Shown: positions 1 through 64,000 of the stretch, piece by piece
Position numbering within the stretch: the first letter of the stretch is position 1
How the letters are laid out: each line of letters opens with the position of its first letter
Assembly (NCBI GenBank): GCA_022447225.1
Contig: JAKVAZ010000006.1
Location: 496,001-560,000 of the forward strand
Origin: Fuerstiella sp.
Lineage (GTDB): Bacteria; Planctomycetota; Planctomycetia; Planctomycetales; Planctomycetaceae
Direction: 5' to 3'
Length of the DNA: 64,000 nucleotides
Notes under the pieces: generated by a model
What the model was told of the DNA's origin: nothing
What the model saw: the letters and a program-made list of their open reading frames with translations, nothing else
Databases searched by the model: none
Position numbers and translations under genes: made by a program

Positions 1-961
1 TCGCAGGGACTCGAACACCACCTTCAAACGTGGTGCCCTTACCGCCACGTAGCGGGAAATTGACTGCTCCGTGGCGCAGATGGCCACCATTGTCAGATGT
101 AAAGAGGACCAGTGTGCTATCGGATAATCCAAGCTGTCGAATTGTTTCCAGAACCTGTCCCACGCTCCAGTCGACTTCTTCGACCCAGTCACCAAACAGC
201 CCGTGCTGTGATTTTCCCTGGAACCGTTTGCCGGGATAGAGCGGAAAATGTACGGCTGAATGCGGGAAGTAGAGAAAGAAGGGCTCGTCGCGGTGATTCC
301 AGAGAAATGACACAGCTTCCTGGGTGTACCGTTCAACGATCGCGTGCTGGTCATCAGGAAGAACGCTCTGCAGTACCGTTTCATTGCGCAACAGCGGAAG
401 CGGCGGCTGCGCACCACGGGAATTTCTGTCCGCTGACGGCAGGGGCTGTCCGGCATTGCTCCTGGCACCATCTGTCGCCGGTCCCATATCGTTTGAATAA
501 GGAAGTCCGTAGAAGTAGTCAAACCCCTGTCGAGTCGGCAGAAATTCCGGCTGGTCACCCAAATGCCATTTGCCAATGATTCCGGTTGCATATCCCCGAT
601 CTTTGAGCAGTTCAGCGATGGTGATCTCACCCGCAGCAAGCCCCGTATCCTCACCGGGAAACAACACGTTTGGAATACTCAATACTCGTTTCGGATAACA
701 TCCGGTCATCAGTGAGGCACGAGACGGCGAACAAACGGGAGCGGCATAAAAACACGTCAGCCGGCAACCTTCCATTGCCAGACGATCAAGGTTCGGGGTC
801 CGGTTAACAGTGTTTCCAAATGGCCCGATATCACCGTAACCAAGATCGTCAATGCTGATGACAATAAAATTCGGACGTTCAGAGTCAGCTGCAGAGTGAT
901 CGTGACAGTACGACAAAGCCAGTGCTGCAGTTACAACGGACATCATCTTCATTCGCTGCAT
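1..961 (-). CDS. Type I sulfatase, secreted, C-terminus cut by window edge
   Basis: Hydrolyses a sulfate ester, probably from a sulfated polysaccharide, outside the cytoplasm. The minus strand reads from an ATG at 961 (MQRMKMMSVVTAALALSYC, a short signal peptide) into RPNFIVISIDDLGYGDIG, the metal-binding Asp pair of the alkaline-phosphatase fold. CSPSRASLMTG follows; it is the C-x-P-S-R motif whose Cys becomes formylglycine. GKWHLGD and FTSDNGGH come later. About 320 residues are present and the frame is still open at base 1, so the last third or so is missing. Four in-frame ATGs (961, 952, 946, 943) make the exact start uncertain. The substrate cannot be told. Sulfatases are highly multiplied in planctomycetes; no partner gene is visible. 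Confidence 0.93.
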   Translation of the reverse strand, partial: MQRMKMMSVVTAALALSYCHDHSAADSERPNFIVISIDDLGYGDIGPFGNTVNRTPNLDRLAMEGCRLTCFYAAPVCSPSRASLMTGCYPKRVLSIPNVLFPGEDTGLAAGEITIAELLKDRGYATGIIGKWHLGDQPEFLPTRQGFDYFYGLPYSNDMGPATDGARSNAGQPLPSADRNSRGAQPPLPLLRNETVLQSVLPDDQHAIVERYTQEAVSFLWNHRDEPFFLYFPHSAVHFPLYPGKRFQGKSQHGLFGDWVEEVDWSVGQVLETIRQLGLSDSTLVLFTSDNGGHLRHGAVNFPLRGGKGTTFEGGVRVPA

Positions 962-1051
962 CAGACGACTTTCAAACGTGAACCAGGGTGGAACTCATGA
1001 GCCTACCGTACATGCCCTCCGGCCCCCCTGTCCAATACTCGAAGTATCCTC

Positions 1052-2557
1052 TTACCCGGTTCCCAGGCCCCGGTCCAGCGCATCAAGTTCGCGATGGTAA
1101 GCATCCATCGTGCCGGCCAGCATTTTGGCACTGATTTTCCAGACCGGATTGTCTTCCGTGGAAGCGTTACAGTGGTCCGTCAACAGCCTGAACAGAAAAC
1201 GAAACAGGTGACGAGGAACCCGCAACTGTCCGAACCTCTCAATGAGCTGATCCTCAGTGACGTCATCTGCAAAGAGACTGCTAATCGAAACACTCTTATC
1301 CGCTGAATCGTGCAGGCAGGCCCGCAGCCGATTCGTTGCCATGTCGTAAAGTGATTCTCCGGTCCATTCGAGACTGTTGATCAGGTTCTGCTTGTCCAGT
1401 CGTGACCGTTCATAAAACTCCCGCTTCTCGCGGTTGAGATAGTAGACCACATCCTTCGGCAACAACATTTTGAACCCGATACCTGGATGCTTCAGGAATT
1501 TGTTGTCGAACATGGACCACAGAAAATCCCGCATACGCTCGGGCGAACCGTTGATCAAATGAGGTTCATCCACTCGATCAACGATCACAACCATACTGGT
1601 GAAACCAAGCGGCTTCAGGATACGCTGTAGCCGTGACATCAGTTCGTAACGGTCATCACTGCGATCACGTGAGGGCATGGGTTGACCATCAATCTCACGT
1701 GCGTAAAAGGCACCAAGAATCCGACGAAGTGTGGACGTACCGTGCTCCAGAATTCGAACCTGCGATGCAATCCCTCGGGACCTCCACCACAACTGCAACC
1801 ATCTTCGAACCCAGGGAATCCATCCGGCGGCGACAATCACCCGAATCCACCACGCCTGAAGGGCCCCCAATGTACTCAGGCCTTCCGTGGGGAAGTTTCG
1901 CAGCGCGAACCCAAGCGTCAGAATAGTCACTGCAGTACCAAGCCAAAGGCGCCAGCCGGTCCCCGGTGTCAAAAAACCGAGCCGCCATTTGATGCGTTTC
2001 CAGCGACGGAAATGGGACAGGTCAGATGACCGATCGTAGAAAGCCGCCAACATCAAAAGATCACGCTTCCGCAGTCTCGGCAGTTCTTTCATCCGCCTGA
2101 AAGTAAGATCAGGATCGTCGTGATGTTCGTCCGCGACAACGTTGCACAGTCGCCGAGTCGACAGTGTCAGCAGGGCGTCCATGTGATCCCACAAACGCCA
2201 TTCCTGCAAACAATTCTCGGGCTGCCGCCTGCGACCGCGCAGGCGATCTCGAAAGACGTCCAAAAACGGATTGAGGTCGTCATAACTGATCACAAACGCG
2301 CGTTCATCACAATGCTTCGCATTCCAATCGGCGACTGCATTGAGCAGCTGAATTCGAAGAGCTGTCTTACCGGCCCCTTTTTCGCCGAAGACGACCGCAG
2401 TTCCTGGATTACTGCAATCGCCCAGAATTTTGTCCCACGCGGGATGATAGATCGTGTCAGCACAATGCTGCTGAAAGATATGGTCAGCCTGGGCATCTTC
2501 CTGACTAAACGGATTGATCCCGATCCCGTAGTGCTCAAGAAACTGACTGGTTTTCAT
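1052..2557 (-). CDS. Membrane-anchored P-loop NTPase (KAP/AAA-like)
   Basis: A 501-residue ATPase of unknown role. Walker A is GEKGAGKT at residues 58-65. A hydrophobic strand ending in acidic residues, VVIVDRVDEP at 323-332, fits Walker B. Two hydrophobic segments at about 201-222 and 233-254 sit between the two motifs and probably form a membrane hairpin, an arrangement seen in KAP-type NTPases. The rest is Arg/Asp-rich and looks cytoplasmic. It is transcribed alone, between the sulfatase and a divergent aminotransferase gene, so context gives no function. KAP-like NTPases occur in several settings, including defence, but nothing here supports that role. Confidence is high that the gene is real, and moderate for the family. 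Confidence 0.8.
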   Translation of the reverse strand: MKTSQFLEHYGIGINPFSQEDAQADHIFQQHCADTIYHPAWDKILGDCSNPGTAVVFGEKGAGKTALRIQLLNAVADWNAKHCDERAFVISYDDLNPFLDVFRDRLRGRRRQPENCLQEWRLWDHMDALLTLSTRRLCNVVADEHHDDPDLTFRRMKELPRLRKRDLLMLAAFYDRSSDLSHFRRWKRIKWRLGFLTPGTGWRLWLGTAVTILTLGFALRNFPTEGLSTLGALQAWWIRVIVAAGWIPWVRRWLQLWWRSRGIASQVRILEHGTSTLRRILGAFYAREIDGQPMPSRDRSDDRYELMSRLQRILKPLGFTSMVVIVDRVDEPHLINGSPERMRDFLWSMFDNKFLKHPGIGFKMLLPKDVVYYLNREKREFYERSRLDKQNLINSLEWTGESLYDMATNRLRACLHDSADKSVSISSLFADDVTEDQLIERFGQLRVPRHLFRFLFRLLTDHCNASTEDNPVWKISAKMLAGTMDAYHRELDALDRGLGTG

Positions 2558-2982
2558 CGGAAATCAATCTGCGTGTTTGACCGGTGGAAAAACCACCAAC
2601 TAGGCAACACAACAAACATACATCATGTGGGCCACATACGAATCCCTGGTCACATAAGAAGCATAAAGACCCTAAATAAAGAAGCCTCAGTATCAGTCAG
2701 CAAGGGACCGTTCAATTACGGAAACGGTATCTGACCTGAGACCGTGTCAGGCACAATGCTTGGAAAAAGACTATCTACAGGTGTCGAAACACGGATTGCA
2801 TAGACGATAAGGAAGATAATGGTTGCCGGATTTGCAGGATTTACACAATCGGTAAAGCCAGTTGACATACTGATTTAGCTTCTGGCCAGCCTCGTTTGCT
2901 CATATTGACAGGTTTTCAAGATTGCCATAATCTCAAGTGAGCTGTCGAGTTGTGGCAGTTTTTCAGCGAATGGAGTCGCTTA
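2558..2982. other. Intergenic region between divergent genes, no gene seen
   Basis: These 425 bases separate the starts of two divergent genes and must hold both promoters. A short inverted repeat (cctga/tcagg) lies at 2735-2751. No convincing -35/-10 pair or coding frame was recognised. Confidence 0.4.
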
Positions 2983-4188
2983 ATGCCCGCCCAGGAAAAC
3001 AAATTCGATGCATCCGGGCCCGTTCCGTTCATCGACCTTGTTGCACAGTATCAGACAATTCGCAGTGACGTCCGTGAGGCCGTGGATCAGGTCTTCGAAA
3101 CCCAGTCTTTTGTGCTCGGTGATGAGGTTTCTGCTCTTGAGTCACAGATTGCTGACTATTGTGATGCTCGACACGCTGTCGGATGCGCCTCAGGCACAGA
3201 TGCACTGATCCTTTCTCTGCTCGCGGTCGGAGTAGAACCCGGTGATGAAGTTATTACCAGCACATTCACGTTCTTTGCCACAGCGAGTGCAATTCACAGA
3301 CTTGGTGCGCGGCCCGTCTTCGTCGACATCGAACCAAACAGCTTCAATTTGTGCCCTGAGCAGGTTGAAAAAGCACTGACGAATAAAACTCGAGCCATCA
3401 TTCCGGTTCACCTGTTTGGCCAGTGCGCCGAAATGGAGCCTCTGTGGCGACTCTCAGCCCGATATAAAATTCCCGTGGTTGAAGATGCCTGTCAGGCGAT
3501 CGGCGCTCAGTACAGAGGTCGAAAAGCGGGTGTACTGGGAACGGTAGGCTGTTTCAGTTTCTTCCCTACCAAGAACCTCGGTGGTGCCGGTGACGGTGGA
3601 ATGATTGTCACTGATGATTCCGACATCGCCAGTCGGCTTAGACGACTGCGTGTCCACGGTGACGTGGGTGGATACAACCACGTCGAGGTCGGTTTCAACA
3701 GTCGCCTCGACGCGCTTCAGGCTGCGGTTCTCCGAATCAAACTGGGCAAACTGGATCGCTGGTCGGAAGCGCGGAGAAGCAACGCAAAACTGTATCATGA
3801 GCTGTTCCGTGAACTCAATCTACGTTCCGCAGTAGAAGCTCCGCCGACCCTGCCGGACCGTCGACACATCTACAATCAGTTTACGATTCGGGTTCGCGGT
3901 GGTCGGCGTGACGAAGTGATGACTTCTCTTAGAAAAGCCGGTATCGGGTGTGCAGTTTATTATCCAATTCCTCTGCATCTGCAGACATGCTTTGAATATC
4001 TGGGATACGGAGAGGGTGATTTTCCGGAAGCCGAACGCGCATGCCAGGAAGTCCTGTCGCTGCCGATCTATGCGGAAATCTCAGATGAGCATCAACATCG
4101 CGTAGTGGCGGGTCTGACCGAAGCTGTTCGGTCTGGTTCCACAATTACGTTCCCGGATTCGTCGGATGCGGATCGTCGGGCTGCCTGA
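2983..4188 (+). CDS. DegT/DnrJ/EryC1/StrS family PLP aminotransferase
   Basis: A 401-residue PLP enzyme of the sugar aminotransferase family, which transaminates nucleotide-linked keto-sugars for surface glycans. The N-terminus PFIDLVAQYQ, the phosphate-binding ASGTDAL near residue 70, VEDACQAIGA with the PLP-ring Asp at about 168, and SFFPTKNLGG with the Schiff-base Lys at about 197 are all typical. Length is normal. I chose the ATG at 2983 because GGAG at 2972 lies 7 bases upstream; an in-frame TTG at 2950 would add 11 unusual residues. It is monocistronic, with no nucleotide-sugar dehydratase beside it, so the sugar is unknown. WecE/ArnB-like or 3-keto-hexose enzymes are all possible. Confidence 0.92.
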   Translation: MPAQENKFDASGPVPFIDLVAQYQTIRSDVREAVDQVFETQSFVLGDEVSALESQIADYCDARHAVGCASGTDALILSLLAVGVEPGDEVITSTFTFFATASAIHRLGARPVFVDIEPNSFNLCPEQVEKALTNKTRAIIPVHLFGQCAEMEPLWRLSARYKIPVVEDACQAIGAQYRGRKAGVLGTVGCFSFFPTKNLGGAGDGGMIVTDDSDIASRLRRLRVHGDVGGYNHVEVGFNSRLDALQAAVLRIKLGKLDRWSEARRSNAKLYHELFRELNLRSAVEAPPTLPDRRHIYNQFTIRVRGGRRDEVMTSLRKAGIGCAVYYPIPLHLQTCFEYLGYGEGDFPEAERACQEVLSLPIYAEISDEHQHRVVAGLTEAVRSGSTITFPDSSDADRRAA

Positions 4189-4504
4189 TTGCAGACATCG
4201 ATGCTCGACTGAATAACCCGGTCACCGCAATCAGTCGCCAAACAGCGCCAGTGAAGTTTCAGGATCGTACAGTGCGACAGGTGTGAGACAATCCCGACAC
4301 AGAGTCAACGGTTGTCTTCAGATCCGGACCGTTCCCGACCAAAAGTCTGTATGTAATGCACGGACTGTCCGTGACATCATCTCACGCACCGTACCTGCAG
4401 TGATCAACGGGAACGTCGCAGGTGAATTTGCCAACAGGGCACATGGACACCTGCCATTAGAAACAGATGTTATTGAGGTTTCGGCCGACCTTCGTCATCT
4501 GATG
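4189..4504. other. Intergenic region between convergent genes, nothing recognised
   Basis: This is the 316-base gap between the 3' ends of the aminotransferase and aldehyde dehydrogenase genes. An 80-codon open frame at 4283-4525 (+) has no ribosome site or recognisable protein and overlaps the dehydrogenase end, so it is not called. No T-tailed hairpin was found. Confidence 0.4.
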
Positions 4505-5974
4505 TTAGTCGTTGATCGCGACTGAAATGGCTTTGGTTTCCAGGTAGACGTCCATACCTTCAATCGCGTTTTCACGACCGATACCGGATTCCTTTAAACC
4601 ACCAAACGGCGACTGAGGGGTAGCCGGCACTGTATCGTTGATTCCGATCGTTCCAAACTCCAGTCCTTCAGCCATTTTGAATGCGGCCGAAAGATCATTG
4701 GTCAGAACATAAGCTGCCAGCCCGAAGACCGTATCATTAGCCTTCGCGATGACTTCATCAATGTCCCTGTAGTCCATGATCGGCATCACCGGAGCAAACG
4801 GCTCATCCGTCATGATCGACATATCAGGTGTGATATTTGTCATCACCGTTGGTTCATAGAAGTAGCCGCAATCAAAGCGATTACTTCGCCCACCACCGGT
4901 CACACACTGAGCCCCCTTACTGGTGGCATCCTTCACGATGGAATCCGCTTTGTCCATCGCGCGGTCCTCGAACATTGGACCGATGTGCACATCAGGGTCC
5001 AGACCGTTGCCCAGCACCAGTTTTTTGGTTTCTTCCACGCAGGCTTCCAGATAGTCCTGTTCGATATCCCGGTGTGCGTAGAAACGTGTAGGGCAAATAC
5101 AGACCTGACCGTTGTTGCGAAATTTTCCGATCACCGACGCTTTGGCAACTGTTTCAACATCAACATCCGGAAAGACGATCACAGGAGCGTGACCACCTAA
5201 CTCCAGACTCAGTCGTTTCATCTGTCCTGCGCTGTTGCGCACCAGTTCTTTACCGACCTCTGTAGAGCCGGTAAATGAGATTTTTCGACAGATGCGGTTG
5301 CCCATGAATTCGTTCATCAACTCGGCGGGCGGACCCATCAACAGGTTGACCGCTCCGTCAGGAAGGTCAGCCTGCTCCATCAACTCGAACTGTCGAAGCA
5401 GCGACAGCGGTGTCTGACTTGCCGGACGTGAAACCGTGGTACAGCCCACAGCCAGTGCCGGAGCCAGTTTGCGTGCCTGCAGCACCAGCGGAAAATTCCA
5501 GGGAGAAACCGCTGCACACACGCCCACAGGATGCCGCGCGGTGAACAATCGCTTGTTGTTGACACTGGCCGGAATCGTCCGACCGTAGGCCCGCTTGGCT
5601 TCTTCAGCAAACCACTCAAAGGTAGCCGCCGAAGCCATGGTTTCGCCTCTGGATTCGGCCAGAGGTTTTCCCTGTTCCATCGTGAGTGCCGTGGCCAGAT
5701 AATCCACATTGTCCCGCATCAGATCAGCAATTTTTTTTAATTTGACAGCTCGCTCATAAACGTTGGTGTTTTGCCAGACGGGGAGCGCTCGTTGTGCCGC
5801 CTCCAGAGCACGGCGAGCATCGGAGCCGGTCCCGTAAGCTACAGTTGCAATTCCTTCCTCCGTGGCGGGATTGATTACTTCCAGGGTGGCCCCCTTCTCT
5901 CCATCAACCCATGCACCATCGATGTAAAGCTGTGCGTGCTTCATTTCCAGCGATTCCGCCTGTCCCGCAACCAT
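4505..5974 (-). CDS. NAD(P)-dependent aldehyde dehydrogenase, succinate-semialdehyde type
   Basis: Oxidises an aldehyde to the acid with NAD(P). It is closest in look to succinate-semialdehyde dehydrogenases (GabD-like). The 489 residues are full length: SPWNFPL near 157, the cofactor loop FTGSTEVGKEL near 234, the general base Glu in LELGGHAP (about 258) and the nucleophile Cys in GQVCICPTRFY (about 292). The usual Lys before the proline that contacts the cofactor ribose is Arg here (VSRPASQTPLS). The ATG at 5974 has AGGAGGAG about 7 bases upstream, a very strong site that decides this start over Met11. A glutamate decarboxylase is encoded 29 kb away, so a GABA route is possible but not shown by linkage. 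Confidence 0.93.
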   Translation of the reverse strand: MVAGQAESLEMKHAQLYIDGAWVDGEKGATLEVINPATEEGIATVAYGTGSDARRALEAAQRALPVWQNTNVYERAVKLKKIADLMRDNVDYLATALTMEQGKPLAESRGETMASAATFEWFAEEAKRAYGRTIPASVNNKRLFTARHPVGVCAAVSPWNFPLVLQARKLAPALAVGCTTVSRPASQTPLSLLRQFELMEQADLPDGAVNLLMGPPAELMNEFMGNRICRKISFTGSTEVGKELVRNSAGQMKRLSLELGGHAPVIVFPDVDVETVAKASVIGKFRNNGQVCICPTRFYAHRDIEQDYLEACVEETKKLVLGNGLDPDVHIGPMFEDRAMDKADSIVKDATSKGAQCVTGGGRSNRFDCGYFYEPTVMTNITPDMSIMTDEPFAPVMPIMDYRDIDEVIAKANDTVFGLAAYVLTNDLSAAFKMAEGLEFGTIGINDTVPATPQSPFGGLKESGIGRENAIEGMDVYLETKAISVAIND

Positions 5975-6220
5975 TTCTTTCTCTCCTCCTGTTGATCAGC
6001 CTTTTCACCTGAATCGTCGGGCAGTCGGAATTCCACGTCGCAGCAGGGAAATTCTGATCCGGCAGCAGACAAAAATCTAATCAGGTACACAAGTCATGAA
6101 CTCGGTAACCTACACTGAAAACATTTGACAATCTATCGGAGCAAACGTGGTCCTGTCCTGAGAATGCAGGAAATCGAGCATCACTCACCGGAAGCCGGAA
6201 TTTGGCTGTGCTCTTTTGTT

Positions 6221-7375
6221 TCAACTTAAGCCGGAAACCAGCTTTGCGATCGCTCGTGCCGTCGTCGACAGAGGCAGTTCCCCAAGTCGCGTTTCCGGCT
6301 GCCACTGCAGCCCCGTGGTTCGATCAGCCGAACCGCGGACCCGAGTCGCCATCACACAAATTAGTCGGATTCGAAAGCGGGTCACCGTATGCCGAATCCG
6401 GGTCACCAGATAAGGGTCGAAAATCTGAAGACCGGTGTGCTCTCGTGCAGCCTTCGCAGCAAACGAAGCAGACTCTGAGGCAAAAAGCGTCGCACCACCG
6501 GCAGCATCCGGCCCTGGCAGCAACATCAGTTGATCACCCTGCTCAACCGATACGGAAAACCGGGCAAAATCCCACAGCCCCGCCCAGCGTTCTCCGTCTG
6601 AATACTGCCGCATCAGAATCCTGGAGCCTCGACGCAGCACGAGGGCAACCTCGGTAACATCCGTTATTTGTTTCTTAGGCGGCGTTCGCGGCAGTTCGTG
6701 CTGACGTCCTGCCTGATAACTGCAGCACTGTTTCTGCAGCGGACACTGAGAGCAGGATGGATCCTCAGAAGTACAGATCGTCGAGCCAACGTCCATTGCC
6801 GCCTGATTAAACGATGATGAAGAACGTGGGGCGACAATCCAGTCAGCAAACTTCCACAACATCCGTCCGGCGGAAGACGAACGAGGGTTCTCGTCCAGTT
6901 CGATCAAACGCGAATAGACTCTAATCGTGTTGGCTTCCAGAATTCCAACACCTCGTCCATACGCCAGTGAGGCAACCGCTCGTGCGGTATACGGACCAAT
7001 GCCCGGTAACTTCAACAGACTATCGACATCGTCCGGAAGCTGACCTGCATATTCATCAACAATGATCCTCGCAGCTTTGTGCAGGTTTCGGGCCCGCGAA
7101 TAATAGCCAAGTCCCTCCCACTGGCGCAGTACGTCGGCTTCCTGTGCTCCGGCCAGATGCTGAACCGTTGGAAACTGTTCGCAAAACCGCTCAAAATACG
7201 GCGTCACCGCCGCAATAGTGGTCTGCTGCAGCATGATTTCACTGATCCAGATGCAATACGAATCGGCGGACTTCCGCCACGGAAGTGATCGCCCGTTCAA
7301 GCGATACCATGCCAGCAGTCGACGGCGAACCGTCTGTCGCCATTTGTGATCAAGATCGTTTGGAAATGCGGCCAT
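6221..7375 (-). CDS. mutY: A/G-specific adenine DNA glycosylase MutY
   Basis: Removes adenine mispaired with 8-oxoguanine. From the ATG at 7375 the protein has 384 residues: an HhH-GPD domain with WISEIMLQQT (catalytic Glu about 46), LPGIGPYTARAVASLAYG (helix-hairpin-helix, about 123-140), and a [4Fe-4S] site C-x6-C-x2-C-x5-C at about 201-217. A C-terminal Nudix-like MutT-type domain follows. At the position of the family's catalytic Asp (ILDGNV in E. coli) it reads ILEANT, with Glu at about 147. The start is supported by AGGA about 8 bases upstream; an in-frame codon at 7504 would add 43 atypical Cys-rich residues. It lies downstream of the fabZ-like gene, probably in one transcript. Confidence 0.93.
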   Translation of the reverse strand: MAAFPNDLDHKWRQTVRRRLLAWYRLNGRSLPWRKSADSYCIWISEIMLQQTTIAAVTPYFERFCEQFPTVQHLAGAQEADVLRQWEGLGYYSRARNLHKAARIIVDEYAGQLPDDVDSLLKLPGIGPYTARAVASLAYGRGVGILEANTIRVYSRLIELDENPRSSSAGRMLWKFADWIVAPRSSSSFNQAAMDVGSTICTSEDPSCSQCPLQKQCCSYQAGRQHELPRTPPKKQITDVTEVALVLRRGSRILMRQYSDGERWAGLWDFARFSVSVEQGDQLMLLPGPDAAGGATLFASESASFAAKAAREHTGLQIFDPYLVTRIRHTVTRFRIRLICVMATRVRGSADRTTGLQWQPETRLGELPLSTTARAIAKLVSGLS

Positions 7376-7579
7376 GAAAGCATCCTGAAATCCGGCCTGA
7401 CTGAGATCTTCATCAATCTGACGTTGATGACAACGACAGCGAAACACAATTCGCCCGAGCATCAGACCGACACACCCGACATGCGGCACAGGCAGGTGAG
7501 TCACTGATGTACGCGTCCGGAAACTCCTTCGCGAACAAACTCAGCCTGTGTCCCTGTGGATTTTATAAACCTGTCCCGG

Positions 7580-8011
7580 CTACGACTCAGCTTCGGCCAG
7601 TGCACAGGCGAACTCAAGTCGTGTTGACACTTTGCCATCGACCAAAATTCGTCCCTTAAGGAAATACACATCGGCCAGGCGTTCTGTAATTTCCACTTCG
7701 ATGCACAAGGTGTCGCCAGGACGAATAAGCTTTCGGTACTGTGTCCGGTCCTGGCGGGTGACAACGGGAACCTGGCCGGCACCGGGAGTGACGAGCCCGG
7801 AAATCAGTACGGCAGCCGCCTGAAAACAGGCTTCACACTGAAGAACACCGGGAAACACCGGGAATTCCGGATAGTGCCCCGCGAATACAGGCAGATCAGG
7901 CGAAAGAAATCGCCGCGCAACAATACGAGTTTCACTCAGTTCCAGTACGTCATCGAGCCACAAAAACGGGGCCCGATGAGGAATCCGTTTTTGAATCTCG
8001 CTGGAATCCAT
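7580..8011 (-). CDS. FabZ-like hotdog 3-hydroxyacyl-ACP dehydratase
   Basis: A 143-residue single-hotdog protein probably dehydrating 3-hydroxyacyl-ACP in fatty-acid or lipid synthesis. IPHRAPFLWLDDVLEL matches the FabZ N-terminus (HRYPFLLVD). FAGHYPEFPVFPGVLQCEA carries the catalytic His and, further on, the Glu in GVLxxEA. The C-terminal half is strand-rich as expected. The ATG at 8011 has AAGGTGA about 10 bases upstream; a TTG at 8038 would overlap the preceding stop. It starts 16 bases after the regulator gene ends, so the two are likely co-transcribed. A role in general fatty-acid synthesis is not certain, since other hotdog enzymes share the motif. Confidence 0.85.
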   Translation of the reverse strand: MDSSEIQKRIPHRAPFLWLDDVLELSETRIVARRFLSPDLPVFAGHYPEFPVFPGVLQCEACFQAAAVLISGLVTPGAGQVPVVTRQDRTQYRKLIRPGDTLCIEVEITERLADVYFLKGRILVDGKVSTRLEFACALAEAES

Positions 8012-8027
8012 GCAGGGAATTGTCACC

Positions 8028-9368
8028 TTACAACTCAATCTTTAGTTCTTCGATCTTGCGGTACAGACTCGACAGCCCCAGTCTCAACCTCTTGGCAGCT
8101 TCCTTCTTGTCGGGACACTGCTTGAGTACACGTGTGATGTGCAGTCGTTCATAGTGACGCAGGGCGGACCGAAGGTCATCGGTGTCCGGCAGACTTGTAC
8201 CGGCGCCCAGCAGGTCCGGAGGCAAGTCACTTGGTTGAATTTCATCGGTTTCACACATCATGACAGCACGTTCAATCGCGTTATCAAGCTGACGAATATT
8301 TCCTTTCCAGTGAGCCGCCATTAAGGTGCGAATGGCATCACTGGTAGCACCCGTGACACGTTTTCTCATGGTTTCACAGTGCTTGGCCGTAAAGTACTCA
8401 ACCAGCTCGGGAATATCGTCGAGACGTTCGCGCAGCGGCGGAATCCGTATCTTCACCCCATCCAGCCGGTAAAACAGGTCTTCCTGAAACTGCCCTTCGG
8501 AAACTTCTTTCATGAGATCCCGTGACGTTGCAGCAATAATCCTGGCATGTACCGAAATCGGTTCTGATGCACCACTCGGCATCACTTCCTGGTACTCGAT
8601 CGATCGCAGCAGTTCAGTTTGTGTGCCAAGAGGTAATTGAGCAATCTCATCCAGAAAGACCGTACCTTCACCCGCCGTCTGAAACAGACCAGGTTGTCCG
8701 TCACTGACACCAAACAACTGAGTTTCCAGTTGTTCAACCGGTCGGATTCCACAGTTCACCGATACGAATTTTGCATCCGTGTTCGGACCCGCGTTATGAA
8801 TTTCACGGGCAAACAGTTCTTTACCTGTTCCCGTTTCACCTACCAACAATACATTCGAATTTGTTGCGGCGACTTTGCGAATCGTCTTAAGCAGGTCCTG
8901 CAGGACCTTGCTGCTGCCGGTGAGTTGATCGAATCCCTCGGAACGATCCAGGTCTTTGCGCAACTTCTGATTCTCGCGATACAGTTCCTGAAACTTGAAC
9001 AATCGTTCCAGCCGCCGCGCCAGTTCGTCGAAATTAACAGGCTTAACCAGATAGTCGAATGCACCGGCCGTAAACGCTTCCACAGCGTTTTCGACTGTCG
9101 CATACGCAGAAATAATCAGCACAAACATTGCCGAATTGATGCGATGCAGACGTCGCAGCAGCTGGACCCCGTCACCGTCCGGCAGCTGCACATCACAGAC
9201 GGCCACATCGAAATCCTGTTCGCGCACAAGCCTGAGCGCTTCTTCAACCGTTCCTGCCGTTTCAACGCCAAAGCCTTCACCGGAGATAAACTCAGCCAGA
9301 GTTTCCCGAATGATTTCTTCGTCTTCGACAATCAAAATCGATTTTTGCTGCAATGCCGGTTTCGACAC
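8028..9368 (-). CDS. NtrC-type response regulator lacking the GAFTGA loop
   Basis: A 446-residue three-domain regulator. The receiver (about 8-125) has acidic VEDEE, phospho-Asp in VAVCDVQLPDGDG and Lys in YLVKPVN. The AAA+ domain has Walker A GETGTGKE and Walker B GTVFLDEI. The C-terminus has a Fis-type helix-turn-helix (KKEAAKRLRLGLSSLYRKI). Between QLFG and GLFQTAGEGTVF the loop is only VSDGQP, about eight residues shorter than in NtrC, and GAFTGA is absent. GAFTGA is the loop that contacts sigma-54, so this protein probably does not activate sigma-54 promoters in the usual way. The start is a GTG at 9368 after AAGGTGAAG. No histidine kinase is adjacent. The fabZ-like gene follows 16 bases after its stop. 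Confidence 0.92.
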   Translation of the reverse strand: MSKPALQQKSILIVEDEEIIRETLAEFISGEGFGVETAGTVEEALRLVREQDFDVAVCDVQLPDGDGVQLLRRLHRINSAMFVLIISAYATVENAVEAFTAGAFDYLVKPVNFDELARRLERLFKFQELYRENQKLRKDLDRSEGFDQLTGSSKVLQDLLKTIRKVAATNSNVLLVGETGTGKELFAREIHNAGPNTDAKFVSVNCGIRPVEQLETQLFGVSDGQPGLFQTAGEGTVFLDEIAQLPLGTQTELLRSIEYQEVMPSGASEPISVHARIIAATSRDLMKEVSEGQFQEDLFYRLDGVKIRIPPLRERLDDIPELVEYFTAKHCETMRKRVTGATSDAIRTLMAAHWKGNIRQLDNAIERAVMMCETDEIQPSDLPPDLLGAGTSLPDTDDLRSALRHYERLHITRVLKQCPDKKEAAKRLRLGLSSLYRKIEELKIEL

Positions 9369-9667
9369 CTGACTTCACCTTATTCAGACACAGACAAAAC
9401 TGAGACACGGCCTGCCCACCGATCCAGCACTGAAACAACTGCTGCCCCACGGATCAACACCGACAAGCGTTATCGCAAATCGAAAACAGGTTCCTGGCTG
9501 TGCACCGACAAACACTCCCTTGGCATGATTACAGCGTCCATTCACTGATGCAATCGGATGTCGGGACGAAAAGCCAGCCCGACCAGGAAATGTCGGTTCG
9601 AGAGCAGGAAAAACGGCCGTTCCGAGTTCACTGAACCAATACGGACGGTGTACCGGCAATCCTAAGG

Positions 9668-10162
9668 TCAGGCAACCGGTGGATTCTGATCGACCGTCCA
9701 CCCGTTGAGCCCCAGGAACTCATCCTTCCAGTGATACTGTTCCAGCAGCCCACCAACATCCCGGCGCATCAGCCGATGTGCCACGTAGACAGCTTCAATC
9801 GTCGCCAGACCTTCTGCCGGGTCTTGGTACAGCTGAGACACGCGAGGATACGCAGTGGCTACGGTGGGAAGGGATCGGACAGGCAACTCAGAGTAGAAGG
9901 GTTCCATACGTGCGACGAGCTTCCAGGTGCCATCCAGCACCAGTAAACCGCTGTCGGAGTCCGATTCCGACAGTTCCTGACCGCCGATCCCGAGACGAAT
10001 ATAACGGTCGAGAGAAATGGGAGCTTTGTTCGGAAATCGTACAAACAGGAAGTCATTCCGGCCGCGAAGTGGCTCCACGGTACACTTCGAGCGCCTCTCC
10101 CGCGGATGAACGACCATCACAGTGGGCAATCGACTGATTTGAGAAATATCCTGCTCAGCCAT
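9668..10162 (-). CDS. Tsr3/DTW-like SPOUT acp-transferase homologue
   Basis: A 164-residue protein resembling the Tsr3 (DUF367) and DTW families, which transfer an aminocarboxypropyl group from SAM to rRNA or tRNA uridines. [20 protein letters not shown] is followed by [15 protein letters not shown], the D-x-T-W core. A C-terminal [13 protein letters not shown] helix and an ending FLGLN recall the Tsr3 C-terminus. The ATG at 10162 lies inside the last codons of the upstream 58-codon gene, an 8-base overlap that implies translational coupling. The substrate, rRNA or tRNA, cannot be decided by eye. Tsr3 itself is described mainly in archaea and eukaryotes, DTW proteins in bacteria. The gene is well supported; the exact family is an inference. 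Confidence 0.75.
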
Positions 10163-10331
10163 TGCGAATCTTCTTAATTTCTTCCTGAAGCTCAGCAATC
10201 TGAGCTTCCATTCGCGGAATATCTTCCGGATCGTCGGGCTGCTGCCGAGCAGCATTCAACAACTGCTGAACTCGCTGAATCTTGTTCTTTGCAGCCTCAA
10301 TCTGCTTCTTTTGCTTCTTGTTCAGAGCCAT
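10155..10331 (-). CDS. 58-residue basic coiled-coil protein, unknown function
   Basis: A small open frame reads [18 protein letters not shown], continues through a short Pro/Asp linker ([11 protein letters not shown]) and ends in a second amphipathic helix [18 protein letters not shown]. It would form a short helical hairpin or a coiled coil, with a basic N-terminus that could bind nucleic acid. Its stop lies within the start of the Tsr3/DTW-like gene (8-base overlap), the usual sign of a coupled pair. Regular heptads and the overlap support it as a real gene despite its size. I recognise no family. A role as a partner or RNA-binding aid of the downstream enzyme is a guess from position only. 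Confidence 0.7.
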
Positions 10332-10569
10332 TCAGCGTATCCAGTGTAGGTTTCCGGAGCTTCATTGAACTGAAGGTTCACAGCCCACGTGGCGGGAAGT
10401 CTCAACTTTGAGTGTCCCAATCGAGTCAACGCGGAGAACCAGGAAAGTGACAACGACTCCCCTGCCGCAACTCACGGCCGGCCGCTCCGGCAAAACTGTT
10501 CATTGACACGTTCCACCGGCCGAATGCGAAGTATTTTAAATTGTACCGGGGACCGTCGGAAATGCGATC

Positions 10570-11793
10570 ATGAATGACGACACAGAAAACCTGTTGAATT
10601 TGATCGAAAGCGCAGTCCGCGGAGTGAACCTCCGGCGAGCTGTACTGAGCCGGCCGACCCGACGCAGTCCGACAATCGCAAGCCGTGTGGAAATCCGACC
10701 GGTCTTCTTAAAGGAAAAGCAGTTCTATCAGTGGTCGGAACAAAGAGGTTCACAGGCATTCCACGAAAACCACGATCCTCAGTCCACCCTGACTGCGCTG
10801 CGAACTGCGATCGGAAGGAATTATCGCCACATTCATTTAGCAATCGATGATCGGCAGTGGTCGGCCCGCTTCAGCCGTCGAGGAAAATGTCGCCTGATCC
10901 CTGAGAAACATGTAACCCCTCCGTCAAACACTGAGATCGGTACCGGTCATAACCGAGAGCGGCAATACCTCATACCGGAGGGGCATCCCGTACCTTTTCT
11001 GATTGAGACGGGCATCATGACGCCGGCTGGAAAGATTCGGGCCAGACATTTTCACAAATTTCGGCAGATCAATCGCTATGTTGAGTTCATTGCCGATGTC
11101 ATCGACCGGCTTCCACATGAAGAAGTGATTCACATCGTGGATTTTGGATGCGGAAAAAGCTATCTGACGTTTGCGACCCACTATTATCTCACACAGATCG
11201 CACAGCGCCAGGTGGCGATAACCGGACTGGACCGCCGAGACGATGTTGTGCAGACCTGCGGAAGGATCGTCGAATCACTGGGACTGTTGGGAATTCACTT
11301 TGAGCAGGGTGACATCGCCACGTTCAGTCCCGCAGACCACGTCCATCTTGCAGTCTCACTACACGCATGTGACACTGCGACCGACGATGCAATCGCCCAG
11401 GCGGTACAATGGGAGACAGATGTCATTCTGTCGGTGCCCTGTTGCCAGCACGAACTGAATGCCGCTGTTCAGACGGGTCAGATTCCGTTGTTCTCCCGTC
11501 ACGGCATCCTGCAGGAACGTTTTTGTGCCCTGACAACCGACGCTGTTCGAGCCGCACTGCTGGAACGGGTCGGATATCAGACTCAGGTCCTCGAATTCAT
11601 CAACATGGAACACACCGCAAAAAACCTGCTGATTCGAGCCGTCCGACGGAACTCAAACATCGAAAGTCCACAGATGGAACAGATCACCAAAGAACTGAAG
11701 CAAATCCGCAGTATATTCGGGATTCCTGATCTTCAGCTTCAACAAAGGTTCCAGGAAACCGAAATGCTACAATCACCTGCTGAGCTTTTATGA
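10570..11793 (+). CDS. Class I SAM-dependent methyltransferase (Methyltransf_32-like)
   Basis: A 407-residue protein with an N-terminal domain of about 170 residues without clear motifs, then a Rossmann methyltransferase domain. HIVDFGCGKSYLTFATHY is the SAM-binding motif I; HLAVSLHACDTATDDAI and SVPCCQHEL are the later motifs typical of the Methyltransf_32 group, which includes relatives of Trm13 and METTL25. The target is unknown, though RNA is likely for that group. It starts with the ATG at 10570 and is followed after 50 bases by a glycosyltransferase gene on the same strand. Nothing is odd about length or codon use. Confidence 0.82.
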   Translation: MNDDTENLLNLIESAVRGVNLRRAVLSRPTRRSPTIASRVEIRPVFLKEKQFYQWSEQRGSQAFHENHDPQSTLTALRTAIGRNYRHIHLAIDDRQWSARFSRRGKCRLIPEKHVTPPSNTEIGTGHNRERQYLIPEGHPVPFLIETGIMTPAGKIRARHFHKFRQINRYVEFIADVIDRLPHEEVIHIVDFGCGKSYLTFATHYYLTQIAQRQVAITGLDRRDDVVQTCGRIVESLGLLGIHFEQGDIATFSPADHVHLAVSLHACDTATDDAIAQAVQWETDVILSVPCCQHELNAAVQTGQIPLFSRHGILQERFCALTTDAVRAALLERVGYQTQVLEFINMEHTAKNLLIRAVRRNSNIESPQMEQITKELKQIRSIFGIPDLQLQQRFQETEMLQSPAELL

Positions 11794-11843
11794 AATAACT
11801 CACCAGATTTTTCCTGAGTTTTATTCTGCCGGCGAATCTACAC

Positions 11844-12590
11844 ATGCCGCGTCTGCTGATCACCGTCTGTACGTACAATGAACTGGAGAACATTCGCCAG
11901 CTGATTCCGGATTTGCGCGCAGTAGCTCCGACCGCAGATATTCTTGTCATCGACGATAATTCTCCGGATGGAACCTCGGATGCCGTCAAAGATCTCAGCA
12001 TGACCGATCCGCATGTTCTCCTCCTGACACGATCCGGCAAACTTGGACTTGGTACAGCCGTGCTGGCCGGATTCCGTTACGGAATCCGGCATGACTACGA
12101 TTTACTAATTAATCTGGATGCAGATTTCAGTCATGATCCCAAATATATCCCTGACCTGCTGGACAGCATTCAGAACTGCGATGTCGCGATTGGATCAAGA
12201 TACGTTGATGGTGGCGGCGCAGTTCAGTGGAACTGGTATCGCCGATTAATCAGCCGCAGTATCAACCTGTACGCCCGCCTGCTGCTGGGACTCAAAACTC
12301 TGGACAACAGCGGCAGTTACCGCTGCTACCGAGTCACAAAACTGGCCGAAATCGACTGGAACCGGGTAATTTCAACAGGCTATGTCTTTCTGGAAGAGGT
12401 GCTTTACCGGTGTCGCGTGGTGGGTTGCACTTTTGATGAAGTCCCCATCATGTTCGAAGACCGCCGCCACGGAGTCACAAAAATCAACTGGCGGGAAGCC
12501 GTCGGTGCTCTGACAGGAATCCTTCGTCTTGCGGGGCACCGCATCCGACGCCTCCCCGTTCGACGAACAGAAACTACAGCGACATCGTGA
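11844..12590 (+). CDS. GT2 polyprenol-phosphate mannosyltransferase-like enzyme
   Basis: A 248-residue glycosyltransferase that probably makes polyprenyl-phosphate-mannose, the lipid-linked sugar donor for GT-C enzymes. LLITVCTYNELENI and ILVIDDNSPDGTSD form the N-terminal nucleotide-binding fold. INLDADFSHDPKYIP holds the DxD metal site. The conserved GSRYVDGGG and a later NSGSYRCYR region match dolichol-phosphate mannose synthases. There is no C-terminal membrane pair, so it is of the soluble or peripheral DPM1 type. It may share a transcript with the preceding methyltransferase gene. The sugar could also be glucose or another hexose. Confidence 0.9.
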   Translation: MPRLLITVCTYNELENIRQLIPDLRAVAPTADILVIDDNSPDGTSDAVKDLSMTDPHVLLLTRSGKLGLGTAVLAGFRYGIRHDYDLLINLDADFSHDPKYIPDLLDSIQNCDVAIGSRYVDGGGAVQWNWYRRLISRSINLYARLLLGLKTLDNSGSYRCYRVTKLAEIDWNRVISTGYVFLEEVLYRCRVVGCTFDEVPIMFEDRRHGVTKINWREAVGALTGILRLAGHRIRRLPVRRTETTATS

Positions 12591-13073
12591 TGGACGCGTC
12601 AACCGTTTCCTGACTCAAAGACGTGCGGTTCTGTGGCCACCCGCACTGACAATCATCCTTTTTCAGGTAGTCACGTGCCTGCCGCGGTGGGGATTCCCCC
12701 TGAATCGACACAGGAGTGCAATCCCTGGGGCGCGGCAGGCGTCGGCAACGCCCCACAGCAACATCGCGCTGTTTTTGAATCTTGTCTCCTGCGGGCAGCG
12801 TAATCTGAGACGAACCATTGCATTTTGGCTGACTGAAATCTGTTTCGGTCTGCTTTTCAGAGATCTGATCAGTCACTGTCAGGATTTTGGCACGGAACAC
12901 CTACCGGTGTGGCGATTCAAACCGACAAAATCGACCAGGAACGGAAACACCCCGGAATCATGATCACGCGGTACCTCTACAAGAACAGCTCGCCGGTTCA
13001 TGGACGGCAGCGGAAAACCGATTGTCCTGCGTTGTCTGTTGTGTGTAACGCCGGAGACCATTGCCGTACATTG
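12591..13073. other. Convergent intergenic region with tandem hairpins, possible small RNA
   Basis: No supported gene in 483 bases. A first inverted repeat (gtgcgg/ccgcac) spans about 12625-12648. A larger one has arms at 12677-12695 (gcctgccgcggtggggatt) and 12720-12740, pairing about 17 positions with a small bulge around a 24-base loop. No T-run follows on either strand, so a plain intrinsic terminator is doubtful. It could be a structured RNA such as a 6S-like transcript, or simply a convergent stop region. I could not match it to any known RNA by its conserved core. Confidence 0.35.
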
Positions 13074-14546
13074 TTACGATTGTCGGCTGGTCGCCGTTTC
13101 AGACTCGTGCCGGAGCAATGGGAAAAAGATGACATCGCGGATACTGCGACTGTCGGTCAGCAACATGACCAAACGATCGATGCCGATACCCAGACCACCG
13201 GCCGGAGGCATTCCGACTTTCAGTGCTTTCACGAAGTCATGGTCCATTTTTGCCATAGACTCTTCTTCCGAAAGTCCTTCAAGCTGGGTCCGAAACAGTT
13301 CCTCCTGCAGCATCGGGTCATTGAGTTCGGTATACGCATTCGCCAGTTCCATTCCTTTGACAAATAACTCAAATCGTTCGGCGATGTTCGGGTCGTCCCG
13401 TTTTCGTTTTGTTAGCGGGCAAATCGAGGCGGGGTAGTCGATCACAAAAACCGGTCCGTCCAGGTGTTCTTCCACCGTCTCTTCAAAGACATCGTTGATA
13501 AGCACATCCAGGTGCTTGCCGTCCGTGTCAATGCCCAGCGACCTGGCTTTCGTCTCCACTGCAGCAGAATCCTGCATGTCGCAGCCCGCGTATTCCGCAA
13601 ACAGTTCGGCATAGGGACGCCGGGACCACGGAGGCGTGAAGTCGATTTTCTCATCCCCCCAGGGAATCACAGGAGATCCACAGACGGACTGGGCAGCGTC
13701 CACCACAATCTGTTCCGTCAGATCCATCATGCTGCGGTAGTCACCATAGGCCTGGTAGATTTCGATCATAGTGAACTCAGGATTATGGGTCGCATCGACC
13801 CCTTCGTTCCGAAACACCCGACCGATCTCGAATACTCGCTCGATTCCTCCCACCATCAGTCGTTTCAGATGCAGTTCCAGGGCAATCCTCAAATAGAGTT
13901 CCATGTCGAGAGTATTATGATGCGTCACGAATGGCCGCGCGGCGGCTCCGCCGGCAATCGAGTGCAGAACAGGTGTCTCCACTTCGTGAAAATTTCCGGC
14001 ACGCAGCGTTTGTCGTACCGAATCGATGATGGCAGATCGACTGAGCATACGTTCCAGGACACCGTCATTATAAATCAGGTCGAGATAACGCTGTCTCAGA
14101 AGCGTTTCCACATCCTTGACAGCGTGAAATTTCTCAGGGGGCTGGGACAGCGACTTGCACAAAACGGTCAGGTGTGAAACCTTGACCGATGGCTCCCCGG
14201 AATCGGTTCGCCACGTGACACCGTCGATGCCAATCAGGTCACCGAGGTCAAGTGCCCCCATCAGAGCCCACTGATCTTCACTGAGCTCACCCCGTGAAAA
14301 CAGCAGCTGAATACGACCGGTTTGGTCCTTAACATCATAGAACCTCAACTTGCCGGCTTTACGCCGCAGCATAACCCGGCCTGCCAGACGCACCTGAATT
14401 CCCTCATCACCGGACTGATCAGGAACAGCGTCCCGTACCTCATTAATGGGCCGGTGACTATCGAACCGCCGGCCCCAGGGATCCTGCCCAAGTGACTCAA
14501 TTTTTTCGAGTTTTTCCAGACGAGCTCTCTCAAAGCGATCGACCAT
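13074..14546 (-). CDS. lysS: Lysyl-tRNA synthetase, class II
   Basis: Charges tRNA-Lys. The 490 residues contain the N-terminal OB anticodon-binding domain ([20 protein letters not shown]), class II motif 1 around [18 protein letters not shown], motif 2 [20 protein letters not shown] and motif 3 [14 protein letters not shown] near the C-terminus. This is the standard bacterial layout and length. The start is the ATG at 14546. It is a single gene, convergent with the mannosyltransferase-like gene and upstream of a long gap to csrA. Confidence 0.97.
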
Positions 14547-14893
14547 GATCGTGTACCCTGCTCTGCCACTGCGAATTTAACTGATTGCGTTGATCGTCTT
14601 ACCGATCCGAAGAACCAGAGGCAAGGCAGCTGCCAGGCGACACTGTTAATATCCACCGATCCAACGGGTCACTGAGCCTGTTATCACACAGGATGCCCCG
14701 TTGAGCTGTTTTGCGGGTTCTGTGCTTCTGCCACAACGGCCGTTACTCATTCACTGACCAGGGCCGCCAACTCAGAAATGTTTAGGGGTTCGAATAACCC
14801 GGCACCCGTTCGTATTACTGCCAGGCGCATAGAAAAAGCCGGGCTGGTTCCTCCCGGCTTCTGTAGACACTGCCCGTCACTGAACCTGCCAGT
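14547..14893. other. Gap between lysS and csrA
   Basis: These 347 bases contain the csrA terminator (14833-14860) and presumably the lysS promoter. No open frame with support was seen. Confidence 0.4.
14833..14860 (-). terminator. Rho-independent terminator of csrA
   Basis: On the minus strand AAGCCGGG, a nine-base loop and CCCGGCTT are followed by further Ts (CCCGGCTTTTT). It lies 33 bases past the csrA stop and points the right way. Confidence 0.8.
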
Positions 14894-15100
14894 TCAATCG
14901 ACCAGCGGAGAGACAACCTCATTCGTTTCCGGTTGCTGTAATGCATCGCCGAAGTCGCACAATTCCTCACGAACAATATTTGTGCTTCGTGGCGCCTCGA
15001 CGCCAACGCGAACCGAATTCGGACCAACCCGAACGACCGTTAGCGCCACGTCGTCTCCGATAAGAATCCGCTCTCCTACTTTTCGTGAAAGTACCAACAT
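14894..15100 (-). CDS. csrA: Carbon storage regulator CsrA
   Basis: A post-transcriptional regulator that binds GGA-containing hairpins in mRNA leaders and blocks or alters translation. The 68-residue protein starts MLVLSRKVGERILIGDD and continues with the VRVGVEAPRS strand, including the RNA-contact Arg in the Val-Glu-Ala-Pro loop. These are the family's hallmark residues. Length is normal with a short acidic tail. AAGGAAA lies about 13 bases upstream of the ATG at 15100. It is monocistronic with its own terminator, and its targets cannot be seen here. In other bacteria CsrA often acts on flagellar and central-carbon genes; no flagellar gene is in this window. Confidence 0.97.
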   Translation of the reverse strand: MLVLSRKVGERILIGDDVALTVVRVGPNSVRVGVEAPRSTNIVREELCDFGDALQQPETNEVVSPLVD

Positions 15101-15583
15101 TGCGATTCACCATTTCCTTCCGTTTCGGACTTCCTTGTACCGATCGAAATCACCAGCCAATTATCCGGTGTCCCGAATCACCCCACTCGCAGCCGCCACC
15201 CAATCGCACTGACATCAACCTGACTGCGACATCAGAACGATAGCAGTGCCGGCAAACCCTGCCAACCCCAATTTCCACGCAACCCGAACAGTTCATGCTT
15301 AAAATACAGGCATCCCGCCGGTGCTTAAAAAATGTGCAGTCCGAACAATGCCATTTCGGCAGCCCTAAACTTGTGTTTTTTAAGTTCAGATGTTCTTCTG
15401 CAACTCCTGATGCGACCTTGGCGATTTAGCGATCATCCAATAAAGATTCGAAACCGGCCGTGTACGACAACGGCCAGGAAAGACTGTTTTTCCCGTGGGG
15501 CGCTCCTTGTCGGGACAGCTTCAGGTGAAAACGTCGATCATTGACACCGTTTGTAAATTAAGACCATCAGGGAAAAATCAGCA
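15101..15583. other. Divergent intergenic region upstream of csrA, no gene seen
   Basis: These 483 bases between the csrA start and the oxidoreductase start should carry both promoters. Part of it (15330-15440) is AT-richer. No clear promoter pair, hairpin or coding frame was recognised. Confidence 0.35.
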
Positions 15584-16630
15584 ATGCTTCGCGTGGGAAT
15601 CGTCGGAATCGGCTTCATGGGGTATACCCATTTCGAGGGAATTCGTGACCTGAAAGAAGTAAATGTTTCCGCGATCTGCACTCGCAGTAAAAGTAAACTC
15701 GACGGAGACTGGACCGGAATTCAGGGTAACTTCGGGCCACCTGGTGGACAGGTCGATGTCTCCCTACTGGCTCGCTACACGGACTACAACGATTTGATAG
15801 CAGACCCCAATGTCGATCTGATTGACGTTTGCCTGCCCACCGAAAAACATAAAGAGGTCGTCCTGGCGGCAATCGCCGCCGGTAAACCGGTCCTGGTAGA
15901 AAAACCTATTGCCGTAAACCTTGACGATGCACGTGAGATGGTCGAAGCGGCATCAGCAGCAAATGTTCCGCTGTTCGTCGCACATGTGCTCCCTTTTATG
16001 CCGGAATTTCATTATGCAGCACAATCAATCCGTTTTGAAACACACGGAAAGCTGATTGGAGGCCATTTGAAGCGAGTGATCTGCCCCCCGGACTGGTCTG
16101 ACGATATGGCGGACTTCAGGAATCTGGGTGGCTGGGGCATTGACCTGCACATTCACGACAATCATTTCATTACCTACGCCTGTGGGCGCCCACATTCGGT
16201 GTACTCGCGAGGTCTGCTGGAAGACGGGCTGGTCAATCATGTTCACACGTCTTACGCATGGAAAGATAGCGGTCCGGCTTTAACATGTCTCAGCGGTGGA
16301 ATTGCTGCCACCGGACTACAGTTCAGCCACGGATTTGAATTCTATTTTCAAAACGGCACTCTGTTGTTTGAGGCCGGTACCCTGGCTGGTGAATGGACCG
16401 TAGACCGTCCGCTTTCACTCCTGAATAACGATGGCACAATTACTCATCCCGAACTCAATACCGGTGACAACTGGTGTGCAGCTTTCACCGAAGAGTTGCG
16501 AACGGTGGCTGCGGCACTGGCAACCGGTAAATCGGCAGGTCCGCTGGACGCCCGCAAGGCTCTGGATGCCCTGGAAATCTGTTATGCGGAAACGCGTAGC
16601 ATCGAATCCGGAACGGTAGTGGTGGTTTGA
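15584..16630 (+). CDS. Gfo/Idh/MocA family NAD(P)-dependent oxidoreductase
   Basis: A 348-residue cytoplasmic dehydrogenase acting on a sugar, inositol or amino-sugar. It opens with the Rossmann motif VGIVGIGFMG. The loop VLVEKPIAVNLDDAREMVE carries the conserved EKP, with the catalytic-region His in WGIDLHIHDNHF. Length and layout fit the family. No Tat or signal peptide is present, unlike many planctomycete paralogues. The gene stands alone, so the substrate stays unknown. The start is the ATG at 15584 with AGGGAA upstream. Confidence 0.93.
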   Translation: MLRVGIVGIGFMGYTHFEGIRDLKEVNVSAICTRSKSKLDGDWTGIQGNFGPPGGQVDVSLLARYTDYNDLIADPNVDLIDVCLPTEKHKEVVLAAIAAGKPVLVEKPIAVNLDDAREMVEAASAANVPLFVAHVLPFMPEFHYAAQSIRFETHGKLIGGHLKRVICPPDWSDDMADFRNLGGWGIDLHIHDNHFITYACGRPHSVYSRGLLEDGLVNHVHTSYAWKDSGPALTCLSGGIAATGLQFSHGFEFYFQNGTLLFEAGTLAGEWTVDRPLSLLNNDGTITHPELNTGDNWCAAFTEELRTVAAALATGKSAGPLDARKALDALEICYAETRSIESGTVVVV

Positions 16631-16711
16631 AAAGTCGCTCTACCGTAAGAAACCGGCGGTGAAGTCTGCAAGAGCCGCCAAAGTCCGACAGACTCACGAC
16701 CGCAATGTGCG

Positions 16712-17230
16712 TCAGTAATCCATCACCCGAAGAATTCGGTCAACAAGGTCCGCAACATCCGATCGAGGCCAAACTTCCTGTTGAATTTCCACGGGCACAT
16801 CGGAAATCACCGCACGAATGGCTGTATCGGTCGCTGCATAGGGTGGTTCATTCAATTCGGGACGCCAGACTTCCAGCTTTAATCCATCCGCGTGCAGATC
16901 GCCTTCGATCAGCATCAGATCACTGCCGTAAAACATTCGGTCCAGTCGATCGTAACCGTCTGTCGAAGATTTCCCCCGCTCCGACGGCATAAACGCCGCA
17001 ATCATATGCGGTGAAAGAATACCAACAGAAACAGCACCGGCTTCCCGATGTTTCCACGAGTCTTTTCCCGGCGTATCAAGCTCGTGATGGTGATGTGTGT
17101 GCTTGATTGTGGCCACCCGAATCCCTCGACCAGCCAGATTTCGTACCAGATCGCAGATCAGTGATGTCTTACCCGCATTACGACGCCCAACAATGTGCAG
17201 ACGGGGTGGCTGTGATTGACAGACGTTCAC
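16712..17230 (-). CDS. mobB: MobB-like molybdopterin-guanine dinucleotide synthesis GTP-binding protein
   Basis: A 172-residue P-loop GTPase that assists MobA in attaching GMP to molybdopterin. The start is RLHIVGRRNAGKTSLICDLV, with Walker A GRRNAGKT at about 16-23. IRVATIKHTHHHHELDTPGK follows; it is the characteristic His-rich segment of MobB. LMLIEGDLHADG matches the LxxxEGxK region, with Asp in place of the usual Phe/Tyr. No other moco gene is nearby. The start is a GTG at 17230, which leaves a short N-terminus before the P-loop. Confidence 0.88.
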   Translation of the reverse strand: MNVCQSQPPRLHIVGRRNAGKTSLICDLVRNLAGRGIRVATIKHTHHHHELDTPGKDSWKHREAGAVSVGILSPHMIAAFMPSERGKSSTDGYDRLDRMFYGSDLMLIEGDLHADGLKLEVWRPELNEPPYAATDTAIRAVISDVPVEIQQEVWPRSDVADLVDRILRVMDY

Positions 17231-18007
17231 AGGTTCGATGAGCTCGCAGCAGGAAAGAAGAAATTGGAAGACCAGCCCTCCATTGATGATGAGGATACCG
17301 TGTCATTCGGCGGAATCTACTCCCATGACTGTGCGCAGCCCTTTTGAATGAGGTTCACCACAAGTGCCCCCAAGTCATGTCATTCGCCTTTTTATATATT
17401 GCGCTCCTAAAGCAGTTTTCAGCGGTAGTCTCAGCAGCGGTCAGTAACAATTGGCCGGGCGGCATAGACAACCTGCCAGCTGTGGATCAGCATGGTGGAC
17501 CTGTACCCTGCCAGATCCAAAATACGGTCCGGCACCAGGTCGCTGTGCCTGAATCTTCCCAAGACTCCGGACACCAGCCCAACAGTTGACCGTTATCAGT
17601 GCCATTTTGTTTGACAGAAGACTCGCCCGTTATGCGTGTGGTCCACCGGCTTGTGGTCCACCGGCTTGTTGGCCACCGGGATACAGATTGTCAAACCCTG
17701 CGGTTTGGGCAGACCGGGCCAACGAATTGGTTGCGATGAGCTTATCAGTCTCCTCTGCCCTCACAACAGATGTTTTGCCTGTGCCGACTGGTCAGCCGCT
17801 ACCGATATGTACGGACGCAGACTGATTCCTGCCCGCGACAGAACTCAATTTTGTCGGAGTCACGGACGGACTTAACGGCGAAATCCGCCGAACATGATCA
17901 GTTTGTCGTCCAAATCGCCCGATAATGACACTGCCGAAACAAAAAACGGCCAGTGTTATTGCGGGACGTTCACGACTCACACTCCTCAAACATCGGAGCC
18001 GGGAGAC
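17231..18007. other. 777-base gap, no gene supported
   Basis: Several short open frames exist on both strands but none has a good ribosome site or recognisable protein. A 15-base tandem repeat sits at 17637-17681. The promoter of the secreted-protein gene must lie near the right end. Confidence 0.4.
17637..17681. repeat. 15-bp tandem repeat, three copies
   Basis: Two perfect copies of tgtggtccaccggct (17637-17651, 17652-17666) are followed by a diverged third, tgttggccaccggga (17667-17681). It lies in noncoding DNA. Each unit contains the small palindrome ggtccacc. Confidence 0.8.
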
Positions 18008-18946
18008 ATGAGGTCCCCATCGCTGCTGCAGACAATCTGCTTCATCATCAGTATTCCCGTATTTCTGCCACAGACGCACGCTCAACTCGTGCCTGGCAGT
18101 GGAATCCAGCTGAGCAAAGTCGGAGACGACTTTGAAGACCCCAACTGGAAGTGGATTGTTAACGGCCCCAAGTCCAGCCGTGAACAGGATGGTAACGTCC
18201 GCAGACCGTCCGGCTACTCGGCAAACCGTCGCTGGTTTGAAAGTCCAAAACGCGGTATGCCGGACATCATTGAACGCGTTACCACTCCGGCGAACGGTCT
18301 GCCCGGCAGTCAGGGTGCACTGCGTCTGCAGACACTAAATACGGGTATCCCCGGCCAGCCGAGCAATCAGATGGAACAGGACGACTTCATTATGTCGTGC
18401 TCGTCTCGCATTGGTACGCTGAGTGTGGAAAAAGGTCCCAGCTGCACAGTCCGGATCTGGCTTCCTCCATTCGAAAACTGGGAAAACCGTTCCGGCAGTC
18501 ACTTCGGATACCGGGCAGACCTGAAAACCACGACTTCCGAGAAAGAAAAACGCTTGTTTTTCACAAAGTCAGTCAAGAAAGCCGAATCATACTGGCCAGG
18601 CTTCTTTATTGAATTCCACAGCAGTCACGACCCCCGTTTTGTACAGGATGAAGCCGTTTTGCTGATTCGCGGAAACAACGGTGGTCATGAAGTACGCAGC
18701 CTGTCGATCACTCCGGGCTGGTGGACCCTTGGCATGTCATTCACACCGGACGGACGAGTGCACTACTACGGTCGCAAAGGCGTCGACGATCTGAGAGCAC
18801 AAGACCATTTGTATTCCAGCTTTCCGTACAGCTATCGTGCGGAGCGATTCGCCACTCACTTTTTCAACTCCGTGAACCACAACGACGGTCGCACCTGGTC
18901 GACTCCCGTCATCATCGATGAACCGGCTGTGTTCGTTCAGCGTTAA
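18008..18946 (+). CDS. Secreted protein of unknown function
   Basis: A 312-residue exported protein that I do not recognise. The N-terminus MRSPSLLQTICFIISIPVF ends in a typical signal-peptidase site around THAQ. The mature part is polar and aromatic-rich. It contains GDDFEDPNWKWIVNGPKSS near the start and later DEAVLLIRGNNGGHEVRS and ITPGWWTLGMSFTPDGRVHY, the alternating pattern of a beta-sandwich. A jellyroll carbohydrate-binding or concanavalin-like fold would fit, but this is inference. I chose the ATG at 18008 because it begins the signal peptide and has GGAG 8 bases upstream; the upstream in-frame extension looks random. It converges on the coiled-coil gene, with a strong hairpin between them. 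Confidence 0.8.
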   Translation: MRSPSLLQTICFIISIPVFLPQTHAQLVPGSGIQLSKVGDDFEDPNWKWIVNGPKSSREQDGNVRRPSGYSANRRWFESPKRGMPDIIERVTTPANGLPGSQGALRLQTLNTGIPGQPSNQMEQDDFIMSCSSRIGTLSVEKGPSCTVRIWLPPFENWENRSGSHFGYRADLKTTTSEKEKRLFFTKSVKKAESYWPGFFIEFHSSHDPRFVQDEAVLLIRGNNGGHEVRSLSITPGWWTLGMSFTPDGRVHYYGRKGVDDLRAQDHLYSSFPYSYRAERFATHFFNSVNHNDGRTWSTPVIIDEPAVFVQR

Positions 18947-19032
18947 GCGGTTACCCCCTTTGCTGTAATGATTCAGTCAGGTTAACCCGGCCCCGGTGAC
19001 GGTGACGGACCACAGCCGGAACAGCAACGAAC

Positions 19033-19063
19033 AGCAGGCCCCGGCGCTCTGCCGGGGCCTGCT
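19033..19063. terminator. Perfect 13-bp hairpin between convergent genes
   Basis: agcaggccccggc, the loop gctct and gccggggcctgct form an uninterrupted GC-rich stem. It lies 87 bases past the plus-strand stop and 34 bases past the minus-strand stop. There is no T-run, but a stem this strong between two gene ends probably ends or protects both transcripts. Confidence 0.65.
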
Positions 19064-19096
19064 GCGTCGTTCCGGAATACACAACTTCAACCGCGA

Positions 19097-20494
19097 TCAC
19101 TGGCGGTATTCCGGTGGTACGGGAACGGCCCCATCGTCTTCAGATAAGGCAGAAGCTGCCTGATCCAGAACAGATGTCGTATCACGTTGTGTCAGCCGTG
19201 TTTGCTGTCCGTCCGTGATTCCCTGGTTGACAGCACGGATATTTGACTCGCCCGATTCTGTCAGCCTGCTGATTTCCACCAGTGGCTGAATCGCCTGTGC
19301 AATGCGTCCAATACCGGTATCCGACAGCGCCAGTTCAATCAGTACCCGACGAAGATCACTCAGACCGGATAAATCACGGGAGATCTCCGCACACAGTGTG
19401 TCCATCGCTCTGAGATCGCCGGCGGCAATCGCCAGCTTTTCGGTTTGCTGATTTAGCAAACGGTTCGTGCTCAAAATCTCATCCAGATTTTCCTGAGCAA
19501 CTTCAGTGTTGATGGACTGCTCACAGAGCGACTGGTTCATCGCCACAAGAATTCGGGCATTCTCTTCTGCACGCTGAACGTCATCGTCTCCTTCAAGAAT
19601 CTGGTCCTTGAGTGATGCGAGCTGACCGGCAGCGAATCGAGCCTCGTCAAGTCCCGGGGCTGTCGCGGAAATCGCATCACGCAACCCAACGAACTGACCA
19701 AACTGACGCGACGCCACTTCAATACCCACAGATTCCTCGGACAAACGGGTTGTCAGTTCATCGAGTCCTTCCAGACTCTGGCGCGCCGATTCCAGGTTCT
19801 CACCGGAAGCGACCATTCGATCGCGAAGCGCTACCATATTGTCAAACTGTTCGGCTGCGCCCTCAAGTTCTGCTGCCCCCGCAATCATACGCTGCGTCAG
19901 ATCTGTCAGACCGGCTATGCTTGCACTGGCATTTTCATATCCGTTCGACGCGGCAATCACACGATTCTGAAGAGCAACGATGCCGGAGAACGTGTTGTCC
20001 GCAACATGAGTCTGTTGACCTGTGTCAATAATGTGCGATCGCAGAGCATCCAGTCGCGCCAGTTCGGCCCGGGCTCCTTCTGTGAGAGCCCGACTACTGG
20101 AAAGCTGGTAGTTGAGAGCTTCGATTTGGTCCAGAGAGGCGAGAGCGGCCTGAGCTGCAGCTGCTTCATGCACAACACGTTCTCTCAGAGATTCCATTTT
20201 CGCGATGGCAGCGTCAACTTCCTCCAGACGATCTGCCTGTATGTCCAGACTGGTAAGCAGATCGTTGGTTCGCCATACGGAATCTCGCACCGAAACAAGC
20301 CGCTGCATACTGTCGTCAGACTGGTCCAGCTGGCTCTGGATCTGATCAAGTCGCTTCTGCAGCGGCCCAACCATCATGAGCTGCATTCCGAAGAATAAAA
20401 TAGCGAGCGACATTAGAATCGACACTGACATGAACCTGCGAAATCCCCGCTGTTGCTGCGTGGTCGTTCTGCGAAAAGTCGTGTGATTGCTCAC
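19097..20494 (-). CDS. Inner-membrane anchored coiled-coil repeat protein
   Basis: A 465-residue protein with one N-terminal membrane segment (about 20-42, SILMSLAILFFGMQLMMVG) after a basic cytoplasmic stub, then almost unbroken helix. From about residue 150 to 350 it shows tandem units of roughly 40 residues. Each has the form LxxLxxRMIAxxxxLExAxxQ, for example MVALRDRMVASGENLESARQ and FVGLRDAISATAPGLDEARF. No catalytic motif is seen. Such proteins are often scaffold or envelope-spanning rods, but the role is unknown. The start is a GTG at 20494 with GGAG about 9 bases upstream. It stands alone, and I recognise no named family. Confidence 0.8.
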   Translation of the reverse strand: MSNHTTFRRTTTQQQRGFRRFMSVSILMSLAILFFGMQLMMVGPLQKRLDQIQSQLDQSDDSMQRLVSVRDSVWRTNDLLTSLDIQADRLEEVDAAIAKMESLRERVVHEAAAAQAALASLDQIEALNYQLSSSRALTEGARAELARLDALRSHIIDTGQQTHVADNTFSGIVALQNRVIAASNGYENASASIAGLTDLTQRMIAGAAELEGAAEQFDNMVALRDRMVASGENLESARQSLEGLDELTTRLSEESVGIEVASRQFGQFVGLRDAISATAPGLDEARFAAGQLASLKDQILEGDDDVQRAEENARILVAMNQSLCEQSINTEVAQENLDEILSTNRLLNQQTEKLAIAAGDLRAMDTLCAEISRDLSGLSDLRRVLIELALSDTGIGRIAQAIQPLVEISRLTESGESNIRAVNQGITDGQQTRLTQRDTTSVLDQAASALSEDDGAVPVPPEYRQ

Positions 20495-20762
20495 GATTTT
20501 GCTCCGGAAGAATGTATTCAGACATCAGGAATTTCGTTCACCGGACTGGCCGAAAACTCTTCGCACTCCACGAAGATCACGCAGTCACATAAACCTGTAT
20601 CGCCATTTACAGGCTACGCATTTTTCCAAATCGGCAAACTTCAGCAATGGGTGCCGATTCGCGCGCGACAACGCAGGTGGATGCACTCAACCTGACTATA
20701 ACGGTTGTACAAAGTTAAAGAATTGGAATGCCGGATGCGTTAAGACACTCGCCAGGCAGCAA

Positions 20763-21425
20763 TCACTCCCCCCAGCGACTGGAGAAGTGGTGTGTGATCT
20801 GCAACTGATCACAGATGCGTGCCACAACAAAATCGACCAGATCGGCAACGGCCCGCGGCTGATGATAATATCCTGGCATCGCCGGTAACACGACTGCCCC
20901 CGCATCGGTGACTGCCAACATGTTCGAAATCGTGATTCGACTCAAAGGCGTTTCACGGGGCACAAGAATCAGCTTGCGTCGTTCTTTCAGATGAACATCC
21001 GCCGCGCGATGAATCAAATTGGTGGATGCGCCCGAGGCCACGGCAGACAGCGTTCCGGTCGAACAGGGACAAATAACCATTCCACGAGTTTCGGAAGAAC
21101 CACTTGCGATTCCTGCAGAAAAGTCCAGAGCATGATGAATACGCAGTGAACCGCTCAATTCAGCCGTTTCGGTCGGTTTGAAACTCCATGATTCTGAGTT
21201 CCTGTCACTCAGACAACCGGCAATCAGACACTTCCATTCCGACTCCGGTGCGGTGTCAGAAGGAAACGGCGTACCGGTCTCGTACAGCATAACCTGTCTG
21301 GCAGCCTCACTGACGACCAGATCGACGGCATGATCACCCTTCAGAAGTCCCTGGAGCAGTCGAACGGCATAAGCCGCCCCGCTGGCCCCGGTGATGGCAA
21401 CAACGACGGAGATATCCTGCTTCAT
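20763..21425 (-). CDS. ubiX: UbiX flavin prenyltransferase
   Basis: Makes prenylated FMN, the cofactor of UbiD-type decarboxylases. The 220-residue protein starts with the FMN-binding VVVAITGASGAAYAVRLLQG and has VICPCSTGTLSAVASG. LVPRETPLSRITISNML and AMPGYYHQPRAVADLVDFVV are the classic C-terminal motifs of the family. An extra stretch in the middle (about 60-95) is slightly longer than in E. coli UbiX. I chose the ATG at 21425 since the upstream in-frame residues do not resemble the family. It is divergent from the histidine kinase gene with 153 bases between. No UbiD is in the window. Confidence 0.94.
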   Translation of the reverse strand: MKQDISVVVAITGASGAAYAVRLLQGLLKGDHAVDLVVSEAARQVMLYETGTPFPSDTAPESEWKCLIAGCLSDRNSESWSFKPTETAELSGSLRIHHALDFSAGIASGSSETRGMVICPCSTGTLSAVASGASTNLIHRAADVHLKERRKLILVPRETPLSRITISNMLAVTDAGAVVLPAMPGYYHQPRAVADLVDFVVARICDQLQITHHFSSRWGE

Positions 21426-21578
21426 GTTATGGTCCGAAAGAACGTGTGTCGCAGATCTGATTGTGTCCAACCAGTGGAACAGACTACGATATCAGTTGGG
21501 TAACCTGGTTCAGAATAATGTAACAATTCAAAAAACATCTGATGAACACACATTTCCCGATGAACAACGACTGACTCC

Positions 21579-23378
21579 GTGATCACATACCGAAGTCTTA
21601 AGAAACTCCTGGGTGAAACCAGTCTGGAACGCAAGTGCCGATATCTGTTTGGTGCGGCTCTGCTCGGCCTGATCACAGGAAGTTTCTGGCTGCATGCTGC
21701 AAAAACCCGACAGCTCGTTCGGAATCAGCAGGTACTCGGAGCCCAAACGCTGTTGTCAACTTTTTTTCTTAATCGCCATCTCAGCCTGTATCACAAACAG
21801 GGCGAATCGGGCGGTGAAGATCACGGACGTCCTTCCGCTCTGAACGAACAGGCACAGAAACAATCGTTTGCTGATTTTGCTGAAGCGTTGAGGTTGACTG
21901 AATCCACGGATCCGGGCCAGCCCCGCTGGTTTCTCAGCCTGACCGCAGATCCTCAAATGGACGATGCCGACTCAAACGCGCGTCGTAAATTTGAATCCGG
22001 AGAAGAAGACGATTTTAGTGAGTTCATAGAAGAACCGGACGGTTCCCGATCGCTGAAGTACGTGGCTGCAATTCGCGCGACAGTTGACTGCCTTGGATGT
22101 CATCAGAGCGCAAATCAGTACCACGCCCCCGAGTACACACCGAACCAGTTTGTTGCAGTCGCCACCGTAACGATCCCCATGGCTAGAGTCGATCAGGAAC
22201 TGAGTGTCAGTAACGCTGTGTTCGTGGGATCAGCAATTATCACAACCGGACTGGCCATGCTTGCTGCCTACATTATTGTGCGCTACATCGTCGTCAAACC
22301 GGTACTGCACCTTAAGGACGTCAGTGACGCCATCGCAATGGGAAACCTTACGCAGCGTGCAGAGATTACGACAGGTGACGAATTTGAAGAGCTCAGCCAT
22401 GCGTTCAACCGGATGCTGCGGCACATGACGACAGTGAATACGGAATTAAGAACAGTCAATGACAACCTGGATGCCAAGGTCGATCTGCTGGCTCAGGCAA
22501 ATATGGAAATGTTCAACAGCAACCGTCTGAAAAATGATTTCCTCGCAACCGTTAGCCACGAACTGCGAACTCCTTTGAACAGTATCCTCGGATTCAGTGA
22601 TATTCTGGCCGGTGCCGTCAATCTGGATGAACGACAACACCGTTATGTCGACAACATTCAGTCGTCCGGTCGCAGCCTGATGAATCAGATAAACGATCTG
22701 CTGGATCTGGCCAAAATTGAAAGCGGTCAGCTGGAAATTCAGGCCGGCAGTCTGGATCTTCCCGAACTGATCAACCACCTGGTCCAGCAGGTGACACCGC
22801 TCGCGGAACAAAAGAACATCAACCTGCGAGTCACACATGCCTGGCCCACTCTGCCAAAACTTCACCAGGACGCCGGAAAGGTCCGACAAATTCTCACCAA
22901 TCTGCTGTCGAACGCCATCAAGTTCACACCTGAGGGCGGACGAGTTCGGGTCAGTTCACGTCAGTTAAAAGGAAAAGCCTCCGCGAACTCCACCGGCAGC
23001 GATCAATCTTCGAACATCATTGTCACTGACGATCTGGTCGAAATCGCTGTCGAAGATACGGGGATCGGCATTCCCATGCAGCAGCAGGAAGACGTCTTCG
23101 AAAAATTTCGTCAGGGGGCGACTCTCCCGGGACAGCCGGATCATTCGAAACGTGAATATGAAGGTACAGGACTCGGGCTGTCGATCGTTCGCGAACTGAC
23201 GCGACTTCTGGGCGGTGACGTGAGCCTGGAAAGTGAGTTCGGCAAAGGCAGCGTTTTTACCGTAACTATTCCGATGACTGTCCGGCCGGTTGAAAAGAAA
23301 ACAGAACCCACACTGGACAGCCCGACCACGGGACTAAGTCGGATCACCTCCGTGAATCTCATGAACCCAGCTTCATAA
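21579..23378 (+). CDS. DUF3365 (Tll0287-like) haem c-type sensor histidine kinase
   Basis: A 599-residue membrane sensor kinase. TM1 lies at about 22-40. A periplasmic DUF3365 domain follows (about 45-205) with a c-type haem site C-L-G-C-H at 171-175. TM2 is at about 212-240, then HAMP to about 290. A dimerisation domain has the phospho-His in FLATVSHELRTPLN (His327). The ATPase domain has N box NLLSNAIKFTPEGG, DTGIGIP and GTGLGLSIV. All kinase motifs are intact. A covalently bound haem suggests redox or gas sensing, as proposed for this domain. The start is a GTG at 21579. No response regulator is adjacent, so it is an orphan kinase. Confidence 0.93.
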   Translation: MITYRSLKKLLGETSLERKCRYLFGAALLGLITGSFWLHAAKTRQLVRNQQVLGAQTLLSTFFLNRHLSLYHKQGESGGEDHGRPSALNEQAQKQSFADFAEALRLTESTDPGQPRWFLSLTADPQMDDADSNARRKFESGEEDDFSEFIEEPDGSRSLKYVAAIRATVDCLGCHQSANQYHAPEYTPNQFVAVATVTIPMARVDQELSVSNAVFVGSAIITTGLAMLAAYIIVRYIVVKPVLHLKDVSDAIAMGNLTQRAEITTGDEFEELSHAFNRMLRHMTTVNTELRTVNDNLDAKVDLLAQANMEMFNSNRLKNDFLATVSHELRTPLNSILGFSDILAGAVNLDERQHRYVDNIQSSGRSLMNQINDLLDLAKIESGQLEIQAGSLDLPELINHLVQQVTPLAEQKNINLRVTHAWPTLPKLHQDAGKVRQILTNLLSNAIKFTPEGGRVRVSSRQLKGKASANSTGSDQSSNIIVTDDLVEIAVEDTGIGIPMQQQEDVFEKFRQGATLPGQPDHSKREYEGTGLGLSIVRELTRLLGGDVSLESEFGKGSVFTVTIPMTVRPVEKKTEPTLDSPTTGLSRITSVNLMNPAS

Positions 23379-23678
23379 GACGGCACTCCGCACTCGGTTC
23401 TGTACACAAAACCGAGTACATTCAACCGGTGCGCAGCCCCTTCGTGCGGCACAATCTGCCGGTCTCAGGATATCGCTTCACGATGTCAAGCCGCAGACAT
23501 CAACAGCCTCGTAAACGCAGCGCCTTCTTCTAAATTGATTCAAGTGTCAGATTGGTCGCAATCGATACGATCGATACAAAGTGTCACCATGAGTCCGACC
23601 ATCATGAGTGCTGCGCATTGAAACTGTCCGGCTGCTGACCATCTAACGGCCCACCAAGATTTCGCGGAGAGATTCGGA
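23379..23678. other. Intergenic region with weak hairpin
   Basis: An inverted repeat actcggtt/aaccgagt at 23392-23417 lies 14 bases past the kinase stop. It lacks a T-run, so terminator status is uncertain. A GGAGAG ribosome site ends the region. Confidence 0.4.
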
Positions 23679-25838
23679 ATGGCAATTCTAAACTCTGGAT
23701 TGAAGTCCCTGTTCGTTGTTGCCCTGCTGATCGGCCCGGCGAATGCAGACGTCAAATCAATTCCGTTGCCGCCCGAAGCACCCGTAAGAAACGTAGACAT
23801 TGATTCGGCCGACGCGCAGGGCACGAACATCCAGCCGGTTCTCAAACGATCCGCAGCCGATACTCAGTCAGCAAACCCAGCCGGCCCGTTTTTTTTTTCC
23901 CACGGAAGACCGGCAGCCACTGATGCACCGCTGAAAGTCAAAACCAAATCGGACATGCAACGTCCAAGAATGCATATCACGGTAAAGCCGACGCTGGAAA
24001 CGCCACTGCAGTCGCCCCCAAAGATCGCACCTGAACGGAAAAATATCGGTACCGGTTCTCCCGTCATCCCGCTGCCGACGACCGCGAGATCATCTTCGGG
24101 TCACAGTTCACTAATTCAACAGGTCGCCGGCCAGTCGGATGAGACCTATCTCGATTTTAGTCAGGTTGAGGAAACACCGGACGTATCAATTGACGAATCT
24201 GATCTACCGGAATTCCGGATTTCAGAGGAAGCAACGGAAACAACTTTTGCAATCGAAGATGACAGTAGGCATGAGGAACAGGATTCCGTCGAGTCAACAT
24301 TGAATCTGAACACGGAACCGCCACATTTTGACGTCACAGACCCTCAGCCGGAACATGCATTCGACCAGAGTGATTCGGATGACACCAAAACCTTCCAACG
24401 TGACGAAGACAGTACTTCAAACTCGGTTCTTTCGGCAGTCCCGGACTCCAGCATCAACAGTTTGCCTTCAGAGCATACCGGGGCACAACAACCGACGGTT
24501 GAAGTTGTCTGGCAGCTGAAGGGGACGCTGAACATCGGACAAAAGAGCCAATGCTCCCTTATTGTGACCAACACCGGTTCCAGTCTCGTTCGCAACGTCA
24601 CCGTGGAGGCCGCGATTCCCGACGGAGTCGATGTATTGAGCGCTTTTCCGGTGCCGCATAAAACTACTTCCAGGTGGTCAGTGGGTGACCTGAATGCCGG
24701 CGAATCACGGTCGATCGAAATGGTCGTGGTTCCTCGAAAACCGGGAAACATCCCGTTTAATGCTTTTGTTCGATTCACCGGATATTCAACGTCTGTGCTG
24801 ACTGTTCAGGAACCGATGCTGCGAATGGCAGTCCAGGGACCAGATTCGGTCAATGTAGGTGATCAGGCCGGCTATAAGATTCGGGTTGAAAACCCGGGAT
24901 CCGGAACTGCGCATAACGTTGTTATCGAGGCGCACGTGCCCGACGGCATGCTGCATCGAAGCGGCAGTATTCCAAGGATCCATGTCGGGACACTGAATCC
25001 TGGTGATTCGCGTCAGGCTCTGCTGAATTTGACAGCGTTGGACGGTGGGACATACCGCCTAGCTGTGCGAGCCGTCGCAGATGGAAACCTCAGTGACGAA
25101 GCACGTACAGAAATCAGAATTGCCAGGCCAAGTCTGGCGATTTCAATGAACGGTCCAAAAACAGCCGACATCGGTACACCGATCAACTATGAAGTCATTG
25201 TGAAAAACACCGGAGATGTCCCGTCAACAAATGTACGCGCCAAATACCGAATTCCAAATGACGCCCGCTTCGTAAAAGCTGACCGGGGCGGCGTGCATCA
25301 GTCAGGAGAACAAATCATCGACTGGTTTGTTGGGACGATCCAGCCCGGAGAATCAACCCGCTATCAGGTCACGCTGAAACCGGGAGCCCCGGGAACTGCA
25401 GTCCATCGCGCCGGTGTCAAGTCCGAGAACACGTCCGTTACCATGGTCAGTCACACGACACTGATAAGCGGTGTTCCGGATTTGCTGCTGAATGTTGACA
25501 CGGCTGACGCTGTGTCAATTGTAGGCGAGGAAACCATTGTGCGCATCCGTTTGAGAAACGAAGGCAGCGCTGACGCTGAAAAAGTGGGCGTGATCTGTGA
25601 ACTTCCATCCGGTTTAAAATTCGAAGCGGCAGACGGCCCTGTTGATTTTCTGACCCAGAACGGAGTGGTGATGTTCCGTTCGGTTGATGCTGTTGAAACA
25701 GGGTCAGAAATCACTTATCTGATCAAAGGAAAATGCTTGCGACCGGGACGTCATCACGTTCGTGTACGAGTCGGAAGTCAGTCACTTTCAGATCCGGTCA
25801 TTGGTGAAGGAACGGTCAACGCCGGAAACGTTCGCTGA
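23679..25838 (+). CDS. Secreted DUF11/COG1361 repeat protein
   Basis: A 719-residue exported protein. The signal peptide is MAILNSGLKSLFVVALLIGP. A low-complexity, acidic and Pro/Ser-rich region follows to about 270. Then come at least four immunoglobulin-like repeats of the DUF11 type, each with a VTNTGSSLVRNVTVEAAIPDG-like core (near 300, 400, 510 and 630) and a GDLNAGESRS-type end. These repeats are adhesive or structural cell-wall modules in other bacteria. A run of ten T at 23889-23898 near residue 71 is a possible slippage site. GGAGAG about 7 bases before the ATG supports the start. The next gene follows on the same strand after about 180 bases. Confidence 0.88.
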   Translation: MAILNSGLKSLFVVALLIGPANADVKSIPLPPEAPVRNVDIDSADAQGTNIQPVLKRSAADTQSANPAGPFFFSHGRPAATDAPLKVKTKSDMQRPRMHITVKPTLETPLQSPPKIAPERKNIGTGSPVIPLPTTARSSSGHSSLIQQVAGQSDETYLDFSQVEETPDVSIDESDLPEFRISEEATETTFAIEDDSRHEEQDSVESTLNLNTEPPHFDVTDPQPEHAFDQSDSDDTKTFQRDEDSTSNSVLSAVPDSSINSLPSEHTGAQQPTVEVVWQLKGTLNIGQKSQCSLIVTNTGSSLVRNVTVEAAIPDGVDVLSAFPVPHKTTSRWSVGDLNAGESRSIEMVVVPRKPGNIPFNAFVRFTGYSTSVLTVQEPMLRMAVQGPDSVNVGDQAGYKIRVENPGSGTAHNVVIEAHVPDGMLHRSGSIPRIHVGTLNPGDSRQALLNLTALDGGTYRLAVRAVADGNLSDEARTEIRIARPSLAISMNGPKTADIGTPINYEVIVKNTGDVPSTNVRAKYRIPNDARFVKADRGGVHQSGEQIIDWFVGTIQPGESTRYQVTLKPGAPGTAVHRAGVKSENTSVTMVSHTTLISGVPDLLLNVDTADAVSIVGEETIVRIRLRNEGSADAEKVGVICELPSGLKFEAADGPVDFLTQNGVVMFRSVDAVETGSEITYLIKGKCLRPGRHHVRVRVGSQSLSDPVIGEGTVNAGNVR

Positions 25839-26016
25839 TTCACGCACACCGCAAACAGGCACTCAACAGCCACTGACAAATGAAAAGCATACGCAGTCTG
25901 GGAAGACTGAGAGCCGGCTTGTTGCGGTACGAAGATTCTGCGACGATTGCTGCTTAACATCGGCAGATGTCGGTAGGTCCAGGCCAGATTCCGTGCCCAG
26001 CAGCAATCATCATCGC

Positions 26017-26895
26017 ATGTCCCTTACGAGCTTTCCGCCGAATACGAAACCGGTGCGTGCTCAATCTGTCCGATCGTATCCGGGAAATCAGTGGATAGCG
26101 GCAATGTGCTTTTTGGCACTGTTTCCACTGACAGGGTGCCGAAGCGGCCCAAAGATCTGGAATGACAAACGCCCGGTGGCGCATAGTGTACGTGCCGGTA
26201 ATGTGACGATTCGCAGCAATTTCGTCATTTCAGATAAGGCCCCAATTATCCAGGAGCTGGAACAACTGCAGCTTGATATCACGCAGACCCTTCAGCTACC
26301 AACACCTCGCGACCCGGTGATCGTTTATCTGTTTTCCGGAGAATCCGAATACCGCAGGTACATGCGAAAAACATGGCCGTCATTACCGGCTCGCAGGGCG
26401 TATTTCATCGGCACCTCCCGTGAATTGGCGGTTTACTCATTTCACGGACCGCATGTCGAGGAAGATCTGCGCCACGAACTGACGCACGGACTGCTGCACG
26501 CGACGCTCACATGCGTTCCTTTATGGCTCGACGAAGGTCTTGCCGAATATTTTGAGGTGCGTGGGTCGACCGCAGGTAATCTGCATTTGGAGCACTTGCA
26601 GACACTGCAGCGGGCAGCACGCAAAAACTGGAACCCGTCAATCGCACGTCTTGAGAGAATTGACAAGTTTCAGGAATTCAATCGTCACGATTACGCCGAA
26701 GCATGGGGATGGATACACTTCCTGCTTCATGACAGTCCCGATGGGAAACAGGTACTGCTTGATTTTCTGAACCAGCTGAAAGATTCAGACTCTGTGGGGT
26801 CATTCGAGACCAGATTGCAGCCTTTCCGTCATCAGCTGGTGACATATATCTCAAATCTGAATGATTCTGCGCAACGTTCATTTCTGCGTCTTTAA
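26017..26895 (+). CDS. Lipoprotein metallopeptidase of the gluzincin (DUF1570-like) type
   Basis: A 292-residue envelope protein. A basic N-terminus leads to a hydrophobic stretch ending in the lipobox LTGC (MCFLALFPLTGC, residues 30-41), so it is probably a lipoprotein. Further on DLRHELTHGLL supplies HExxH zinc ligands and VPLWLDEGLAEYFE the third Glu, as in DUF1570 and peptidase-MA proteins. No substrate is known. The ATG at 26017 is the most likely start; Met at 26104, directly before the hydrophobic stretch, is an alternative, and neither has a strong ribosome site. An upstream open frame overlaps the previous gene and is not used. The stop codon sits in a 19-base tandem duplication. Confidence 0.85.
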   Translation: MSLTSFPPNTKPVRAQSVRSYPGNQWIAAMCFLALFPLTGCRSGPKIWNDKRPVAHSVRAGNVTIRSNFVISDKAPIIQELEQLQLDITQTLQLPTPRDPVIVYLFSGESEYRRYMRKTWPSLPARRAYFIGTSRELAVYSFHGPHVEEDLRHELTHGLLHATLTCVPLWLDEGLAEYFEVRGSTAGNLHLEHLQTLQRAARKNWNPSIARLERIDKFQEFNRHDYAEAWGWIHFLLHDSPDGKQVLLDFLNQLKDSDSVGSFETRLQPFRHQLVTYISNLNDSAQRSFLRL

Positions 26896-26914
26896 TTCAT
26901 TTCTGCGTCTTTAA
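26877..26914. repeat. Perfect 19-bp tandem duplication across a stop codon
   Basis: ttcatttctgcgtctttaa occurs at 26877-26895 and again at 26896-26914 with no mismatch. The first copy encodes the last residues and the TAA of the metallopeptidase; the second is noncoding. It looks like a recent slippage duplication. Confidence 0.95.
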
Positions 26915-27239
26915 ACAGCCGTTTGATCTGCGGCCTGCCAGGGACACCTCAGAATATCCCTCGCACCCGAATCTACAGTCCAAACTGGCTGCACCAGGCC
27001 GTTTTAGCTGTACAAACCGCAAAACAAGAACCCAAAGGTTTCCTGTTCTCTGCAAATCGCGTTTTGACCGGTGATTCCGCCACGCGTATGATGGTTGACG
27101 GGTCCTGCAAACAGGAAGCTGTTCACGGTCTGTTCTCAGCTGGAATCATCAACCCTTCCACGGTCTGTGCGTCACCGACTCACGTAGCTCCGCTTTAGCA
27201 CACAAACTTTCTGACTCGAACCTCATTCGTCTTGCTATC
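26915..27239. other. Intergenic region before the kinase gene, nothing recognised
   Basis: About 325 bases between the metallopeptidase and the protein kinase. It presumably holds the kinase promoter. No hairpin or supported open frame was seen. Confidence 0.35.
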
Positions 27240-29810
27240 ATGAGTATTCCGTCCGGCTCAAAGCTTGAAGATTCAGGGTCGGCGACTCGTACGCCGCCAC
27301 CCAGAGTTCCGATGGCTGAGCTCCCGCTGGTAGCAGATCGTCAGCAGACTGTGGTGACATCGTCGACCGACAAAAACGGTATCGACCCGGTAGAAACGAA
27401 CGCACCAAATACCGTGTCACCTGATCCGGTCAATGCTCTCTTTTCAACAGACGGACCAGACATCGTTCCCGGTTCCGTGATGCTGGAACATTTTGCGGTT
27501 CAACGCAGAATTGGTTCCGGCGGCATGGGTAGAGTCTTCCTGGCTGAAGACACAACATTACGACGTCCCGTCGCCTTAAAAGTTTTAAATCCGGTCTCGG
27601 CCGCAGAACCTGCACTGCTCGCCAGGTTTCAAAATGAAGCCCGATCAGCTGCACTGCTTCGGCATGACAATATTGCACAGGTGTATTTCACCGGTGCCAG
27701 CCACGGCATATATTTCATCGCCTGTGAGTACATCGTCGGCCGGACACTTCGCGAACTCATCGACATTCATCAGACGCTTCCGGCTGATTCGGTTTTGAAC
27801 TATGCAGTTCAGGCGACTCTCGCGCTCAACCACATGCATGCTTTCGGCGTTGTCCACCGAGACATCAAACCCTCAAACATCATCGTGAGCGACGAGGGCC
27901 GGGTAAAAATTGTGGATCTGGGACTGGCTCGCCGGGACAGTCCGGATTCGATCTGTGATATCACGGTGGCAGGAAGCACTCTGGGTACGTTTGATTATCT
28001 CGCTCCGGAACAGGCACGTGATCCTCGTGAAGCCGATATTCGCAGTGACATTTATTCACTGGGGTGCACGCTTTACCATATGCTGACAGGCCGGCCGCCT
28101 TATCCCGAGGGGACCGCACTGCAAAAACTGCTGGACCATCAGGGCAAGCAGGCACCCGATCCGGCTCGGATCAACAACCAGGTTCCGGGCGACATTGCTG
28201 ACATCGTTCTGATGATGATGAGTACCGATCCGGCAGATCGGTATCAGACGCCAGGGGAACTGCTTGCCGAACTGATTGAAGTCGCCACCAACAGGGGGCT
28301 GCAGGGCGTTCCTGCCGATGGGATCATCTGGCAGAAACTGGAAGAACCTGCGGGACGACGCCTTTCCGGTGTCATGCTCCTGCTGGCTGCCGTGGTCGTT
28401 TTCTGTGCGACTGCACTCACCCTGCACTCCGTCCCCGGTGATCCTGAAGGCCACCACGTGCCACCGGTTACTCTCGAATCTTCACTGACAGCACCCGTCA
28501 CACAGGTGACAATCCCTGTTGTTGGTCCACCGATTCCGGACGAACATCTACGCAATCATCAGGACCGGCCCCCTTCAGCAACGGTATCAAACGACGGGCC
28601 AATGCCTTTCGTTGTCCATTTTGCTGATCGCACCCGGACCGGCTACGGAACACTGCGAAAAGCCATGTCGGAACTGCAGGAAGGGGCTGCGATCGAACTA
28701 GCCTTCAATGGCGTGCAGCCGGTGCGCACCGGCCAACTGCCGAAAAAACATCACGAGACCATACAGCTGTACGCGGCTGAAGGAGTTTACCCGATCCTGG
28801 AGTTCCGCGGCAGTGAGGAGGATTCACAGAGTACCGGAATGTTTGAACTCAGTAACTGCAGTCTGTCGCTTGAAGGCATTGGATTGAGACTCGTGATGAA
28901 TGGAGCGGAAACGGACTCGGCATGGAGCATTTTCAACTGTGCGGGGTCAACCCACCTGGACCTGCGACGATGTTCCATTGACATCGTCAATCCCGACATG
29001 GCGGAGGTGGAAGTCTGCCGGCTAAAAGAATCGACTTCAGAGAAAGAGTCCCGACACGTCACAGATGTCAGTCTGACTGACGTGGTCGTGCGTGGTACAG
29101 CAGACATGTTCCATCTCGAAAGCCAGACCGACGGACTGATATATCTTGACAACTGCGGGTTCGGACTTGACGGACATTTGTTAAACAACACCGGCAGCAC
29201 ATCAATGGAACTGCCGGGCACACTGGAGCTGGTTCTTCATCACGTGACATGTATCGCAGGCGAACCACTGATTCGGATCTTCGAAACGGAGTTCTCACCG
29301 TCGCGTCGCATGATTTCAAATCTCAAAGTTGACAGCCGCGCCAGCGTCTTTTGCAGTACGGTTGAGGACGGAATTCTGGTTGATTCCGAAGGAACCGGAC
29401 TTCTGGACGAACTAAGCGAACTGTTGCGATGGAACGGCGACACGAACCTGTACGACCGTTTTGAAACACTCTGGAAACTCAAAGTCCCAAACTCCGACGG
29501 GGATTATCGCTCGTTCAAACTGATTGACTGGAATCTGTACTGGAAACGGACTCTGGGGTCTGAACTCAAAGAGTTAGCATTCGACTGGCAGAATGAACAG
29601 TTTCAGTCCGGAACCTATGATGCCGACGGCTTTTCTATTCTCAATCGCCTGCAGCCGGACTGGTTTCGGATTGACGGAACACAGGAACCGCCGATGTACC
29701 TGGAACGTGAAGTTCCAGGAGTTGTCGTGCGCCGACTGCCGCAATTTCCGAAATTGCCAGAGAACTCAGACGATTCTCTGCTGTCTGAAGGAACCTCAGT
29801 CACCGAGTAA
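27240..29810 (+). CDS. Transmembrane serine/threonine protein kinase
   Basis: An 856-residue Hanks-type kinase. After a disordered N-terminus the kinase domain (about 85-350) shows the glycine loop IGSGGMGRVFLAED, Lys114 in VALKVL, and the catalytic loop VVHRDIKPSNIIV with Asp208. DLGLA (226-230) stands in place of DFG, and the APEQ motif is present. One membrane helix spans about 376-396. The external part of about 460 residues has no PASTA repeats. It shows repeated short hydrophobic strands with Asn/Asp turns, suggesting a right-handed beta-helix sensor. The ATG at 27240 follows a 325-base gap. The ligand and targets are unknown. The DFG-to-DLG change is common in bacterial homologues and should keep activity. 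Confidence 0.93.
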   Translation: MSIPSGSKLEDSGSATRTPPPRVPMAELPLVADRQQTVVTSSTDKNGIDPVETNAPNTVSPDPVNALFSTDGPDIVPGSVMLEHFAVQRRIGSGGMGRVFLAEDTTLRRPVALKVLNPVSAAEPALLARFQNEARSAALLRHDNIAQVYFTGASHGIYFIACEYIVGRTLRELIDIHQTLPADSVLNYAVQATLALNHMHAFGVVHRDIKPSNIIVSDEGRVKIVDLGLARRDSPDSICDITVAGSTLGTFDYLAPEQARDPREADIRSDIYSLGCTLYHMLTGRPPYPEGTALQKLLDHQGKQAPDPARINNQVPGDIADIVLMMMSTDPADRYQTPGELLAELIEVATNRGLQGVPADGIIWQKLEEPAGRRLSGVMLLLAAVVVFCATALTLHSVPGDPEGHHVPPVTLESSLTAPVTQVTIPVVGPPIPDEHLRNHQDRPPSATVSNDGPMPFVVHFADRTRTGYGTLRKAMSELQEGAAIELAFNGVQPVRTGQLPKKHHETIQLYAAEGVYPILEFRGSEEDSQSTGMFELSNCSLSLEGIGLRLVMNGAETDSAWSIFNCAGSTHLDLRRCSIDIVNPDMAEVEVCRLKESTSEKESRHVTDVSLTDVVVRGTADMFHLESQTDGLIYLDNCGFGLDGHLLNNTGSTSMELPGTLELVLHHVTCIAGEPLIRIFETEFSPSRRMISNLKVDSRASVFCSTVEDGILVDSEGTGLLDELSELLRWNGDTNLYDRFETLWKLKVPNSDGDYRSFKLIDWNLYWKRTLGSELKELAFDWQNEQFQSGTYDADGFSILNRLQPDWFRIDGTQEPPMYLEREVPGVVVRRLPQFPKLPENSDDSLLSEGTSVTE

Positions 29811-30394
29811 AATTCATCAGTTCGAACGTTCGCGAAGCTGTCTCCGAATCCTGAACCAAGATCGTTGCCGGCTTAACGCGGAACCCTGCAACTCGTCTGA
29901 TGCAGGCCGGGCGCAGAATCACAGACTCCATTCGATTAGATGTTCCTCCATATGATCGGGTATCGTTGTTTGTCAACAGCCGACCACGAGTCAGCAGGAC
30001 CGTCCTGTCAAATGTGGCCCCACGACTGAAGGATCCCCCTCCTGAAATACTTACGAAAATCCAGACTGTTTGATCAGAGTCCCGAATATCAATACACAGG
30101 ATGCGTAAAGACGGCGATGGTCAGCTGATTTGCAGATACTTTGATGACCCGATCGCCATGGATTTGAAGTCCGGCTCAAAAAACCTGCTCAACCAGCGAA
30201 CAGCAGAATGACAACTGCTCGACAGGCGTGACCAGCGATGGCCATATTTTCACCAGACAAATCTCAGAAAAGTGTCTCGACAAGCCAACATTTGTGGATA
30301 GACTTCTTGCCCTTCGTCCGGTTCATTTTCCGGTGAACCAGGCGTTGGTTCGCAGGGTTTGTCGAAGACGTACACTGCGGAAAACATACATTGT
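29811..30394. other. Intergenic region before the tRNA gene, no gene seen
   Basis: 584 bases between the kinase stop and the initiator tRNA. Open frames here are short and unsupported. The tRNA promoter should lie near the right end; I could not define it. Confidence 0.35.
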
Positions 30395-30470
<76 letters not shown>

Positions 30471-30475
30471 GACAC

Positions 30476-30513
30476 CCGGAGTCACGAACCATCGTCGACT
30501 CCGGTTTTTTTTT
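30476..30513 (+). terminator. Rho-independent terminator of the tRNA gene
   Basis: CCGGAGTC, a 13-base loop and GACTCCGG are followed by nine Ts (30505-30513). It begins 8 bases after the tRNA end. Confidence 0.92.
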
Positions 30514-30720
30514 GCGCCGACCAAATCGCCCGCTCAAACCCGGCGCAAGGGCAACCGACCGTCCGATTCCACGAACCGACCCGGTGACCACCCCCACCTA
30601 GCTGGTGACATCGAACCGTGGAAACCTGCTCCGGGGCATGAACATCCCTTCCTCCGGGTAAGCACCCTATTCGTTGTTTCGTAAAGTCGATGAGCGGCGC
30701 AGGAAATCCCGGTCGCTCGC

Positions 30721-30765
30721 AAAAAAAAAAGACAACCCCGTTCCAAACCATTGAGTTCCGGGTTG
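30721..30765 (-). terminator. Probable terminator of the glycerophosphodiesterase gene
   Basis: On the minus strand a short stem CAACCC/GGGTTG with a long loop ends two bases before a run of ten Ts (plus-strand A10 at 30721-30730). It lies about 115 bases past the stop. The stem is weak, so this is tentative. Confidence 0.45.
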
Positions 30766-30880
30766 GATTTAAACTGACAGCCTCTACCAGGAAAAACCGG
30801 TTCGCTGAGAAATCACGAACGTACCTGTCATTACCCGAATCAGCCATCGTGAAGTCCAACCAAGATGAACACGATTCGGA

Positions 30881-32746
30881 TCATTGATCTGCGATATCAG
30901 GCACGACCCCCAAAGTCTCAGCCAGTTCCAGCAACAGACGTTCGGGGACACTCGCCTGAGCCCGATGTGCCAGTACCGTGCGGCCGAGGTCCGGTCTGTC
31001 CGTAATGATTCCGTCGACTCCGCGACCGATCAGCGTGGACATCGTCACTGCATCATTGACTGTCCAGGCATAAATCTCGCGAGCGTGTTTGTGTGCAGCT
31101 GTGACGCCTCCGTGCGTCACAAATTCCGCATTAACAGCCAGAAAATCGACATCCAGTTTCGACATGTCTCCGGCCGCGACCGACAACAACAGACCGACCT
31201 TCCAGTTCGGGCGCAGAGACTTTACCTTCTTCACTGCATTCACACTGAGCGACATCAGCATGACATGATCTGTCATCCCTGCGGACTCGACGGCCTCAAC
31301 AACACGCTGTTCCAGCTGCTGATCATGACCGTAGTATTTCAGTTCGATCAATACACCGACCTGACCGCGGCATTCCTCCAGAACCGCTGCCAGTGTCGGA
31401 ACACGCTGATCGGAGAATGCAGCGTCCATCCAGCTTCCAATGTCAATGGATCGAACATCGTCACTCGTTGCGTCCCAGATCTTCAGCCCCTGACCCGCAA
31501 GCTTCATGAAGTCGCTGTCATGAAAAACCACGACCGGTCCGTCCGAGATTTCCTGAACGTCAATTTCAATCCAGTCGGCCCCGTCGGCGATAGCCTGTCT
31601 GACAGCAGCCATCGTATTTTCCGGTGCAACCTTTGATGATCCTCGATGAGCAACAATCCGGACATCACGGTCAGTACTGACATTGTAAAGGGCAAGAACA
31701 CCGATACCGACGGCAGCTAAACACCCAAGACCCGACAGCCACTGCAAACGTCTTCGGGTGACTCGAAACCGGCCGCCAGTGTTCCGTTTTTCGGAGATGC
31801 GAAAAGGACGTGTGTTCGCGTCTGCAACACTTCCACAGCTCTGATACAGGCTCCAGTGCAGGGAAGCAAACGTTGTGATCAACACCAGATTGAGCAACAA
31901 CTGAACGACCGCCCACACAGCAAGGCTCACCCCAACAGCAATCGTCAGTAATGGCAAAGAAGAGGCAGCGGAAGGAACAACCAGTTCCCCCAGCCACAGG
32001 ACCGCCCCGTGGGCCATGGCCGAAATCAGCGCCACAGCGATTCCCCACAGGGAAATCCAAAACGTCAGTTTCAGACGCTGACCTGCAGCACGCTCCCGAC
32101 TCACACGCAGCGCCTGAATCGGGCTGACGTGTTCAAACAGAACGATCGGCAGCGCAAACATCCAGTTCGTCATCATGCGCAGGCCCATCAGTACCAGTAC
32201 GACAACAAGCACAGCACCAATGCCCGCGGCAGCCAGAAACGCCGGTGGTTTCTGATGCAAATAAAAATTGATGTCATAATCGGTCAGCAACATCCGGAAC
32301 GTCAGTGCCCCCGCGGCCAGCAACGGCGTCACTATCAGCAGGCTCGTTCCCAGCATACGAACGATCACTACACTCATTCGCCAGGCATTGACAAATGCGA
32401 ACAGGATGGCATCTCTGACACGTACGTGCCGATACTCGTCTGCTGCAAGAACGGCCAGCAGCACAGCTAACTCCATCGCAGCAATCGCAGCCCACAGAAC
32501 ACCAACGGTAATCAGACAAATCCAGCCTGCCGGCGACAGAAAGAACAACAGGATGTCCAGGTCCGCCAGCACCGTCTGTCCGGACAATGCCAAAAACAGG
32601 CGAAACAATGCAGCCACCAGTGGCGTCAACAGGACGAACGCCACCATTTTGTAGACGACATCGGTCGCCAGCATCAGATTCCAGCGTCCGAAGAAACAGG
32701 TCAACCAGCTGCCAACAATGGAATTCGACTGGTCAACAGTTTCCAT
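30881..32746 (-). CDS. Membrane-domain glycerophosphodiester phosphodiesterase
   Basis: Hydrolyses glycerophosphodiesters to glycerol-3-phosphate and an alcohol. The N-terminal half (to about 350) has some seven or eight membrane segments of the GDPD membrane-domain type, for example MVAFVLLTPLVAALFRLFLA. The C-terminal TIM-barrel starts RIVAHRGSSKVAPENT, then DWIEIDVQ and VVVFHDSDF; these give the HRG, ExD and HD metal and catalytic residues. The active domain follows the last helix and probably faces outside. The start is unsure. I use the ATG at 32746 (621 residues), since the 32 residues added by an ATG at 32842 do not fit the family; neither has a good ribosome site. Confidence 0.88.
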   Translation of the reverse strand: METVDQSNSIVGSWLTCFFGRWNLMLATDVVYKMVAFVLLTPLVAALFRLFLALSGQTVLADLDILLFFLSPAGWICLITVGVLWAAIAAMELAVLLAVLAADEYRHVRVRDAILFAFVNAWRMSVVIVRMLGTSLLIVTPLLAAGALTFRMLLTDYDINFYLHQKPPAFLAAAGIGAVLVVVLVLMGLRMMTNWMFALPIVLFEHVSPIQALRVSRERAAGQRLKLTFWISLWGIAVALISAMAHGAVLWLGELVVPSAASSLPLLTIAVGVSLAVWAVVQLLLNLVLITTFASLHWSLYQSCGSVADANTRPFRISEKRNTGGRFRVTRRRLQWLSGLGCLAAVGIGVLALYNVSTDRDVRIVAHRGSSKVAPENTMAAVRQAIADGADWIEIDVQEISDGPVVVFHDSDFMKLAGQGLKIWDATSDDVRSIDIGSWMDAAFSDQRVPTLAAVLEECRGQVGVLIELKYYGHDQQLEQRVVEAVESAGMTDHVMLMSLSVNAVKKVKSLRPNWKVGLLLSVAAGDMSKLDVDFLAVNAEFVTHGGVTAAHKHAREIYAWTVNDAVTMSTLIGRGVDGIITDRPDLGRTVLAHRAQASVPERLLLELAETLGVVPDIADQ

Positions 32747-33000
32747 GACTTCAGGCCGGCACACGAATCCTGCGGTGTTTTCCAGGCTCGAAAAAAGGCA
32801 TCTCAAATCCATCCACAGGCAGCTGACAAGCCTCCCGTTCATCCGAAAGGAACGTCTGAAACTCGGTAGAACGCAGCGTCGGACGCGACACGCCCCCGTC
32901 CGGGATCGACTGAATGATGATCACATCTGTGCTCCATGGCAGACAAACGGTGAACAGCTTCGCGGAAACCGCCATGCATAAATCATCGAGACATCACAAC

Positions 33001-33954
33001 TCAGCGCCGGCTGATCTGTCGACTGCTGCCGGCGACGTATCCCGGATGTTTCCGCATAGCCGCCCGCTGTGCTGCCAGGCTGTCGTTGGCGGGAACAATG
33101 ACCTTCATTGGACGACCGTAAACGCCGCGACCGGGCACAAGCCGGACTTCCCACAGTGACGTGACACCGGCATCAACAGCCAGCAGCCCCAGCTGCATCA
33201 TTTGAATCTGACGGCTGCCTGCACCCGCCGGCCTTTTACGACGCTGGTGTTCGGAAGCCTCCGTGCGAATGAACAGATCCTCCTGTTCCTTTTGATCCTG
33301 AGTGGCCTCTTTCTTGCTCCACTGTCGCCACCCTTTCTCCAGCACCTCACGATCGTCGTCTGAAAACAGGAACAGAGGAACGGCATACTGATCCCCGCTT
33401 TCGAGCATCATCCGAACACCATCAACCTGAATGGATCGTTTTTTTCCGCGCAGCTGTTTCGTCCATTCTTTGAAGTCCTCAACCGTCTTAACCGACTCGT
33501 CTTCAGTAGCAGCCACCAGTTTCGGCAGCATCGCCTGATAGACGGGATCAATGTCCCGGAATGGTCGGCGGTTGACATACGGAACCCCACTTCGATTTTC
33601 GATCTCCACGGGGCCGCTTTTGTAGCCATGCACCTGTCCCTTCACCTTCAATCCGGATTTCAAAGTCCACGTGTGAATGTCCCGACTGACACGTGAGCCT
33701 TCATTGTCGAGGTACCTGGCGACATACATTCTGTCCGACTCACTCAGTTCACTGATCTGAACCGACTGCAGTTCACCTTTGCGGTCACGAAGCACAACTA
33801 ACCGGGAACTTGCAGCCAGAAATTCCGCCTTCCAGTGATGCCGACCCGTAGCATCGGACCAATCACGTGCTTGGCCCGATCCATGAATCAGCAGAGTTGT
33901 CATGCAAAACAAAACCACTCGCTTTAGAAGTCTGTTAGGTTCTTTGGCTGTCAT
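33001..33954 (-). CDS. Secreted SHD1-domain protein
   Basis: A 317-residue exported protein with a signal peptide (LLKRVVLFCMTTLLIHGSG). It is followed by a domain like SLA1 homology domain 1: RDWSDATGRHHWKAEFLAAS, then LVVLRDRKGELQSVQISELS and ESDRMYV. This is the usual planctomycete SHD1 signature, R-x-W-x-D-xx-G with a KLSxxD end. A second, weaker region near 100-190 (WTLKSGLKVKGQVHGYKSG) may be another copy. The middle is charged and helical. The molecular role is unknown. The ATG at 33954 directly begins the signal peptide; an upstream in-frame start is less likely. It may be co-transcribed with the phosphodiesterase downstream, with about 250 bases between. Confidence 0.82.
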   Translation of the reverse strand: MTAKEPNRLLKRVVLFCMTTLLIHGSGQARDWSDATGRHHWKAEFLAASSRLVVLRDRKGELQSVQISELSESDRMYVARYLDNEGSRVSRDIHTWTLKSGLKVKGQVHGYKSGPVEIENRSGVPYVNRRPFRDIDPVYQAMLPKLVAATEDESVKTVEDFKEWTKQLRGKKRSIQVDGVRMMLESGDQYAVPLFLFSDDDREVLEKGWRQWSKKEATQDQKEQEDLFIRTEASEHQRRKRPAGAGSRQIQMMQLGLLAVDAGVTSLWEVRLVPGRGVYGRPMKVIVPANDSLAAQRAAMRKHPGYVAGSSRQISRR

Positions 33955-34654
33955 GTTTTTGTGGCTCCGTTGAGATCCCGACACCGACTGACAGTGCTGC
34001 AGCGGCGGAGCTTTGGTTCCTGGCACGGTGCGTGTGACTGTCAGAGAAGATCAGATGCTGAGTGACAATGCAGAAAAACGCAAGGCACCGGCAGCGTGCT
34101 GACCACAATCTCATGGAAACCCAAAACAAAACAGCGTGTTGGCTGATGAAGAGTCGATTGTCGGGCGCTGTGGTTCGGAAAGTAATTTCACTATTCAACC
34201 CGGTCGTTTCCGTAGCGATGTCCTCTGCATCAACCGACATGAGGATCAACGGGGATCAGGTGCAGCCCGCAGGGGTCTTGTGTGAACAACCGGACAGCCG
34301 TCTCGGGTCAGCAACACATCAAACAACGACAAAACCGGATAAAAATGTAACCGCGTTCTCCCTGCTCAAACAAAGCTTCCGCCTGGAGCCATGTTTCGAA
34401 TACCTCTTGCCCCTGAAAGCTGTCTCCAAATTTCCGGCTCAGGAATTTTTTGAGGTGTCTGTTGCCCCGCAGATGATCAGTTGCCGTCAACAGCATCGTC
34501 ACGGTATCCGCCAAAATCCTTTTTCTCATCCAGACCAATGACTTTCAAAATCTCAACGAATTGTGGACCGGGACATTTCACACAGCGAAATCGACCGTCA
34601 CGATATCCCTTCCCGTTATCGAGTTTTGAATGCGCCAAAAACATCTGTTGCTGA
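33955..34654. other. Divergent intergenic region, no gene supported
   Basis: 700 bases between the SHD1 gene and glutamate decarboxylase. Open frames on both strands (such as 34062-34541 and 34308-34538) lack ribosome sites and recognisable protein. Promoters for both flanking genes are expected here. Confidence 0.35.
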
Positions 34655-36226
34655 ATGGGTGTCGTGATGAACAGTCAAATCGAACAGCTAAAACAACAAG
34701 TGGCCCGGTTACGGGCAGAGCTTCATGAAGCCCGACAGAACGATGCCTCTGCCTACTATTTCTCAGATCAGGCGCGGCAGGAGTTTACTAAAACGTCACA
34801 ACTGCCGATTACCGGTCTGCCAGCCAAAACCGTAAAAACAATTATCGAAAACAATCATCTGCTTGACTTCAATCAAAAACTGAACACCTCATCTTATGTC
34901 AACGTGAGTCTGGAACCGGAAGAAGAAGAAATTGCCCTGATGGGCCTGCGAGTCAACCTCGCGGACCAGACGGTCTATCCCCGATCGTATGAAATACACG
35001 ACACGGTAGTGAATCTGATTGCACGTCTGTGGAACTGTCCTGAACCGCAAACAACAGATGATCAATGTGGATTTGCCGGAGCCGGAACGGTCGGTTCCAC
35101 GGAGGCCTGTCTGCTGGCGGGACTTGCACTGAAGTTTCGCTGGAGAAAATGGTATGCACAGCGCAAAGGTTTGAGTACAGATGCCGTATCCGGCCTGCGA
35201 CCGAACCTGGTCATTTCGTCCTGTTATCAGGCGGTCTGGGAAAAACTGTTCAAATATATGGATGTCGAACCGCGTCTGATTCACCCTTCACAGCGAACTT
35301 TCACGGTTGACCCCAATCGTGTCCGGGACGCCATTGATGAACAAACCATGGGGATCGTGGGAATCATGGGAAATCACTATGGAGGCCATTACGATCCGAT
35401 AGGGGACATCGATCAAATGGTCGGTGAAATTAATTCGGCCGAAGATTTTCAGATTGGAATCCATGTTGATGCGGCCTCCGGCGGTTTCATCGCCCCCTTT
35501 CAGAACACACTTCCAGCCTGGGATTTTCGACTTCCACACGTGCTGTCAATTTCCACAAGCGGACACAAGTATGGAGAATCCTGCTGTGGCACCGGCTGGG
35601 TAGTGTGGCGCGAACGTAAAGATCTCAGTGAACACGTTGCAACCTCAGTCACTTATCTCGGGGGACGGGCGGACTCTTACACACTTAATTTCTCTCGTCC
35701 CGCCAGTGGCGTTTATGTGCAGTACTACAAATTGCTGAGGTATGGCCAGACGGGCTACCAGCAGTGTTGCGACAACATGATGAGCAATGCCCGGTTTATT
35801 CGTGACGGACTGCAGGCACTGACTTATCAGGGTCGACCACGCTTTATTTTCCTTGATCACGGAGACACTGAATGCCTGCCTGTCGTCAGTGCAATGCTGA
35901 ATCCGGAATGCCGTTTTTCCTATAATGACATTGATCTGCAGCATGTACTGTCCCAGTATCACTGGTACGTCAGTGGCTACAGAATGGCACTCAACCACCC
36001 GATCACCGAAGAAAACATTGCCCTGTTTCGGGATGCAACCCCGGATCAAACCATGTTCCGCATTGTGGTCAAAAACAATCTGACCCGCGACATGGCCGAA
36101 AATTTACTTGCCTCATTCAAACAGGCATTCGAGTTTCTGGACGCCGTTGACTTCTCTGCGCTGCATGATTTCGAGAGTAAAAACCTTCGCCCGCAAGATC
36201 GCAGCACAGTCAGTCGACACTGCTGA
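34655..36226 (+). CDS. gadB: PLP-dependent glutamate decarboxylase
   Basis: Decarboxylates glutamate to GABA, consuming a proton. The 523-residue enzyme has a longer N-terminus than E. coli GadB. It carries the type II PLP decarboxylase landmarks: GAGTVGSTEACLLAGLAL (about 142-159), IHVDAASGGFIAPF with the PLP Asp near 272, and SISTSGHKYGESCCGTGW with the Schiff-base Lys at about 305. NFSRPASGVYVQYYKLLRYG is typical of GadA/GadB. The first ATG is 34655; Met5 at 34667 is equally possible. No GABA antiporter lies next to it. The succinate-semialdehyde-type dehydrogenase at 4505-5974 could act further down the same route. Related aspartate or tyrosine decarboxylases fit less well. Confidence 0.92.
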   Translation: MGVVMNSQIEQLKQQVARLRAELHEARQNDASAYYFSDQARQEFTKTSQLPITGLPAKTVKTIIENNHLLDFNQKLNTSSYVNVSLEPEEEEIALMGLRVNLADQTVYPRSYEIHDTVVNLIARLWNCPEPQTTDDQCGFAGAGTVGSTEACLLAGLALKFRWRKWYAQRKGLSTDAVSGLRPNLVISSCYQAVWEKLFKYMDVEPRLIHPSQRTFTVDPNRVRDAIDEQTMGIVGIMGNHYGGHYDPIGDIDQMVGEINSAEDFQIGIHVDAASGGFIAPFQNTLPAWDFRLPHVLSISTSGHKYGESCCGTGWVVWRERKDLSEHVATSVTYLGGRADSYTLNFSRPASGVYVQYYKLLRYGQTGYQQCCDNMMSNARFIRDGLQALTYQGRPRFIFLDHGDTECLPVVSAMLNPECRFSYNDIDLQHVLSQYHWYVSGYRMALNHPITEENIALFRDATPDQTMFRIVVKNNLTRDMAENLLASFKQAFEFLDAVDFSALHDFESKNLRPQDRSTVSRHC

Positions 36227-36469
36227 ATCTGCAACGAAACCAGGCAATACAGACAGTTGGTCTCATGAATAAATGGGAACGCTTTTACGGAACACCAAGA
36301 AGTCGATTCTGCCAACAGACCCTGCTGGATTTTTCTGCCGGCGCGTTCCGAACCGAGAAGTGAATCGACATTCATATTTTCTGAAGCCCTCGCTGCCGAA
36401 CAAAACCGATAAAATAAAGATCTACACATCAAAACCCTCAGCATCCTGTTTACGACAAATGGAGATGCG

Positions 36470-37066
36470 GTGAATTTCCATGTTCGCAAAATCAGATCTG
36501 CCACACCCGGTAAACGGCGTTCCGAACGACCCGTATTTAGCATTCGCAGTCTGGCAGGACAGTACATTCGCGGACAGCTGCCCCTGTGGGTAAGCGGTCC
36601 CGTGACACTGGGACTGGTCATTCTGATCGTGCTCATCATTTCACTCTGGCGCCGTCCTTTACCTGAGCGAAATGGAAACTTCCTCATCCTCAGGGGAAAG
36701 GTGTCTCGCGCAATCGTGACTGAAAAACATTCGGACAGGAAAAACCGGCTCACCGGTATTCCCTATCGACCGGGAATACCGTATCTGCCCCACCATCTGA
36801 CTTTCAAATCCAGTAAACATCGGGTGGATATTTACGTCTTTCGGCAGGATACCGGTAATCCGACCTCCCTGATTGCTGATATGCTCAGGCTGACCGAACA
36901 ACTGGAACAGGGCGTGATCCCGCAGAACACATTTGCCCGGGGCAGCGGAATGCGGGGAAGAATACCTTTGTATCACCGGCCCTGGGGCTGGACACAGATG
37001 CTGGTTCTGATTCACGCTGCTCACGGAGACACCACAGTTGAACTCAAAACCCACTATGCCCCCTGA
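36470..37066 (+). CDS. Single-span membrane protein, unknown function
   Basis: A 198-residue protein that I do not recognise. A strongly basic N-terminus of about 40 residues (cytoplasmic) is followed by one membrane helix (VTLGLVILIVLIISLW, about 45-60). A soluble domain with mixed strands ends in QMLVLIHAAHGDTTVELKTHY. It starts at a GTG at 36470 with GGAG 5 bases upstream. An equally long open frame on the opposite strand (36046-36753) has no ribosome site and runs into the decarboxylase gene, so I prefer this one. It may follow gadB in the same transcript, about 240 bases downstream. Confidence 0.6.
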   Translation: MNFHVRKIRSATPGKRRSERPVFSIRSLAGQYIRGQLPLWVSGPVTLGLVILIVLIISLWRRPLPERNGNFLILRGKVSRAIVTEKHSDRKNRLTGIPYRPGIPYLPHHLTFKSSKHRVDIYVFRQDTGNPTSLIADMLRLTEQLEQGVIPQNTFARGSGMRGRIPLYHRPWGWTQMLVLIHAAHGDTTVELKTHYAP

Positions 37067-37575
37067 TGATCTTCGGTGAAACTCAGAAGCAAGTGCCGGT
37101 ACTGACCGGCAACCTTCTTTGCCGGCAGGTTTGCTCAAACGTACTCGTTCTGAGTATTTCAGCGTCGACCGATATCGCTGAAGAAGCAGCGTTGGCGCAC
37201 GATGCCGATCCCCAAACGGAACGGTAGTTCGCAACTCGTTCTCTGTTTCCGCTCCGGCTGATGAAGAGCCTGCGTTCGGTCAGCATCTAAAATTTACTCA
37301 GGCCGAATCTCAGAGCGACTGGTTCAGAACATCAAAGCAGGTCACCGGGATCGGTACCTGACGTTGCAGGAATTCAGCCAACTCCCACTCTGTCTCAGAC
37401 AGCAAACGCTTTAATATAGTTGATTATTCGCTAATGGTCCGAAACACCTGTGTGGACGTCCTGTCGCACGCCGTCGATGAACATTTGGAAAACTGGCACC
37501 GGCTCCCCCTCTGTCCTGGTGCACCGGCTCCCCAAGTGCAGACCGACCCGGAAACCAATTATTTGATTCAGGGCA
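37067..37575. other. Convergent intergenic region, nothing recognised
   Basis: 509 bases between two convergent genes. A short direct repeat (caccggctcccc/gcaccggctcccc) is visible near 37497-37535. No hairpin with a T-run or supported gene was found. Confidence 0.35.
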
Positions 37576-37935
37576 TCAAACGCGACGACACAAACCTGCA
37601 CCCAGCCACATCGTGGTTAAAAAGACCGCAGGAAGGACCACAGAATCATCGTAGGTCATATGGGAAACAATGGCTCCGCCCCAATAGGCGGAAGACATGT
37701 ATAAACCAATCTTCCACAGCCGTGGATGCAGAAGCAGGACACCACACACCACGGCCGTGACACTGATCAGCGTCCGGTGTTGCTGGAGATTTGCTTTTTC
37801 AAGTCCCTCCAGCATGTCATCTGCCCCCACGTTCACAATTTTCAGTACACCGGCCAAAATCAGAACCACGCCCACCAAAACAAGAAGCGCACGACCAGTC
37901 TTCAGACTGGCCTGACCATCAAACAACCCGGACAT
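37576..37935 (-). CDS. DoxX-like four-helix membrane protein
   Basis: A 119-residue protein with about four hydrophobic segments: GRALLVLVGVVLILAGVLKI, TLISVTAVVCGVLLLHP, LWKIGLYMSSAYWGGAIVSH and VLPAVFLTTMWLGAGL. The size and helix pattern fit small DoxX-like proteins, whose roles are mostly unknown. The ATG at 37935 has AGAAAGG about 7 bases upstream and gives a sensible N-terminus (MSGLFDGQASLKTG). The longer in-frame reading from 38046 does not. It is a lone gene. Confidence 0.7.
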   Translation of the reverse strand: MSGLFDGQASLKTGRALLVLVGVVLILAGVLKIVNVGADDMLEGLEKANLQQHRTLISVTAVVCGVLLLHPRLWKIGLYMSSAYWGGAIVSHMTYDDSVVLPAVFLTTMWLGAGLCRRV

Positions 37936-39075
37936 GGCAGACCTTTCTCTACTTACTAAACCGATCTCTGTTGTGCTGTCGCAGGAGTCATCATGTTTCC
38001 GGGGTAACGGGCCGAGACCAATGGTCAGCAGACTGACAGACGACATGTCTGGAACACATCAGCGATTTTTCTTACTGATAATTTCCGGAACAGCTAAAAA
38101 CATAACAGTTGAGCCCCTGACTGCACCATTTATTCTGTCCGTCATTATTTGTCTGACAATTGACAGCACAAACAACAAACCTGGCGATAGAGTCTTGATC
38201 CATATACAGGGGCCTTACACATCAACCTCAACCGAGTCTCCGGTGAACGGCAGCATCGTTCACTCCGCATTCTCAATGGAATACCGCCTCCGACATTTGC
38301 ATCGACACGTTGATCGTCTGCAGACGATACGGATTGGTCACAAATGTGTTCGGCTGATACGGAACGTCGTCACAGCCCCAGTACCATGCGGTTTCATAGT
38401 GTCGAACAACGAGAGCTTCCGTTTCACTGCTCCACTCACCGCCGGGATAGGCAATGTGCTTTGGCTGAATCCCCAAACGGCGGGATATTGCCTGTGCTTT
38501 ATAAGACGAGCGTTGAAACATGCATTTTCTTAGACACACTTTCTCAACCGCCGTCAAGAGTCTGTCCGGACTCGGCGTCCTCGCAACACGCAAAACTCTT
38601 TCGGGAACCAAAGATCATGTGTGAAGTGATTTGAATCACGAGGACTCTGTACCCGATCAAAATTCAGCATGCTGCCGGCACATTCGATTACGCATCCGAT
38701 CAAACAGCCGGCCACGGGAGTCAGTCTGCGGGTATTGAGGTGAACGGCCTCATTCAACACATAACAATCGCCCCAAGTTGTAGTGGGTTTTGCTCACACG
38801 TCACACAGTCTCCAGGCGACATCACGGCAGATAACCGCTTGAGTCACGACCTGATCCTGCTGTGCTTATGGCAGGCGACCGAAAAATCTGATTTTATCAA
38901 TTGGAATTGCAATCCGGACCGTGTGGCCTGAGACACTGCTGAAGGCTGTATAAAAATCCAAATTTGTGACAACGGTGAGCTCTCAGAACATTCATCCGAG
39001 CTACGTTCGAGTTGCGTTTGCTCTGGTTTTTGGTCTACTATTATAAATAAATGTCAGAACAGTTTTCGGACAACA
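37936..39075. other. 1.1-kb gap with a probable gene remnant
   Basis: No intact gene was found. The central part carries a decayed deacetylase-like frame on the minus strand (38273-38611). The right end (38880-39060) is AT-rich and should hold the promoter of the DUF1501 gene. Confidence 0.45.
38273..38611 (-). pseudogene. Remnant of a polysaccharide-deacetylase-like gene (tentative)
   Basis: The minus-strand frame reads LGIQPKHIAYPGGEWSSETE, then ALVVRHYETAWYWG and NPYRLQTINVSMQMSE before a stop. This resembles the C-terminal third of NodB-type deacetylases: the AYPxG motif, then a helix with gyxxA, then NPxxLxRI. The N-terminal catalytic HDxxxH part is not present in this frame. An adjacent frame (about 38700-38560) reads RVQSPRDSNHFTHDLWF, which could be an eroded front part. 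If right, this is a degraded gene with a deletion and frameshift. The evidence is by-eye similarity only. Confidence 0.35.
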
Positions 39076-40512
39076 TTGAGACAGCGCCCATTGTTTTCGC
39101 TTCAAAGTAATCCAGTGCGTCTGTGTGACTCGATCAATCGACGTGAGTTAATGCGTGTTGGTGGTCTGAGTACACTTGGGCTCACCATGCACGACATGCT
39201 CCAGGTGCGTTCAGCGCAGGCTGGTGTGGCAGCCAGACACAGCAAGTCCTTCGGCCGCGCCAAGCGGTGTATTTTTCTGTATATGTGGGGCGGTCCGCCG
39301 CATATCGATACATTCGATCCAAAACCGGAAGCTCCGGTCGGCATTCGCGGTGAGTTTTCCCCGATCGAGACCAATGTTCCCGGTGTTTATGTATCAGATC
39401 ACTTACCGTGGCTCGCTGAGCATGCCGATAAGTACGCCATTGTGCGGTCGGTGAATCATGCAGATTCCGATCATATTTCAGCCAGTCACGACCTGTTAAC
39501 CGGAAACACCTATCCCCGAGTATCAAATTTTATTACGGCACGACGCACTGATCACCCTCACATTGGTGCCGTACTTGCAAAACTAAAGCCACAGGCTCGC
39601 GATCTGCCGCCTTATGTACAGTTACCATGCCTGTTGAAGAGCAATTCCGGAAAAGTCATCACTGGTCAGTACGGTGGTTTTCTTGGTAAACGATATGACC
39701 CGTTTATCATCGATGCCGTCCCGAACAAGGAACCGACAGAAGATCCGGAATTCACTCAATTCGTACCCAGGTCAATGCAGTTCGAAGACGGTCACACGTC
39801 GGTGCGTCTTGATGGTGTGCGGAACCTGGTGGAAACACTGGACAGCCGGGCTCGTGAACTCGGCCAAAGTCTGGCAGCACGTGAACTGGACAGTCTGAAG
39901 CAGCAGGCATTTTCGCTTCTCTGTTCTGAGCGAGTCCGAAACGCATTTGATCTGTCGGCAGAAGAGCCTCAACTGCGTGATCGTTACGGACAGCATACAT
40001 TTGGACAGGAAGTGTTGTTTGCGCGTCGTCTGGTTGAGGTCGGTGTACCGCTTGTCACCGTGTACTGGCGTAACGGACCGCCGAGGACCGATATCGGCTG
40101 GGACAATCACATCAACAATTTTCCGAACCTGAAAAACTGGCAGCTGCCACCGGTGGACCGCGCGTTTTCGGCATTGCTGGAAGATCTTTCGCAACGCGGC
40201 CTGCTTGACGAAACACTCGTTGTCTGGATGGGAGAATTCGGCCGCAGCCCAAGGATTGACTCCAGAGGCGGTCGCAATCACTGGCCGCGAGTCTTCTCGG
40301 TTGTAATGGCCGGGGGTGGAATTCGTGGCGGCCAGGTCTACGGTGCGAGTGATGAGATCGGAGCCTATCCAAAAGACTATCCGGTCTCACCGCATGACAT
40401 CGGTGCAACGATCTTTCATTTACTGGGAATTGACACGAATCAGATGCTGCGAGATGCCTCCGGTCGGCCGCATTATGTGTGTCACGGAGACGCGATATCC
40501 GGGTTAATTTAG
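39076..40512 (+). CDS. Tat-exported DUF1501 protein
   Basis: A 478-residue member of the DUF1501 family, sulfatase-fold-like exported proteins found in great number in planctomycetes; the activity is unproven. The N-terminus has the twin-arginine stretch INRRELMRVGGLSTLGL. Then come IFLYMWGGPPHIDTFDPKP, the hallmark start of the domain, IVRSVNHADSDHISASHDL, WMGEFGRSPRIDSRGGRNHW and HDIGATIFHLLGID. The Tat motif lies upstream of the first in-frame ATG (39148), so I use the TTG at 39076. The partner DUF1553/PSD1 cytochrome-type gene that usually precedes DUF1501 is absent. A WD40 gene follows after 66 bases, probably in the same transcript. Confidence 0.92.
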   Translation: MRQRPLFSLQSNPVRLCDSINRRELMRVGGLSTLGLTMHDMLQVRSAQAGVAARHSKSFGRAKRCIFLYMWGGPPHIDTFDPKPEAPVGIRGEFSPIETNVPGVYVSDHLPWLAEHADKYAIVRSVNHADSDHISASHDLLTGNTYPRVSNFITARRTDHPHIGAVLAKLKPQARDLPPYVQLPCLLKSNSGKVITGQYGGFLGKRYDPFIIDAVPNKEPTEDPEFTQFVPRSMQFEDGHTSVRLDGVRNLVETLDSRARELGQSLAARELDSLKQQAFSLLCSERVRNAFDLSAEEPQLRDRYGQHTFGQEVLFARRLVEVGVPLVTVYWRNGPPRTDIGWDNHINNFPNLKNWQLPPVDRAFSALLEDLSQRGLLDETLVVWMGEFGRSPRIDSRGGRNHWPRVFSVVMAGGGIRGGQVYGASDEIGAYPKDYPVSPHDIGATIFHLLGIDTNQMLRDASGRPHYVCHGDAISGLI

Positions 40513-40578
40513 AGCTCACATCGGTCCCCATGGTTCTGCCTAGTTGAGCAGGACGACATCAGTCTGTTTCGGACTGGT

Positions 40579-41541
40579 TTGTATGCGTGTTTACTTTTGA
40601 CGACTACGGCGATGAGCGAAATTCAAGCGACAGCCGAACTTAGAGGGCACACCAACTGGGTGTACGATGCCGCGTTTTCTCCGGACGGCAAAACACTGGC
40701 AACAGGTGGCTGGGACCACACGGTAAGACTGTGGGATACGGCGGAACGTCAGCAGCTTGCCGTGCTTCGCGGACACCAAACGGAAGTGTACGGCGTTGCC
40801 TTCTCGCCGGATGGATCCAGGCTCGCTTCCTGCAGTGCCAACAACAACAGCGTGGTTCGACTGTGGCACGTTCCGGACAGAAAGCCACTGAAGGTCTTTT
40901 CCGGTCACTCCAATGTCGTTCATGATGTTACGTTCTCACCGGATGGAACCCGGATTGCTTCGTGCAGTTATGACAAAACCGTTCGAGTGTGGGATGTTGC
41001 CGCCGGTACACAGAAGTATCTTCTGCCCGGTCAGTCGCAGGTGGTGTACTCAGTTGCCTACTCCACTGATGGCACACAACTTGGCGCAGCGACCGCTGAC
41101 ACGGCGGTTCGGACGTGGAATCCGGACGGACAGCTTCAGGTCGAGTGCAAACCGATAATGAAGTGGGCCCACAAGCTCGCGTTTTCTCCCGATCTTTCCC
41201 TTGCAGCTGCGGGTTACGGTTTTCGCCAACCGGATCAGCGCCGCCCTTACGGGGTGATCAAAGTGTGGAAAATCGCAAATGGCGAGGAGGTCCATACGTT
41301 TCAAGGGCATCGGAACTGGGTCTACTCAGTCGCCTTCTCACCGGACGGAACAAAACTGGTGTCCGGTGGCTGGGACGGAACACTGAAACTCTGGGATCTG
41401 GACAACGGAAAAGAGCTGGCAACAATGGTCGGTCATCAGGACATCGTGCAGGCACTGGCGTTTGCCCCCGATGGCCAAACGCTGGCATCAGCCGGACATG
41501 ACCAGCGAATTCTTCTGTGGAATCTTAGCCGGCTGGTTTGA
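40579..41541 (+). CDS. Seven-bladed WD40 repeat protein
   Basis: About 320 residues made almost only of seven WD40 repeats. Examples are GHTNWVYDAAFSPDGKTLAT with VRLWD, GHSNVVHDVTFSPDGTRIAS with VRVWD, and the last GHQDIVQALAFAPDGQTLAS with ILLWN. The fourth and fifth repeats are diverged, losing the GH and DG pairs. Seven units would close a complete beta-propeller with no other domain. It is probably a protein-binding scaffold. The start may be the TTG at 40579, giving a short hydrophobic leader (MYACLLLTTTAM), or the ATG at 40612 with no leader; export is therefore open. It lies 66 bases behind the DUF1501 gene. Confidence 0.9.
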   Translation: MYACLLLTTTAMSEIQATAELRGHTNWVYDAAFSPDGKTLATGGWDHTVRLWDTAERQQLAVLRGHQTEVYGVAFSPDGSRLASCSANNNSVVRLWHVPDRKPLKVFSGHSNVVHDVTFSPDGTRIASCSYDKTVRVWDVAAGTQKYLLPGQSQVVYSVAYSTDGTQLGAATADTAVRTWNPDGQLQVECKPIMKWAHKLAFSPDLSLAAAGYGFRQPDQRRPYGVIKVWKIANGEEVHTFQGHRNWVYSVAFSPDGTKLVSGGWDGTLKLWDLDNGKELATMVGHQDIVQALAFAPDGQTLASAGHDQRILLWNLSRLV

Positions 41542-42024
41542 TTGAGTGCGCTGAGTTTTCGCCTGAATCAGCGGGACTGAGCACGGCTGACAGCCTGCCG
41601 ATTTCTACTGGATGTCACCCCACCCCTGCAGAGTGTCCGTCACTCCGCCGTCCGTTGCTAACCAGTCTGCACATCGGAATCCGGATGGCAATCGGACTGA
41701 ATCTGCCACAAATAACAACGGAAGTGTCCAGCCTGAAATCAAAACGGCCGTGCAGGACCACAACTCCGCAGAGCAGGTTCAAACAGCATGTATGGGGGCG
41801 ACCGCCGCCTGACGGCGTAACGGACACACCCATTTAGCCTCCTGGCCGGGATATGCCACTCCATAACAAACAGGCCTGCGGAAGTTGCCTGCAGCACAGT
41901 CCCTCCAGACACCAGGGTCTGACCTGCAGTTCAATCTGAAACAAAGACCCCGGCCTGATGGACATGCAAACTCTGAGGGCATCGGGTTGATGACATCATC
42001 ACCCGGTGACCCAGGTCTGATTTA
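41542..42024. other. Convergent intergenic region, nothing recognised
   Basis: 483 bases between the WD40 and SMP-30-like genes. Short open frames on both strands are unsupported. No T-tailed hairpin was seen. Confidence 0.35.
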
Positions 42025-43152
42025 CTACGTGATGTGTGCCCCTCGGGTTTCCACATAAACAGCGTACAGCGATGAGCTCCCGGTCATGAACAGACGATTG
42101 CGTTTGGTTCCTCCAAAGCAAACGTTGGAACAGATCTCAGGAAGAAGGATTTGGCCAATTCGCTGGCCTCCCTCCGGTTCAAATACATGTACGCCATCGT
42201 AGCCGTCACCAACCCAGCCGGCACTTGCCCAGACATTGCCGTCTTCGTCCGCCCGAATCCCATCGGCGAAGCCACCCTTCATTTCACCGTTCATATCCAG
42301 CATCATTGAGGCGAACTCACGACCATTCGACAGCTTTGTGTCGTTCTCAACGATGTCCCACACTTTGATGTTGTGCGGAGCGTCCTTGTAGTGAGAAGCA
42401 CCGGTTTCGGCCACGTACAGTTTTTTATAATCGGGTGAGAAGCACAGTCCGTTGGGTTTGAAGATATCATCAGCAACCTGGAACACCCTGCCGGTGCTGG
42501 AATCAATTCGATAGATCGCTTCCTTTTGATAGGGCTGTGGTGATCCCGTGCTGGCGCGTCGCCCTTCGTAATTCATCAGGCCGCCGTATCCGGGATCCGT
42601 GAACCAGATGTCACCGTTTGGATGCACGGCACCGTCATTCGGTCCGTTGAACGACTTGCCGTTATACTTGTTCGCCAGCACGGTCCGTGAACCGTCGTAT
42701 TCGTAGCGTGCGACACTGCGAGTCAGATGCTCAAACGAAACCTGTCGACCCCGAAAGTCAAACGTGTTGCCGTTGCTGTTGTTGGATGGATGACGCATGA
42801 TTGATACGTGGCCATCGTCTTCAATCCAGCGGTACTGAACATTATTTGGAATGTCACTCCACACCAGATAGCGGCCGGAACCATTCCAGGCCGGGCCTTC
42901 CGCCCACAGCATTTTCTTGCTGTGAAACAGACGCAGGATTGGTGAATTTCCAAGTTTGTACCGGGCGAACCGGTCATCCAGTACGACTACATCGGGTTCC
43001 GGATATCGTACCGGCACCGCATTCGGACCGTATTCCCTGCCCAGCGCAACCGATGCCGCAGTAGCTACCGTCGCTGTGAGAAATGAACGGCGCCCCAGTT
43101 GAGTATTCGAAAGGCCGTCGACTGGCTGATCGTCCGATGCGAAATTAGTCAT
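42025..43152 (-). CDS. Tat-exported SMP-30/gluconolactonase-like protein
   Basis: A 375-residue exported beta-propeller of the SMP-30/gluconolactonase/LRE family, probably a sugar lactonase. The Tat signal is GRRSFLTATVATAASVALG. The propeller has WAEGPAWNGSGRYLVWSDIP, which holds the metal Glu, NGPNDGAVHPNGDIWFTDP with the metal Asn, FKPNGLCFSPDYKKLYV and FADGIRADEDGNVWAS with the metal Asp. These are the family's ligand positions. The ATG at 43152 has AGAGGAA 6 bases upstream, a clear ribosome site. No sugar dehydrogenase lies directly beside it. Confidence 0.92.
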   Translation of the reverse strand: MTNFASDDQPVDGLSNTQLGRRSFLTATVATAASVALGREYGPNAVPVRYPEPDVVVLDDRFARYKLGNSPILRLFHSKKMLWAEGPAWNGSGRYLVWSDIPNNVQYRWIEDDGHVSIMRHPSNNSNGNTFDFRGRQVSFEHLTRSVARYEYDGSRTVLANKYNGKSFNGPNDGAVHPNGDIWFTDPGYGGLMNYEGRRASTGSPQPYQKEAIYRIDSSTGRVFQVADDIFKPNGLCFSPDYKKLYVAETGASHYKDAPHNIKVWDIVENDTKLSNGREFASMMLDMNGEMKGGFADGIRADEDGNVWASAGWVGDGYDGVHVFEPEGGQRIGQILLPEICSNVCFGGTKRNRLFMTGSSSLYAVYVETRGAHIT

Positions 43153-43541
43153 GCTGTTCCTCTCAGAGTGAAGCTGGTTGAATTGGGGACTCAAATATCC
43201 GGTTTGACATGCCCCACAAAGTAGGCGAGTGAAATCCGGAATGCAATCGTTGGTTTGTCAGTAGAGCCGTAGAATTCGATGCGGATAATAGCCGGCGCAT
43301 CGATCAAACGGTGAACAACCCTATCAGCACGCGGGTAGCAAACAACCTGTCGAATGATGTTGGCAGAAAGAACGTGTCTGCTCTGGACGGTATGGTCCGC
43401 CAGAATCATTATGTTGTCGCTGTCGCATTCGGTCAAATCAGTAGAAACACGACGGTATCCGGCGGACACCATTCACATGTTTCTGAAGTACCGGACCCGG
43501 CACGTTCCTTCAAAAACACGAACAATACGAAGCGATTAAGA
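43153..43541. other. Intergenic region between two minus-strand genes
   Basis: 389 bases after the acyltransferase stop and before the SMP-30-like start. An open frame on each strand is present but unsupported. The SMP-30-like promoter should be here. Confidence 0.35.
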
Positions 43542-44699
43542 TCAACAACCGGGATCACCGGGGCGGAGAATTTTTTTTTCGTTCGAGGTCAACCCGGCCG
43601 CCGGCTCCGGATGGATCTGTTCGCCAGTCACGACTGCCGATGAATGCGACGGAAACAGACGATCACGAACCTGCAGGATCGGATTTTCGATCAGCCGATT
43701 GAGCAGCCAGCCAAACACACACGCACCAATCACGGCATTGAACAGATACAAGCAGAAGCTTTCAAAACCAAAAAGTTTCGAAAGCAACGGGTACCCCCAG
43801 GTCGCGACCGGCATATGCCACAAATAGATTGAGTAGCTTGCGGCGCCAAGTTCGGCAACAACACGAACCGCGACCGAATCGGATGTCTTCAGGCGGACGG
43901 CTGCGATCAGTAAGAATCCACCCGCCAGATAAAAAAGAATGACACCGGCAATGGAAATCATTTTGTTGGTTTCAAGCTGAAATACAAAGGCCGGTGAGAG
44001 CAACGCCAGCCCGATGAGGATCAGCACACAGGACGGAATACGAACGGTGCGATTCTCTAAATCGTGGAAATGCCAGAGATACGACAGCAAAACACCAAAC
44101 ATAAGGGAATCGATACGAATGTGGGTGCCATACAGGTATGTGCTGTGCGAGTACTGCGGAAAAAAAATGAGATTGACCAGACGAAGTGCAAAACAGGAGG
44201 CTGCGACCACCGCAAACATTGCGGGTACGTAACGAAAGGGTTTCCTCGGATTGACCGCCAGCAGATAAGTCACCAGGACCGCTAACCCGATGTAGAAGTG
44301 TTCCTCCACCGCTAACGACCACGTGTGGTTCCACATACCCCCCAGGTAGTTCTGCAAAAAAAACAGCTCACCAAGAATCTGGCTGGTTTGCGGCTGTTGA
44401 TCTAAGCATTGCGTCATCACCAGTGTGAACGTCAGGAACAACCAGAATGCCGGGTAGATTTTGAATCCTCTGCGTATCAGGAACCGCCTGATGTTCACCG
44501 AACCCTGGCGTCGGTACTCTCCGAACAACAGCGAAGAAACAAGAAACCCGCTCAGCACAAAGAAAATGTCGACACCGGTCCAGCCGCCTCGAACGAGTCC
44601 TTTAAGTACCAGGGAACTGGATTCGGACAACCGGAGATGTCGGCCAATCACCAGCAGAACTGCGAACATTCTTAGAAGGTCAAGTCCGGTATTTCGCAT
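43542..44699 (-). CDS. Acyltransferase family 3 (OafA/YrhL-like) membrane protein
   Basis: A 385-residue integral membrane acyltransferase that transfers acetyl or another acyl group to sugars of surface glycans. It begins MRNTGLDLLRMFAVLLVIGRHL, with the family's conserved LR and H, then WTGVDIFFVLSGFLVS. About ten helices follow, with GGMWNHTWSLAVEEHFYIGL carrying the conserved WSLxxEExFY motif and SYSIYLWHMP near the end. The C-terminal tail includes a run of nine A in the coding strand near its end. It is the first of several glycan-related genes up to 49317, though on its own transcript. Confidence 0.93.
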   Translation of the reverse strand: MRNTGLDLLRMFAVLLVIGRHLRLSESSSLVLKGLVRGGWTGVDIFFVLSGFLVSSLLFGEYRRQGSVNIRRFLIRRGFKIYPAFWLFLTFTLVMTQCLDQQPQTSQILGELFFLQNYLGGMWNHTWSLAVEEHFYIGLAVLVTYLLAVNPRKPFRYVPAMFAVVAASCFALRLVNLIFFPQYSHSTYLYGTHIRIDSLMFGVLLSYLWHFHDLENRTVRIPSCVLILIGLALLSPAFVFQLETNKMISIAGVILFYLAGGFLLIAAVRLKTSDSVAVRVVAELGAASYSIYLWHMPVATWGYPLLSKLFGFESFCLYLFNAVIGACVFGWLLNRLIENPILQVRDRLFPSHSSAVVTGEQIHPEPAAGLTSNEKKILRPGDPGC

Positions 44700-45100
44700 T
44701 CACTTATTCCGGCGGTCCGCAGACGCGTTCAGCCCCGCCGTCGCCGGTCACTTTGGAAAACAGCAGGTGAACAGATTGATGTTCTGACAGAATGTTGATT
44801 GACACGGTTGTGTTTTGCCAGGCAATTGAATTGTTTTCGAATTGATTTGCTGTTGTTGTGCTCGACCGGGTTATGAAAGGGCTTCCACGGAATTGCCGAA
44901 GCGGATCAGTGCCTTTCCGGTCGCCAAACTACGGACTTAACACACAGTGGCCTCAGCGGTGCTCCACTGGTCTGACTTCTTTCCCAATGGCTGCACTCAA
45001 CGGTATTGTCTACGATGCCGGAAATTAAAGTCGCATCGATTCCGGCAGGAATAATCCAGCTCAACCAACACCAGGTTATCTGTCAGAAAGAGACCAGGTT
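44700..45100. other. Divergent intergenic region
   Basis: 401 bases between the acyltransferase and GT-C-like genes. A short inverted repeat cagtgg/ccactg lies at 44945-44969. No gene was recognised; both promoters should lie here. Confidence 0.35.
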
Positions 45101-46900
45101 ATGGCAGGCCCTCGTGTCTCAACCATCGTCGATGGAATACTGCTCCTGTTACCATCTCTGGTAATATGGTTTGTGTTTGCCGATCTGAACGGCTGGCCTC
45201 AAAACGATGACCCTTACTATGCCAGGCCGGTTCAGTGGCTGATTGAGGACGGTCAATTTCAGATGGCTCTGCAGAACGGAGTGTTGGCAGCCAGCATCGT
45301 TTCTCATGTCGCAGCAGGCGCCTGCAGTTCTCTGGTTTTTGGTTTCTCGTACCGCAGTTTATTTCTGGCCTGCATTATCCAGCAGTGGATCGGATCCATG
45401 TCGGTCTACGGGACTGGACGTCTTTCCGGAATTGGTCGATGGGGATCTTTGCTCGCCGGATTTGGTTTTGCCCTGCAACCGCTCGTGTTCGGCAATAGTT
45501 TCACGTTTATGACGGACACCCCTGCAGCGTCCTGGGTGGCGCTCGCATGCCTGGCATCGACACTGGCTTTCACGAAACAAAAAATGTCGATGTTGCTGCT
45601 TTGTTCGCTGGCAGTGGCGTGGGGCTTTTGGATTCGACAGACAAACCTGCTGGTTCTGGGAGCGCCTCTGGCAACTCTGGTATTGCTGAAGTTGCAACGA
45701 TGGCAATCGTTTCCGCTGATCACTGTCTCGCTGCTGCTGCTGATTCCTGCGGGCCTGTCATTTGGACTTCTGGAGAGCGGCTGGATCGTCCAAACAACGA
45801 GTGACCGTATGCCTGCCGTGATACCTGACCTGGAAGGAATCAGCCGTCTCAAACAATTGACCGTTTCGGTTTATGCAATGTGTTTGAATATCGGTCTGTT
45901 CGGGCTGCCGATCAGTGTGATGTTACTCGACGGTGCACTTCGCTGTCGTGCCAGGCTTCCTGCCGGTCAGCGGCGAATTTGTGATATGGCGGCCGTAGTC
46001 TTCATGTGCCTGGTGGCCGTTCCGTTTGTGATTTCCGGAGGAGGTGCCTGCCTGACAAATTCGACCGGATTTTATATTCAGAACGGACATGCCGGACCTG
46101 TTTTCCTCGCGGACATGGACGAACCGGGACGATGGGGACAACTCGGCGGCGTGGAATGGCCATTACTGGTCTGGCAGATTCTTACGGTCGTGATGATCGC
46201 CATCGACGGCTTAATGATCTGGTGGGTCATGTGGCTGGTCACGACCTGGACGGGTTGCGGTGGTCTGCAAAAGGAGAGACCTGAATCTGACCAATCTGAA
46301 AGCGACTTGAGTAACGGTGGAGCAGTTGCAGATAGGGCGAAACTCCCGTTATCCAACGACAGCAGGATGGAACTGATTTCAGTGGCAGTGGGGCTGTTTG
46401 CCATGTCTGCAGTCTCTTTGGTGATCCTGCTTGCTCTGATCGATCCTATTCTGGATCGATATCTGCTGGTGATTCTGGCTCCCCTGCTTATGGGGATGGT
46501 CATTACACTCAAACTCAGCGACTGGCGACCCACGGCAATTTCGGTTTCGGGATCCGTCGCACTTTTACTGGTACTGTATGCGTTTAATGTTGTCTACGTT
46601 CATGATTTGCTGACCTGGAACAATCTGAGATGGCAACAGGTACAAACCTGGTTAGATTCCGGTCTGCAGCCGTCTGAATTCGATGGTGGTCGCGATGTCA
46701 ATGCATGGCTGCGACTGGCAGAAGATCCGCATTCCCATAATCGGCCTGGCGATACATCGAACTGGTGGAACGGTTCAGCACAGCGGTGTATTACCGTCGG
46801 ACCGAGACCTGGGTGGAACGATACCGACAGATTAACCTGGCATTCCTGGGCGACCGGTCGTGAACATTATCTGTCTGTTCTGACAAAACAACAGGAATAG
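45101..46900 (+). CDS. GT-C-like multi-span membrane protein
   Basis: A 599-residue protein with about twelve membrane helices, the outline of a GT-C glycosyltransferase that uses a polyprenyl-phosphate sugar. After the first helix the external loop reads NDDPYYARPVQWLIEDGQF; an acidic pair in this loop is the catalytic landmark of the ArnT/PMT group. FMTDTPAASWVALACLASTL in the next loop region also fits. A polar loop near residues 385-420 is cytoplasmic, and the C-terminal soluble tail is short. The sugar and acceptor are unknown. It converges on a GT2/methyltransferase operon that could supply lipid-linked sugar. Confidence 0.8.
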   Translation: MAGPRVSTIVDGILLLLPSLVIWFVFADLNGWPQNDDPYYARPVQWLIEDGQFQMALQNGVLAASIVSHVAAGACSSLVFGFSYRSLFLACIIQQWIGSMSVYGTGRLSGIGRWGSLLAGFGFALQPLVFGNSFTFMTDTPAASWVALACLASTLAFTKQKMSMLLLCSLAVAWGFWIRQTNLLVLGAPLATLVLLKLQRWQSFPLITVSLLLLIPAGLSFGLLESGWIVQTTSDRMPAVIPDLEGISRLKQLTVSVYAMCLNIGLFGLPISVMLLDGALRCRARLPAGQRRICDMAAVVFMCLVAVPFVISGGGACLTNSTGFYIQNGHAGPVFLADMDEPGRWGQLGGVEWPLLVWQILTVVMIAIDGLMIWWVMWLVTTWTGCGGLQKERPESDQSESDLSNGGAVADRAKLPLSNDSRMELISVAVGLFAMSAVSLVILLALIDPILDRYLLVILAPLLMGMVITLKLSDWRPTAISVSGSVALLLVLYAFNVVYVHDLLTWNNLRWQQVQTWLDSGLQPSEFDGGRDVNAWLRLAEDPHSHNRPGDTSNWWNGSAQRCITVGPRPGWNDTDRLTWHSWATGREHYLSVLTKQQE

Positions 46901-46932
46901 ACCACGCGTATGTGGCTGGTCAAAGATGCGGT

Positions 46933-47709
46933 TTACTCGTCAACAGATGGCGGGTTGACATTTTCTTCGACTTCTTCCGCCAACCGTCGTGCGACGAGCA
47001 GGATGGAACTTCCAAAAGGAACTGGCAGTCGTCCGAGCAGTCGCTGTTCGATGACACTGAACAGGTGACAGACCCAGTTGACTGGTCTGGAAGGGACTCG
47101 AGGCGGCTGAGCATCACCGGAACGGAGCGATTCCTTCAACCGTATCAACAGCTTGACTGGAAACGTCCAGTGGAAGAAATACCGGCTCGATTCAACGACG
47201 AATCCGTGGTCACTTACAAGCTGCTTAAGGCGTCCGATCCGGTAACGCGTCTGATGATGGTTGATTTCGTCGTGTCTCGTCCAGAGGCAATTGAAAGCAG
47301 GAACAGTCACGATCAGTTTTCCACCGCCCCGCAGCAGTTTGCGGGCCTGCTGCAGTGACACACTCGGCTGATTCATGTGCTCCAGCACATCCAGCATCAG
47401 AATCCAGTCCAGTGGTTTTTCGGTGGAAAACGCAGAGTCCAGCAATCCAATATGAATCCGTTCGGAATGAGGTCCCTGAGGATCGACCAAATCCCGGTCC
47501 GGCTCAATCCCGCTCACTCTGCCAAAGCGCGCCAGCTGATCAAAAAAGAGACCATCCCCGCATCCGACATCAAGAATCTGTCGCTCAGAATCCAAAGGCT
47601 GATCGTGGCTGATTTGATCCAGCGTTCGCAGAATCAGTGATTCGCGACATCGCCACCACCAGTGTCGCTGGTGGAGCTCCCGGTATTGTTCTGCGTATTG
47701 TCGATCCAT
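46933..47709 (-). CDS. Class I SAM-dependent methyltransferase
   Basis: A 258-residue methyltransferase. It starts MDRQYAEQYRELHQRHWWWR, a start shared with many methyltransferases in glycan loci. Motif I is ILDVGCGDGLFFDQLARFG with SGIEPDRDLV, then DWILMLDVLEHMNQPS, the usual post-I region with LxDVLEH. The C-terminal part has two amphipathic stretches (FFHWTFPVKLLIRL) and may sit on the membrane. Its start overlaps the end of the upstream glycosyltransferase by 76 bases, so the two are translated from one mRNA. The target is unknown, perhaps a lipid-linked sugar. Confidence 0.88.
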   Translation of the reverse strand: MDRQYAEQYRELHQRHWWWRCRESLILRTLDQISHDQPLDSERQILDVGCGDGLFFDQLARFGRVSGIEPDRDLVDPQGPHSERIHIGLLDSAFSTEKPLDWILMLDVLEHMNQPSVSLQQARKLLRGGGKLIVTVPAFNCLWTRHDEINHHQTRYRIGRLKQLVSDHGFVVESSRYFFHWTFPVKLLIRLKESLRSGDAQPPRVPSRPVNWVCHLFSVIEQRLLGRLPVPFGSSILLVARRLAEEVEENVNPPSVDE

Positions 47710-48659
47710 GATGATGTTGCTTTGCAGATCTGTTTGACAACGTACGACGGCCGACCTTTAACTTCTTCATAGATGCGACCGATGTATTCTCCGACAACTC
47801 CCAGGAAAATCAGCTGAATCCCGGCGAAGAAGGCGATGGAAACAATCAGAGCAGTGAAGCCCGGCGGGGGCTGGGCAGCGGCGGAAAACGCCAGTCTGGC
47901 ATACACCGAGTAGGTCACAAAACACATAGAAAACAGGATCGACAGCATCCCCAGCATGGTCGCCAGTCTCAGTGGCACCAGAGAAAACGAGAAAATTCCG
48001 TCAAAGGCCAGATTAAACAGTCGTCGGACAGAATACTTCGACTTTCCTGTGCTTCGCTGTTCGCGTTCGACCGGGACTCCGACCTGGGAAAATCCAAACC
48101 AGGCACGCAATCCCCGCAGATACCGGCTTCTCTCCGGTGCCTGGTTAATTAAGTCAACCACCCTGCGAGACATCAAAGAAAAATCACCGCTGTCACGAGG
48201 CAGCGCAGGAAACGAAATTCTCTGAATGAGCCAGTAAAAAATGCTGTAGCAGGCTCGAAACATGAGGCCTTCCTTGCGCCGGATGCGTATCGCATACACA
48301 ACCTCGTAACCCTCTGCATATTTTTCAAGCAATTCAGGGATTCGCTCCGGTGGATCCTGCAGGTCACCGTCCATCATCACCACGACATCTCCACTCACAT
48401 GTCTGAGCGCCGCACAGTAGGCTGCCTGCTGACCAAAGTTGCGGGAAAGAGAAATCGCAGTGATACGAGAGTCTTCCATTGCAGCCTCGGCGATTCTGCT
48501 GAAAGTCGCATCAGTGCTGCCGTCGTCCACAAACAAAATCTCATGAGGTCCGCCAGATAACGTGTCCAGCACACTGCGCGTTCGCTGAAGAAGCTCGGCA
48601 ATCACCAATTCCTCATTGTACAGCGGAATCGCAATCGAAATTCTTGGCGTTTCAGGCAT
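47634..48659 (-). CDS. GT2 polyprenyl-phosphate glycosyltransferase with membrane pair
   Basis: A 341-residue enzyme of the GtrB/DPM1 type that attaches a sugar to polyprenyl phosphate. The N-terminal domain shows ISIAIPLYNEELVIAELL, EILFVDDGSTDATFSRI, VVMMDGDLQDPPERIPELL with DGD as the metal site, and SLMSRRVVDLINQ. Two C-terminal membrane helices follow (LATMLGMLSILFSMCFVTYS and ALIVSIAFFAGIQLIFLGVV) with the family-typical GEYIGRIYEEVKGRP between helix and tail. It overlaps the upstream methyltransferase gene by 8 bases and the downstream one by 76. It likely feeds the nearby GT-C-like protein. Confidence 0.94.
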   Translation of the reverse strand: MPETPRISIAIPLYNEELVIAELLQRTRSVLDTLSGGPHEILFVDDGSTDATFSRIAEAAMEDSRITAISLSRNFGQQAAYCAALRHVSGDVVVMMDGDLQDPPERIPELLEKYAEGYEVVYAIRIRRKEGLMFRACYSIFYWLIQRISFPALPRDSGDFSLMSRRVVDLINQAPERSRYLRGLRAWFGFSQVGVPVEREQRSTGKSKYSVRRLFNLAFDGIFSFSLVPLRLATMLGMLSILFSMCFVTYSVYARLAFSAAAQPPPGFTALIVSIAFFAGIQLIFLGVVGEYIGRIYEEVKGRPSYVVKQICKATSSWIDNTQNNTGSSTSDTGGGDVANH

Positions 48660-49317
48660 CTTTTCGGCGTCCCTTGAAGTAGACCAGATTCCAAAGTGTC
48701 ACGCCGAAACAGCCAACCGGAAACGCTTCCAGTGTGTGAGTTTCAAAATGGGACGAAAATATTTCGGTCCACCGTTCAAGTGGACGAGGATAATCGCCAC
48801 GGTCGTTTTGCGCCAGCCAGCGACTGATTGAGGCACGTTTTGGCAGCACCAGGTCAATAATATGGATGTAGCCGTCGTCACTTAACAGAGAACTCATGTT
48901 TGCGAGGATGCTCGCAGTATTGTCATCATCAATATGGTGCAAAAAACTGTTCAGCAGGATGCAGTCATAGGTTGCGCCGGTTGGGGACTTGTAGCGGCGC
49001 ACGTCAGCCACTTCGAATCGACCTTTGTAGCGATCACGCGCCATTTCGATATAGCGATCGTTGAGATCTAACCCCAGGTAATCGGTGTGAGAGAAAAGCG
49101 AGCTGTTTGTTCCCGGTCCACAGCCAACGTCGAGTACACGTCGCATTTGGTCTAAAGCATTGTATTTCTTCAGTAGTCGCAACTTCTTATCGGAAAAAGG
49201 TGACTGCCAAAGCCGATAGACCGCCGGGTGGTCGAGAATGTTTGTGATCTGGAACATTCGAGTGAATTTGTCCAATGATGGTTTGTGATGGGAAAGTCGA
49301 AAGAAACTGTCCCGCAT
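48652..49317 (-). CDS. Class I SAM-dependent methyltransferase, first gene of the glycan operon
   Basis: A 221-residue methyltransferase with motif I VLDVGCGPGTNSSLFSH, then YLGLDLNDRYIEMARDRYKG and YDCILLNSFLHHIDDDNTAS. The C-terminus has a long basic tail. It is the promoter-proximal gene of three overlapping minus-strand genes. Its stop overlaps the GT2 start by 8 bases. The start is uncertain: the ATG at 49317 gives 221 residues, and Met21 at 49257 (MFQITNILDHPAVYRLWQ) better matches related proteins. Neither has a strong ribosome site. The substrate is unknown. Confidence 0.87.
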   Translation of the reverse strand: MRDSFFRLSHHKPSLDKFTRMFQITNILDHPAVYRLWQSPFSDKKLRLLKKYNALDQMRRVLDVGCGPGTNSSLFSHTDYLGLDLNDRYIEMARDRYKGRFEVADVRRYKSPTGATYDCILLNSFLHHIDDDNTASILANMSSLLSDDGYIHIIDLVLPKRASISRWLAQNDRGDYPRPLERWTEIFSSHFETHTLEAFPVGCFGVTLWNLVYFKGRRKDA

Positions 49318-49857
49318 GACTTTGGTTGTTGAATCTCTACCGATCGTCCCGGCCCGGACTGCTCCGGAGACATCGTTCGGGGTAAGTCAAAGCACCTGAG
49401 GTCACGGTCCCCGCTGCATTCCGCCGTAATTCCGTGTGAACAGATCCGGAAGAACGATGCAAAGCAAGCCACGTTAACCTCAACAGACACATCAAACCAC
49501 GATGCACATTTTGCCAGCCCCAGTCAAGCCGGTGATACCCGTCCGGCTGTCACCTCACCGGCAATGTCCCGTGTGATTCGTATTCCGGTCCTGAATCGCA
49601 CGTTCGGTGAAATCCAGTCGCTGAAAGACCGATGCGGCAAACCATCACCGATACCGATACTTCTCATGTTCTCACAAATGTTTGATGAGAACCTGTATCC
49701 GTTCGGGCCGCTGATTGACTTCGTATTGGAAAAGCCCGTCGGTTGTCACGCACATTGAACAACAGGGGGCCACTTTTACGAGTCGTTCTGTTGTCTTCGA
49801 TCAACGGTGTTCCGGCAGTGTTGAGAATCGTGTCCTGAATCGCCCGCTCGGCGTCCA
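49318..49857. other. Gap between two minus-strand transcripts, no firm gene
   Basis: 540 bases. A 64-codon minus-strand frame at 49664-49858 starts with an ATG overlapping the stop of the lyase-like gene (TGATG), which could mean coupling. Its sequence is unlike any protein I know and it lacks its own ribosome site. It is not called as a gene. The glycan-operon promoter should lie near 49320-49450. Confidence 0.35.
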
Positions 49858-52203
49858 TCAGTTGGAATCATTTTTTCGCTGACGCGTTCTGTCATAATAG
49901 TAGAAAAATCGCGGCATGGAGCGACTCATCATTCCCATACTCTTGAAGTTTCGGCCCTCACCATGTCGTTCCAGGTCGGCACAGGACCGAGCGTACACTT
50001 TCAGTGTGTCGTCAATGATCTGACTGTAACGTTCGTCGCTGCGACCCAGATGTCGCGCGTAAACCATTCCCGGAAGTATCATGGGGATGGTGCGTCCGTC
50101 ATTGTAGGAATCCCAGAAACGATCCCACTGTTTGTAGCGGATATTCCTGACCTCCGGGTTCCACATCTCATCGGAAAGCCAGTAGCTGTTTCTGATGAGT
50201 GCCCGTCGGACATCCGGGTCATCTGTCTTTTCGTGGTAGCGCATCAACGCTTCCGTCAGCACACCGACCATGAATGGCGCCCCGCCTGTCGGAAAATCAC
50301 TGTGTGCCAGTGATCGCGGCCAGTGTCCCCGCTGCTCATCCTGTGACACAACCAAACCCGCGACAAGTGCCTGAATTGATTCGGTGTACTGCGGATCACC
50401 GGTAATATCTTCCAGGAACATCAGCGACATCAGTGTCCAGCCGAGATGTCGCTCAGTGGTAGGAATCACATGAGGTTTTGCAGACAGCTGCGGACTAATC
50501 TCCCGGACAAACTCAAGCAGCGGCACCCCCATCTCGCGTGCCACTTCCAGGCTGCGTCGATCACCGGTCAGCAGATACTCCAGCAACATACCTTCGACCC
50601 ACTGGTGATCTGTCCCGTAGATGCTGCCCTCAACATGATAATCCGTATGACGAATCGATTTGCCCGACATGTCACCGAAGTGCAAAGTATCAACATCCCG
50701 AAAATGCTTTGCAAACGCCACTCCTTCCTCAAAGAACCGCACATCTCCCGTGCGAAGAAAATGGAAAAGCATCGCATAAGAAATCCCGAACTCGTTGTTG
50801 CGGCGGAATGCGCTGTCCGCGGAACCTCGCCCGTCACCATAGTCCCAAAACCCGAATTCATTGATCCGGAATTTTCGTTTCTGCAGATGACTCATGTGCG
50901 CGGTTACGTACCCGTGATAAGTTCCCTGCGGCAATGGGTAATCACCCAAAATATATCTGCCGAGAACTCCGGAATCACGATAATACTCAGGCCCGGCAAA
51001 ACCGTGCAGATCGGTCTGTCCCAGTTCAGCAGCCGACCAGTCGGCAGATGCTGAGCCGGCGACCCGGATGGTAAACTCACCACAGGCCGCGCGACCAACC
51101 CGATACAGCGGCGGACCGTCCTCTGCTTCAGGTGGATAAAACCACAGTTGAGCGGCATCCGCCTTCACTGTCAGCTCAGACGGATATCGCTGCCAGAAAT
51201 CGTGGATCGCCAGTCCCAGACATTTCGAGTCACCGCTCAGTCGCAGACCACCATGGTACCGTGCCTGGACCGTTCGACCGTCCGGTCCGCTACCGTCAAA
51301 GACAGCCGTTTCGGGGCCGGTCTGCCGAACCCGCACACACCGTTCCGCCTGTGCGGCGTTGCCGGCTGAGTTCGACAGTGCCGGTTCCATTTCACCCAGC
51401 TGGACATCACGAAAGCCTGTGGCCAGACCAAGCTGAACTCCAAATCCATGAAACCCACCGACCTGATGGTTGATGGTAGTATAGCTGGTTGCAACCTGTC
51501 CGTTAGAGAACACAGAAACCCGCGAAACAAAACTGGACGATCTGTCCTCATCTGCGGTAATTGTTCCCCGACTAAGAACCACCGTACGTACGGGGCCCTG
51601 CTCTTCGATTTGAACATCCTCCAGCCGAACTGCAGCCGGGTCCACAGGTTCTCCCAGCAACAGCAACTGCGATCCACTGTCAACAAATTCGAGGTCTTGC
51701 TCCCTTTTCCGAAGCAAAACAGATTCAGGCAGGCCGAGCCGGTTTGTCGTGACGGAAAAACCGGGATAATCGACCCGGAACCCGTCATCCAGCCGCTGAA
51801 TTTCCGGAAGCTCCGTCTGCGTAGGTGAGTCGGACCTGACCAGTTGAAATTCAAAACTGCCTCCTGCGGTCAATTCCGGAACAACAACGGTCATCAGGCC
51901 CCACTTCACTGATCCGTCGTCCCATCGGGTCAGTACATCGAACTGACATTCGACAGCGTCTCCGGAACTGCTCTGCGCCACAACAGCCGCTACGTGCCCG
52001 AGGCTCCCTCTGGGAAACGGCAACCCCGAACAGACAGCCACGTTCGATCGATTCAAGTCATGAGTTTCACGAATGGTCAGCGTTGCCAGTGACTCCTCAT
52101 GTTCAGCAGCCGTCAAATCAGTCAGAGGACCAGGTATCAGCCCGGCCGCCACACAGATACCCACTGCAATCGCGACCACGGGCTGACGAATTCGGCATTT
52201 CAC
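49858..52203 (-). CDS. Exo-rhamnogalacturonan-lyase-like (PcRGLX/YetA) secreted protein
   Basis: A 781-residue exported protein that probably acts on a pectin-like or related polysaccharide. The signal peptide is VAIAVGICVAAGLIPGPL. An N-terminal beta-domain follows with GLPFPRGSLG and LTRWDDGSVKWGLMTVVVP, the signature of the PcRGLX/YetA first domain. The second half is helical, with YGTDHQWVEGMLLEYLLTGD and LGWTLMSLMFLEDITGDPQY, as in the alpha/alpha barrel of that family. I chose the GTG at 52203, which has GAGG 6 bases upstream and starts the signal peptide cleanly; a GTG at 52239 would add 12 residues. No transporter is adjacent. True substrate specificity is not shown. Confidence 0.82.
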   Translation of the reverse strand: MKCRIRQPVVAIAVGICVAAGLIPGPLTDLTAAEHEESLATLTIRETHDLNRSNVAVCSGLPFPRGSLGHVAAVVAQSSSGDAVECQFDVLTRWDDGSVKWGLMTVVVPELTAGGSFEFQLVRSDSPTQTELPEIQRLDDGFRVDYPGFSVTTNRLGLPESVLLRKREQDLEFVDSGSQLLLLGEPVDPAAVRLEDVQIEEQGPVRTVVLSRGTITADEDRSSSFVSRVSVFSNGQVATSYTTINHQVGGFHGFGVQLGLATGFRDVQLGEMEPALSNSAGNAAQAERCVRVRQTGPETAVFDGSGPDGRTVQARYHGGLRLSGDSKCLGLAIHDFWQRYPSELTVKADAAQLWFYPPEAEDGPPLYRVGRAACGEFTIRVAGSASADWSAAELGQTDLHGFAGPEYYRDSGVLGRYILGDYPLPQGTYHGYVTAHMSHLQKRKFRINEFGFWDYGDGRGSADSAFRRNNEFGISYAMLFHFLRTGDVRFFEEGVAFAKHFRDVDTLHFGDMSGKSIRHTDYHVEGSIYGTDHQWVEGMLLEYLLTGDRRSLEVAREMGVPLLEFVREISPQLSAKPHVIPTTERHLGWTLMSLMFLEDITGDPQYTESIQALVAGLVVSQDEQRGHWPRSLAHSDFPTGGAPFMVGVLTEALMRYHEKTDDPDVRRALIRNSYWLSDEMWNPEVRNIRYKQWDRFWDSYNDGRTIPMILPGMVYARHLGRSDERYSQIIDDTLKVYARSCADLERHGEGRNFKSMGMMSRSMPRFFYYYDRTRQRKNDSN

Positions 52204-52348
52204 GGCGACCTCATTGATGAATCCAAAGCACGTCGTCACCCTGGTCTCTCACACATTGCAGGTGGATTGTCCATACGCCAGATCGCGGAGTACCTGACGC
52301 AAGACGGCCCGAACGACTCACAGGCAGAACCGACAGACACACAGCGCG

Positions 52349-53440
52349 TTACCGGCGATAACGACGGAGATGATGTTTCTGATAGTGATCCAGCATGGCA
52401 TCGCCGAAGTCATTGTCGAAGTCACGATAAACACAATGAACGTGATTAGCATCATCCTGTGTATTGTCATACTCAATCAGGAACGTCGGGCCCTGAATGA
52501 GATAGTGGTGTGGCTGTCCGGGTTCCAGACTCCCGCCCCAGACGAAGTGGATATTTTCCACTCCGGCCCGGTCAATACGGGCCAGATCCTGATCCACCAG
52601 AGACCTGCGGATACGACCAATGTGTTCTCGCACGAGTTTCATGAGTATTTGACGCTGCGACTTCGTCATGTCCGACGCAGCAACACCGTGCGGATCTGCT
52701 CGGCGAATTCTGCGCAGATTGCCTGTTGTCAGTCCCCCCACTGTCTCGGTCAGAAAGTCGGGAATGTCTGCAAAACCGTTTGTGCGCTGTTTCGCATCGA
52801 ACGATTTCGCCAAAGCACGCCCCAGTTCCGTTTCGTTTTTCAGTACCTGAAGCCCCTGACGCGGGCCATCCGGGACAATTGCAGGAATCACACCAAAGAA
52901 CGAGGGGGTGACTGAGATCCAGCGTCCCTCAACAACCGTAACGTTCAGCGACAGATGAAATCCTTCCACACGGAATCCCCACGTTCCATGTGCGGATGGA
53001 GAACCAAAAATCGTGAAATAATACTGATTCGAATCCCGGTACTGATTGGGCATGTCGTCGTTATCACGCAGATAGTCTCCCAGACTCATAATGGTGAACG
53101 CCTTTTGGCTGCCGACATGACTGAGTGTGGCATTCATCAATGCATAGGCGAGTTGCCGCTGGCCGTCTTTGAGGTCCTTCAACGATAAACCGCGACGAGA
53201 AATCGGAAAGAAATGGAAGTTTCCGCGTTCGGCATCCTGAAACAGGTACTTCGCTTTCATGCCCGGATCAAGTGCATCCATAAACCGTTGCGCAGCCACT
53301 GCGAGTTCCCGAGCCGTCTCCGGAGAGTCAATCGCACCCGACGGCGGTTCGGTCGATTCCTCTGCATGAGCTATCAAAAGCAGTCCGGCAGCACCAATGA
53401 TCAGGATCTGCGGGAAAAAATCAGTTAACTTCAACTTCAT
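52349..53440 (-). CDS. Secreted DUF3500 protein
   Basis: A 363-residue exported protein. The signal is LTDFFPQILIIGAAGLLLIA. The mature part starts with a helical region (ARELAVAAQRFMDALDP) and continues with NFHFFPISRRGLSLKDLKDG and QRQLAYALMNATLSHVGSQK. Later HGTWGFRVEGFHLSLNVTVV and HFVWGGSLEPGQPHHYLIQG appear, then VEYDNTQDDANHVHCVYRD in modified form. These match the DUF3500 family, whose activity is unknown. A His/Asp-rich C-terminus might bind metal. The ATG at 53440 has AGAGGT about 7 bases upstream. The gene precedes the lyase-like gene on the same strand with 145 bases between. Confidence 0.88.
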   Translation of the reverse strand: MKLKLTDFFPQILIIGAAGLLLIAHAEESTEPPSGAIDSPETARELAVAAQRFMDALDPGMKAKYLFQDAERGNFHFFPISRRGLSLKDLKDGQRQLAYALMNATLSHVGSQKAFTIMSLGDYLRDNDDMPNQYRDSNQYYFTIFGSPSAHGTWGFRVEGFHLSLNVTVVEGRWISVTPSFFGVIPAIVPDGPRQGLQVLKNETELGRALAKSFDAKQRTNGFADIPDFLTETVGGLTTGNLRRIRRADPHGVAASDMTKSQRQILMKLVREHIGRIRRSLVDQDLARIDRAGVENIHFVWGGSLEPGQPHHYLIQGPTFLIEYDNTQDDANHVHCVYRDFDNDFGDAMLDHYQKHHLRRYRR

Positions 53441-53783
53441 GGTGACCTCTTTTAAAGCCTGTTGTATTGACTGGAAACAACACCGCCCGCAAACAACTCG
53501 GTCAATGATCAACGTCCCGGAGACAACCCCGAAAGGATCACGACAATTGTCCGACGGCTAAATTGAGTTGGATTGAATGCCCCTGAACTCGGTCCGGGAT
53601 CATTGTGTTTGCGATGCCCCGGTGCACTCATAGTAAACAAGACGCCTGCAGAGAAGAAAGCAACTCAGGTCTCTCAGATCGCCAAATGGATTCCGTTACC
53701 CTTTCGAGGGTTTTGAGCGGTGCACATCGGACCATCAGCAACCGATCCGATCTCCTCCGGCCGACGTCGGATAAACCACTACG

Positions 53784-54189
53784 TCACTGAACCAGGTCAC
53801 TGAATGCTCGCGGTTCAAATCCTGCTGACTGTGGTACGTCTTTTGTGATCACCGACCACGTGGCCCCGGATTCCCGAAAGGCCGTAAAGTCGAGCGACTG
53901 ATAGCTCACCGCACAATGCGGGGTTGCAACCGGCTGACCGCCCTGATTCCAGGACTGCATAACGGCATCCACCGCACCGGTGGTCAACAGTGTGCGTTCC
54001 GCCGGATACGATTCGTTGCCCGTGGTGAATGTGTACTGGATCGCCTGCGACAGTGCCTTGAACAGACAGCGGTTGCCCCACGGCCCGTTGAACAATGCGG
54101 TTGCCCGGGGTTTTGTTTCACCGCGCAGCCGGCACGGCAGCAGTAGCAGCTGTCATCAGAAATTCCCGACGGCGAGATTTTCCCGTCAT
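53784..54189 (-). pseudogene. Gutted Tat-exported Gfo/Idh/MocA oxidoreductase
   Basis: Only the two ends of a 350-450-residue gene remain. From an ATG at 54189 the frame reads MTGKSRRREFLMTAATAAVP and meets TGA at once after the Tat signal. Immediately after, in another frame, FNGPWGNRCLFKALSQAIQY begins. SYPAERTLLTTGAVDAVMQS, VATPHCAVSYQSLDF and GATWSVITKDV then follow to the stop at 53784. This is the C-terminal part of Gfo/Idh/MocA proteins, whose typical ending is YPxERTLLTTG, ETPxLxxxY and GxSWxV. The Rossmann domain and active-site half have been deleted and the frame shifted. Confidence 0.7.
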
Positions 54190-54576
54190 AGCAGCATCCC
54201 CTGACTGGTGACGATTTCACGACAGACGACCATGGCGTTCCCAAGATGTCATTTTCCGAATGTCGCAGCAAAAACGTTTCCGTGTCATCACGGAAACCGG
54301 GGTTGTCTCTCATATCGTCGGACAACTGACGCAATCCTGTGGTGTGGCTCAGTTGAACCGCTCCTGCAGAGGCGCACAGGAATCGGGACAGATCTTAGCA
54401 GTGCCCGGCATGAGCGTGCACTCTGCGATTTGGATTCTGGTACAGTGGATGCCGATGAATGAGGAACAATGGAGACCGTCTGCGGGATTCCGGTTGACCG
54501 GATCCGTGGCTCAGGCTCGCACAGCGGCGCGCGTGCAGACTGATGATTTCCAGTTCGCGTCTAAGCACGATTTCCG
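54190..54576. other. Divergent gap between pseudogene and FMN enzyme gene
   Basis: 387 bases. Open frames here are short and unsupported. It should carry the promoter of the 54577 gene and the old promoter of the pseudogene. Confidence 0.35.
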
Positions 54577-55740
54577 GTGAAATACGAATACGACTCCAAC
54601 TATCCAACCGTTGACTCTTTGCGGGTTCAAGCCCAAAGGCGGGTGCCTCGATTTGCCTTTGAATACCTGGACGGCGGTTGCAATGAAGACGTTAACGTGC
54701 ACAGAAACACGACCGATCTTCGTGAAGTACAGCTGGAACCGTACTATTTACGTGATCATTCCGGAATCGACCTGAAAACCGAACTTTTCGGCCACGTCTA
54801 TGATGCACCGTTTGGGATTGCCCCCATGGGGCTGCAGGGACTCATCTGGCCGCAGGCTGCCGAGATTCTGGCTAAAGCAGCAGCAATGCACAATGTCCCG
54901 TTCATACTGAGTACGGCGGGGACCAGCAGTATCGAGACGGTTGCCGAAATCACAAACGGTCACGCCTGGTTTCAGCTCTATCATCCAACAGAAAACAGTC
55001 TGCGAGACAAAATTATTGTCAGATGCGACAAAGCAGGTTGTCCGGTACTGGTTGTGGTGTGCGACGTCCCCACAGTCGGGTTTCGACCTCGAGATATTCG
55101 AAACGGACTGGCCATGCCGCCCAAAATGACTGTGCGCAATATGCTGCAGATTGCGACGAAACCCGGCTGGGCCGTGCGAACCCTGCTTCACGGACGTCCC
55201 AATTTCGAAGTCCTGAAACCATACATGCCGGAAAACCTGAACCTGGCAAACCTTGGACGTTTTATGAAACATTCGTTCGTTGGCAGAGTCAACGCAGACA
55301 AAATTGGACCAATCCGGGATCTGTGGAAGGGCAAGCTTGTCCTGAAAGGCGTCGCCAGCGAAGAGGACACCGAGTCAGCAATCAATCTTGGAGTGGACGG
55401 AATTATTGTTTCGAACCATGGTGGCCGGCAGCTTGATCCGGCTGAATCGTCCATCAATTCCCTCAAAAGACTCGCCAAACAGTATGGTGACCGGGTGGTT
55501 GTCATGATGGACAGCGGCATCAGGTCGGGACCGGACATCGCCAGAACGCTGGCATGCGGAGCTCGGTTTACGTTCCTCGGACGGCCGTTTATGTACGGTG
55601 TCGGTGCCCTGGGAAATTCAGGCGGGGATCACACCATTACCATCCTCAAGGCGCAACTGGAGCAGTTGATGGAACAGATCTGCTGCCCTAGCACAGAAAA
55701 TTTCCCCGATCATTTAATTCCCAGCCGCCCTGCTGACTGA
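54577..55740 (+). CDS. FMN-dependent 2-hydroxy-acid dehydrogenase/oxidase (first copy)
   Basis: Oxidises an L-2-hydroxy acid such as lactate or glycolate to the keto acid. The 387-residue TIM-barrel enzyme shows FAFEYLDGGCNEDVNVHRN at the N-terminus, APFGIAPMGLQGLIWPQAAE around the FMN and AWFQLYHPTENSL with the active-site Tyr. VSNHGGRQLD holds the catalytic His and substrate Arg, and MMDSGIRSGPDIARTLACGA and FLGRPFMYG bind the FMN phosphate. All key residues are in place. It starts at a GTG at 54577. A second family member lies at 60735-61931 on the other strand. An aldo/keto reductase gene converges from the right. Confidence 0.93.
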   Translation: MKYEYDSNYPTVDSLRVQAQRRVPRFAFEYLDGGCNEDVNVHRNTTDLREVQLEPYYLRDHSGIDLKTELFGHVYDAPFGIAPMGLQGLIWPQAAEILAKAAAMHNVPFILSTAGTSSIETVAEITNGHAWFQLYHPTENSLRDKIIVRCDKAGCPVLVVVCDVPTVGFRPRDIRNGLAMPPKMTVRNMLQIATKPGWAVRTLLHGRPNFEVLKPYMPENLNLANLGRFMKHSFVGRVNADKIGPIRDLWKGKLVLKGVASEEDTESAINLGVDGIIVSNHGGRQLDPAESSINSLKRLAKQYGDRVVVMMDSGIRSGPDIARTLACGARFTFLGRPFMYGVGALGNSGGDHTITILKAQLEQLMEQICCPSTENFPDHLIPSRPAD

Positions 55741-55822
55741 TGTCAGGCTGCGGCCGGAATTTCAGATCGGGGCATCGTCAGTCGTCCGGACAGAATGGCG
55801 ATGATTGTCGCCGTAATTGCAG

Positions 55823-56926
55823 CTAGCCCCGAGCCCGGACGAGTTCCTGCTCTGTATATGCCTGGCTGGCCGCATTGAGCTCTGCCAGCAGCTCGTCAGG
55901 GATCTCAAGATGAGTCCCGCCAATGTTGTCCACGACATGTTCGGGACTTTCTGCTCCCCCCAAAACGGTGGTCACCGCCGGATGCGAAAGACTCCATGCA
56001 ATCAACAGCCTCGGTCGTGTCGTCCCAAGCTGGCCGGCAATCTTATCAAGGACTCCAATCAAAAATCCGTACCGGGCATTCTCACTGCGACCAGGAGAGA
56101 GCCGTCCACAGTCCTGGGGACTGAACGCAAGGATTCCAAGGTCCGCACGTTCAATGACCTGCAGCAGATCACTGTTCATACGTGATCCGGCGGCGATATG
56201 GAAATAATCTTCCGTTCCGGCGATGCCATGACTCGTTTCATCGGAGGGCAGTTGCACGTATTTTTCGACGTTTTCCGGAGTAAAATTCGACACTCCCCAG
56301 TAACGGATCTTTCCCGATTTCACCAGCCGCTCCATGGTATCGGAGATTGATTCCGGTGATGTGTGTTCGTCATCGCCATGCAGCAGAAACAGATCAATGT
56401 AATCGGTTCCCAGTCGGCTGAGACTTCCCTCACACTTGCTGGTCAGCATTTCAGGGGTGAAATGCACCTTCTCACCCACACTGAATTTATTGGTATCAGG
56501 ATCCTTGATCAGTTGATAGTGGGGAGTGGCCTTCGTGCAGATCACAACCTCGTCGCGACGTCCTTCAATCACACGACCCAACACTGTTTCCGAACCTCCC
56601 CAGCCGTATGCCTCCGCCGAGTCAAAGAAATTAATGCCGACATCCAGACACTTGTAAAGCACGTTTCGAGCTGCCGTGTTGTCATCGCGAGGCAGTTGGC
56701 GAAAGGCGGTTCCCTGGCAGTACCGTGTCACGTGCAGATCCGTCTTTCCGAATCGCACACGCTCTAGGGAGGAAGCAGCCGAAGCAGCCGAAGCAGCCGA
56801 AGCATGTCCCGCCAGCACACCAGCGGCAAGAGACGACACTGCGGTGTTGAATGCACGGCGACTGAGACTGCGGTCTGCAGCCTCCAAGCCCGACCGACTG
56901 GAACTGAAATTCGTTGGTGGTGTCAT
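55823..56926 (-). CDS. Tat-exported aldo/keto reductase
   Basis: A 367-residue NADPH-type aldo/keto reductase with a twin-arginine signal (SLSRRAFNTAVSSLAAGVLA). The catalytic tetrad is visible: Asp and Tyr in INFFDSAEAYGWGGSE, Lys in VVICTKATPHY, and His in IDLFLLHGDDEH. The C-terminal cofactor loop includes TTVLGGAESPEHV. Export of a nicotinamide enzyme is unusual in general but common for planctomycete sugar enzymes. The ATG at 56926 follows AGGTGAGAG. After the signal, the mature start has an ASAASAASAAS stretch encoded by a 9-bp repeat. The sugar or aldehyde substrate is unknown. Confidence 0.92.
   Translation of the reverse strand: MTPPTNFSSSRSGLEAADRSLSRRAFNTAVSSLAAGVLAGHASAASAASAASSLERVRFGKTDLHVTRYCQGTAFRQLPRDDNTAARNVLYKCLDVGINFFDSAEAYGWGGSETVLGRVIEGRRDEVVICTKATPHYQLIKDPDTNKFSVGEKVHFTPEMLTSKCEGSLSRLGTDYIDLFLLHGDDEHTSPESISDTMERLVKSGKIRYWGVSNFTPENVEKYVQLPSDETSHGIAGTEDYFHIAAGSRMNSDLLQVIERADLGILAFSPQDCGRLSPGRSENARYGFLIGVLDKIAGQLGTTRPRLLIAWSLSHPAVTTVLGGAESPEHVVDNIGGTHLEIPDELLAELNAASQAYTEQELVRARG
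56772..56803 (-). repeat. 9-bp coding tandem repeat
   Basis: Three perfect copies of gaagcagcc (plus strand, 56772-56798) and a partial fourth lie in the aldo/keto reductase gene. They encode an Ala-Ala-Ser repeat at the signal-peptide cleavage region. Confidence 0.9.
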
Positions 56927-57681
56927 AACTCTCACCTGCAGTCAGCGTCCGCGTTAAAGCACCGTTCTTTAAATGAATACATACAGTTTGAAATACTTCA
57001 TCACCAGGTCAGTGATTGTATCTCAGACTCGACACATGTCTATGAGCTGCCTGAAATGCAGTTACGAAACACGTGACCGGATAAACATCCACATTCTCAA
57101 AACAGTTGTTGTGGAATTTCTGTTTCTATTTATGCCTGTGTTTCGTGTGGCAACGGTTACCGCGTCATCTGACTGTCAGGTCACTTCGAATACAACCGAT
57201 CGCCCTGTCGGCAACTGCCGTGAAGCAGTCGGACCCTGTTCCGCATATGGGTAGTCGTCTCGCGCATCGTGATGAATATTGGGGCCCACAATGTTCTCGC
57301 GCTACCGGTATGAGAATAGACGTGAGGTACACGTCAGTGGTAGACTATTCTTCCACATCAGTCAGCATGAATTGCAACCTCGAATCAGTTTCAGGCCGTT
57401 GACATCATAAACAGAAACAACGGTTCCACGGAGCTGTGGAACACGTTCGACGGAAAACTTCATCTGCACGCTACGGAATAACACCAAAGACAATGACAGC
57501 AGGTCAGCCAGGTATTTTTCACCTTCAGGCCGGTGTCCTCTCAATGACTGAAGACGATTCCACAGCGGCGCTGACATAAATGCCTCAGCTGAGCAACAGG
57601 AGAACCGACATTCGATCGAAACAGTCGTATCGTCATCAGCACCTCGGCACCTGTGGGATAAACGAAGTTAGGGAATCACAA
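56927..57681. other. 755-base divergent gap, no firm gene
   Basis: Several short frames exist, including 57362-57577 (-) encoding 71 residues starting MSAPLWNRLQSLRGHRPEGE, which I could not identify. None has a clear ribosome site. The promoters of both flanking genes should be here. Confidence 0.35.
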
Positions 57682-58995
57682 ATGCAACATCATTTTTCCC
57701 GCCGAACGTTCCTGCGTGGTGCCGGAGTTTCCATGGCACTGCCGTGGATGGAATCCGTAACGGTATGGGGTGATGCGACATCACCAAAACCGGAACCCGC
57801 CAGTCAGGCTCCTGTACGTGTGGCTGTCTTGTTTTCCGGCAGCGGGTTCCACGCCGGCCACTGGTGGGCAAAGGGAAACGGCAGTGAAATGGAACTGGGG
57901 CCGGTGCTCACACCACTGAATGACTTCCGCAAAAAACTGCTGTTGATCGACGGTCTGTACAACGAGGAAGCTCTGAAAGGAAACATCCACAGTTCACAAA
58001 CGGGAAATCTACTGTCCGGCGCCCCGCTGGCTGACGGCGGAGAGATCCGCAGTGGAACCAGCTTCGACCAGATGATTGCACAGCACTACGGACGTTCCAC
58101 AAAAGTACCGAGCCTGGTACTGGGCTGCGAGCGGTCGAATCCAGGGATTCATAAGAACTACTCCATGCTTTATAGTTCTCACATCTCATGGAGTTCTCCG
58201 ACTGCTCCGACTCCGCTGGAGCTCTATCCGGCTCTTGCGTTCGATCGCCTGTTTAAGGATCAGGGCGAACTCGGCGAACAGAGTGTGCTGGACGCCGTAC
58301 TGGGGGAAGCAACTCGATTCCGGACCAAAGTCAACCGGCGAGATCAACAAAAACTAGACGAATATCTTAACTCTGTGCGCGAAGTTGAACGACGCATTGA
58401 ACAGGCCGGACAACTGGGTGAGCTGCAGGGCTGGCGACCGACCCTCGACAGACCCAACATCCCACGTCCACCGAACGGAATTCCACAGAATTTCGCTGAG
58501 CACACTCGGTTGATGTGCGACATTCTGGTGCTGGCTTTTCAAACCGACACCACACGCATCGCAACACTGAAAGTCAACAACGACCACAGCTACCTGCAGT
58601 TCCCTCACCTGGGCGTGGAAGTCGGACACCACGAGCTTTCACATTCGGATCGCGGTGTCCAGTCACCGGACTGGCTGAAGGTGAATCAGTTCTGCCTGAG
58701 TCAACTCGGCTACATCGCCCGCCGACTGGACGCAATCCAGGAAGGCGATCGAACGGCACTCGACAACTCCATGTTAATGATGTGTTCCAGCATGATGTCC
58801 GGAATTCACGACGCCACAAAACTGCCGGTTGTGATTCTTGGTCGCGGCGGCGGAAACCTGGAATCGGGACGTGTGCTCAACTACGGTGAAAAATCCAACC
58901 GAAAAATGTGCAGTCTGTTCCTGTCCATGATGGACAAATGTGGTGTCCATCTGCCGGAATTCGGAGACTCACGCGAACGTCTGGTCGAGGTGTGA
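57682..58995 (+). CDS. Tat-exported DUF1552 protein
   Basis: A 437-residue member of DUF1552, a family with no proven activity that is expanded in planctomycetes. The Tat signal is FSRRTFLRGAGVSMALPWME. The domain follows with VRVAVLFSGSGFHAGHWWAK, FRKKLLLIDGLYNEEA, SFDQMIAQHYG and PSLVLGCE. VNNDHSYLQFPHLGVEVGHH and ILGRGGGNLESGRVLNYGEK come later. The ATG at 57682 begins the signal directly. The upstream in-frame codons (to 57580) look random. The DUF1592/PSD cytochrome-type partner that normally precedes such genes is absent, so this is an orphan copy. Confidence 0.92.
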   Translation: MQHHFSRRTFLRGAGVSMALPWMESVTVWGDATSPKPEPASQAPVRVAVLFSGSGFHAGHWWAKGNGSEMELGPVLTPLNDFRKKLLLIDGLYNEEALKGNIHSSQTGNLLSGAPLADGGEIRSGTSFDQMIAQHYGRSTKVPSLVLGCERSNPGIHKNYSMLYSSHISWSSPTAPTPLELYPALAFDRLFKDQGELGEQSVLDAVLGEATRFRTKVNRRDQQKLDEYLNSVREVERRIEQAGQLGELQGWRPTLDRPNIPRPPNGIPQNFAEHTRLMCDILVLAFQTDTTRIATLKVNNDHSYLQFPHLGVEVGHHELSHSDRGVQSPDWLKVNQFCLSQLGYIARRLDAIQEGDRTALDNSMLMMCSSMMSGIHDATKLPVVILGRGGGNLESGRVLNYGEKSNRKMCSLFLSMMDKCGVHLPEFGDSRERLVEV

Positions 58996-59375
58996 GCTGC
59001 CCGAATAGAACGAAACCACGATCAGAAGCATCATGCGACTCGACGAAACATTCTGCTTCTGCCACCTGCAGCTTTCCGCAGGCGAGTGGTGCACTGCAGG
59101 TTTTAAATTTGCCGCAAAGCCTCGCCACGGAGCGATTCTAACGACGGCCGATCCTGCAGTTATTTGCTATTGATCCCACAATGGAAGCACACGATTCGCC
59201 GGGTCGACCATTTCGCATCAGCGCTGGTCGACCGGTGATGGAACTGCTCACGCAGGACCGCAGATCTCTTGTCAGCCGGACTGGTTTCAGAATCTGCCTC
59301 CGATTTTCGCTTCGTTACGCATACTGATCCCCTGGCGGGAGAAGCTCACATCAATGTCTGCAGGACATTCAGTGG
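58996..59375. other. Convergent gap, nothing recognised
   Basis: 380 bases between two convergent stops. No T-tailed hairpin or supported frame was seen. Confidence 0.35.
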
Positions 59376-60692
59376 TCACCAGCCTTTCCAGCTTCCATCG
59401 GCATTCCTGTATTCACGGTAGTTCATCCGTTTGTCGTACGGTAACTTCGCGATGTCCTGCTCCTTGACCTCCATGCCCAGTCCAGGTCGATCGGGAAGAT
59501 TCACAAATCCGTCATTGAGTCGAAAATCGTGGTCAACGAATTCGTCAAACCGTCGGAACCATCTTCCGGACACTTCCTGGATCAGGAAGTTACGGAGTAC
59601 CGCATCAGCCTGCAGCAAAGCACCAAAATGGATGGGGCCGCTGGCGTTGTGGGGAGCCATCAGCATCCCGGCTTCGTCCGCCAGACGTGAGATGTGCAGG
59701 AAATTATCAATACCGAAACTGTGGCTGACATCCGGCTGCAGAAAAGCACAGGCACGCGCGTCAATGACTTCTTTGAAATCGCGATAGGAAAACAGCTTTT
59801 CGCCAGTGGCAATCGGTACCGGACTTTTCTCGGAAATCTCTTTCAGAACTTCCACCGATCCGACTTTGCAGGGTTCTTCGATAAACAACGGGCGATAGGG
59901 CGCCACCAAACGTGCAAAGGCCAGACTCAGTTCCGGCGCGGGACTGCCATGCGTGTCGAGCAGCAGTTCAATGTCCGGCCCCACCTCTTCACGGACCGCT
60001 TTGACAACCGCCACGCAGTGTTCCAGTTCGCGACGATCCATCGCCCAGGTCCGTCCTTCCAGCGGATTTCCCTTCAGACCGCGGGCCCCGGCCGCGACCG
60101 CTTCACGAGCCTGTTCGCAGGCCTGCTCAATCGAATCGAAACTCAATCCGCCGTTGTCATAGACCAGAATACGATCACGCTGGCGTCCCCCCAGCAGCTG
60201 ATGGACAGGCACATCCAGAGCCTTACCGGCGATGTCATACAATGCCATGTTCACCGCCGCGACAGCACTCCCCAGGATCGGACCGCCCTTCCACGGAAGT
60301 CGGTTGGTGATGTCATCGCAGATGGCCGTGACATTCACCGGATCGCGTCCGATGAGCAATTCGTCCCACTGGTGCAGTGCCGTGCGAACGATCGGTGAAA
60401 TCCATTCCCCGCTGCCTTCCCCCCAGCCCGACAGCCCGGCATTGGTTTCAATTTTCAGAAACAGCCACGTCTTGAAGCCGCTGGAAATTGGCAGTCTGGT
60501 CTTCGGGTCCAGCCGCACCGGGCCGGTGGAGACATTGAACAGATAAGTCTTCAGCTGCGTGATCTTCAGGCCGGACCGTTTCGCAGGTGCCGCATCAGCC
60601 GTGCGACGATTTGAAGTTGCCAGAGCCACCGCCGCACCGGCCGAAGTTGTCACAAAGCGCCGCCGGTCGATGACCGCTGGAATATTGCTCAT
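59376..60692 (-). CDS. Tat-exported enolase-superfamily sugar-acid dehydratase
   Basis: A 438-residue mandelate racemase/muconate-lactonizing family enzyme, most like galactonate or gluconate dehydratases. The Tat signal is DRRRFVTTSAGAAVALATS. The barrel has RGLKGNPLEGR, LLLDTHGSPAPELSLAF with the first metal Asp, PLFIEEPCKVGSVEVL with the second metal Glu, PIATGEKLFS with the third, and QPDVSHSFGIDNFLHI followed by MAPHNASGPI. That set is the acid-sugar dehydratase pattern. The ATG at 60692 has GTGAGG about 6 bases upstream. The next FMN-enzyme gene lies 42 bases upstream on the same strand, so they are likely co-transcribed. Confidence 0.92.
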   Translation of the reverse strand: MSNIPAVIDRRRFVTTSAGAAVALATSNRRTADAAPAKRSGLKITQLKTYLFNVSTGPVRLDPKTRLPISSGFKTWLFLKIETNAGLSGWGEGSGEWISPIVRTALHQWDELLIGRDPVNVTAICDDITNRLPWKGGPILGSAVAAVNMALYDIAGKALDVPVHQLLGGRQRDRILVYDNGGLSFDSIEQACEQAREAVAAGARGLKGNPLEGRTWAMDRRELEHCVAVVKAVREEVGPDIELLLDTHGSPAPELSLAFARLVAPYRPLFIEEPCKVGSVEVLKEISEKSPVPIATGEKLFSYRDFKEVIDARACAFLQPDVSHSFGIDNFLHISRLADEAGMLMAPHNASGPIHFGALLQADAVLRNFLIQEVSGRWFRRFDEFVDHDFRLNDGFVNLPDRPGLGMEVKEQDIAKLPYDKRMNYREYRNADGSWKGW

Positions 60693-60734
60693 GTTTTGCC
60701 TCACTGGTGTGTCAAAAATACCGGACAGGAATTG

Positions 60735-61931
60735 TCATGTTCGCATCAGTGACGGATGGACGGCTTCCACCGAAGAACAGCCTGATGCAATCATGGCGTT
60801 CGTCAACTCGTCACGCAGGATGTCCAGAACACGTTTGACGCCTTCCTCACCTCCCGCTGCCAGAGCCCAGGCCTGCGGGCGTCCGATCATGACCGCTTTG
60901 GCCCCCAGGGCGACAGCTTTCATGACGTCACCGCCGCGGCGAATCCCACCATCCATCAAAATTTCAAGTTCCCCGTCAACGGCCTCAGCGACATCACTTA
61001 GCACATCAATCGATGCGGGCATGCCGTCCAGTCGCCGGCCGCCGTGATTGGACACCACAATACCATTCAAACCCAAATCAACAGCCTCTCGCGCTGCATC
61101 AGCCGACAGAACCCCTTTAAGAAGAATCGGCAACCCCGTCTGACCGCGCAACCAGCGGAAGAAATCCCTGTTCAGCGATATGTCCCAAGCTGCAGCATTG
61201 AATTTATTGAGATCCTGATGGCTGATCTGATCTGTCAGATGTGTGTATCCGATGTCCCGCAGATGTTTCAGCAGCATGTCCTTCTGCACAGTAAAACGAT
61301 TTCTTAAATCGGCATCCTTGCGTTCACCCAAATCCACCGTCACCACAATCGCACTAAACCCGGCAGCTTCCACCCGCGCCACAAGTCGCTGAGCAACATC
61401 ACGGCAGCGCGGAATGTACACCTGTAACCATTTCGGCCCGTCTGACGCCTGAGCAATCTCTTCCACAGAGCTCAAAGCGCTGGAACTGGCGGCGCAGATC
61501 GTGTTGGCCCGTGCAGCGGCTCGCGCCGATGCCAGAACTCCCTGAGGATGCAGCATTCTCAAAGCGGCCACCGGTGCCAACATAACCGGCATTGAGATTT
61601 TCTGTCCCAGTACTGTGGTCGACAGATCTGTCGTATTCACTCCGTGCAGTAGTGGGGGCAGAACACGAATTCGACGAAAGGCTTCCACATTGTCGCGGAG
61701 AGTGACTTCGTCTTCTGAGCCTGTGGTCACATATTCAAAGCTGGCACGTGGAAGTCGCGCCGCTGCCTGTCCTACAAAGTCACTGACAGTCACGGCAAGC
61801 TCGGGTGGCACTGCAGAATGTGTTGAATCAGTTAGTTCTGACGGATCATTCGTGTCTATCGTTTCAGTGCTTCTCCCAGCGAACAGTCCGGCACACAGTT
61901 TGAACAACTTCGAAAAAAAACGACGATTCAT
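60735..61931 (-). CDS. FMN-dependent 2-hydroxy-acid oxidase (second copy)
   Basis: A 398-residue flavoenzyme of the lactate/glycolate oxidase family. The N-terminus MNRRFFSKLFKLCAGLFAG is basic and hydrophobic and could be a membrane or signal segment. The barrel shows RASFEYVTTGSEDEVTLRDN, MPVMLAPVAALRMLHPQGV and WLQVYIPRCRDVAQR with the active-site Tyr. VSNHGGRRLDGMPASIDVL holds the catalytic His and Arg, and EILMDGGIRRGGDVMKAVAL and IGRPQAWAL bind phosphate. It is clearly diverged from the copy at 54577. I use the ATG at 61931; an upstream start would add 22 residues. It is 42 bases before the dehydratase gene, suggesting a shared hydroxy-acid pathway. Confidence 0.92.
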   Translation of the reverse strand: MNRRFFSKLFKLCAGLFAGRSTETIDTNDPSELTDSTHSAVPPELAVTVSDFVGQAAARLPRASFEYVTTGSEDEVTLRDNVEAFRRIRVLPPLLHGVNTTDLSTTVLGQKISMPVMLAPVAALRMLHPQGVLASARAAARANTICAASSSALSSVEEIAQASDGPKWLQVYIPRCRDVAQRLVARVEAAGFSAIVVTVDLGERKDADLRNRFTVQKDMLLKHLRDIGYTHLTDQISHQDLNKFNAAAWDISLNRDFFRWLRGQTGLPILLKGVLSADAAREAVDLGLNGIVVSNHGGRRLDGMPASIDVLSDVAEAVDGELEILMDGGIRRGGDVMKAVALGAKAVMIGRPQAWALAAGGEEGVKRVLDILRDELTNAMIASGCSSVEAVHPSLMRT

Positions 61932-62018
61932 CCTGCCAGGTCTCCACCAGGTCATCAGACAAAACGTGACCGACACGGCTGAAACAACAGCCGGCACGGA
62001 TCATCTCAATTCGCTCTG

Positions 62019-62750
62019 TCACTGATTATCGTTGAGCGAGTCCATCGTTTCACGGAGTTGCTGGACCTGAGTCTGGAGTTGTTTGAGTTGTCTCATCACA
62101 TCCTGCAGAGAACCGCGGGCATGTTCTTCCCGTGCATGCTCACGCATTTCATTAAGTTCCTGCCTGAAGTTTTGTGCGTGCTCTTCCACCTGTTCAGCCA
62201 ATTCAGGCAGATCCGCCTCTCGCAGATGCATGATGGCACGCTGCATATGTTCGAGACGGCGGTGACTATCTGAATGTGGTCGACTGTGTTCCGATTCGTG
62301 GCGGGAACGCCTGGCACGGTTTCGATGCCTGCGACGCTGTTCCGGTCTTTCCTGTTCCTCACGATCCCGGTCCTGACGGTCGCCTTCGAGTTGTTCGAGC
62401 AATCGACGTGCAAACCGCAACCCCTGACCTTCCTGTGTTCGCGGTCCTGCATGGCGCTGTCGCTTTCTGTATTGCCGTCGTTCGGTTTGATCAGAATCCT
62501 GATTCACATTTCGTTGACGTCGGAGTGATCGGCGCCGGTTCTGTCCCTGCGTTTCAATACGTTCAGCTTCATCCACAAACGCCTCAGTCTCCTCACCCGA
62601 TTCGGCAATCAGACCATCTCCATCGACCTCAGCCGACTCCTGCGGTACGACGTCTGATTTTCCAGGGGATTCACCAGTTTCATCTGCCCAGAGCAATGTC
62701 GTTATCGAGGAAAATCCAAGTACGATCGCTGCCGGTTTCATGTAAGACAT
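62019..62750 (-). CDS. Secreted, highly charged Arg/Glu-rich coiled-coil protein
   Basis: A 243-residue exported protein with no family I recognise. The signal peptide is KPAAIVLGFSSITTLLWADE. An acidic region follows (ESAEVDGDGLIAESGEETEA), then a very Arg/Gln/Glu-rich middle (for example RRRHRNRARRSRHESEHSRP). The C-terminal coiled coil has regular heptads, with LREADLPELAEQVEEHAQNF and RQLKQLQTQVQQLRETMDSL. Such composition suggests binding to an acidic partner such as a polysaccharide or nucleic acid, but this is inference. The ATG at 62750 follows AAGGGTGAG, a good ribosome site. It ends 87 bases before the FMN-enzyme start. Confidence 0.78.
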   Translation of the reverse strand: MSYMKPAAIVLGFSSITTLLWADETGESPGKSDVVPQESAEVDGDGLIAESGEETEAFVDEAERIETQGQNRRRSLRRQRNVNQDSDQTERRQYRKRQRHAGPRTQEGQGLRFARRLLEQLEGDRQDRDREEQERPEQRRRHRNRARRSRHESEHSRPHSDSHRRLEHMQRAIMHLREADLPELAEQVEEHAQNFRQELNEMREHAREEHARGSLQDVMRQLKQLQTQVQQLRETMDSLNDNQ

Positions 62751-63167
62751 GTGCTCACCCTTCGCTGCTTTTGGAACGTGCAATTCACTGAGTGCGATGC
62801 TCTCACCTTATGGTCGCAATATTGAACTCACTTGCAACTGCAAATCTGAGTGTTCCGCGCCCATCGATCCGATAGAGTTTCTTTCACAATCAGCGGAGAT
62901 ACCTCGATCACACTGTCGGCACTGCCCCGCTCTGCGGCGAACGCGGTACCCGCCGGCCTGATACTCCTGAAGATCACGTCGCAGAGCCGATGGATGGTCC
63001 ATGTCGGCAACCACCGGGTGCAAACGAAGGCGAAGACCGAACAATCTGTCTGGCACCCAGACTCATTCTGACTGAAACACAAAACTCCTACGAGTGAGTC
63101 CGCTCCTCAGTCACCTCAGATGACTCTGCGGAAACCCGCGGGGCATCCGATCCGCAGGGTCAGGCCA
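62751..63167. other. Gap between two minus-strand genes
   Basis: 417 bases. Overlapping short frames on both strands (62808-63056 -, 62850-63071 +) have no support. The charged-protein promoter should lie near the left end. Confidence 0.35.
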
Positions 63168-64000
63168 CTATTTCTTCTGAGGCCTGTTTTTCAGCGACTC
63201 AAGCAAAGCCCGGGCCGGTCCGCTCGCCGGAACCATCTTAAGAGCACTCGCAGCGCAGGACGCCGCCGCGTCATATTGTTGCTGACTGACATAAAGGTTT
63301 CCGATCATGACGAGAAACTCCGCCAGTTCACCTGCATCACCCCCGATGACCTGCGGCAGGAATACTTTGCACTCCTCAAATTCCCGGAGCACTGCAACAG
63401 TGTTCGACTGCCGGCCCGCAATGCACAGCTTAAGATAGTGCGCATGTGCGTGGACAAGCTGACGCTGCTCGTCGCTGATATACGCAACACGATCTGCCAG
63501 TAAAAGATTCGCCTGCGCATCCGCGGCTTCAAGGTCGCCGTCTGTAAGGTTCAATTCGCCAAGTTTGTGCACCACCATCGGATTAGGATGCGGATGTGCG
63601 GCTGAAATGACGAGAATCTGACGGATCGAACTCCAGGTCGGAATGTAGACAAAGGAAAGTGTCCCCAGGATCAGAATCACAATACCGGCGACCGCACATC
63701 CCACGGCCATCATCGATCCGAACGCAGGGTGCTCACTGATCCGAGGGCAGCGACATCGACTGGCGGCGACAGCAAGCAGGCAAAGCAGAGCAGCAGATGG
63801 CAGGTAACTGTAGCGATCAGCGTAGTCAATCGCGCCCAGCGGGAAGAAACCGGCAACGGGTGCCAGAACGACGGGATACGCCAGCAACAGAGGTAACCAG
63901 TTACGCAGTGAGCCACTGCTGTGGCAGCACCGACGGTAAAGGTCCCCGCAGACAACACAAAGCACAGCCACAATGCCCACAGATAGTACACTGGCTGAAT
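63168..64000 (-). CDS. Membrane TPR protein, C-terminal part only
   Basis: The frame is open to the window edge, so the N-terminus is missing; about 277 residues are present. Several membrane helices come first, for example NWLPLLLAYPVVLAPVAGFF. Then DYADRYSYLPSAALLCLLAV follows; ADRYxYLP is typical of the TMTC/PMT-like GT-C proteins that end in TPRs. After a last helix (GCAVAGIVILILGTLSFVYI), helical pairs follow: HKLGELNLTDGDLEAADAQA and IGNLYVSQQQYDAAASCAAS, which look like tetratricopeptide repeats. It is probably an O-glycosyltransferase-like membrane protein. The stop is at 63168. Confidence 0.8.
   Translation of the reverse strand, partial: SASVLSVGIVAVLCVVCGDLYRRCCHSSGSLRNWLPLLLAYPVVLAPVAGFFPLGAIDYADRYSYLPSAALLCLLAVAASRCRCPRISEHPAFGSMMAVGCAVAGIVILILGTLSFVYIPTWSSIRQILVISAAHPHPNPMVVHKLGELNLTDGDLEAADAQANLLLADRVAYISDEQRQLVHAHAHYLKLCIAGRQSNTVAVLREFEECKVFLPQVIGGDAGELAEFLVMIGNLYVSQQQYDAAASCAASALKMVPASGPARALLESLKNRPQKK

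What the first reader, a model, noticed from the sequence alone, without database searches (positions are those of the whole stretch)
9668..10331. 58-residue coiled-coil gene coupled to a Tsr3/DTW-like gene
A basic helical-hairpin microprotein overlaps the start of a putative rRNA/tRNA acp-transferase by 8 bases. Its size makes it easy to miss. The pairing could mark a bacterial enzyme with a small RNA-binding partner.
Basis: partly seen in the sequence, partly recalled or inferred. Interest (0 to 1): 0.6.

Follow-up and report, generated by a model that had tools for sequence, protein, structure and literature searches.

The report
Conserved microprotein beside Tsr3-like gene
A real, conserved 58-residue helical-hairpin protein of planctomycete bacteria is often, but not always, encoded in one operon with a known type of SAM-dependent RNA-modifying enzyme; each gene also occurs without the other, so it is probably not a dedicated subunit of that enzyme.

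Summary
A 58-codon frame (10155-10331, minus) overlaps a Tsr3/DTW-like gene (9668-10162, minus) by exactly 8 bases. Both are real genes. The microprotein is found in 107 of 150 sampled family genomes and the enzyme in 120. The microprotein evolves under purifying selection (median dN/dS 0.14) and is predicted to be a two-helix hairpin (pLDDT 89).
The enzyme belongs to the TDD superfamily (D-x-[ST]-W motif; Tsr3 is the top structural match), most probably the published "pc1599" family. It is a probable SAM-dependent acp-transferase, RNA target unknown. Six enzyme-positive planctomycetes have G at 16S position 966, so the classical Tsr3 site is unlikely.
The pairing is real but facultative. The genes are adjacent in 64 of 93 family genomes holding both, with 8-base overlaps in four genera and 4-base overlaps in seven others. 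They are apart in 29, including closed genomes. The enzyme occurs without the microprotein (27) and the reverse (14). Outside the family, co-occurrence is at chance and the two are never adjacent. The microprotein also keeps a divergent methyltransferase neighbour. A dedicated RNA-binding subunit is weakly supported; the microprotein's function is unknown.

The parts
10155..10331 (-). 58-aa helical-hairpin microprotein gene (ATG to TGA)
   Evidence: conserved in the family and phylum, purifying selection, AlphaFold hairpin
9668..10162 (-). Tsr3/DTW-like (TDD superfamily, probable pc1599 family) predicted acp-transferase, 164 aa
10155..10162 (-). 8-base overlap ATGGCTGA: start of the enzyme gene, end of the microprotein gene
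   Evidence: the same overlap in G071, G029, G040, G020 and G037
10570..11793 (+). divergent class I SAM methyltransferase (Methyltransf_32, weak TRM13 similarity), conserved neighbour of the microprotein gene
   Evidence: PF13679 E 2e-38; next to the microprotein gene in 19 of 41 named relatives
10332..10569 (.). divergent intergenic region, presumed to hold the promoters of both transcription units
   Evidence: geometry; no sigma-70 consensus found

Best explanation
Two genuine genes form a short, facultative operon. The first encodes a free-standing helical-hairpin microprotein that is old in Planctomycetota. The second encodes a TDD-superfamily enzyme that probably transfers the acp group of SAM to a uridine in RNA. 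The likely substrate is tRNA or an rRNA site other than the classical helix-31 position, because 16S position 966 is G in enzyme-positive relatives. The stop/start overlap probably couples translation of the enzyme to the microprotein by termination-reinitiation. The microprotein probably works in trans as its own small protein, most plausibly self-associating or docking on a ribonucleoprotein through its basic first helix, and is not an obligate part of the enzyme. Shown: both genes, conservation, selection, predicted hairpin, enzyme superfamily and active-site motif, recurrent but optional linkage. Inferred: enzymatic activity, RNA target, translational coupling, and every functional statement about the microprotein.
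For: Microprotein conserved independently of the enzyme; median dN/dS 0.14; hairpin model. Enzyme: D77 and W80 invariant in 14 aligned homologues, D-x-[ST]-W in 13 of 14; 5apg profile hit E 4.5e-8; Foldseek top three hits all Tsr3, E 5e-5 to 2e-4. D/E-x-S/T-W is the published acp-transferase signature (PMC7026641). Overlaps of 8 or 4 bases in 20 of about 59 measured adjacent pairs, spread over 11 genera. 16S reads UUCGAGGCAACGCG or UUCGAAGCAACGCG in enzyme-positive G001, G134, G297, G338, G307 and G343, so position 966 is G. No other DTW-domain protein was found in the own genome.
Against: Linkage in 21 genera and family-level co-occurrence (odds ratio 3.9, p = 0.0015, not corrected for phylogeny) are more than minimal and leave room for a functional tie. 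Overlapping or very close gene pairs often encode subunits of complexes (PMC10666635, title and abstract). There is no direct evidence of acp-transfer, and none for what the microprotein does. 16S of the window's own genome is incomplete.
Confidence: 0.65

Rival explanations
1. The microprotein is a dedicated RNA-binding or activating subunit of the acp-transferase. It would replace the N-terminal zinc-binding tRNA-recognition region that E. coli TapT/YfiP needs and this short enzyme lacks.
For: Adjacency in 64 of 93 genomes with both and recurrent 4- or 8-base overlaps; family co-occurrence p = 0.0015; the enzyme lacks an N-terminal extension with the TapT CXXCXXXXXXCXC motif (PMC7026641); basic helix 1.
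Against: 27 family genomes keep the enzyme without the microprotein, confirmed with a profile, some closed; 43 of 47 enzyme-positive genomes outside the family lack it; 14 family and 16 other genomes keep the microprotein without the enzyme; the microprotein equally keeps a methyltransferase neighbour.
Confidence: 0.17
2. The small frame is a leader or regulatory ORF whose translation controls the downstream enzyme gene, with no function for the peptide itself.
For: Position directly upstream with a stop/start overlap.
Against: The amino-acid sequence is conserved, and the gene persists far from the enzyme gene and in genomes without it.
Confidence: 0.04
3. The adjacency is only leftover ancestral synteny of a block [methyltransferase, 209-aa CxxC-headed protein] divergent from [microprotein, enzyme], without any functional meaning.
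For: In named relatives the methyltransferase is kept beside the microprotein in 19 of 41 loci and the enzyme in 22 of 41; six loci keep the methyltransferase but not the enzyme (counted by eye). Linkage is confined to one family.
Against: Repeated evolution or retention of overlaps in 11 genera suggests selection for a shared transcript.
Confidence: 0.14

Closest known systems
pc1599 family of the TDD superfamily (Burroughs & Aravind 2014, PMC4275035)
   Same: Short TDD-domain protein of planctomycetes-verrucomicrobia-chlamydiae, found by those authors in Planctomyces brasiliensis, a relative of the window's organism; TDD domain with the conserved tryptophan
   Different: The original record was not fetched, so membership rests on taxon, superfamily match and its being the only TDD protein found in most of these genomes; no small upstream gene turned up in the passages read
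Tsr3 (archaeal/eukaryotic small-subunit rRNA acp-transferase; PDB 5apg, 5ap8)
   Same: SPOUT-like fold, best Foldseek and profile hit, D-x-[ST]-W motif
   Different: 15-21% identity; far below the DUF367 equivalog cut-off (29.5 against 152 bits); the 16S of enzyme-positive relatives lacks a U at the Tsr3 target position
TapT/YfiP (DTWD2 family, tRNA acp3U47)
   Same: DTW superfamily and predicted chemistry
   Different: Below the Pfam DTW cut-off; no zinc-binding N-terminus; true DTW proteins exist separately in a few relatives (G042, G134)
Rop/Rom-type helical hairpins
   Same: Size and two-helix antiparallel shape; Rop binds RNA as a dimer (own knowledge)
   Different: No sequence relation; Foldseek E above 1, as for any hairpin

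Membership tests
TDD superfamily acp-transferases | D/E-x-S/T-W catalytic motif | tested here: met
   DGTW at residues 77-80; D and W invariant in 14 homologues; motif definition in PMC7026641
TDD superfamily acp-transferases | SPOUT-like TDD fold | tested here: met
   AlphaFold model pLDDT 86.6; top Foldseek hits 5ap8 and 5apg, probability 1.00
TDD superfamily acp-transferases | SAM-dependent acp transfer to uridine | not testable with these tools
   needs biochemistry
Tsr3 proper (DUF367 equivalog) | score above the curated NCBIfam/Pfam cut-offs | tested here: not met
   PRK02287 29.5 against 152 bits; PF04034 20.6 against 29.9 bits
Tsr3 proper (DUF367 equivalog) | target U (or pseudouridine) at the position equivalent to yeast 1191 / E. 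coli 966 | tested here: not met
   G at 966 in six enzyme-positive planctomycetes; the own-genome 16S is incomplete
TapT/DTWD2 | basic N-terminal extension with the four-cysteine zinc motif | tested here: not met
   protein starts about 13 residues before the first strand; no such motif in the alignment
pc1599 family | clusters with Protochlamydia pc1599 and the Planctomyces brasiliensis protein | not tested
microprotein in a known Pfam or NCBIfam family | score above a curated cut-off | tested here: not met
   best DUF1090 21.5 against 24.4 bits; ICE_RAQPRD 21.7 against 50 bits; other hits are generic coiled coils
ribosomal protein bL29 | significant sequence match to the small helical-hairpin ribosomal protein | tested here: inconclusive
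   E about 0.05, no better than unrelated coiled coils

The most novel reading that the evidence does not exclude
A previously unnamed planctomycete microprotein family acts as a detachable RNA-recognition or activation partner of a bacterial TDD acp-transferase that lacks its own RNA-binding extension, in the lineages where the two genes overlap.
Probability: 0.13. Interest if true: 0.6.

Novelty: new member of a known kind. Interest (0 to 1): 0.35.

Why it matters
The bacterial Tsr3-like family has been described computationally but not characterised in any paper found here. Its presence in organisms whose 16S lacks the Tsr3 target raises an answerable question: which uridine does it modify? 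The microprotein is an unnamed conserved family that is easily missed in annotation.

Tried and rejected
Spurious ORF: rejected by conservation and dN/dS. Leader peptide: rejected because the gene persists away from the enzyme. Obligate subunit: disfavoured by phyletic distribution. Homology to bL29, Rop, DUF1090 or RAQPRD proteins: only weak, coiled-coil-level matches. Classical Tsr3 rRNA target: not available in relatives. An rRNA covariance search found 16S in only one of 15 relatives, apparently because rRNA is withheld or missing in the held genomes, so the 16S test rests on the pattern hits. A shared neighbour for the microprotein outside the family: none general; a CCA-adding-enzyme-like gene lies nearby in three genomes only. 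A promoter scan and Rfam gave nothing. Literature searches found no paper on this microprotein, nor any that mentions both acp3U and planctomycetes.

Full report
Observation. The minus-strand frame 10155-10331 encodes [58 protein letters not shown] (58 aa), and the frame ending at 9668 encodes a 164-aa Tsr3/DTW-like protein. They share ATGGCTGA, an 8-base overlap.

Is the microprotein real? Yes. A single-sequence search found it in 107 of 150 sampled genomes of the family, and a profile found strong matches (E below 1e-10) in 20 genomes of other families of the phylum. The aligned copies start at an equivalent ATG and are 54-62 aa long. K9, L25, Q31 and D33 are invariant in the 31-sequence alignment, with most of the KKQKKQ head and the DDP turn nearly so. 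Median dN/dS over 42 pairs is 0.14. AlphaFold gives two helices, 5-30 and 37-57, with pLDDT 89. Helix 1 is strongly basic and helix 2 acidic. No Pfam or NCBIfam family reaches its cut-off. Solved-structure and fold matches are generic coiled coils and hairpins. Named relatives are Planctomycetaceae MAGs (Fuerstiella, Gimesia, Planctomicrobium and others).

What is the enzyme? Pfam DTW and Ribo_biogen_C match below cut-off, and the DUF367 equivalog is far below its cut-off. An alignment profile finds V. distributa Tsr3 (5apg) at E 4.5e-8, and the AlphaFold model finds 5ap8 and 5apg as its top hits. The motif D-G-T-W is conserved. PMC7026641 describes D/E-x-S/T-W as the acp-transferase signature, with D as the likely base and W shaping SAM binding. 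Burroughs and Aravind (PMC4275035) already described a bacterial Tsr3-related family, pc1599, mainly in the PVC superphylum, and recovered a Planctomyces brasiliensis protein with an archaeal TSR3 query. The enzyme is therefore best filed in the TDD superfamily, most probably in pc1599, and not as Tsr3 proper. Its target is probably not the Tsr3 site: six enzyme-positive planctomycetes carry G at the position equivalent to E. coli 966 (the placing of 966 in GAUGCAACGCG is own knowledge). The own-genome 16S is incomplete. The own genome has no second DTW protein.

How firm is the pairing? Of 93 family genomes with both genes, 64 (21 genera) have them adjacent on one strand and 29 (15 genera) do not, including the closed genomes G013 and G048. 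Some unlinked cases are on different contigs of drafts. Among about 59 measured adjacent pairs, six in four genera have the 8-base overlap and fourteen in seven other genera can use a 4-base overlap; start choices are mechanical. The enzyme occurs without the microprotein in 27 family genomes, confirmed with the profile. The microprotein occurs without the enzyme in 14. Within the family the two co-occur more than by chance (odds ratio 3.9, p = 0.0015, no phylogenetic correction). Outside it they do not (4 of 20 microprotein genomes, p = 0.76), and in those four they are on different contigs.

Neighbourhood. In named relatives a divergent Methyltransf_32 protein (window 10570-11793) lies beside the microprotein gene in 19 of 41 loci, and an unannotated 209-aa protein with a CxxC-rich head lies there in several. 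Six loci keep the methyltransferase but not the enzyme gene at the site. The ancestral block seems to be [methyltransferase, 209-aa protein] divergent from [microprotein, enzyme]. Outside the family the neighbours are not conserved.

Conclusion. The idea of a dedicated enzyme partner is possible in the linked lineages but is not what the distribution favours. The function of the microprotein is unknown. The statement that it acts through self-association or RNP binding is inference from shape and charge only.

Noticed in passing
10570-11793 (+): Methyltransf_32 class I SAM methyltransferase with weak TRM13 (tRNA methyltransferase) similarity, conserved as divergent neighbour of the microprotein gene even where the Tsr3-like gene is gone.
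   Followed up: partly
L061, L078, L146, L151, L156, L160, L167, L171, L178 (beside the microprotein gene), L081 and L092 (beside the Tsr3-like gene): A roughly 209-aa protein with a CxxC..CxxC head, without Pfam or NCBIfam match, is a recurrent neighbour of the microprotein gene or of the Tsr3-like gene.
   Followed up: partly
L230, L232, L233: In three genomes of other families in the class, a 427-aa CCA-adding/poly(A) polymerase-like gene (named by eye) lies near the microprotein gene.
   Followed up: no
L199 (G042), L200 (G134), L201 (G307), L202 (G291): A few planctomycetes carry a canonical DTW protein in addition to the Tsr3-like one, so two acp-transferase-type enzymes can coexist.
   Followed up: no
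14894-15100 (-): CsrA-like small regulator near lysyl-tRNA synthetase (13074-14546, -); CsrA named from its sequence by eye.
   Followed up: no
8028-9368 (-): Sigma-54 response regulator downstream of the Tsr3-like gene, on the same strand.
   Followed up: no
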